From Verrucomicrobiales bacterium (GTDB lineage Bacteria > Verrucomicrobiota > Verrucomicrobiia > Limisphaerales > CANJXF01), in NCBI GenBank assembly GCA_947478865.1, contig CANJXF010000046.1, forward strand, positions 1 to 33,225: DNA of 33,225 nt. The letters run 5' to 3'. Position numbers and translations under genes: made by a program. Positions 1 through 33,225 of this stretch are shown piece by piece. Under the pieces are notes generated by a model. The model saw only the letters and a list, made by a program, of their open reading frames with translations. It had not been told where the DNA came from and did no database searches. Numbering within the stretch: the first letter of the stretch is position 1; each line of letters begins with the position of its first letter.

Positions 1-103
1 CTTCGTCTGGCTCGGCTGGCTCGTCTTCTTCTATCCCGTGTCCGATGCCCTCCGCATGGCTTCGCAGCTTTTCACGTCTGATATCTTCCCGCCCACCCCA
101 TGA
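1..103 (+). CDS. C-terminal end of a membrane protein (MBOAT-like acyltransferase suspected), 5'-truncated
   Basis: The reading frame is open from base 2 to a TGA at 101-103 and gives 33 residues. They begin with a hydrophobic, Trp/Phe-rich segment (FVWLGWLVFFYP) typical of a last membrane helix and end in a short polar tail with Pro. The stop overlaps the ATG of the next gene (ATGA at 100-103), so the two are translationally coupled. Because the next gene is an SGNH/GDSL-like hydrolase, and MBOAT O-acyltransferases are often paired with such proteins in polysaccharide O-acetylation systems, an MBOAT protein is the best guess. The fragment itself is too short to prove this. Confidence 0.4.
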   Translation, partial: FVWLGWLVFFYPVSDALRMASQLFTSDIFPPTP

Positions 104-1344
104 GTCCCGTCGAAATCCTCGGCGCTCTCCGCCGCCTTCCGCTCGCCCCTCGCTCCATCCTCCTCGGCGCCTTCATCGGCTTCGCTGCATTCTGCCTCCT
201 CGGTCGCCAGGCCGCCCGCACCGACGAGCATAAAAACTTTGTGCGCCTCACGCGCTACACGTCGCCAGAAACGCTCTATTATCCGACCGTCAACGAACTC
301 ATGGCGATCGTGCGCGCCCGCACAAAGCCGGGCCAGATCCTCGTGATCGTCGGCGGTAACTCAGTCTTGCGCGGCGTCGGTCAGCCCGCGGACAAAATCT
401 GGACCAAACGTCTTCAAGCTGAACTCGGTGCCGGTTACGCCGTCTTCAATTTTGCCTTTAACGGATCCGCCATCACCGACGGCGCCGCCGTCGTGGCCGA
501 AGCGCTGCGCAATGAGTTTCCCAAGCAGATCTACATGGCCAACGCGGCGCCGACCCAAGGCGTGAACCCGGAGGGTTCGCTCGTTTATCGCTTCTTATTC
601 TGGGACGCATGGTCGAAGGGGTATCTCGATAAAACCGACGCGAAACGGAACACGAAAATCAGCGATACTCACGCCAATCGTGCTTACCATTTCCAAGACG
701 GCTTTGCCGAGCTCACCATCCGGGACTGGTTTGATCGCTGGTTCTATTTTCAGGATTTCTGGAACGACGTTAGCCTCACCCGTTTTAGCACCGTCTGGGG
801 CGCCTACATGCCGGGTCCTTTGCTCTTCAGCCAAGCGCGCAACAGCTTCAAGGATCCGGAGCCTGACTTCCTCAATCCCGTCGCGATTCCTTTCGCAGCC
901 CGCTATCGACCCGACACCATCGCCATCGAACTGTTGAATGTCCGAGGGTGCAGCTGGGACGCGTTCGAACGGGAGAAAACGCCCGACGGAAAATGGAAAA
1001 TCTACGAACCGACCTGGCAGCGTTTTCACGAAGACGTAACGGCGTCCTTTCCCCAAGCCCTGAAAAAACGCACCCTGGTCCTGATGAGCCACAGCAGCCC
1101 GTATTACGTCAACAAACTGACCCCCGACGAAATCGAGCGCGACGGACTCGCCTACACGCTCGCCGTCAAAGAATGGGAAAAAGCCGGCTACGCCTCGATG
1201 GAGTACGGCAAGGATTTCCACGCCACGCAGGACTACGGCGACCGCACTCACCTCACGTGGAAGGGCGGCGAAAAACTCGCCGTGCTCGTCGCCGCCAAGG
1301 TTCGCGATATGTCCAAGGAACTCGGTTATCTCGACCCCAAATGA
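100..1344 (+). CDS. membrane-anchored SGNH/GDSL-like hydrolase or acyltransferase-associated protein
   Basis: This 414-residue protein has one N-terminal membrane segment (about residues 14-36) and then a large domain expected outside the membrane. GGNS at 85-88 sits after a hydrophobic strand (ILVIV), where the block I nucleophile Ser of SGNH enzymes lies. NGS at 121-123 could be an oxyanion-hole block. DRTH at 381-384 near the C-terminus matches the block V Asp-x-x-His pair. This arrangement is known from proteins such as AlgX/AlgJ and DltD that work with MBOAT partners in O-acylation of polymers. The ATG overlaps the stop of the upstream membrane gene, and the stop overlaps the ATG of a small membrane protein, so the three form one operon. 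The role as polysaccharide O-acetylation partner is inferred; the motif assignment is by eye. Confidence 0.6.
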   Translation: MSPVEILGALRRLPLAPRSILLGAFIGFAAFCLLGRQAARTDEHKNFVRLTRYTSPETLYYPTVNELMAIVRARTKPGQILVIVGGNSVLRGVGQPADKIWTKRLQAELGAGYAVFNFAFNGSAITDGAAVVAEALRNEFPKQIYMANAAPTQGVNPEGSLVYRFLFWDAWSKGYLDKTDAKRNTKISDTHANRAYHFQDGFAELTIRDWFDRWFYFQDFWNDVSLTRFSTVWGAYMPGPLLFSQARNSFKDPEPDFLNPVAIPFAARYRPDTIAIELLNVRGCSWDAFEREKTPDGKWKIYEPTWQRFHEDVTASFPQALKKRTLVLMSHSSPYYVNKLTPDEIERDGLAYTLAVKEWEKAGYASMEYGKDFHATQDYGDRTHLTWKGGEKLAVLVAAKVRDMSKELGYLDPK

Positions 1345-1487
1345 AAACCAACGAACCTACGTTCAAATCGCCGGTCGTTCGTCACGCGCTTTCACTCCTA
1401 GTCGGTTTGGCCGTGGGCGTGTTTTTCCACTACCTGCTCTTCCGGCTCACGCTTCCGGTCCAGCCTTTCATCTACGTCGCGTTTTGA
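1341..1487 (+). CDS. 48-residue single-span membrane protein
   Basis: The ATG at 1341 overlaps the stop of the SGNH-like gene (ATGA) and the frame ends at TGA 1485-1487. The product has a polar, basic N-terminus of about 14 residues, then a hydrophobic helix (ALSLLVGLAVGVFFHYLLF, about residues 16-34) and a short tail ending in YVAF. There is no signal-peptidase-like site, so it is probably an inserted single-pass protein. The tight coupling to the MBOAT/SGNH-like pair argues that it is real and may be a small subunit of that membrane complex. I do not recognise a family. The next gene starts 9 bases downstream. Confidence 0.6.
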   Translation: MKTNEPTFKSPVVRHALSLLVGLAVGVFFHYLLFRLTLPVQPFIYVAF

Positions 1488-1496
1488 TCTTCCACC

Positions 1497-2462
1497 ATGA
1501 ATGTCGCTCGCGCCCACGCCCTCCCCCACTTTTTTCTGCGCCGCAGTTTGATTCTAGCGACGGTGCTCGCCACCACGTTCGCGTCCCTGCGCGGCGCCGA
1601 TGCGTTCGACCAATGGACGTGGCGCGGCCTCGAGGCCAAGGAAAGTTTCAAGGGTAACAACTACCAGGGCGCCGCCTTCGCGAAGGATCAGGTCGTCATC
1701 GTCGGCAGCGGTTTCAAGATTCTTGCGCGCAAAGAAAGCGATCCCGCCTGGCGGATCTACGATGCCGGCACCCAACGCCCGGTCTACGGCGTTGCCACCG
1801 CCCACGACACGTTTTTTGCCGTCGGCGCCCGCGGCACTATTCTCAGCTCGAAGACCGCCGAAACCTGGACCGCGCGCAACTCGCCCGTCGCCGTCGCGCT
1901 GGCCGCCATCACCTACACGGACAGCGTATTCGTCGCCGTCGGCGACGGCGGCACCATCCTGACTTCGCGCGTCGGCAGCCAATGGCTGCTCCAACCTTCA
2001 CGCGTCCTCGAGTCGCTCCACGGCGCAACCTACCGCGATGAAACCTTCATCGTCGTTGGCGCAAACGGCACGATCCTCGCCTCGAAGGACGGCAGCTACT
2101 GGCTCCCGCAAACCGCCGGGACAAAACGCTCGCTGTACAGCGTCACCGTAAGCCCGACCGGGAAAAAAATCTTCGTCGCCGTCGGCGAGGAGGGTACCAT
2201 TTTAACTTCACCCGACGGCAAAGCGTGGACCGCCCAAAATTCCGGCACCACAAAAACGCTCTACGGCATCGACTATGGCCAAGGCACGTTTGTCGCCGTC
2301 GGCGCGGCGGGTACGATCCTCACATCGCCGGACGGCGTAACGTGGAAATCGCGCACCTCAGGCGTGACGCATTTTCTCAAAGCTGTGACCTTCGCGCGCA
2401 ACACCTGCTGGGTCGTCGGCCTGAACGGCGCCATCCTCGAGTCCGGCGCCTTCGGCAAATAA
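1497..2462 (+). CDS. exported seven-repeat beta-propeller (BNR/Ycf48-like)
   Basis: The 321-residue product starts with a Sec-type signal sequence (basic FLRRSLILATVLATTFAS, likely cleavage near residue 35). The rest is a series of repeats of about 38-42 residues of the form FVAVG-x-x-GTILTS-x-DG-x-x-W. I count seven, the last being WVVGLNGAILES. A strand at the mature N-terminus could close the ring. This repeat style is known from BNR/Asp-box and Ycf48-like propellers that act as binding or assembly scaffolds outside the cytoplasm; a catalytic role is not indicated. It starts 9 bases after the small membrane gene and is probably the last member of that operon, as a palindromic repeat element follows. 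The ligand is unknown. Confidence 0.75.
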   Translation: MNVARAHALPHFFLRRSLILATVLATTFASLRGADAFDQWTWRGLEAKESFKGNNYQGAAFAKDQVVIVGSGFKILARKESDPAWRIYDAGTQRPVYGVATAHDTFFAVGARGTILSSKTAETWTARNSPVAVALAAITYTDSVFVAVGDGGTILTSRVGSQWLLQPSRVLESLHGATYRDETFIVVGANGTILASKDGSYWLPQTAGTKRSLYSVTVSPTGKKIFVAVGEEGTILTSPDGKAWTAQNSGTTKTLYGIDYGQGTFVAVGAAGTILTSPDGVTWKSRTSGVTHFLKAVTFARNTCWVVGLNGAILESGAFGK

Positions 2463-2493
2463 GCGCTCGGCGTTTTCACCCGTTCGCTCATAA

Positions 2494-2630
2494 GAGCGGT
2501 TTAAGTTTTCCGTGGCCGTTTTGTGTAGCGTCAGGCGTCCCTGCCTGCCGGGTTCGGCGTCTTCGGTTCGGCAGGCAGGGACGCCTGCCGCTACGTCGAT
2601 AGCGGCTACGCTTTTGGTTAAACCGCTCTA
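2494..2630 (+). repeat. 137 bp palindromic MITE-like element, copy 1
   Basis: The ends are 12 bp perfect inverted repeats (AGAGCGGTTTAA at 2494-2505 and TTAAACCGCTCT at 2619-2630). Inside is a long hairpin: arms 2526-2550 and 2571-2595 pair over 25 bp with one mismatch around a 20 nt loop. A second copy of exactly the same length lies at 32536-32672 in the opposite orientation, with the same arms, spacing and flanking segments. There is no coding capacity. The structure fits a small non-autonomous transposable element or a REPIN-like repeat. It fills the gap between the propeller gene and the ABC ATPase gene, and its hairpin could also stop transcription. Confidence 0.8.
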
Positions 2631-2703
2631 AATGGAGGCGGGCGCCCGAAAAAATTCGCCGTGACCTCCCCTCGCCGTCACCGCTAATTTGACGACTCAC
2701 TTC

Positions 2704-4146
2704 ATGGCCACCGTTTCAAACTCCGCGTCCACGCCTCTCCCCAGCAGCGTGAAACCGGCCGGAGAAATCGCGATCCGCATCCAAAACCTCGCGAAATCCT
2801 ATCGCATCTGGACGAATCCGGCCGCCCGCCTGAAGGCCCCGTTCTACGAAACCCTCGCCCGGTTCGTGCCCACCGCGCTGCCGCTGCACCAGCGCCTCCG
2901 CGCCCGAGCCGCGGCGTGCTTCCGCGATTTTCACGCGCTGCGCGATTGCTCGTTCGAGGTCGGCCGCGGCGAGACCTTCGGCATCGTCGGTAGCAACGGC
3001 GCCGGCAAATCGACTCTGCTGCAACTGGTCGCCGGCACGCTCACGCCCACCAGCGGCGAGGTTTCCGTTCGCGGCCGCGTCGCGGCGCTGCTCGAACTCG
3101 GCTCGGGCTTCGACCCGAATTTCACCGGCGTCGAAAACGTTTATCTCAACGGCGCCATCCTCGGGCTCTCCGAAGCCGAGGTCCGGGCCCGGTTCGCGGA
3201 GATCGCGGAGTTCGCTGACATCGGCGACTTCATCCATCAACCGGTGCGCACGTATTCCAGCGGCATGGTGGTACGGCTCGCGTTCGCGATCTCGGTCTGC
3301 ATCGAGCCGCAGGTGCTCATCGTCGACGAAGCTCTCGCCGTGGGGGACAATTATTTCGTTAATAAATGTTTTCACCGGCTCAACGAGCTCAAGAGCCGCG
3401 GCGTCACCATCCTCTTTGTCAGCCACTCGGCCTCGACCGTGACGAGCCTGTGCAGCCGCGCGCTGCTGTTGGACAAAGGTTCACCGCTGATGGTCGGCCC
3501 GGCCGAGGAAGTCGTTAACCTCTACAACCAGCTCACCCGCGAAAAACAAAGCGCTGATGTCCAGCGGCTCGCCCCGCAGACGTCGACTCCGTCCTCCGCT
3601 CCGGCCGGCGGCAGCAGCGGCGCGGCAGCAGCAGCTGCGGCCATTGAATTTTCTGCTGACCCTGAACTGGAAAAACGCTGCCGCGCCACGCGCCACGGCA
3701 ACGGCGCCGCGCGCATTGTTCGGGTGCGTTTGGAAAATACCGCGGGCGAAGAGCGCTCCGAGTTCACGCACGGCCAAAACGTCGTCATCAAATTCTACTG
3801 CGAATTTCACGAGAACGCCGACCACCTCGTGATCGGCTACTTCTGTCGCACCGACACCGGCATCAATCTCACCGGCACCAACACGGAGATCGAGGGCATC
3901 AAAATTCCCGCGCACGCCGCGGGTAGCCGGAGCCTCATGTTGTTTCACACCACGCTGCCCGTGCGCCAAGGTATCTATTCGATCACCATGGCGCTCACCG
4001 GCCGGCGCGGCCAGGACGCCGAGATCAGCACGCTGGATTGGGCCGATCTCGCGGTGTCGTTCTCCGTGCATCGCGCGCCCGGCCAGCCGGATTTCGAGCA
4101 GCAGGTCCTGATCCCGCACGACTTCGAGTTTCACCCCGTCGCATGA
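2704..4146 (+). CDS. polysaccharide ABC exporter ATP-binding protein, Wzt-like
   Basis: This 480-residue protein is the ATPase of an ABC-2 type polysaccharide exporter. Walker A (GSNGAGKST) is at 96-104, the signature YSSGM at 184-188 and Walker B (VLIVDEA) at 204-210, with the switch His in FVSHSAS. The signature and the region after Walker B (DNYFVNKC) are typical of the Wzt/TagH/RfbE group. An Ala/Ser-rich linker at about 290-318 leads to a C-terminal beta-sandwich-like domain (about 330-480) like the Wzt carbohydrate-binding domain, which selects capped O-antigen chains. I chose ATG 2704; a TTG at 2689 in the same frame is the alternative, and neither has a clear ribosome binding site. 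No Wzm permease gene is in the window, which is unusual because the two are normally adjacent. Confidence 0.9.
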   Translation: MATVSNSASTPLPSSVKPAGEIAIRIQNLAKSYRIWTNPAARLKAPFYETLARFVPTALPLHQRLRARAAACFRDFHALRDCSFEVGRGETFGIVGSNGAGKSTLLQLVAGTLTPTSGEVSVRGRVAALLELGSGFDPNFTGVENVYLNGAILGLSEAEVRARFAEIAEFADIGDFIHQPVRTYSSGMVVRLAFAISVCIEPQVLIVDEALAVGDNYFVNKCFHRLNELKSRGVTILFVSHSASTVTSLCSRALLLDKGSPLMVGPAEEVVNLYNQLTREKQSADVQRLAPQTSTPSSAPAGGSSGAAAAAAAIEFSADPELEKRCRATRHGNGAARIVRVRLENTAGEERSEFTHGQNVVIKFYCEFHENADHLVIGYFCRTDTGINLTGTNTEIEGIKIPAHAAGSRSLMLFHTTLPVRQGIYSITMALTGRRGQDAEISTLDWADLAVSFSVHRAPGQPDFEQQVLIPHDFEFHPVA

Positions 4147-4181
4147 GTCGCTCCGGCCCGAATAACCCTCCGCCCGTGGGC

Positions 4182-4230
4182 CAGCGCGCTTGTGCGCGCT
4201 CCGTGACCCGGAGCGCGCGCGAGCGCGCTG
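4182..4230 (+). repeat. long GC-rich hairpin in the Wzt-Gfo/Idh gap
   Basis: CAGCGCGCT (4182-4190) pairs with AGCGCGCTG (4222-4230), and GCGCGCTCCG (4194-4203) with CGGAGCGCGC (4209-4218). The 3-nt stretches between them pair as U-G, G-C and U-G in RNA, so the stem is 22 bp with a 5 nt loop (TGACC). There is no T-run, so it is not a classical intrinsic terminator. It may be a REP-type repeat or an mRNA-stabilising or attenuating structure. Confidence 0.7.
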
Positions 4231-4273
4231 ACCTACACGCCGCGACTGAAACCGCCCGTCTGTCCTTCTCACT

Positions 4274-4300
4274 TTCCGTGTCTTCCGCGTGTTCCGTGGG
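4274..4300 (+). repeat. three tandem 9-mers before the Gfo/Idh gene
   Basis: TTCCGTGTC, TTCCGCGTG and TTCCGTGGG follow each other directly, ending 21 bases before the ATG at 4322. The tract is pyrimidine-rich and contains no Shine-Dalgarno sequence. It could be a remnant of a dispersed simple repeat or a leader element; function is unknown. Confidence 0.45.
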
Positions 4301-4321
4301 CACCTCTCCGATCCGTCAACC

Positions 4322-5377
4322 ATGATCACGCTTGCCCAGATCGGCTGCGGTTATTGGGGCCCGAATCTCCTGCGCAACTTCACCGCGCTGCCGGAGGCGC
4401 ACGTCAAATATGTCGTCGAGGCGAGCGAAGATCGCCGGCGTTACGTGCGCGAAAATTTTCCACACACAACCGCGGTGCCCGATCTCGATCCGGTCCTCGC
4501 CGACCCGTCCGTGCAAGCCGTGCTTGTGGCCACGCCCGCCGGTTCGCACTTCGCGCTCGCCCTGCAATGTCTCAAGGCGGGCAAGCACACGTTTGTCGAA
4601 AAGCCGCTCGCCATGTCGGTCGCCGAGGTGGACAGGCTCGCCGCCGAAGCCACGCGCCGCGGGCTCACGCTGATGGCCGGGCACACGTTTCTCTACAATC
4701 CGGCCGTGCTGGCACTCAAGGCGCTCGTCGATTCGGGCGAACTCGGCCGCATTTATTATATTTACACGCAGCGCCTCAATCTCGGCGTGGTCCGCGCCGA
4801 CGTTAACGCGCTCTGGAATCTCGCGCCGCACGACGTGAGTATCTGCAATTTTCTCCTTGGTGCGGCGCCGGTGGCAGTGACCGCGCACGGTACAGCGTAT
4901 CTTCAACCTGGCATTGAGGACGTTGTTTTCGCCCACCTCGAATATCCCGGAGAAATCCGCGCCAGCATCCACGTGAGCTGGCTCGATCCGAACAAGACGC
5001 GCAAGGTCACGCTGGTCGGCAGCCGCAAGATGGTCGTCTACGACGACGTCGCCGCGGACAAACTCACGATCTACGACAAAGGCATCGACTCGGTACTGAC
5101 CGCGCCGCTGCCCGGCCCTTTGCCGTTCGACCAGCCCGGTGCGCACCGCCTGATCTATCGCAGCGGAGAAATTCAGCGGCCGAGACTTTCGGAAGCCGAG
5201 CCCCTGTGTGAAGTGGCCCGCGATTTTCTCTCTGCGATCGCCGAAGGCCACTCTCCCCGGGCCGACGCCGCGAGCGCCCGCCCGGTGGTCGCCGCGTTGC
5301 AAGCCGCTACCCTATCGTTGAAAGAAAACTCGCGCCGCGTCGCGCTCGCTGAAATTCTCGCGGCCTCTGTTTCATGA
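4322..5377 (+). CDS. Gfo/Idh/MocA family sugar dehydrogenase
   Basis: The 351-residue product has an N-terminal Rossmann fold with the GCGYWGPNLLRNF nucleotide-binding loop (about residues 7-19) and the family motif EKP at 93-95, whose Lys is the usual catalytic residue. LAPHDVS follows at 167-173, with His170 in the expected active-site position. Length and layout match the large group of NAD(P)-dependent oxidoreductases that act on nucleotide-activated sugars in surface-polysaccharide loci, often oxidising C3 of a UDP-sugar acid or an aldose. The substrate cannot be read from the sequence. An upstream in-frame ATG at 4289 would add 11 residues without similarity to the fold, so 4322 is preferred. 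The stop overlaps the next start (ATGA). Confidence 0.85.
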   Translation: MITLAQIGCGYWGPNLLRNFTALPEAHVKYVVEASEDRRRYVRENFPHTTAVPDLDPVLADPSVQAVLVATPAGSHFALALQCLKAGKHTFVEKPLAMSVAEVDRLAAEATRRGLTLMAGHTFLYNPAVLALKALVDSGELGRIYYIYTQRLNLGVVRADVNALWNLAPHDVSICNFLLGAAPVAVTAHGTAYLQPGIEDVVFAHLEYPGEIRASIHVSWLDPNKTRKVTLVGSRKMVVYDDVAADKLTIYDKGIDSVLTAPLPGPLPFDQPGAHRLIYRSGEIQRPRLSEAEPLCEVARDFLSAIAEGHSPRADAASARPVVAALQAATLSLKENSRRVALAEILAASVS

Positions 5378-6351
5378 TTTCCGTCGTCATACCCCTGAAA
5401 AACGAGGAGCGAAACGTCCCTCTCCTAGCCGCGAAGTTGACGATCGCTCTGACCGCGCTCAACCGGCCTTACGAGGTTCTCTTCATCAACGACGGGAGCA
5501 CGGATGGGACCAAAGATCGTCTCCACGAACTCTGCGCCGCCGACCCACATCTCAAAGCCATCCACTTTCGCCGCAATCACGGCCAGACCGCCGCGATGCA
5601 GGCCGGTTTTCACCATGCGAGCGGCGCCATCATCGTGGCGATGGATGGCGATCTGCAAAACGATCCGGCGGACATCGGCAAAGTCGTCGCCAAGCTCGAC
5701 GAGGGCTATGACCTCGTTTCCGGCTGGCGGAAAGACCGGCAGGATGCGCCGATCAAACGCAATTTCCTAAGCCGTGTCGCCAACGGCCTCATTTCGCGCA
5801 CAACCGGCGTGCACCTGCATGACTACGGTTGTTCGTTGAAAGCTTATCGTCGCGAGATTCTCGACGGCGTTCACCTCTACGGCGAGATGCACCGGTTCAT
5901 TCCGGTCTACGCATTTTGGAACGGCGCCCGCATTGCCGAGGTGCCCGTGCTCCATCACGCGCGAATTCATGGTGTTTCGAAGTACGGACTCGAGCGGGTG
6001 ATCAAAGTCATTCTCGACCTTGGCGTCGTACTATTTCTGCACCGTTTTTCGCAAAAGCCGATTTACATTTTCGGCTTGTGCGGCCTAGGCAGCTGGGCCG
6101 TGAGTGCGATCGCGAGCGTTGCCGCGGTGCTATACAAGATACTCGGCGAAAAAACCTTCATTCAAACGCCGCTGCCGCTCATTGCGGTCACTACTTTCCT
6201 ACTGGGGGGAATGTGTTTTCTGCTCGGTCTCCTCGCCGAGCTGAGTATCCGCACCTATCACGAGTCGCAGGACAAACCCACGTATCTCATCGCGGCCCGC
6301 GATAATTTAGACCGGCTCAAGCGCCGATCAACCGATCATCCCCCAGCCTGA
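5374..6351 (+). CDS. GT2 polyprenyl-phosphate glycosyltransferase, GtrB/DPM1-like
   Basis: This 325-residue protein starts with the GT2 fold motif SVVIPLKNEE, followed by FINDGSTDGT (38-47) and the metal-binding MDGDLQND (Asp91 and Asp93). Two hydrophobic helices lie at the C-terminus (about 227-255 and 263-287), with the tail ending in YHESQDKPTYL. That architecture is known for GtrB, CsbB and ArnC, which move a sugar from a nucleotide donor to undecaprenyl phosphate on the cytoplasmic face. The product would serve membrane glycosyltransferases of the GT-C type, several of which seem to be encoded downstream. The gene overlaps the preceding dehydrogenase by 4 bases and is 2 bases from the AsnB-type gene. 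The sugar is unknown. Confidence 0.85.
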   Translation: MISVVIPLKNEERNVPLLAAKLTIALTALNRPYEVLFINDGSTDGTKDRLHELCAADPHLKAIHFRRNHGQTAAMQAGFHHASGAIIVAMDGDLQNDPADIGKVVAKLDEGYDLVSGWRKDRQDAPIKRNFLSRVANGLISRTTGVHLHDYGCSLKAYRREILDGVHLYGEMHRFIPVYAFWNGARIAEVPVLHHARIHGVSKYGLERVIKVILDLGVVLFLHRFSQKPIYIFGLCGLGSWAVSAIASVAAVLYKILGEKTFIQTPLPLIAVTTFLLGGMCFLLGLLAELSIRTYHESQDKPTYLIAARDNLDRLKRRSTDHPPA

Positions 6352-6353
6352 TC

Positions 6354-8231
6354 ATGTGCGGTATCACCGGCTTCATCGGGAAAGGTGAACTCGCCGATCT
6401 GCGACGCATGACCGATGCGATCGCGCATCGCGGGCCGGACGACGCGGGATATTGGAGCGACGAAGCCCGCGGGGTTCATCTCGGCCATCGCCGACTTTCC
6501 ATTCTCGATCTCTCGGGCGGATATCAGCCCATGCTCACGGGGGACGGTGGGCTCGTGATCGTTTTCAACGGCGAGATCTACAACTTCGCCGAGCTTCGGG
6601 CCCAACTTGTCGCCCGCGGGCATCAGTTCCAAACCGATCACTCCGACACGGAAGTTCTCCTGCACGGCTACCGCGAATGGGGCTCAGCCCTCCCCTCGCG
6701 CCTCAACGGCATGTGGGCCTTCGTGATCTACGATCGCACCGCGCGAAAGCTTTTCGGCAGCCGGGATCGCTTCGGTAAAAAGCCGTTCTTCTACTCCACG
6801 CAAAACGGCGCCTTTGTCTTCGGCTCCGAACTCAGCGCGCTCAGGGCGCATCCTGCCATCGGCACCAACCTCTCGCGGCGCGCACTGAAAAAATATTTCG
6901 CCTACGGTTACATCCCGGCGCCGCACTCGATTCTCGAGCACGTTTTCAAACTGCCCGGCGGGCACTCCTTCACGCTCGACGTCGACGATCCGGCCCGCGC
7001 GCCGCGGATCGAGAAATATTGGGACTACGTCATCGAGCCTTTCGCGGGTGCGGAAATCCCCGCCGATCCGGAGCGCGTTTGGGGCGAAGAACTCCGCGCC
7101 CGTCTCGATACGGCGGTCCGTCGTCGCCTCGTGGCCGACGTGCCCGTGGGAGTTTTTCTGAGCGGCGGCATCGATTCGTCCGCCATCACGGCCTTTGCCT
7201 CCAAGCATGTGCCGGCCGGGAGATTGAAGACGTTTAGCATCGGTTTTGAGGAGGCGAGCTTCGACGAATCCGCCTACGCGCAGCGTGTCGCAGAGCTCTT
7301 TCAGACCGATCATCGGGTCGAAACCCTTTCGATCACGAAGGCCCACGCGCTCCTGCCCGACATCGCGAAAAAACTCGATGAGCCGATGGGCGACAGCTCG
7401 CTGCTGCCGACTTACCTGTTGAGTGAGTTCACGCGAAAACACGTGAAAGTCGCACTCGGCGGGGACGCCGGCGACGAACTTTTCGCGGGCTACGATCCGT
7501 TCCGCGCACTGGGCAAAGCGGACGCTTATCGGCGGCTGGTACCACGCCCGGTGCATCAGGCCATCCGGCTTCTGGCCGCACGATTGCCAGTGTCGCATCG
7601 CAATCTGGGTTTTGACTTCAAAGTAAAACGCCTGCTGCGGGGGCTCAGCCAGCCTTCGCAACTCTGGCTGCCAGTGTGGATGTCGCCACTCGATCCCGTG
7701 GATTTGGCCGACCTCTTTAACGAACCTGCCGACCTGGCAGAAATTTTCTCCGAGGCGATAGCGGCCTGGGAATCCGATCCCAAACTCGGACTGCTCGACC
7801 GGACCATGCAGTTCTTCACCCGACTCTATCTCCAAGACGACATCTTGGTTAAGGTCGATCGGGCGACAATGATGCACGGCTTGGAAGCCCGAGCGCCGTT
7901 TCTCGATATCGACGTGGTAAATTTTGCTCGCCGTATCCCCGCAGCGTGGAAATTTCGCCGGGGCCAGACCAAATATATCCTGAAAAAAGCACTCGAACCG
8001 GTCCTTCCGTCGGATGTCCTCTATCGCAGGAAAAAGGGCTTCGGAGTACCAATTGCAGCATGGTTCAAAAATGGCGTGCTCAACCTTCCATGCTCGACGT
8101 CGGAGGAGCGACTCAGCTCGAATTTCATCCAAGACAAACTCGACGCCCACCGTGCTGGCCGCTCCGACAACGCAGCCTTTCTTTGGAATACATGGCTGCT
8201 CCGCTCCTGGTCTTCTCAACCCACAATTTGA
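6354..8231 (+). CDS. asnB: glutamine-hydrolysing asparagine synthase-type amidotransferase
   Basis: The 625-residue protein begins MCGITGF, so Cys2 becomes the N-terminal nucleophile of a class II glutamine amidotransferase domain (about 1-200, with RHRGPDD-type and FNGEIYN motifs). The synthetase domain has the ATP-pyrophosphatase loop SGGIDSS at 270-276, GGDAGDELF further on and DRATMMHGLEARAPFLD near 500. This is the full AsnB layout: ammonia from glutamine is passed to an AMP-activated carboxylate. In polysaccharide loci AsnB homologues are known to amidate uronic acids or other carboxyl groups; here a UDP-glucuronate 4-epimerase-like gene lies 4 kb downstream. Free asparagine synthesis is the alternative. 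The start is set by the required Met-Cys. Confidence 0.9.
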   Translation: MCGITGFIGKGELADLRRMTDAIAHRGPDDAGYWSDEARGVHLGHRRLSILDLSGGYQPMLTGDGGLVIVFNGEIYNFAELRAQLVARGHQFQTDHSDTEVLLHGYREWGSALPSRLNGMWAFVIYDRTARKLFGSRDRFGKKPFFYSTQNGAFVFGSELSALRAHPAIGTNLSRRALKKYFAYGYIPAPHSILEHVFKLPGGHSFTLDVDDPARAPRIEKYWDYVIEPFAGAEIPADPERVWGEELRARLDTAVRRRLVADVPVGVFLSGGIDSSAITAFASKHVPAGRLKTFSIGFEEASFDESAYAQRVAELFQTDHRVETLSITKAHALLPDIAKKLDEPMGDSSLLPTYLLSEFTRKHVKVALGGDAGDELFAGYDPFRALGKADAYRRLVPRPVHQAIRLLAARLPVSHRNLGFDFKVKRLLRGLSQPSQLWLPVWMSPLDPVDLADLFNEPADLAEIFSEAIAAWESDPKLGLLDRTMQFFTRLYLQDDILVKVDRATMMHGLEARAPFLDIDVVNFARRIPAAWKFRRGQTKYILKKALEPVLPSDVLYRRKKGFGVPIAAWFKNGVLNLPCSTSEERLSSNFIQDKLDAHRAGRSDNAAFLWNTWLLRSWSSQPTI

Positions 8232-8237
8232 GTTCAT

Positions 8238-9056
8238 ATGCCCGCCGACACCAAAACCGCCGACGCCTTTGCGAACTCCTGGAATAATCTGCCTTCAGGT
8301 TCAGTCTACACCCTCGCCCAATTTGAGGAATGGTTTGCCCCGCTCGCGCGCAACGACGCCGAGGGCCGTCAGGTGCTGGAGCTCGGCTGTGGCAATGGCA
8401 GCCTCCTGGTGCATATGGCGGCTTGGTTGCCGGCGCACCTCGAGGGAGTTGACTTGGGGGATTCGGTGCGTTCGGCACAGCGAAATCTTTCGACGCAGCC
8501 CAACAAAAACTGGGTGGTGACCCAGGGTGACCTGACGACGTTTCGCGGCCCCCAGCGCGATCTGGTGTACAGCATCGGGGTCTTGCATCATCTAAAAAGT
8601 CCTCGTGTCGGTTTTGAATCCGTCATTGCGAATACCAAGCCGGGCGGTCGCTTCCATTGCTGGGTCTACGCCCGGGAAGGAAATGCCGTCATCATATGGA
8701 TCGTCGATCCGATCCGAAAGCTGGTGTCCCACCTCCCTTGGTGGTGCATAAAATATCTCGTCGCGACTCCGCTCGTGGTGCCCTATTTTTTTTACGCGAA
8801 ATTTTTGCGCCGTTTTCGTAAGTTGACGTCGCTGCGGTCCTGGCCGCTCTTCGACTACAGCCAATGGATCGCCGACCGCGAGTTCGCGTTCTTTCGCCAC
8901 GTGGCGTTCGACCAACTCGTCACTCCGCAAACCGTCTATATCGATCGCGCGACGGTGGAACGCTGGTTGTCCGAACATGCGCGCGTGGTCGCGGGCTCGA
9001 CCTATATCGTTTTTCGCAACGGCAATTCATGGAAATTCGGCGGGATTGCTCAATGA
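8238..9056 (+). CDS. class I SAM-dependent methyltransferase
   Basis: The 272-residue protein carries motif I VLELGCGNGSLL at about 46-57, an acidic strand end (GVDLGD) and a motif IV/post-I region with YSIGVLHHL, all typical of the Methyltransf_11/25 type. A C-terminal extension of about 100 residues includes a hydrophobic segment (VPYFFYAKFL) and a Trp/Arg-rich part, which may contact membrane or lipid-linked substrate. The likely role is O- or N-methylation of a sugar or lipid-linked intermediate, inferred from the neighbours. It starts 6 bases after asnB, and its stop overlaps the start of the GT4 gene, so it belongs to the same transcription unit. Confidence 0.8.
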   Translation: MPADTKTADAFANSWNNLPSGSVYTLAQFEEWFAPLARNDAEGRQVLELGCGNGSLLVHMAAWLPAHLEGVDLGDSVRSAQRNLSTQPNKNWVVTQGDLTTFRGPQRDLVYSIGVLHHLKSPRVGFESVIANTKPGGRFHCWVYAREGNAVIIWIVDPIRKLVSHLPWWCIKYLVATPLVVPYFFYAKFLRRFRKLTSLRSWPLFDYSQWIADREFAFFRHVAFDQLVTPQTVYIDRATVERWLSEHARVVAGSTYIVFRNGNSWKFGGIAQ

Positions 9057-10210
9057 CGGTTCTGCTTTTGAACTACGAATATCCGCCCTTGGGCGGAGGC
9101 GCCGCGAACGCGACCCTGTTCATGGCCAAGGCGCTCGTTAAACTAGGCCACCGAGCCGTGGTCGTGACATCAGCGCTAGGTCGCGCCTCGGGCCGGACAG
9201 AGGAGAACAATATTGTCGTCTATCATCTTCGCACGGGTCGCGTTTTGCGGGATCGAAGTACGGTCTACGAGGTGGGTCGCTATCTCCTCGCCAGCCTCAT
9301 TCACGCTCCGGACATAGCCACTAAGGAAGGCTGCCAGGGCACGATTGCTTTTTTCACCCTGCCCTCCGCATGGCCCGCGCGAAAGCTCCTCAGGAAGCAC
9401 GGTCTACCGTATGTTATTTCGCTCGCTGGTGGTGACGTACCAGGCCACGTGCCGGAACTCGAACGATTGCATGCACTGACAAAACCTTGGCGTCGGGCGG
9501 CGCTGCGCGACGCCCGAGGAATCGTAGCGAACTCGGAGGGCTTAGCTGCGACTTGTCGTGTAGCCGATCCCTTCCCGGTGGCGATCATTCCCAACGGCGT
9601 GGACAACGACTTGTTTCATCCCGCGGAGGATCTAGATTCGCGGGAGCGCTCCGTGCTCAAATTGCTTTTTGTCGGTCGTGTGCATCGGGAGAAGAACCTC
9701 GGCGTGGTCTTCGAACAACTGGCGACTCTGCCGAAAGCCGCGCGGGAACGCTATCGATTGATGGTGGTGGGCGACGGCGCCCAACGATCCGAGCTCGTGG
9801 CTCGCGCCGAACAGCTCGGGCTCACCGCGCAAATCGATTGGCTCGGCTGGCAGGAAAAAGACGCGATGCCAGCACTCTACCGGCGGGCCGACGCCTTTGT
9901 GATTCCTTCTCTCTACGAGGGAATGTCCAACGCTGCCCTCGAGGCGATGGCGAGCGGGTTGCCGGTTTTTGCCAGCGATGTCCCCGGCAACCGGGCCGTG
10001 GTCACAGAGGACGAAACCGGCGCGCTTTTTCCCCTCGATCGACCTGAAAAGCTCGGAGCGGCTCTTGAGAAATTCGCCCTCGACCGCGAATGGGGCCGGA
10101 ACCTGGGAAAAGCGGCACGCCGGCGCACCGAATCCGATTTATCCTGGGAGAAAACCGCCCAGCAATACTTAGAATTCCTGCGGCCCATTTCCGTCCCCAA
10201 TACCGACTGA
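9053..10210 (+). CDS. GT4 family glycosyltransferase
   Basis: The 385-residue protein has the GT-B two-domain shape. The N-terminal domain begins VLLLNYEYPPLGGGAA (the glycine-rich loop of GT4 enzymes). The C-terminal domain has LLFVGRVHREKNL and the retaining-GT motif E-x7-E in YEGMSNAALEAMASGLPV (Glu289 and Glu297). It probably adds a sugar to the growing lipid-linked glycan in the cytosol using a nucleotide sugar. The start is the ATG overlapping the methyltransferase stop (ATGA); the frame is open further upstream but there it lies inside the methyltransferase gene. Donor and acceptor are unknown. Confidence 0.88.
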   Translation: MTVLLLNYEYPPLGGGAANATLFMAKALVKLGHRAVVVTSALGRASGRTEENNIVVYHLRTGRVLRDRSTVYEVGRYLLASLIHAPDIATKEGCQGTIAFFTLPSAWPARKLLRKHGLPYVISLAGGDVPGHVPELERLHALTKPWRRAALRDARGIVANSEGLAATCRVADPFPVAIIPNGVDNDLFHPAEDLDSRERSVLKLLFVGRVHREKNLGVVFEQLATLPKAARERYRLMVVGDGAQRSELVARAEQLGLTAQIDWLGWQEKDAMPALYRRADAFVIPSLYEGMSNAALEAMASGLPVFASDVPGNRAVVTEDETGALFPLDRPEKLGAALEKFALDREWGRNLGKAARRRTESDLSWEKTAQQYLEFLRPISVPNTD

Positions 10211-10324
10211 TAAAATGTTGCGTCCGTGGATTTCGAACCAGCCGGGCACTGGATTTCCCCTCGACGCGTGCTTCGCCGCCCGCCTTGCTGATCCTTCCTT
10301 TTTCTTAGCGCTTTCTGCCTTCTC

Positions 10325-11329
10325 ATGATTCTCGTCACTGGTGCTGCCGGCTTTATCGGCTTTCACGTCTGTCTCCATCTGCTGCGCCAAGGCCACTCCG
10401 TGCAGGGACTCGACAACGTTAGCGACTACTACGACGTGCGCTTGAAAAAGGCCCGACTTGAGCAGCTTCACGCCCATCCGGCTTTTGTTTTCCATCATGT
10501 CGATCTCGTTGACCAGGCCGCCGTCGCACAGGTTTTCTCAGAAAACCAGCCGTCGCACGTGATCCACCTGGCCGCCCAAGCGGGAGTTCGCTATTCGACG
10601 ATTAATCCGAGGGCTTACACTGACAGCAACATCACGGGGTTCCTGCATATCTTGGAATGCTGCCGCCATCACGGGGTTAAGCACCTGGTTTATGCCTCCT
10701 CCAGCTCAGTATATGGATTGAATACTTCGATGCCGTTCTCGGTGCACGATAATGTGGATCATCCGGTGAGCCTTTACGCCGCGACGAAGAAAGCGAACGA
10801 GCTGATGGCGCACAGCTACAGTCATCTCTATGCGCTTCCGACTACGGGGCTCCGTTTTTTCACCGTGTACGGGCCGTGGGGCCGGCCGGACATGGCGCTG
10901 TTTCTCTTCACCAAGGCAATTCTCGCGGGATCGCCGATCGATGTGTTCAACGCAGGGCGTATGAAACGGGACTTCACTTACATTGATGACATCGTAGAAG
11001 GAGTCATTCGCCTCATCGACCGCCCTCCGGCGCCCAGTTCCAACTGGCGCACGGATCGTCCTGACAGCGCGACCAGCCAAGCCCCCTATCGGCTCTACAA
11101 TATAGGCAATCATTCCCCTGTGGAGTTGCTGAGGTTCATCGAAATTCTCGAGACCTGCTTGGGTAAAAAAGCTGTCAGGCGAATGCTGCCTGCCCAAGCT
11201 GGAGACATGGTGGACACTGCAGCCGACGTTTCCGACCTGACCCGGGATATCGGATTCGAACCCAACACATCGATCGAAACGGGCGTCCGCCTTTTCGTGG
11301 AATGGTACCGGAACTATTATGGAGCCTGA
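10325..11329 (+). CDS. UDP-glucuronate 4-epimerase-like SDR
   Basis: This 334-residue extended SDR starts with TGAAGFIG (5-12, NAD-binding) and [12 protein letters not shown], and has the catalytic Tyr-x3-Lys at Y151/K155. [12 protein letters not shown] and the following region through [12 protein letters not shown] are the hallmark of UDP-glucuronate 4-epimerases of the CapI/LpsL type, which interconvert UDP-glucuronate and UDP-galacturonate. The length fits the family. A 114-base gap with no clear promoter separates it from the upstream GT4 gene, and its end overlaps the next gene by 11 bases. Together with the AsnB-type enzyme it suggests a uronic acid, perhaps amidated, in the polymer; the specificity call rests on motif recognition only. 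Confidence 0.82.
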
Positions 11330-12746
11330 ATCCGCCGCTTCCAGCCAGACTCAACAGCACCTCGCCCAAGTGCGCGAGTTCTACAATTCTGCCCCGACCG
11401 ATCCAAACTGGGCAACACGAGGCTACAGAGAACTTCTGGCGCATTACTATAATCTTCTGATCCCAAGCAACGCCTCGGTCCTTGAGATTGGATGTGGGTG
11501 CGGTGAACTTCTGGCGCGAATTCGCGCCCGCCGAAAAGTCGGCATCGATCTTTCCGAGACGCAAATTGCCGCCGCTCGAGTTCGGGCGCCCGACGCCGAA
11601 TTTCTCGTCCAAGTCGGTGAATTTCTCGATCTCGACGAACGGTTCGACTGCATCGTCATCTCCGATACGCTCAATCTCGCCGCCGATGTGCAGCTGCTTT
11701 TCGAACGGCTGCACCGTGTCTCTCATCCGGCGACGCGCCTTCTCCTAAACTTTCATTCCGCCCTCTGGCGTCCGGTTTTCACGCTGGCCCGATGGATCGG
11801 GATTAAGTCTCCCGAACCGCAAAGCAGCTGGCTCGCGACCTCTGACGTCCGAAACCTTCTCGAACTAGCGAACTGGAGCCCGCTCACTTTTCAGGCGCGC
11901 CTCGTGATCCCGTTTTCCTGCGGCGGTCTCGAACGCCTCGTGAACCGGTGGCTGGCTCCAGTCGTGAACTGGCTTTGCCTGACCGTTTTTTGCGTCGCCC
12001 GGCCAATCCCCCCCCGCAAGCCCAGACCGCTCACGGTCTCAATCGTCATCCCCGCGCGCAATGAAGCGGGCAACATTGAAGCCGCCGTGCGCCGCACTCC
12101 GCAAATGGGAGCCGGTATCGAACTTATTTTTGTCGAGGGGCACTCGCGCGACAATACCTGGGCGGAAATCCAGCGGATCGAGAGAGAGAACCCCTCCCTC
12201 AAGATCAAAATTATGCAACAGACCGGCCGCGGCAAAGGCGACGCTGTCCGCCTGGGTTTCAAGGCCGCAACCGGGGACGTGCTAATGATCCTCGACGCCG
12301 ATCTGACTATGCCGCCCGAAGAATTGCCGAAATTCTACGAGATCATCGCCAGCGGCCGGGCCGAATTCGCGAACGGCTGCCGCCTCGTTTATCCCATGGA
12401 CGAAAAAGCGATGCAGTTTTTGAATCTGTGTGCGAACAAGACATTCGGCCTGATCTTTACCTGGCTTCTGGGCCAGCCCGTCAAGGACACCCTCTGTGGC
12501 ACCAAAGTATTGAGTCGCGCGCACTATCTCCAAATCGCGGAAAACCGTTCCTACTTCGGTGATTTCGACCCTTTCGGTGACTTCGACCTCCTTTTCGGCG
12601 CCGCCAAGTTGAATCTAAAAATCGCCGATGTTCCGATCCGATATCGCGAGCGAACTTACGGCACCACGAATATCCAACGCTGGAAACACGGTTGGCTTCT
12701 CCTGCGCATGGTGATGTTTGCCGCCCGCAAATTGAAGTTCATCTGA
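11319..12746 (+). CDS. methyltransferase-GT2 fusion protein
   Basis: The 475-residue product is a two-domain protein. Residues about 1-230 form a class I SAM methyltransferase with an intact motif I ([10 protein letters not shown] at 54-63) and DLSE as motif post-I. From about 239 a GT2 domain follows ([16 protein letters not shown], then DADL with Asp326 and Asp328), ending with a conserved block [10 protein letters not shown], a pair of GDFD repeats and RERTYGTT. The GT2 part resembles DPM1-like enzymes. A second protein of the same architecture is encoded at 31002-32465 on the minus strand. The first ATG, overlapping the epimerase gene by 11 bases, gives the complete methyltransferase fold. 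The fusion suggests that methylation and glycosyl transfer act on the same intermediate, but this is inferred. Confidence 0.82.
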
Positions 12747-12780
12747 GCCGGCAATTTTCCAAGCGCTCGATCTTGTTGTC

Positions 12781-14523
12781 ATGACTACATCCCTCGCAAA
12801 TTCCCAACCGCTCGCCAACGCTGGAGACTGGAAGCGCCTGGCCGGGGTCGGATCGCTCGGCTTTGTCTTGCTTTTGGGACGCTTCAACTGGGGCTCCAAC
12901 CTGAAGCTAGCCGTCCAAGGCTACACGATGTCGGGCTTCATGTTTTTACTGCTCCTGATCGGAAGTTTTGCGTACGTCTGCGCGCTGGGCGAGTGCAACC
13001 GAATTTTTTGGCGGTGGCTGACCGTCGCTGCTGTCCTGCTCAATTTTCCTCTCCATTGGACGTTCCTCCACAGGTTTTACTATACAGACCGCTTTCCCCA
13101 ATTTTACGCCCGCCAACCTCATTTCATTTCTGAGTGGATCGGCGCGTCTCCCCCATGGACGCTGACGGACTCATTTTTCTGCATACTGCTCGGCAGCGGC
13201 ATCGCGATCTTTGCCCTCTGGAGTTGGACGCAAAGACGCAAGCGTCCTTCTTGGAGGATCAAAACAAGCGGCACGATTTTTGGGCTCTTCGTATTGATTC
13301 TAGCGCAAGTCTGGCTTCATAATTCTGGGCGCTCGCCGTACTCCTACGTCCCTCACTTCGAGCAGCCAGCCGACGCCGACTATACCTCGACCCTGTCGCT
13401 GCTTCCGAACGATCACGGTCTGGCCAATGCCGACGTCAATTACTATACTCGCCTTGAGGAATTCTTCCTAGGCACCCGAGTGGATACTCCCACTCTTTTC
13501 GTCCGACGGGCCTTTACATTCTATCTCTCGGGAAACCTCAGCTATTTCATCGGACCTTTTTTTAGTTTCCTCATCATCAACACGCTGTTGTGGACCGCAG
13601 CGGTCGTCGCCTTTTATCACCTCGCTCGCCGACTTGCGGATTCGCGGCTGGCACTTTACGCGGCCCTGTTCATGGCCGGAAGCCCTGGTTTCATCATGTT
13701 TGCGGCCCAGCCGATGAGTTACTTTTCCGGCTACGCAGCGGTCATCTTCATGCTCTATGGACTCGAGCGGATGCTGTCCGCAGATTCCGCCAAGCCGGGC
13801 CTGACCGTCGCCGCGATGGGCTGCATTCTGGCAACCGCCATGCTGACCACCGACCTCTTCGTCTGGCTTCCGGCGGTGGTTCTCTTCGCGGTGGCCCTAC
13901 GCCGATCATGGCAGCGCACGGCGCTCTCGTGCATCTTGGCGCTGGGCATATACGGGGCCTATTTGGGACTGGTCTTCGGGCTTCTTGCGCTGCCCAAGGA
14001 CGATTTAAACAGCAAGCAACTTAATGAAGCCGTGGCGGGTGCGCTCCAGCTGCTGCGGACTGCGCCAAGCCACCAACTTTATCTTTTGTTCACGGACGGA
14101 CTGGGGATTTTCATCAAGCAACTCGCGCACGTCTTCTTTATAATCCCGGTGGCGCTGGCCTGCCTAGGATTGTTCCTAGCGGAAATAAATCCGAAGGCGC
14201 GACGAGTCGCGGCGGTTTGTCTACTTCCCGCGTTTGGCACTTTTTTTGTCATGCATTTGGGCCAGTCGTACCTCGGCACGTTGCCCCGCTTCAACTTCAT
14301 GTCGTATCCGGGAATCTATCTGTTGGCGGGCGGCTTTCTGGCATGGGGCGAAACGCTCGGCACCAGAGAAGGTAGGGGGGGGGGGGGGGTTAGGCCCGCA
14401 CGAATCGTATGCATTGGAATCGCGGCGGGATGCCTTGTGATCAGCAACCTCGACGCTTTCGGCATATTTCAAAGCCCTTACTATTACTTCTATTACTCCA
14501 ACGGCGGTTTTTTTCCAAAATAG
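12781..14523 (+). CDS. polytopic membrane protein, GT-C-like, with G15 tract
   Basis: The 580-residue protein has roughly a dozen hydrophobic helices from about residue 18 to the end and loops rich in aromatic residues, such as HRFYYTDRFPQFYARQ near 100. A long non-membrane loop at about 190-245 contains several acidic and aromatic residues. The overall pattern resembles integral membrane glycosyltransferases of the GT-C fold (GT39/ArnT/PMT style), which use polyprenyl-phosphate sugars, but I see no decisive motif and would accept 'unknown membrane protein'. Residues 532-537 are encoded by a run of 15 G and form a glycine stretch just before the last membrane helix (about 541-562). The gene begins 34 bases after the fusion-protein gene. 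Confidence 0.7.
   Translation: MTTSLANSQPLANAGDWKRLAGVGSLGFVLLLGRFNWGSNLKLAVQGYTMSGFMFLLLLIGSFAYVCALGECNRIFWRWLTVAAVLLNFPLHWTFLHRFYYTDRFPQFYARQPHFISEWIGASPPWTLTDSFFCILLGSGIAIFALWSWTQRRKRPSWRIKTSGTIFGLFVLILAQVWLHNSGRSPYSYVPHFEQPADADYTSTLSLLPNDHGLANADVNYYTRLEEFFLGTRVDTPTLFVRRAFTFYLSGNLSYFIGPFFSFLIINTLLWTAAVVAFYHLARRLADSRLALYAALFMAGSPGFIMFAAQPMSYFSGYAAVIFMLYGLERMLSADSAKPGLTVAAMGCILATAMLTTDLFVWLPAVVLFAVALRRSWQRTALSCILALGIYGAYLGLVFGLLALPKDDLNSKQLNEAVAGALQLLRTAPSHQLYLLFTDGLGIFIKQLAHVFFIIPVALACLGLFLAEINPKARRVAAVCLLPAFGTFFVMHLGQSYLGTLPRFNFMSYPGIYLLAGGFLAWGETLGTREGRGGGGVRPARIVCIGIAAGCLVISNLDAFGIFQSPYYYFYYSNGGFFPK
14375..14389 (+). repeat. homopolymer of 15 G inside a membrane-protein gene
   Basis: Fifteen consecutive G encode part of Arg, four Gly and the first base of Val. 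The gene is in frame with exactly 15. Loss of one G would lead to TGA at 14438-14440 and gain of one to TAG at 14391-14393. Either change removes the last predicted membrane helix and the tail of the protein encoded at 12781-14523. Confidence 0.9.
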
Positions 14524-14574
14524 CGCGAACTGAAACCTCGCATTTCATCTTACCTTCTCTTTTTTGGACAATCC

Positions 14575-16236
14575 ATGCGCCTATCCGTCTCAGGTCAGAT
14601 CCTTGCACCTTTGGTTTACGGAATTGCCGCGATTGCCTTGGGGCTTTCCTTTTTTTCCGCTTGGCAAATCCGGGCGGCGCTGCCGAATGAGCCCCTGAGC
14701 TGGCCGGATTCCCTCTCTTATCTTTCTCCGGGGATTGTTTATGAATCGACGGGCATTTGGGTCGCGAGCGTTCGCCAGTTTCTCTATCCACTCTTCCTCT
14801 ACGCCATTGCTCACCTGAGCGGAAAGTCTTCGACCATCGCCTCCGTGCAGCATTGGGCGGCCCTGTTGAGCGGTTTGGTGCTGCTGGTTGCCTGGCTCGT
14901 TTTGTTGAATCCCATCCGCCCGTTCCGCCTGCTGCATGCAGTATGCAGCGCGCTGGGTGTGGTACTAGTGTGCGTGATGTGGCATTCACCTGTGCTGCTG
15001 CTCTATGAATGCTATATCATGCCAGAAATTTTCTTCTTGGTGGGGTCGTCGGTCGAACTTTTACTGATCGCACTTCTGGCTTGGGAACTTGCCCGCCCCG
15101 TGATCAGGCCACTTCCGTACGGCATTGTCCTTGCCGCTTTGATCATCTTGAGTGTTGGCCTGTACTATATCATGCCTCGTTGGGGGCTTTCGGCAACGAT
15201 CATGCCGGCAGTGGCCCTCCTCGCCTCCTGGTTCCGCCGCTACCCACTCAAAACCATCCTGGTTCCGGCGGCGCTTGGGTGCATGGTCGCCTTCGTCCTG
15301 TTTCCCCTTCCGGAAGCATTACTTAGAAAACATGCCACTCCGAATTCTCCCTATTTCATGCAGATGCATTTGTTCGCCATCCATGCGAATATCATCAGCC
15401 GCGAACTGCAGCTGGAAGGGTCGAATCCGGCCTCCCATTTTGACCCTGTCTTGTTGCGGCGCTGTGACGAAGCGATTCAACGCGAGCTGCAGCGTAGCAG
15501 GGCGAATCCCACGAGCAACTTTCCCTGGCCGACCCTGGGCTTCAGGCCCGATATGCTGATTTACGAGGACGACTCGGTTATCAGCATTGTCGCGAAGTAC
15601 TACACGGGAGACGGCGTGGCCGCAGCGCGTTTCTTCACGCATTTCTATCAAGCTGCCTGGCTGCATCAACCGTATGCCATGCTCTCCAAAGTTTCCAACG
15701 AACTGAGGACCTCCTATTACTCCAGCCCTAGCCGAGGTTTTGCTCTCAGCCGCTATGAATACCCGCTACTGCAATTCGTCCAGGAAAGCCTGACGGTTGC
15801 CCGCGAACCGGGACGCGCCTCCATGCTCCAGCAATCTGTCGTGTGGAAAAACTACGACAAGCACCTGGCCGAAATTAGCAGCGGCGGACGAATGGAGCAC
15901 ACGCCGGCAGGTTTATTTATCGAGCGGGGATTTGGGCTTTTTTTCCTGCCTTTGGTCTTGCTAGTCCTGGTGCTGACCGCCGTCGCGACATTCATTCAAC
16001 GTCGCTCCGCCGAACCCGCTCCCGAATTGCTCGTATGCCTCGTTACGGTCTGCTGGCTGCTACCGGCCGCGGGGAGCAATCTCACGGTCTCCATCATTCA
16101 TTCCATCTGGCACCAACGCTACTTGGAAACGAATTTTGTGCTTTCGTTAACCAATGGTTTTGCACTCGTCGCCGCGGCGCTGGTCTGTGCGACGATTTGG
16201 ATCGGCCGCCTGACTTCCAAAAAGACAGCGACCTGA
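14575..16236 (+). CDS. polytopic membrane protein, possible GT-C glycosyltransferase
   Basis: The 553-residue product has an N-terminal membrane helix (about 10-32) and then a first outside loop with PDSLSYLSPGIVYES, in the position where GT-C enzymes carry their acidic catalytic residue. About ten further helices follow up to about residue 255. A long soluble loop (about 260-440) rich in Arg, Glu and Tyr is followed by three more helices. This arrangement is seen in hypothetical membrane proteins of O-antigen loci. I do not recognise a named family. It begins 51 bases after the previous membrane-protein gene, and no promoter or terminator is visible between them, so co-transcription is likely. 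Transfer of a polyprenyl-linked sugar or assembly of the polymer is possible but unproven. Confidence 0.7.
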   Translation: MRLSVSGQILAPLVYGIAAIALGLSFFSAWQIRAALPNEPLSWPDSLSYLSPGIVYESTGIWVASVRQFLYPLFLYAIAHLSGKSSTIASVQHWAALLSGLVLLVAWLVLLNPIRPFRLLHAVCSALGVVLVCVMWHSPVLLLYECYIMPEIFFLVGSSVELLLIALLAWELARPVIRPLPYGIVLAALIILSVGLYYIMPRWGLSATIMPAVALLASWFRRYPLKTILVPAALGCMVAFVLFPLPEALLRKHATPNSPYFMQMHLFAIHANIISRELQLEGSNPASHFDPVLLRRCDEAIQRELQRSRANPTSNFPWPTLGFRPDMLIYEDDSVISIVAKYYTGDGVAAARFFTHFYQAAWLHQPYAMLSKVSNELRTSYYSSPSRGFALSRYEYPLLQFVQESLTVAREPGRASMLQQSVVWKNYDKHLAEISSGGRMEHTPAGLFIERGFGLFFLPLVLLVLVLTAVATFIQRRSAEPAPELLVCLVTVCWLLPAAGSNLTVSIIHSIWHQRYLETNFVLSLTNGFALVAAALVCATIWIGRLTSKKTAT

Positions 16237-16318
16237 ACGTTCGCCCGTGCTCTCCGAGAAGAATGTCAACTCCTTGGCGACGACACCCACAACCAAACCG
16301 CCTCCGGCCGCTTTATCG

Positions 16319-17299
16319 ATGAAGCCAAAGCACCTCGCGCTCATCGCATTCAAACTTCTGCTCTCGGTTTTCTTGATGTGGCTGGTGCTTCGGCACATTG
16401 ATTTTTCATCGGTCGTTGAGCGCCTGCATCGTGTCCATCTTGTTTATCTAGCCGTTGGCTTCGGTCTTACTTTCACGGTTATTGCCGTCTCCGCGCGACG
16501 TTGGGAGAAATTGGCCCGAGGATTGATCCCGTTCGGGCCCGCCTTACGGTACACGTGGATCGGTTTGTTCTACGGCGCTTTGTTGCCGGGTGGCATTTCG
16601 GGCGATGTGGTGAAAGGCGCGGCCCTGGCGCTCAAAGATCGTTCAACCCGCGTCGCCTTGCTTCCCGGCTCAATCCTGATGGATCGCATCGTCGGGTTCG
16701 CCGCCCTTTTGATCTTTTTCACCTTGGGAGCGGCGTGGTATGCCCTCTCTCCGGGACTTGAATCTAAACTCCGCAGCGCGGCCTGGATCGGTGTCGCCGG
16801 AGGCGCGACCGCGCTTATCGCGGCCGGGGCGCTGCTGTCAGCAACGGTCCAGGTGCGCCTGCGAAAGCTCGCGGAATTTTGGCCGCAACGACTCGGAAGA
16901 AATTCATTGCTCCAACTTGGCACGACTCTTTCCGATTATTCGCGGGAACCGCAACTCCTCCTCTACACCTTTTCCCTGAGTTTATTCGCGCACGCGCTGA
17001 ACGTCGTGCTCTTCCTCTGTTTTTTCTCCGCCCTTGATGTCTCCGTCGGGCCTTTTGATGCTATGTTCATGTATTCCGGGCTTTCCGTGCTGGTGATGGT
17101 GCCCATCAGCATTTCCGCGATTGGCGTGCGAGACTGGTTTGCGCTGCTTTATTTCCAGCACCTTCACCTCCCGGCGGAAGCCGGTGTGGCATTCTCTTGG
17201 CTCAGCCTACTGTTCGGGCTGCTTGTGGCCGCGGTGGGCGGACTGATCCAAGGCTACGAGTTTTTCCTGAAATCACGCTCGTCTGTAATTGTGCCATGA
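16319..17299 (+). CDS. LPG-synthase-TM/flippase-like integral membrane protein
   Basis: The 326-residue protein has about eight membrane helices and the features of the lysylphosphatidylglycerol synthase transmembrane family (PF03706, also called UPF0104, AglD-like). These are an N-terminal helix ending LRHIDFSS, then ARRWEKLARG, and the conserved GALLPGGISGDVVKG block, followed by DRIVGFAAL. Members without the synthase domain are commonly found in polysaccharide and glycolipid loci and are thought to act as lipid carriers or flippases, though this is not settled. I chose ATG 16319 because the first helix starts directly after it. A GTG at 16247 would add 24 Thr/Pro-rich residues. Neither has a clear ribosome binding site. 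The stop overlaps the next ATG. Confidence 0.8.
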   Translation: MKPKHLALIAFKLLLSVFLMWLVLRHIDFSSVVERLHRVHLVYLAVGFGLTFTVIAVSARRWEKLARGLIPFGPALRYTWIGLFYGALLPGGISGDVVKGAALALKDRSTRVALLPGSILMDRIVGFAALLIFFTLGAAWYALSPGLESKLRSAAWIGVAGGATALIAAGALLSATVQVRLRKLAEFWPQRLGRNSLLQLGTTLSDYSREPQLLLYTFSLSLFAHALNVVLFLCFFSALDVSVGPFDAMFMYSGLSVLVMVPISISAIGVRDWFALLYFQHLHLPAEAGVAFSWLSLLFGLLVAAVGGLIQGYEFFLKSRSSVIVP

Positions 17300-19506
17300 G
17301 CCTGCTCGTTCCTTTCGTCCACGCCGTAATCGTCTTTGGAGTGCCGATCCTTTTCGGCTGGGTCGTGCTGCGCCGGCTCGTGCGAGAGAACGACCTGTTA
17401 ATCCTCGTCCCAGGCTCGTTCGTGGTGGGAATCGCCGCACATATGAGCGGGCTGAACGAGCTGCGCCACTATATGGAAATGAATGTCGCGCTTTGGACAT
17501 TCTATAAGCTGCTGCTGGCTGCCACACTCTCGATTGTCGTTTTCAGCCAGAAGCCACGGAGCCCGCCCACCGTGATTCGCACTATGCGATCAGCATGGCG
17601 CCTCCTTCTCGTCGGCGGAGGGGCCGTCGTTTCGTCGGTGTATTTTGGCATTCCTGCGTTCAAAGGCGTTTTGAACGACGCGTGGTGGGGCCATTATCCG
17701 GCGGCCATCGAGATCCAGACGATCGCGCGTTTTCCCCTGCATCATTTTTTGGCCTTGGACGACCCGCTTTACTATCATTACGGACCGGATCTGGTCGCTG
17801 CGTCATGGGCATTTCTATTGGATCTATCCGTCCAACAAGCCTACGCGCTCCTCATCACAACCTTGGCTCCCGCGGCGTTTCTTCTCGGTGTCGGCTTGGT
17901 CGCTCGTTTCTCGAAACGGTTCTGGTCCGGATTGCTGGCGGGGGTTTTTGCGATCGTGGGGGGCAATCTATGCTTCCTCTACATGGCCCAGGGCGAATTC
18001 GCGCATCCGTTGACTTTCCTCAAAGCGCTTAACAGCCAGACCATGCAGGGATTCAACCAGATGGTTTTTACGCCGTCCCATGCCGTCGGCATGCCTCTCA
18101 CGTTGGCGATCATCGCCATCTTTCGCCATTTTATCGCGCGTTTTACTCTTTCCCTCGCCGCGATCCTAGGTCTCACGCTAGCAACACTCTCGCTCGTAGC
18201 CGAGTGGTATTTTTTCCCTTTGGTGGCAGCCCTGACGATCGTGTCCCTGATCGAAGTATGGGAACGCTTTGGGGTCAAACGTGAGCGTTTACTACAGTTC
18301 TCACTCCGACTGCTTCCAATCGTCATCGCGTTGAGTTGGGCGATTTTCAACAATTCATACATCGCCGGCACTTTCGGAAAATACTGGATGCGTTACGGGA
18401 CGTTCTCGGAGCAGGCGAGCCGTCGCCTGTCGATGTCCCTCCTCCGCGCTCAGCCGTCCAGCGTCGAATTGGAGGTCCTGCCCCCGCTGGAAAAATCCCC
18501 GCCTTCTCGACTGACCTCACTTACTCCTCTACTCCTAAATCTCAGTCATCTCGGGTCAGTTCCCACTTGGGAATCGGCTGGCGCCAACGAGAATCCTTAT
18601 ATCTCGATGCTCAGTTCCCGCTTTCTGGCCGAGTGCATACCCGTCGTCATCATTGGGCTACCTTTGGGTTTGCTCCGCGCTTGGCGACGACACAAACGTA
18701 TCGCCTTGGTGATCGGTTTGGCGGGACTCATTTCTGCCGCACCTCCGATCTTGCTAGATTGGGACTATCGGTCGGTGGACTTTCTTCGCTTTTTCACCGG
18801 TACATTTATTTGTTCCGCAATTCTTTTAGGCTGGCTGGTGGGCGAATGGCTTTTTTCTCAAAAAAAAGCCGTCCGCTGTTTGGGCTGGGCTGTGGCTGTT
18901 TGCGCTTTAATCAATCCCGTGGCCCTCGGTTGGATCGGTTTGATGCCCTCGACGCTTGAAACCGTCAAAGCGGTGAGCTTCAGCGGAGCGTCCTTGGCGG
19001 ACACGGTTAAAAAACAAGCCTCGCCGACCACCGCCCAGACCTCAGCAGCTCCGGCTGTCTCGGTTCCGACCCCAACATCCGCTCAGGATACTCCACAGCT
19101 CCGCAATGCCGTTTATGAAACTCTGGCGACACGAGCGGGGCTTTTCCTGCTGCCTATCACGCACGGCGAGCAGCGGGCGATTGTGCTGGTCTCCGAGAAT
19201 GAACTACCCCCGCTCAAGACATTTCCGGAGTGGATGAAATTTACGACCCTAGCGCGAACGCCCGTGCCCATCGGCTGGTACTGGGAGGCCTCTTCTTACG
19301 CGGACTACTATCGCAAAGCGGTACGAACGCTTTCCCGAGAATCCCTGATCGCTCTCGGCGCGCAGTGGATTGTCGTTACAAATATTTTCGACCACAAACT
19401 TCCGCCCGATGTCCTCGACGCCTTGAAAGATCGCACTCGATTCATTCCCGTCAGCACCAGCATTGAAGGCAGGTATTTTCTTACACTTTATCGCGTGGTC
19501 GAATAA
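17296..19506 (+). CDS. large polytopic membrane protein, GT-C-like, with soluble C-terminal domain
   Basis: Starting at the ATG that overlaps the previous stop (ATGA), the product has 736 residues. The first about 560 hold many hydrophobic helices. An early outside loop has NDAWWGHYPAAIEIQ and DDPLYYHYGPDLVAA, an acidic and aromatic pattern seen in GT-C-like membrane glycosyltransferases. A flexible Ala/Pro/Thr linker (about 572-598) leads to a soluble domain of about 130 residues with the ending typical of an extracytoplasmic alpha/beta module (ALGAQWIVV...). I cannot name the family with certainty. It lies between a flippase-like gene and a GT4 gene with overlaps on both sides, so it belongs to the assembly pathway. 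Possible roles are sugar transfer outside the membrane or polymerisation. Confidence 0.72.
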   Translation: MSLLVPFVHAVIVFGVPILFGWVVLRRLVRENDLLILVPGSFVVGIAAHMSGLNELRHYMEMNVALWTFYKLLLAATLSIVVFSQKPRSPPTVIRTMRSAWRLLLVGGGAVVSSVYFGIPAFKGVLNDAWWGHYPAAIEIQTIARFPLHHFLALDDPLYYHYGPDLVAASWAFLLDLSVQQAYALLITTLAPAAFLLGVGLVARFSKRFWSGLLAGVFAIVGGNLCFLYMAQGEFAHPLTFLKALNSQTMQGFNQMVFTPSHAVGMPLTLAIIAIFRHFIARFTLSLAAILGLTLATLSLVAEWYFFPLVAALTIVSLIEVWERFGVKRERLLQFSLRLLPIVIALSWAIFNNSYIAGTFGKYWMRYGTFSEQASRRLSMSLLRAQPSSVELEVLPPLEKSPPSRLTSLTPLLLNLSHLGSVPTWESAGANENPYISMLSSRFLAECIPVVIIGLPLGLLRAWRRHKRIALVIGLAGLISAAPPILLDWDYRSVDFLRFFTGTFICSAILLGWLVGEWLFSQKKAVRCLGWAVAVCALINPVALGWIGLMPSTLETVKAVSFSGASLADTVKKQASPTTAQTSAAPAVSVPTPTSAQDTPQLRNAVYETLATRAGLFLLPITHGEQRAIVLVSENELPPLKTFPEWMKFTTLARTPVPIGWYWEASSYADYYRKAVRTLSRESLIALGAQWIVVTNIFDHKLPPDVLDALKDRTRFIPVSTSIEGRYFLTLYRVVE

Positions 19507-20672
19507 TGCGCGCCTCTCCCATTCCTGCCTCCACGCAACGCAACTCTTCTGGTCCTGTTCTCTGCCATGTTCTGGATAGCCTGGGCCGAGGCGGCACTCA
19601 GCGCTGCCTCGTCTATCTGGTGCGTGGACTCGCTGCCCGCGGCTATACTCAGATCGTGGTGGCGCTCAACGACGATACTGACCCCGAGATTTTATCCAAG
19701 CTGAGTGAAAACGCTCGGGTGGTTGTGATCGGAAAACCCGCTCTCATCCTTGGGTGGGGAATTGTTCGCCTCGGTTGGCTGTTACAGCAACACCGCGTGG
19801 ACTTGGTCCAAACCTATCTGCGCTATGGAGACACTTTCGGAAGATTGGTCGCGCGAGTCATGCGGATTCCGGTGATTTTCTCTTCGATCCGTGCGCGCAA
19901 TCTCGACAAACCTCGGTGGCAATTCCGGCTGGATCGATTTACGGTACGCTGGGCGGTCAAGGTCATCTTCAACAGCCGAAATGTAATCGCTTTTTCGGAA
20001 CGGCACGAAGGCGTGCCGTCAAACAAAGTGCTTTATATCCCCAACGGGGTGGCTCTCGACCAGCGCCTTCCGCCGGACCGAGTCGGCCGGCGCGCGTCGA
20101 TTGGGCAGTCTCACGACTGCATTTTAATCCTCTCCGTGGGACGTCTGGCGCCCCAAAAAGGCCACGATGATCTCCTAGCCGCTTTCGCTGCAATCGTTCC
20201 GCGGCATCCGCGCGCCCACCTTGCAATTCTGGGCGAAGGTTCCGAGCGGATTCGTTTGGAGAAATTCATACAACGGCATGGATTGGAGTCGCGCGTAACC
20301 CTACTCGGAGCGCGGGACGATGTTACGGAATGGCTCGCCGTCGCAGACCTTTTCGTACTCGCGTCTCACTATGAGGGAATGCCCAACGCCCTCATGGAGG
20401 CGATGGCCGAGGGCTTGCCTGTGGTGGCAACGGAAGCAGACGGGAATTCCGAACTGATCACCCATCGTCAATCCGGGCTGCTCGTCCCGATCGCGCAAAT
20501 CGATCGACTGATCGAAGCCATGGACGAATCGCTCCTCAACCCGGTTTGGGCGAAGACCCTCGGAAACGCTGCGGCCGCGGTAATGAAAGAACAATATTCC
20601 GTGGAAAAAATGGTGGACGGCTACGACTCAGTCTATCGTCAGGCCCTAGCGGTGCCCACACAGCTGTCTTAG
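19506..20672 (+). CDS. GT4 family glycosyltransferase
   Basis: The 388-residue protein shows the GT-B fold. The N-terminal domain contains HVLDSLGRGGTQRCL (glycine loop at about 20-34). The C-terminal domain has LSVGRLAPQKGHDDLL and the E-x7-E motif in YEGMPNALMEAMAEGLPVVAT (Glu290 and Glu298). It resembles GT4 enzymes of lipopolysaccharide and capsule loci that work with retention of configuration. The ATG shares its A with the TAA of the upstream gene (TAATG), so it is translationally coupled. It closes the long + strand run of genes; an IS3 remnant begins about 85 bases downstream. Sugar specificity is unknown. Confidence 0.88.
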   Translation: MRASPIPASTQRNSSGPVLCHVLDSLGRGGTQRCLVYLVRGLAARGYTQIVVALNDDTDPEILSKLSENARVVVIGKPALILGWGIVRLGWLLQQHRVDLVQTYLRYGDTFGRLVARVMRIPVIFSSIRARNLDKPRWQFRLDRFTVRWAVKVIFNSRNVIAFSERHEGVPSNKVLYIPNGVALDQRLPPDRVGRRASIGQSHDCILILSVGRLAPQKGHDDLLAAFAAIVPRHPRAHLAILGEGSERIRLEKFIQRHGLESRVTLLGARDDVTEWLAVADLFVLASHYEGMPNALMEAMAEGLPVVATEADGNSELITHRQSGLLVPIAQIDRLIEAMDESLLNPVWAKTLGNAAAAVMKEQYSVEKMVDGYDSVYRQALAVPTQLS

Positions 20673-20756
20673 CAGTATGGATGGGCTGTCCCGAAGCATA
20701 TAACACACGGCTGTTCGAGTCCGATCATTGGTAATCTTCCTCAACCACTACAGAGG

Positions 20757-21044
20757 CTAGCTGCCGCTTCTGTCCCGTGCCTGCATTTTTGCGTTCCCGA
20801 TCACCAGCCCCCGATCCTTCAAAAATGATTCGGCCAACATTTTTTTCAGATTGTTGCTCTCTTTTTTCAGTTCCTTGAGCTGGCGGGCAGATGGGATCTG
20901 CAGCATCCCAAATTGGTACTTCCCGGGATAGAATGTCTGTACCCAGAGACTTTTCTCTTCGCAGGCTTCAATAATTTTTTGACCGCGGGCTGCGTCCCGC
21001 AAAATGCTGATGCTATCCTTAGTTGTATCGCGTTTGCCTGTCAT
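20757..21044 (-). pseudogene. decayed IS3-family transposase orfA
   Basis: The 95-residue reading frame carries a degenerate but recognisable IS3-type OrfA: an N-terminal helix-turn-helix region with ILRDAARGQKIIEA, then VQTFYPGKYQFGML (normally TFYRWK-x-x-FGGM) and the leucine-zipper stretch ARQLKELKKESNNLKKMLAES, ending in GLVIGNAK. Several core residues are changed (Pro-Gly for Arg-Trp). I find no orfB on the minus strand downstream, where it should overlap. It is therefore a relic, oriented against the surrounding genes. Its subgroup differs from that of the relic at 27970-28879. Confidence 0.75.
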
Positions 21045-21170
21045 GGTCTGGATCCTTCCAGGTTGCCCAGACCAACAACCACATCTGGCTACGTTTTAGG
21101 CGGCTACGTCAGTGGCTTTGAAGAGTTGACGGCGGCCCTTTGTGCGAACGCATTAGTGGTGGATTTTCTC

Positions 21171-22106
21171 ATGTCTAAAATTTTGGTTACTGGAGGTGCA
21201 GGCTTCATTGGCAGCCACACGGTCGAACTGCTGGTCAAACAAGGCCACAGTGTTGTCGTCGCCGACAATCTACGCACAGGCCGCAGGGAAAATCTGGCGT
21301 CGATCCCGGCCGAAGGCCGGCTGGAGTTTCTTGAAATTGATGTGGCTGACCCCCAGGCCCTGAATGAGTTGGTAAAGGCAACCGAGCCCGATGTGGTTAT
21401 CCACCTAGCGGCCCTAGTGAATGTACAGGAGAGCATAGCGGATTCTGAATTGAATTTCCGGCTTAACGTGAAGGCGGTTCACTCTCTGGCGGAGACGGTG
21501 CGGCGACATGGCGTATCACGGGTTGTATTTGCCTCTTCCGCAGCGATCTACGGGAATGGAGGGCAGTTGCCGCTGCAAGAAACGCGAGCGCCTGCGCCCA
21601 TCAGTCCTTATGGCGCTGCCAAGGCGGCGGGGGAGGCGCTTCTGTTTGGGCATGCTGCGGCTTTCGGTTTTTCCGCGGTGTGCCTGCGATATTTTAACGT
21701 GCTTGGTCCACGTCAACGGCCGGACTCACCCTATTCCGGCGTGGTTTCCATTTTCGCGGAATGTAGTCGGCTAAATCGCGCGCCTGTGATCTTCGGTGAC
21801 GGACGGCAAACACGCGATTTCGTGCATGTGCGCGACATAGCTCGTGCTAATCTGCTAGCCGCGACTCAGCCGTTGCGACATTCGGGCTCTTTTAATATCT
21901 GCAGTGGGCGGGAGACATCGTTGTTGGAAATTATCGCACTTCTAAAGCAAGCCCAGCCCGATTTGCCCGCACCGGAATTCCGGCCAGAAAGAGTCGGAGA
22001 TATCCGCCGTTCGCTAGGCGATCCAGCCCAAGCAAAAACGATGCTGGGCTTCGAAGCGCAAGTTGACCTGGCAGAGAGTCTGGTGGAGCTGACGGAGAAA
22101 GTATAA
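21171..22106 (+). CDS. NAD-dependent sugar epimerase/dehydratase, GalE-like SDR
   Basis: This 311-residue extended SDR begins KILVTGGAGFIGSHTVELL with the NAD loop at about 7-14 and has ADNLRTGRRENL after the second strand. The catalytic Tyr-x3-Lys lies at Y147/K151, and the substrate region has RYFNVLGPRQ and SGVVSIFA. This pattern fits UDP-glucose/UDP-N-acetylglucosamine 4-epimerases of the WbpP/GalE type; a dehydratase is possible. The frame is open up to 20913, but the SDR fold starts at ATG 21171, which has a GGTGGA sequence 7 bases upstream, one of the few good ribosome sites here. It lies directly beyond the first IS3 relic, facing away from it. Confidence 0.85.
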   Translation: MSKILVTGGAGFIGSHTVELLVKQGHSVVVADNLRTGRRENLASIPAEGRLEFLEIDVADPQALNELVKATEPDVVIHLAALVNVQESIADSELNFRLNVKAVHSLAETVRRHGVSRVVFASSAAIYGNGGQLPLQETRAPAPISPYGAAKAAGEALLFGHAAAFGFSAVCLRYFNVLGPRQRPDSPYSGVVSIFAECSRLNRAPVIFGDGRQTRDFVHVRDIARANLLAATQPLRHSGSFNICSGRETSLLEIIALLKQAQPDLPAPEFRPERVGDIRRSLGDPAQAKTMLGFEAQVDLAESLVELTEKV

Positions 22107-22348
22107 ACCGAATCATTTTTAAATTTGATAAATCGCGCGCGACATAAGCCTGAGACTAGCCTCAGATCTTTAAGCCCGCATTTCCCCATAACTTTTAATG
22201 ATCAGCATACCAGATTCTCCCGCAGCCCGAATACTCCCACTGGAAAAATCTAAGGAGAGATTATTTACGTTTATCGTGATTCCGTTTCTCCCTAGCATGG
22301 AACCAAGCCAGACGCACTCTATTCAATCGCAATTAACGCTACCGAAAT

Positions 22349-23746
22349 ATGCTTAAAAGTGCATCACAGGATAAATGGGGATTGGAGGTAGTGAATAGAA
22401 TCAGAAATTCGAGTCGTAGCAAGCGATTGCTATGCATCGCTTTGGCGGCCTCCGCAATTGCGTTTTGGTTTCGCTTTCCATCATTTCCGACAAACGAAAC
22501 GCTGGAGTTCGGAATTGCCCGAGAATACACCGGAATCGCTCAGGCAATCGAAAAAACAGGGCAATACGTGCGCCCCACCGCAGGTGGACAATATCTCCCT
22601 GAACTAATCCGAGAACCACTTTATCCTTATGCAATTATTGCGGCCAATAAAATATTGGGAGGTTATGGACGATTAATTCCGCTCCAGCAGCTCATCGCGG
22701 TTCTAACATGCATCATTTGGACGCTGGCAGCTTGGTGGTCGTTAGGTCTAGGATGGGCAATTGCGTTCGCCATCCTGGCATTTTTTAATCCGGTTATCTT
22801 CTACTATCCCGCCCTTGCTTACCCCTTCACCTTCAACTTCTTTTTTCTTACGCTGGCAATATTTTCTGTCGCACTTCTTATTTTCAAAAAGCAGGCGCGA
22901 TGGTCTCTTTGTGCAGGGCTTTTTTTTGGACTGGCCTGCTATGAAAGAGGTAGCCTCGCCCTATTGCCGCCGGCCATTGCAATTACACTACTTTTGATTC
23001 CGGTGGGCATCCCACGACGATTTGTCCTTCTGTTATTATTAACCTATGGAGCATGCCTTTCGCCCTGGCTGATCCGAAATGCATCCCATCAAATCTATGG
23101 AATGAGCGGCATGTCAGGAATGACCCTGGGTTATGCGTATGGCGGTTTGGTCATAGCGGAAAATGACCAGCCAGTTCTCACGAAAGCCTATGATCCTTTT
23201 GATTTAAGGGGAACATATATTGAATATATCAGAAAAATCGGGTCCGATGGGGGAACTTGGGCTTTCTTAAATGATAAAATGGCTGCGGGGGTTAAACTAC
23301 CGATTCTCAATCAGGCCATAAGTTCTTATGTCAAGCATGCCATCCTCGCTCGCCCTCAAGCAGCCTTGGATGTCATTCGCGCGAATTTTCATTATTTTCC
23401 CGGCCGGATTATTACCCTTAGAGACCATCATGAAGCAGCTTGGCCTTTTTACCAAAACAATGTTTGTACAACAGAACCGACGGCCGGAGATTATGTAATT
23501 TTAATCGGTGGTTTACTAGGGCTTGTCCTGATGGCATTCAATCGGGAGGAAATCTTGCTTCTTATACTGCCAGTGCTTTTATATTTGGTAGCGGTTAACA
23601 CAATAATAACGGTTTTCGACCCACGATATCGAAATGGAGTTTTTGATCTTATTTTTATTTTTTCTATACTCTATACAGTAAGATTTATTTTCATTTATAT
23701 CGTTAGCGAAGATTGGCGTCTAGCGAAAATTAAATTCATCGGTTGA
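22349..23746 (+). CDS. AT-rich polytopic membrane glycosyltransferase-like protein
   Basis: The 465-residue protein has about ten hydrophobic helices beginning near residue 26. The first large loop reads EYTGIAQAIEKTGQYVRP...YLPELIREPLYPYAI, the arrangement of GT39/ArnT-like enzymes in which an acidic residue follows the first helix and the chain R-x-P-x-YP leads to the next. These enzymes transfer a sugar from polyprenyl phosphate on the outer face of the membrane. The DNA is clearly more AT-rich than the genes on both sides (for example many ATT and TTT codons) and the flanking gaps are AT-rich too, which suggests recent acquisition. The start is the first ATG of the frame; GTG 22391 is an alternative. 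Confidence 0.75.
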   Translation: MLKSASQDKWGLEVVNRIRNSSRSKRLLCIALAASAIAFWFRFPSFPTNETLEFGIAREYTGIAQAIEKTGQYVRPTAGGQYLPELIREPLYPYAIIAANKILGGYGRLIPLQQLIAVLTCIIWTLAAWWSLGLGWAIAFAILAFFNPVIFYYPALAYPFTFNFFFLTLAIFSVALLIFKKQARWSLCAGLFFGLACYERGSLALLPPAIAITLLLIPVGIPRRFVLLLLLTYGACLSPWLIRNASHQIYGMSGMSGMTLGYAYGGLVIAENDQPVLTKAYDPFDLRGTYIEYIRKIGSDGGTWAFLNDKMAAGVKLPILNQAISSYVKHAILARPQAALDVIRANFHYFPGRIITLRDHHEAAWPFYQNNVCTTEPTAGDYVILIGGLLGLVLMAFNREEILLLILPVLLYLVAVNTIITVFDPRYRNGVFDLIFIFSILYTVRFIFIYIVSEDWRLAKIKFIG

Positions 23747-24064
23747 CGACAGTGCTTATTTTTCGCCGTTCATTATAAATTATTTTCATCGTCAATAAAG
23801 GCGCTTGGCCCCGGCACGCCGTGATCGACGAGAACAAAAACCGATCTTATCGAAATATCGCCCAACCAAAAAATGCCCAATTTTTAACCCCTGGATTAAC
23901 ATGACTCCAGGCTTACGAATCAAAATTCCATGATCTACCGCACGAAAAAGGCTATCTAATCACAAATATATCGAAGCCGTACCCGCTTTTCACTGATTAA
24001 TACCGCTTCAGCGAAGCAAACTGTATCAATAAACACGGTTCCGGCTAATACCCCGGCAGCACGT
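23747..24064. other. AT-rich gap between convergent genes, no gene seen
   Basis: This 318-base stretch separates the 3' ends of a + strand and a - strand gene. It is AT-rich with stops in all frames. I see no tRNA, no clear hairpin followed by a T-run and no protein remnant. It probably holds the ends of both transcripts and marks a junction between DNA of different composition. Confidence 0.5.
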
Positions 24065-25222
24065 TTAACGGCGCTTTAGCCCAAGGATACTCAGAAAGAA
24101 ACTCGCCAGGATTGTCTGGCTGCCTAATATTAAAACGGTTACACTTGGGATAAATAAACGCATGGTGTGTTGAGGCTGCAAGGCACCGAATTTAATCGAG
24201 CTCCAATTGGCCACTGCACTCCCGGCACCCGCTAATCCAAGAAAAATCATGAATACGCCCGCCAGCAACCCAATCTCGAGGGTGATGTAACGGAAGGTAC
24301 GTGTTAGAAGGGGATCCTCCGGCAGCAGGCCTTCTGTAAGGGCAAAGACCTTGGTCAGGACGCCGAAGACCACCGCTTGGTATCCTACCACTATAATGCC
24401 GGACGCCATAAGCAATGTATGGATATCGAATTCAATCCCACCAATATACTTGGGTCCTGGAATCAGCCAGAGGTAGATACCAACGCCTGTTAAGAAAGAT
24501 GAGATGCCCGGCAGCAAGAACAGCCAGCGCGGGCTGTACATCAATAGAAAGCGCAAATGCCGCCAACCGTCATGCCAGCTGCGCAGGTGCGGTGGGCGAC
24601 TGCGACCGTCCGGCGAGAGGGTGGTCGGCACTTCGGCGATGCGCAGCTTCGCAAGCGTAGCCTTCACCACCATTTCACTCGCGAATTCCATGCCCGTTGT
24701 CTGCATCCTGAGGTTGATGATCGCGACGCGATTGAATCCTCGTAGCCCACAGTGGAAATCACCACAAGGACTGGGAAAGAGTAGTCGCCCGATTCCGGTA
24801 AGCACGGGGTTTCCCAAATAATAATGGAGGGGGGGCATGGCTCCTGGCGCGATGCCGCCTTTGAAGCGATTGCCCATCACGAGTTGGTAACCTTCGCGAA
24901 GTTTTTCGACGAACGGCCCCAAATTACAGAAATCATAGCTATCGTCCGCGTCACCCATGATTATAAAATCGCCGCGAGCCGCCATGATTCCTCCGTGCAA
25001 TGCGCTTCCATAGCCTTTAGCGGCCACCGGCACGACTCGCGCCCCTGCTGCCTCCGCGAGCTGCCTGGACCCGTCCGTGCTACCGTTGTCGGCGATGATC
25101 ACCTCGCCTTGAATACCATTTCTATCTAGCCAGTCCCGGGCCTTGCGCACGCAAGTGGCCACGGTCTCCGCCTCGTTTAAGCAGGGCATCAGGATAGAGA
25201 GTTCAACAGGTGAATGGATCAT
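24065..25222 (-). CDS. GT2 polyprenyl-phosphate sugar synthase, DPM1-like with membrane tail
   Basis: The 385-residue protein opens with ELSILMPCLNEAETV, ADNGSTDGS (44-52) and the metal site GDADDSYD (Asp91/Asp93), followed by a GGIAPGAMPPLHYYLGN stretch and CGLRGF. This is typical of the dolichol/polyprenyl-phosphate-glucose synthase group of GT2. About four hydrophobic helices fill the C-terminal third (from about 232). It would charge polyprenyl phosphate with a hexose in the cytosolic leaflet. It is the last gene of a minus-strand group with an SDR (86-base gap) and a GMC oxidoreductase upstream. I used the first ATG, which gives six residues before the first strand. The sugar is unknown. 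Confidence 0.85.
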   Translation of the reverse strand: MIHSPVELSILMPCLNEAETVATCVRKARDWLDRNGIQGEVIIADNGSTDGSRQLAEAAGARVVPVAAKGYGSALHGGIMAARGDFIIMGDADDSYDFCNLGPFVEKLREGYQLVMGNRFKGGIAPGAMPPLHYYLGNPVLTGIGRLLFPSPCGDFHCGLRGFNRVAIINLRMQTTGMEFASEMVVKATLAKLRIAEVPTTLSPDGRSRPPHLRSWHDGWRHLRFLLMYSPRWLFLLPGISSFLTGVGIYLWLIPGPKYIGGIEFDIHTLLMASGIIVVGYQAVVFGVLTKVFALTEGLLPEDPLLTRTFRYITLEIGLLAGVFMIFLGLAGAGSAVANWSSIKFGALQPQHTMRLFIPSVTVLILGSQTILASFFLSILGLKRR

Positions 25223-25308
25223 TGAACGGCTTGGAATCGGGGAAAACTTGATCGGTCTCTAAATGCCCAATCAACACTTATCTCCTAAATCTTATGGGAG
25301 GAGTTAGT

Positions 25309-26208
25309 TTATTGAGCCTTTTGAGCTGGAGGAGAAAAGGATCGGCACACGAAACCTGCCCGTTCCGCGACGGTGAAATCCGGTTGGTCATCTTGATACA
25401 TCAGACTCAGTAAACTGTCACTAGTGAACGGGAAACGTAGACCGACTGACTCAATAAGTTTAAGTGCCAGCCAAAAAGGGCGCCAAGGGATAGAAATAAA
25501 AATCAATCGGCGACCGTGCGCCCCTGCGATTTCCGCGAGAATATCACGAAAGAACCAGCGCTGTGGATGCGCGGCGGTAACAGCTTGGATTGGAGCCGCA
25601 GTTTTTGAGCGGAGATTACGGATTAAAAATTTTGCGAGATCAATTTCATGGACGAGATAGAGCACCTGCTTGCCGTAGCTAAATATTGGCGTCAGCCGCG
25701 ATTGCTGCACTTGGCTGACCAGGCGGCCGAACATGCCCGCAGGCTGCGTTCCGTAAATTAGTCCCGGTCGTACGATCAGCGCCCCATGCTGCCGTGCGAT
25801 CTCCTCGGCGGCCAATTTGGCTCGGCCATACATCGAGCGGCAGCCGGAATACGCGCTCATGGAGGAAATCAGGACTACCTTACGCACCCCGATTTTTTTC
25901 GCAGCGGCGAAGAGCCGTGCAGTTCCGATAACATTATGCTCCATGATCTCCGGCCAGCGTCGTGGCGTGAAATCGTACGCACAATGAATTAAGGCATCCG
26001 CTTGAGCGGCCTCGGCCGGAAGTTCATATTGGCCCAGTTCAAAGGCGGACCACGTCAGGCCCGGCACAGCATCGACATCGGGTGGCCGCCGGCTTAGCCC
26101 GAGCACCCGCCATCCATCGATAAGTAGGGCCCGGGTTAGGCAACCGCCTAAATAACCTTGGGCGCCTGAGATCACACAAAGCGGACGTGCGAGTGATGCC
26201 GGTTTCAT
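25309..26208 (-). CDS. NAD-dependent epimerase/dehydratase family SDR
   Basis: The 299-residue protein has an SDR NAD-binding loop G-x-x-G-x-x-G at residues 15-21 (SGAQGYLGG), the ALIHCAYD segment after the fourth strand and the catalytic Tyr-x3-Lys as YGRAK (Y127/K131) preceded by ISSMSAYSG. It is shorter than GalE-type enzymes and lacks their substrate motifs, so it may be a reductase or a 3-beta-HSD-like oxidoreductase rather than a nucleotide-sugar epimerase. Its ATG overlaps the stop of the GMC oxidoreductase gene by 4 bases, implying co-translation with that FAD enzyme. Reduction of a keto group made by the GMC enzyme is a plausible but unproven role. Confidence 0.82.
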   Translation of the reverse strand: MKPASLARPLCVISGAQGYLGGCLTRALLIDGWRVLGLSRRPPDVDAVPGLTWSAFELGQYELPAEAAQADALIHCAYDFTPRRWPEIMEHNVIGTARLFAAAKKIGVRKVVLISSMSAYSGCRSMYGRAKLAAEEIARQHGALIVRPGLIYGTQPAGMFGRLVSQVQQSRLTPIFSYGKQVLYLVHEIDLAKFLIRNLRSKTAAPIQAVTAAHPQRWFFRDILAEIAGAHGRRLIFISIPWRPFWLALKLIESVGLRFPFTSDSLLSLMYQDDQPDFTVAERAGFVCRSFSPPAQKAQ

Positions 26209-27794
26209 AGTTGGGCGGCGGCTGTACCGATGCGATGGGCATTGGCCATCACTGAAAGTGTGATCGTCGTGGCTGGGATATTCGGAAATACGGTCGCGTC
26301 GACAGCGTGGACGCGTTGCCAGCCGGCCGGCCGGCCGAGCAGATCGGTTTCGAATTCAACTGGCTGCAATCGCATCGGAAACGATCCGCCTGTATGATGG
26401 CCGCGTCCGACGGGCGTGATTTGCAGCAAAGGCGGCACGGCTAACGCACCGAACCGACGGGCCTCTCGAGTAAATTTCCAGGCAATCTGGCGTGCGCGAC
26501 GACGGGCCTCCGGGTTTATCTCGGCTTTTAGACGCAGCCTTGGCGGCTGACCTGAAACGGGTGCGGTCAGTTCCACACCGATGCGCGAAGAGTGGTCTGA
26601 GTGTAGATAACTCTGAACAATCCCCAATCGCCGGGCAGTCATCCGAGCAAAAGCCCGACTGATCGCATTGTGAAAAGGAAAGGCGCTTTCGACTGCACCG
26701 GCCCAGAGATCATTGTATGTATAAAGCTGCGCGTGAACTGTGTGCTGGTCCGTGAGGTCATCCATCAGCTCGACAAAGATTTGGCTGAGCGTGTGCAGCC
26801 TCTCTTGCTCGGGATTGCTGTCGCCGCTTGGAAGAAGAAATGGAAAAAGAAAATACTGACTGTCGCGCAGCTGCACTCGGCGTCCGAAGGCCTGCTGAGA
26901 CCAAAGCAGCAGTCGGGTAGTGGGGATGGGACCACCGGCGGAAAAAACCCGCTCGGCATGCCATTGCCGGGGCGCCCCTGAGACTCGGTCAAAGCCACGG
27001 ATAAGCACCTCGCCGCCGGTTTCCGCGACGGTCTCTACAATGACATCGGGCTGGTACGAAAAATTTGGATCCATCCGCAGGCGGGCAAGGGTTGCCGCGC
27101 TATTGTAGATGTAGCCATAGGGGCATCCGTACATGCAGGTGCCACAATAGACACAGCCGAAATTGCTTGTATTATTCGTACCAGCAACCGCTAGGCGCGA
27201 ATGGCCAAAATGCCAACCATCGCGGGCGAGTGAGGAACGATGTCGCTGCAGGTGTGCCATCAGACGTTCCGCCTGACGACTGAGACGCAGTGAACTGGGC
27301 GTGTCGGTATAAAGAGGTGCGAAGGCCGCAAGGTCATCATGCTGACCGGCGAGCCCGGTCAGTCGAACAACTGCGGCGTAATGAGCCTCCAGATCGGCGG
27401 CACGCAGCGGCCAGCCACGAAGATCACGTTCTGAATATGGCAGCATGGCGGCGCCCCAAACATTGCTCAGCCCACCTTGGGCGAGGGAGGGGCGGAGACC
27501 GATATTTTCTCCATCGGCAGGTAAATGACGATCGGTTTCACGATAGGGAAAATCAGACCCGAAGAGGCGCTTAAACGGCACGCCTTCTTTGGTGGCGGCC
27601 ATGCCTTCGCGAATGAACGCATGCCAGTCAGGGCGCCATCTGTCCGGTGAGTTACGGGCCATTTCATCGACCACATTTTTCCGTTCGGGCTCCAGTCGAA
27701 GGCCGGCATCTAGCATGGTAACGATTTTGCCAGCCTCCAGCAGGGCGTGAGCGCAGGCGACACCTGCCGGACCAGACCCGATTACGTAGTACAT
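26205..27794 (-). CDS. GMC-type FAD oxidoreductase with ferredoxin-like Cys motif
   Basis: The 529-residue protein begins with the FAD loop YVIGSGPAGVACA (GxGxxG at 6-11) and has a GMC-like second FAD region (GGLSNVWGAAM near 107-117). The C-terminal domain has HHTGGSFPM (His466/His467) and VDATVFPNIPATT, the normal active-site end of GMC alcohol and sugar oxidoreductases. Unusual is FGCVYCGTCMYGCPYGY, with Cys214, 217, 220 and 224 spaced C-x2-C-x2-C-x3-C-P like a [4Fe-4S] ferredoxin site. The enzyme would oxidise an alcohol group, and the Cys motif may pass electrons to a partner instead of O2. It leads a minus-strand operon with an SDR (4-base overlap) and a polyprenyl-phosphate GT2. Confidence 0.82.
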   Translation of the reverse strand: MYYVIGSGPAGVACAHALLEAGKIVTMLDAGLRLEPERKNVVDEMARNSPDRWRPDWHAFIREGMAATKEGVPFKRLFGSDFPYRETDRHLPADGENIGLRPSLAQGGLSNVWGAAMLPYSERDLRGWPLRAADLEAHYAAVVRLTGLAGQHDDLAAFAPLYTDTPSSLRLSRQAERLMAHLQRHRSSLARDGWHFGHSRLAVAGTNNTSNFGCVYCGTCMYGCPYGYIYNSAATLARLRMDPNFSYQPDVIVETVAETGGEVLIRGFDRVSGAPRQWHAERVFSAGGPIPTTRLLLWSQQAFGRRVQLRDSQYFLFPFLLPSGDSNPEQERLHTLSQIFVELMDDLTDQHTVHAQLYTYNDLWAGAVESAFPFHNAISRAFARMTARRLGIVQSYLHSDHSSRIGVELTAPVSGQPPRLRLKAEINPEARRRARQIAWKFTREARRFGALAVPPLLQITPVGRGHHTGGSFPMRLQPVEFETDLLGRPAGWQRVHAVDATVFPNIPATTITLSVMANAHRIGTAAAQL

Positions 27795-27969
27795 GAGGCC
27801 TTGGAGGGAATGATTGGCAAATATGGCCGGTTGTTGTGCGACGAGAGCTACAGAGTTGCGAACGGTTGCGGCACCTCAAGCCTGCTTTTATCGGAGATGT
27901 CGCGGTTGACCTGCCTCACCCGGATTGGGCCGTCGCAAATGAGAGACTGGGGCACAATAAAGGACCCAG

Positions 27970-28149
27970 ATGCCAAAAATAAAATGACCCACGAGGGAGC
28001 AGATCGTGGCTATCCTACGGGGATCAGAGAGCGGATCGACCTTCCATTGGTGGACGATCTAGTATGTCGGACTGGATTTGCGTGAAGAGCAGAAACTGCA
28101 GGGGCTGCGAGATAAAATTGCACAGCTGAAACAACTTGGCGCTGACTAG
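27970..28149 (+). pseudogene. decayed IS3-family orfA, second relic
   Basis: Read from ATG 27970, the frame gives MPKIK, a stop (TGA 27985-27987), then PTREQIVAILRGSESGST, a typical IS3 OrfA helix-turn-helix start. It continues as TFHWWTI (normally TFYRWK), a stop (TAG 28060-28062), and YVGLDLREEQKLQGLRDKIAQLKQL, the matching leucine-zipper region. About ten residues between SGST and TFHWW seem deleted. Two in-frame stops and the deletion make it non-functional. It belongs with the orfB relic downstream. Confidence 0.8.
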
Positions 28150-28479
28150 GCGATGAACATTCAGGTGCGCAAAGCGGTGAATGGGGGGGGCACTGGTGAG
28201 CCCGCCGCTCCCGCCCCCAAGCTATGGAAATCAGCGAGGCGTACCATCCTGCCACGGCAGGGCCTGAACCGCCCGTTGTATACAGAGCCCCGCGCTCGCG
28301 GGGCCGCGAGGCCTGCAAATCACGGGACGATGCGTCGATGTCGTCTTCCCACGGCACGACGGTGAAGTTCCTGCCCGTGCTCCACGGATACTTTCACTGC
28401 CCTAGGACAACGTGGCGAGCTGCCGGATGGCTAGACCCAAGATCGCGGCGGCCATCTCGGTGCCGGTCGCGCTGCATTG

Positions 28480-28879
28480 AGCACCTCGCGATCTAAGCTG
28501 AGACAATGGCAGCGAATTTATCGCCAAGCGGCTTTGACCGTGGCTGCTTACCGCCGGCATCGCGACCAGCTTCATCGAACTGGTCAGCCCGCGGCAAACC
28601 GAGGTAAATAAAAGTTTCAACGGCCGATTGCGGGACGAATGCCTCAACCGCTAAAGCTCTCCAGCGCGCCGAAGCGCAAGGCCGAGCCGGAGCTTTCCGC
28701 GACCACGATAACGCCAGCCCGCCGCACAGCTCGACCAGCTAACGCACGCTGATGAATTATCGCGCCGAACGTTTACACCACGCTCCGGACTCCGGTTACG
28801 CCCAAACAGAATAAAAGCGCAGGCGCGCCAAAAACCCGCGCAGAAGGCCAAAATGAATCTCAATATTCCCATATTTTGA
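28480..28879 (+). pseudogene. decayed IS3-family orfB C-terminal part
   Basis: From 28502 the frame reads DNGSEFIAKRL, a stop, PWLLTAGIATSFIE, then SPRQTEVNKSFNGRLRDECLN up to a stop at 28652. These are the rve integrase-core motifs of IS3 OrfB (second catalytic Asp and the Glu of NESFNGRLRDECLN, here Lys). After frameshifts, HDNASPPHSSTS (28704-28742; normally DYN-x-x-RPHSSLG) and a further frame to TGA 28877-28879 continue the same domain. The N-terminal half of orfB, including the first catalytic Asp, is missing. Confidence 0.8.
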
Positions 28880-29150
28880 TCCTCCCTCGCAGCAGCAAAT
28901 CGGGTTGCGCGATTGAAGGTGAGTTTTGGCGGATTCTTAAACGCCGGAATCGTCCGCAGGTCGATTGGGGGCCACTGGCTGCGCATGACGGACCCGATCA
29001 CGAGTTTGGGTTCTTGATTGAACCTCTGAAAGAACAGACTTCCCGCACAACGATCCGATTCCATTTTATGTCGATGGTACTATTGACCTTCACAGTGAGA
29101 AACCCGAAAAAGCACACCTCAATAGCGTTGAGACTACCACTTCAGCAAGG

Positions 29151-30941
29151 ATGTCATTCCCTACGTCTAGATCGTTAATCGGATTATTTTTTGCTTTTGC
29201 GGTTTGGCTGGTCGTGGCCGCCGGATCACATCGAGGTTTCGATTTCACCGATGAGGGGGCGTACTATCTTACTGCACTACATCCAAACGAGATTCTCGAT
29301 CGGCAGACGGTCTATTTTTATTTCGGCCGCGTTCTTTTCGCGGTCGCCGGGCACAATCTCGTTCTCACGCGCTGTCTGCTGGCGGCATTTTTTCTCGCTG
29401 CCACCGGTGTTTTCATCCGGGGAATTTTCGCGTTTACCGAAGAGTTCGCCGGTGGCCTGAGATTGGGCGTCTGGCTTCCGATTGCTGCGATTACCGGCAG
29501 CGCGCTAGCATTCTCCGTCGCATCGGTGGCTCCGTCCTACAATTTGTTCAACGCCCTCGCGCTACTCCTTGCCACCGGTTTCACGCTGCAAGCCGCCGCC
29601 GGACCCGCGAATTCCAATTGGGGGGCGTGGCGTGGCTCGACGATTTCGCTCATCCTAGCCGCGGTCGCACTAACGGCCGATTTTTTTATCAAATTCAGCA
29701 CCTGTGCGATTCTCGCGGCTGCCCTGATTGCGCTATTCCTGCTCACCAGCAGCGAAACGTTCCGGCGAAAAGGCCGCCTTATTCTGGGTTGCGGTGCGCT
29801 CGCACTGGGCGGAGCCACGGGTTATTTTCTTTTGGTGCAGTCCTACTCCGACTGGTTGCGCGGAGTGAACGGAACCTGGCAGGCGTTGATCGGCGGGGCG
29901 TACCTTGGCAGCGAACTCAGGCGTTACGCCGACGAATTTTGGATCCAAAGTCTCGAAACGCTCTGGTTATTCGAGGACGTTTACACCGCGGTCCTAGGGG
30001 CTGCCGGCAGCTTGCTGCTGTTTCGGCGCTGGCCGGTTCTGCAGCGCGTACTGGCGGGCTTCGGCCTCGCGACCGCGATCTACATGGTCGCGCGCATCGG
30101 CCTGCAAAGCGAGGTCCTGAGGCAGCCGATCATGATCGGCCAGCGATTCCATCTTGGCGTGATTACGGTCCTGAGCCTAGCCGTAGTCAGTAGCTGGCTC
30201 GTGCGGGCGGGCGGCGGCAGGGCTTCGCTCGGAAACGGAGCGTGGCGGGTGGCGCCATTGTTACTGCTGCTCGCCATTCTACCGCTCGCCGGATCCTTCG
30301 GGACCACCAACAACATCAACAGCAATATTCCGTATCAGTTCGCGCCCTGGATGGGAGTCATTGTGCTGCTGCTTTCCCTGCTTTCATGGATCTGGAACGT
30401 ACGCTGGCTGACGGCTTGCGGAACTCTCGCAATGGCCGCGGTGACGCTCGCTCAGTTTTTCCACGACTACTGGCAAACTCCCTATCGAGTTCCCCATGGC
30501 AGGTCTGCCCAGACCGAATCCACCCGGATCGGGGCTTCTGGATCCACATTGAGCCTCGACCCGGCTTCGCACGAGTGGGTGGAAAAAACGCGCGCTCAAC
30601 TCACGGCGGCGGGTTTTAATCCAGGCGATGATATCTTCGCCTTTTTCAATCTGCCTGGACTTGTTTTTGCCCTGGGCGGCGTTTCACCCGGCCATCCCTG
30701 GTATTTCTCGGGAGATCAGAAATCGCTCGAGCTGGATGCCATGCGTGTCGCCTCAGTCGAACCAGCGCGGCGCTCCAAAGCCTTCGTTATAACCAACGGC
30801 GATGTCACCGAATTCATTCCTTATCTAAAATCGAACGGATTAGATTTTCCCGACAACTATGCTCGCTGCGGTGAACAGTTGAAAAATCCTCTCACCGGAG
30901 AAGTCATGGAGATCTGGCGGCCAAAATTCCGCGCGCCTTGA
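29151..30941 (+). CDS. polytopic membrane protein, GT-C-like
   Basis: The 596-residue protein has an N-terminal membrane helix (about 9-24) followed at once by GFDFTDEGAYYLTALHP. This places an Asp-Glu pair in the first outside loop, as in GT39/GT83-type membrane glycosyltransferases, where the acidic residue is catalytic. About ten more helices run to residue 430, and a soluble domain of roughly 150 residues ends the protein. It probably transfers a polyprenyl-linked sugar in the periplasm, but no family is certain. It stands alone between the IS3 wreck and a convergent gene; the 60-base gap at its 3' end has only a weak 5 bp hairpin (30970-30985 region). Confidence 0.72.
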   Translation: MSFPTSRSLIGLFFAFAVWLVVAAGSHRGFDFTDEGAYYLTALHPNEILDRQTVYFYFGRVLFAVAGHNLVLTRCLLAAFFLAATGVFIRGIFAFTEEFAGGLRLGVWLPIAAITGSALAFSVASVAPSYNLFNALALLLATGFTLQAAAGPANSNWGAWRGSTISLILAAVALTADFFIKFSTCAILAAALIALFLLTSSETFRRKGRLILGCGALALGGATGYFLLVQSYSDWLRGVNGTWQALIGGAYLGSELRRYADEFWIQSLETLWLFEDVYTAVLGAAGSLLLFRRWPVLQRVLAGFGLATAIYMVARIGLQSEVLRQPIMIGQRFHLGVITVLSLAVVSSWLVRAGGGRASLGNGAWRVAPLLLLLAILPLAGSFGTTNNINSNIPYQFAPWMGVIVLLLSLLSWIWNVRWLTACGTLAMAAVTLAQFFHDYWQTPYRVPHGRSAQTESTRIGASGSTLSLDPASHEWVEKTRAQLTAAGFNPGDDIFAFFNLPGLVFALGGVSPGHPWYFSGDQKSLELDAMRVASVEPARRSKAFVITNGDVTEFIPYLKSNGLDFPDNYARCGEQLKNPLTGEVMEIWRPKFRAP

Positions 30942-31001
30942 ACGATAGCGTCGATTTCTCCCGCGAGCCAGCGGGCCAATAGCCGGTCCCGACCCCTAGC
31001 T

Positions 31002-32465
31002 TCACAGCCGCATCTTCAGTTTTTTGAAACCGGCCCAGCAGAAGGCCAGCATGATGAGGCCGTTCTTGAAGCGTTTGTTCATCTTCGTCGTGCCGTAGAC
31101 CCGCTCCTGATAATGCACGGGCAGGTCGGAAATTCGCAGGTTTAGTTTCGACGCGCCGAAGAGCAGCTCGTAATCGCCCCAGCGGTCCTCCTTGCCCCAC
31201 GTGTCGATCAACGGCCGGATGCGCTGCCAGTCGTTTCGCCAAATCACTTTGGTCCCGCACAGCGTGTCCTTCACCCGCTCGCCGAGGAGAAACGTGAAGG
31301 CCCAGCTGAAAAACTGATTCCCTATCATGTTCGCCAGCTTCATCGCCTCCCGAGGTACGGGGTAAACCATGCGGCTCCCATTCACGAACTCCGCGCGATT
31401 CGTCGCGAGGACTTCGAGAAAATACGGCAGCTCTTCCGGCATCACCGCGAGATCGGCGTCGAGAATCATCAGCACGTCGCACGTCGCCGCATCGAAACCG
31501 GTGTAAACATTCCGCGCTTTGCAGATGCCCGGGCCCGCCACGAGTTTGATGTCACGCTGCGGATAAAGCGCCCGCATGCGTTCGATTTCCTCCGCCGTGC
31601 CATCGGTGCTCTTGTCGTCGCAGAAAATAATCTCGGTGTGACAGCCCAACTCAGGAATTCGCTCCACCGCAGGTTGAATGTTGCCGCGCTCGTTCTTGCA
31701 GGGAATCACCACCGACACACTCAACTCCGCCGGCGCCCTCGCAAAACCGCGCGGCCGCGCCACCAACACGGAAATAAACGACAGCCGGTTAAACAACGGC
31801 AACGCGCCGATCACGCGATTGAGCAGAAACGAAACGACCGGAATGTTTTTCGGGAAGGTCGCGACGCGGTACGTTTTGAGCCATTCGAAGCCCGCGAGGT
31901 TCAACAAGCCCTTGAGGTCGCCCTCCGACAACCAGCTCTGCTCTTCCTGCACCGGTTTGAAACCCAGCCACGCGGCCAGGCCGACGATCGGTTCCCAGAG
32001 GTGATTGTAAGTGTAGATTAAAACCCGCGTCCCGCGCTCGCAGCCCGCTTGCAGATTTTGCAGCGCGCGCTGGACGTCGACCGTGTCGCCGATGTTCGCC
32101 ACCACAATGTAGTCGAATTTTTCGTCGGCAACGAACTGCTCCGGATCGGCCACGCGATAATCCCACTGCGGATTGAGCTTCGCCGCTTCCGCCGCGAGTT
32201 CCGGCGTGAGCTCCACGCCGACGCCCCGCTGCGGATTCACCGCGGTGAGAAATTGCCCTAGGTCGGAGCGAATCGAGAGCACCCGTTTGCCCGGTTCGAT
32301 CAGGAACCTGAACAGACGGGAGATCGATTCGTAGTAGTAACGGTTTTTCTCCACCCACGCTTTTCGATTCGGCGCGAGCCGGGCTTGCAGGGCGCGAATC
32401 GTCTCCCGGCGCGCTTGCAACGCCGCCGGACCCCACAGCATTCCCTCATTTGTATCTTCAGCCAT
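31002..32465 (-). CDS. methyltransferase-like/GT2 fusion protein, second copy type
   Basis: The 487-residue product has the same architecture as the protein at 11319-12746. An N-terminal SAM-methyltransferase-like domain (about 40-235) precedes a GT2 domain from about 248 (VSVVIPCKNERGNI, CDDKSTDGT, DADL with Asp336/Asp338), ending with [26 protein letters not shown] and ERVYGTTKM. Its motif I reads RVLSIRSDLGQF (61-72) in place of the glycine-rich EIGCGCGE, so SAM binding may be weakened or lost. I prefer ATG 32465 (MAEDTNEG); the frame is open to ATG 32534, which would place the start almost at the edge of the repeat element. It probably glycosylates a lipid carrier or glycan. Confidence 0.82.
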   Translation of the reverse strand: MAEDTNEGMLWGPAALQARRETIRALQARLAPNRKAWVEKNRYYYESISRLFRFLIEPGKRVLSIRSDLGQFLTAVNPQRGVGVELTPELAAEAAKLNPQWDYRVADPEQFVADEKFDYIVVANIGDTVDVQRALQNLQAGCERGTRVLIYTYNHLWEPIVGLAAWLGFKPVQEEQSWLSEGDLKGLLNLAGFEWLKTYRVATFPKNIPVVSFLLNRVIGALPLFNRLSFISVLVARPRGFARAPAELSVSVVIPCKNERGNIQPAVERIPELGCHTEIIFCDDKSTDGTAEEIERMRALYPQRDIKLVAGPGICKARNVYTGFDAATCDVLMILDADLAVMPEELPYFLEVLATNRAEFVNGSRMVYPVPREAMKLANMIGNQFFSWAFTFLLGERVKDTLCGTKVIWRNDWQRIRPLIDTWGKEDRWGDYELLFGASKLNLRISDLPVHYQERVYGTTKMNKRFKNGLIMLAFCWAGFKKLKMRL

Positions 32466-32535
32466 GCGGCGGCGATAGAGCAGAATGGCCAAGTTGGAGC
32501 AAGGCCGGTCCCGAACGAGGGGCGCGAATCTCATC

Positions 32536-32672
32536 AGAGCAGTTTAACCAAAAGCGTAGCGCTGATGACGTAGCGGCAGGCGTCCCTGCCTGCCAAAACG
32601 AGGACGCCGGCCCTAGCAGGCAGAGACGCCTGCCGCTACCCAAAACGGCCACGGAAAAACTTAAACCACTCT
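32536..32672 (-). repeat. 137 bp palindromic MITE-like element, copy 2 (inverted)
   Basis: The end repeats are AGAGCAGTTTAA (32536-32547) and TTAAACCACTCT (32661-32672). The hairpin arms are at 32570-32594 and 32615-32639 with a 20 nt loop. The reverse complement matches the copy at 2494-2630 along its whole length, including the asymmetric flank CCGTGGCCGTTTTG, with scattered substitutions and two compensating 1-base indels. Length is identical, 137 bp. It sits just upstream of the minus-strand fusion-protein gene and before the + strand gene at 32830. Confidence 0.8.
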
Positions 32673-32829
32673 AGATGCGCAAAGCGGGCTCTGGCGTTCA
32701 GCTGGATTGCCACCCCCGCCAATCCGGGCTCGCAACGACCCACGGTATCACCGCTCCCGACTTCGCCCGCGGCGCCCCGGGCTTTTGCGTTGCGCCGCCG
32801 AATCTCCACGTGCAAGAGAACCGGCAAAT

Positions 32830-33225
32830 ATGCGTTCGCTGTGGTTAATGTTTTCTCGGCGCTGGCTGCTCTTCTTTGTCCTGCTGACCACCGGCCTGTA
32901 TTTCTGGGAATCCGACCGCCAGAATGCGAAATGGGACGGGCCCACCCCGGGCGGTTATAATGGCAGCTACGCCGAGGCCCTGACCCACGGTCATCTCTAC
33001 ATCAAAAAAGCCCCGCCCGAGATGGAGAAACTGGCCGACCCCTACGACCCGGCGCAGTACATTCCTTATTACACGTTCGACCTCTCGTACTATCGAGGCG
33101 CGATCTATTCCTATTTCGGCGTCGCGCCCGCGCTGCTGCTCTACGTGCCGTGGACCACCCTGACCGGCAGTTATCTGTCGGAGCAATTTGGGGTCGGATT
33201 ATTCATGTCCCTCGGGTTCGCGGTA
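32830..33225 (+). CDS. membrane protein, N-terminal part, cut by the window end
   Basis: The frame from ATG 32830 is open to the last base and gives 132 residues. A basic N-terminus and a membrane helix (about 11-26, WLLFFVLLTTGLYFW) are followed by an outside loop with YNGSYAEALTHGHLYIKK and DPYDPAQYIPYYTFDLSYYRGAIYSYFGVAP. Another helix follows. This loop pattern (a DPYDP element followed by Y-x-G-x-x-YSYFG) is familiar from hypothetical membrane proteins related to GT-C glycosyltransferases. The start follows the repeat element by 157 bases in which I see no other feature. Function cannot be stated further. Confidence 0.65.
   Translation, partial: MRSLWLMFSRRWLLFFVLLTTGLYFWESDRQNAKWDGPTPGGYNGSYAEALTHGHLYIKKAPPEMEKLADPYDPAQYIPYYTFDLSYYRGAIYSYFGVAPALLLYVPWTTLTGSYLSEQFGVGLFMSLGFAV

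Follow-up and report, generated by a model that had tools for sequence, protein, structure and literature searches.

Does a run of 15 guanines, located in a surface-glycan cluster within the gene for a membrane protein, act as a switch? In Campylobacter and Neisseria, poly-G and poly-C tracts in surface-glycan genes are contingency loci, where slipped-strand mispairing results in translational phase variation. A preliminary description of the DNA analysed here proposed the same role for a G15 tract. The window, meaning the whole stretch of 33,225 bases that was analysed, is contig C46 of a 4.40 Mb genome in 114 contigs that is 97% complete. The RpoB of this genome is nearest to those of the Verrucomicrobia MAGs AV4 (89%) and Centralia_MAG_692 (87%, partial), and the host is therefore a Verrucomicrobiota MAG, for which the same relatives suggest a soil origin. 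From its sequence characteristics, the G15 tract plausibly functions as a random on/off switch of the kind known from other bacteria.

The G15 tract and its surroundings

The tract has exactly 15 guanines on the forward strand, lies in frame inside a 580-aa open reading frame, as first described, and is placed at 92% of the gene length (Table 1). Its codons (AGG GGG GGG GGG GGG GTT) encode GGGG within a short Arg-rich hydrophilic loop, TREGRGGGGVRPAR. The claim that such a run is far beyond chance is borne out, as only 0.01-0.05 G/C runs of at least 15 nt are expected per genome (0.045 with independent bases or 0.01 with a first-order Markov model over 4.40 Mb), and 0.0003 within the window. 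The tract is also longer than the roughly 8-9 nt from which a homopolymer of a contingency locus can slip. The contig is a surface-glycan cluster; it contains epimerase, GT2, GT4 and LPG_synthase_TM genes, together with several multi-pass membrane proteins. Fusions of a methyltransferase with a GT2 domain occur twice on the contig, on opposite strands, at 11319-12746 and at 31002-32534, the latter by an eye reading of the translation.

Table 1. Coordinates of the G15 tract, its neighbourhood and the other tract-bearing features. Locations with a contig prefix lie elsewhere in the same genome; all others are positions in the window.
Feature	Location	Strand	Remarks
NAD-dependent sugar epimerase/dehydratase	10325..11329	+	PF01370; neighbour in surface-glycan locus
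Methyltransferase + GT2 glycosyltransferase fusion	11319..12746	+	PF00535, PF13847; neighbour
C8 run where the methyltransferase meets the GT2 domain	12009..12016	+	inside ORF 11319-12746; gene intact
580-aa polytopic membrane protein, weakly GT-C/PMT_2-like by sequence	12781..14523	+	ATG start; carries G15
G15 homopolymer	14375..14389	+	codons 532-537 of 580 (R-G-G-G-G-V), inside ORF 12781-14523
Segment lost out of frame	14390..14523	+	last predicted membrane helix (~residues 540-559) and Tyr-rich tail
553-aa multi-pass membrane protein	14575..16236	+	without family match; start ~50 bases past the stop of the tract gene
LPG_synthase_TM family membrane protein	16247..17299	+	PF03706, E = 5.7e-30; neighbour
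GT4-type glycosyltransferase	19506..20672	+	PF00534; neighbour
G8 run	28183..28190	+	gene context unconvincing
Sulfatase/LTA-synthase-like gene	C2:11636-11644		frame break exactly at G9; Sulfatase profile 1-117 before tract, 141-301 after
Kelch gene	C24:39079		frame break exactly at G9; kelch repeats (propeller) on both sides
Na/Ca-exchanger-like gene	C59:26650		frame break exactly at G9; halves match orthologues
G10 between perfect TTGACA and TATAAT boxes	C15:61773-61782		element 61764-61797
CRISPR array, ten repeats of ~36 nt	C21:59627-60270		repeat GCTTTGCCTTGATTCCAATTAC-G8-CAAATT

The tract gene and the effect of tract length

The gene had been described as membrane glycosyltransferase-like; it has many hydrophobic segments, and the glycosyltransferase part finds faint support. 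In particular, residues 260-388 match PF13231 (PMT_2) with E = 5.5e-4 and 20.6 bits versus a curated cut-off of 26.1, which leaves the protein outside the family and, on sequence, only weakly GT-C/PMT_2-like. The family-profile search matched no solved structure to it, and its predicted model (pLDDT 44, obtained without relatives) was too poor for a fold search. Orthologue searches that covered 20 relatives, 320 genomes of the order as well as a collection of genome contigs found nothing beyond distant matches to residues 213-399; the distant relatives, in seven genomes of the order, are 581-645 aa long and 23-26% identical, and their C-terminal part differs.

Downstream of the tract, the remaining 44 codons have a coding log-odds of +3.0 in the frame of the ORF, versus -1.4 and -6.4, and they encode a hydrophobic segment with a hydropathy peak at 545-554, so that the two flanks look like a single gene. 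The assignment of the last helix also made use of the secondary structure of the low-confidence model. A tract of 15 G gives the 580-aa protein; one of 16 G runs straight into a TAG and yields 537 aa, and one of 14 G leads to a TGA some 50 bases further on and yields 552 aa. More generally, whenever the tract length is not divisible by three, the product is 536-537 or 552-553 aa long. The expectation that a change of one base would stop translation within some 50 bases, with loss of the last helix and the tail, is thus upheld, and at the sequence level the gain or loss of a single unit is predicted to alter the product.

Frame breaks at G/C runs across the genome

All G/C runs of at least 7 nt in the genome were retrieved and assigned to genes. 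About 57 were observed versus 519-996 expected, a roughly 10-fold deficit, indicating that long G runs are avoided. There are 27 runs of at least 8 nt (14 of length 8, nine of 9 and one of 10, then 15, 20 and 56); when the CRISPR repeats are left out, about 30 runs of length 7, seven of 8, seven of 9 and one of 10 are counted, followed by the same 15, 20 and 56. The C20 run is part of a noncoding inverted repeat.

The reading frame was broken at 0 of 24 coding G7 runs and 0 of 5 coding G8 runs, together 0 of 29, versus 3 of 6 coding runs of at least 9 nt (p = 0.003). The intact longer runs are those of an LPG_synthase_TM gene (contig C1), a Bro-N gene (contig C8) and the G15 gene. The automatic frame-break rule, which also flagged 3 of 30 G7 loci in relatives, was not relied on alone, and each of the three breaks was therefore verified by domains or orthologues (Table 1); for the Na/Ca-exchanger-like gene, each half is about 60% identical to orthologues that have both in one frame of ~330-390 aa. 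With three of six broken, a thin sample, the frame state at longer tracts looks close to random, as for unstable tracts, and instability of G runs of at least 9 nt is likely in this genome. The G9 frame breaks could, alternatively, be consensus errors or signs of decaying genes. A/T runs of at least 9 nt, taken as a control, are nearly all outside genes or at gene ends; the single clear coding case, in a glpD-like gene, is intact, and they are too few for statistics.

The preliminary description asked whether other surface genes bear G or C runs of at least 9 nt. Such runs are indeed present in LPG_synthase_TM-like, sulfatase/LTA-synthase-like, kelch and Na/Ca-exchanger-like genes and in the promoter of an FG-GAP gene. 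Among the seven genes with G tracts of at least 9 nt, one of which is a promoter tract, six encode envelope or secreted proteins, versus 10 of 25 genes with G7-G8 runs (p = 0.08); one of the seven is the phage-type Bro-N gene. This gene contains a perfect palindrome, G9-CAAATTG-C9 (C8:92829-92853), whose core, GGGGGGGGCAAATT, recurs in the host's own CRISPR repeat. Separately, a mutL homologue bears two G/C runs of 7 (C37:4037 and 5065), where a length change could shift mismatch repair and, hence, slippage rates.

CRISPR repeats and a promoter-spacer tract

The central G run of the ten CRISPR repeats (C21:59633-60250) has lengths of 9, 7, 8, 8, 9, 8, 8, 8, 8 and 8, and 22 flanking bases are identical in 10 of 10 repeats. 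The repeats copy one another; therefore, changes in G-run length have outpaced substitutions. These differences could come from replication slippage, slippage at spacer uptake or read error. A possible cas2-like ORF, read by eye, follows the array on the opposite strand.

Further, a G10 tract occupies a predicted promoter spacer, and about 60 bp beyond it a gene for a secreted FG-GAP/TIG protein with a signal peptide probably starts. Among 313 genomes of the order, a promoter of the TTGAC-G8-TATAAT type was found only in the host and one other genome. Two features set the tract apart from the spacers of Neisseria porA and Chlamydia lpxC: it is a locus separate from G15, and its boxes are 22 bp apart in the assembly, exceeding the usual -35/-10 spacer of 16-18 bp. 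It resembles them in that a homopolymer fills the promoter spacer, namely the poly-G through which porA undergoes promoter-type phase variation (PMC3639595) and the poly-A of lpxC, for which homopolymer phase variation has been proposed (PMC4514472). If it works, the G10 tract would, by analogy, be a switch of the porA type.

Long G runs in related genomes

The preliminary description regarded such a switch as out of the ordinary for this kind of organism, a view that the relatives do not favour. Of 313 genomes examined in the order, 135 contain G runs of at least 12 nt, many at contig ends (in some genomes only there), many intergenic and some in genes. In particular, two species of one genus have a G13 (L055:1502-1514) and a G22 (L086:1991-2012) at the same site in front of orthologous genes for a PKD/Ig-like secreted protein. 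In G035/G036, the alignment sets the tract upstream of the likely start rather than in the coding part. Homopolymer phase variation has, moreover, already been proposed within the same superphylum, for capsule genes of Akkermansia (PMC3048395) and in Chlamydia (PMC4514472).

G9 runs were also sampled in relatives, where a frame break at the tract was found in 0 of 26 runs called coding by the rule, versus 3 of 5 in the host (p = 0.003, 24 counted). In this sample, the G9 runs give no sign of an order-wide system. Given the 135 genomes with long runs and the unbroken G9s of relatives, long G runs appear ordinary in the order and frame breaks peculiar to the host genome. In the orthologue of the Na/Ca-exchanger-like gene in G263 (L296), a G9 of its own lies in frame within the same variable loop.

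Discussion

Like the contingency loci of Campylobacter and Neisseria, G15 is a long poly-G tract within a coding gene that belongs to a surface-glycan cluster, a change of one base truncates the protein, and the genome has further G tracts, some of them at frame breaks. Unlike those loci, whose tracts are near the 5' end or the middle of the gene, G15 is at the 3' end; it is known from one consensus sequence, and its host is a Verrucomicrobiota MAG that is probably free-living. Classical on/off tracts are usually placed so that a frameshift abolishes all function. A closer parallel in phylogeny is Akkermansia muciniphila, of the same phylum, with 17 genes containing homopolymer runs longer than 8 nt and with G8 and C10 runs in capsule genes, from which phase variation was likewise proposed on sequence alone (PMC3048395). 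The G15 run is much longer than those of Akkermansia, and in its genome three other genes lose their reading frame at the tract.

We consider it about an even call that G15, placed in a loop that tolerates indels, is prone to slippage and acts as a selected switch. The tract far exceeds chance expectation, G runs are otherwise avoided in this genome, the frame is intact on both sides of the tract and one base more or less truncates the protein. The length-dependent frame breaks, the CRISPR G-run differences, the C15 promoter tract and the G13 and G22 upstream tracts of relatives are consistent with such a switch. The phase-variation proposal is therefore supported in one part, the instability of tract length in this genome, and weakened in another: the position of G15 at the far 3' end makes functional loss on frameshift uncertain, tracts are not significantly enriched in surface genes, and a phage-type gene is among the tract genes.

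An alternative, which we regard as possible, is that G15 is an unstable but neutral expansion in a glycine-tolerant loop with no selected switch, its frame being kept by ordinary purifying selection or a tract near the C-terminus being of little consequence. The G15 loop is indeed hydrophilic, between predicted helices and close to the 3' end. In the Na/Ca-exchanger-like gene, orthologues differ in the sequence and length of the loop that holds the G9, and since the G263 orthologue has its G9 in that loop too, G tracts appear to arise in tolerant loops; G runs of at least 12 nt are, further, frequent across the order, in many cases between genes. However, G15 tracts mutate fast in known systems, so that a neutral one would be expected to turn up frequently in a shortened, out-of-frame state, and the avoidance of G runs throughout the genome speaks for a cost of long ones that have no use. 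It is unlikely that G15, or its length, is a sequencing or assembly artefact, where two-colour poly-G read-through would have lengthened a tract that is in truth shorter or of another length, and the G9 breaks would be consensus errors. This concern arises from contig C102, whose final 56 bases are G56 (L037:9050-9105), resembling poly-G read tails, and from the contig-end poly-G that is common in related MAGs (L094, L058, L084), probably two-colour sequencing artefacts in published MAGs; NextSeq-type instruments also call homopolymers of 8 less reliably (PMC11140927). Unlike the C102 run, G15 is neither at a contig end nor between unrelated flanks: it lies within the contig, 14 kb away from the nearer end, and its flanks are the two halves of a single gene in one frame. 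Coding G7 and G8 runs of the host are all intact, and the sampled relatives have no frame break at their coding G9 runs.

In the proposed switch, replication would cause G15 to gain or lose single Gs. A length that is a multiple of three, such as the 15 of the assembly, would give the full protein (the 'on' state), and other lengths a protein without its last membrane helix and tail, so that individual cells would flip randomly between the full-length and the truncated form and, probably, between two surface-glycan states. Here we infer that tract length varies between cells, that truncation inactivates the protein, that selection acts on the switch and that the protein is linked to glycan structure. 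The genome probably has a small set of G-tract contingency loci, with G15 among them. A broader proposal, which we put forward tentatively, is a genome-wide contingency system that would combine a promoter-spacer tract with tracts inside the coding parts of genes for surface glycans, the envelope and secreted proteins, where the CRISPR repeats would record slippage like a clock and the G15 gene would be the most mutable member.

Homopolymer phase variation has been studied mainly in host-adapted bacteria. If G15 and its companion loci do switch, a probably soil-living member of the Verrucomicrobiota would be bet-hedging its surface glycans, perhaps against phages or grazers.
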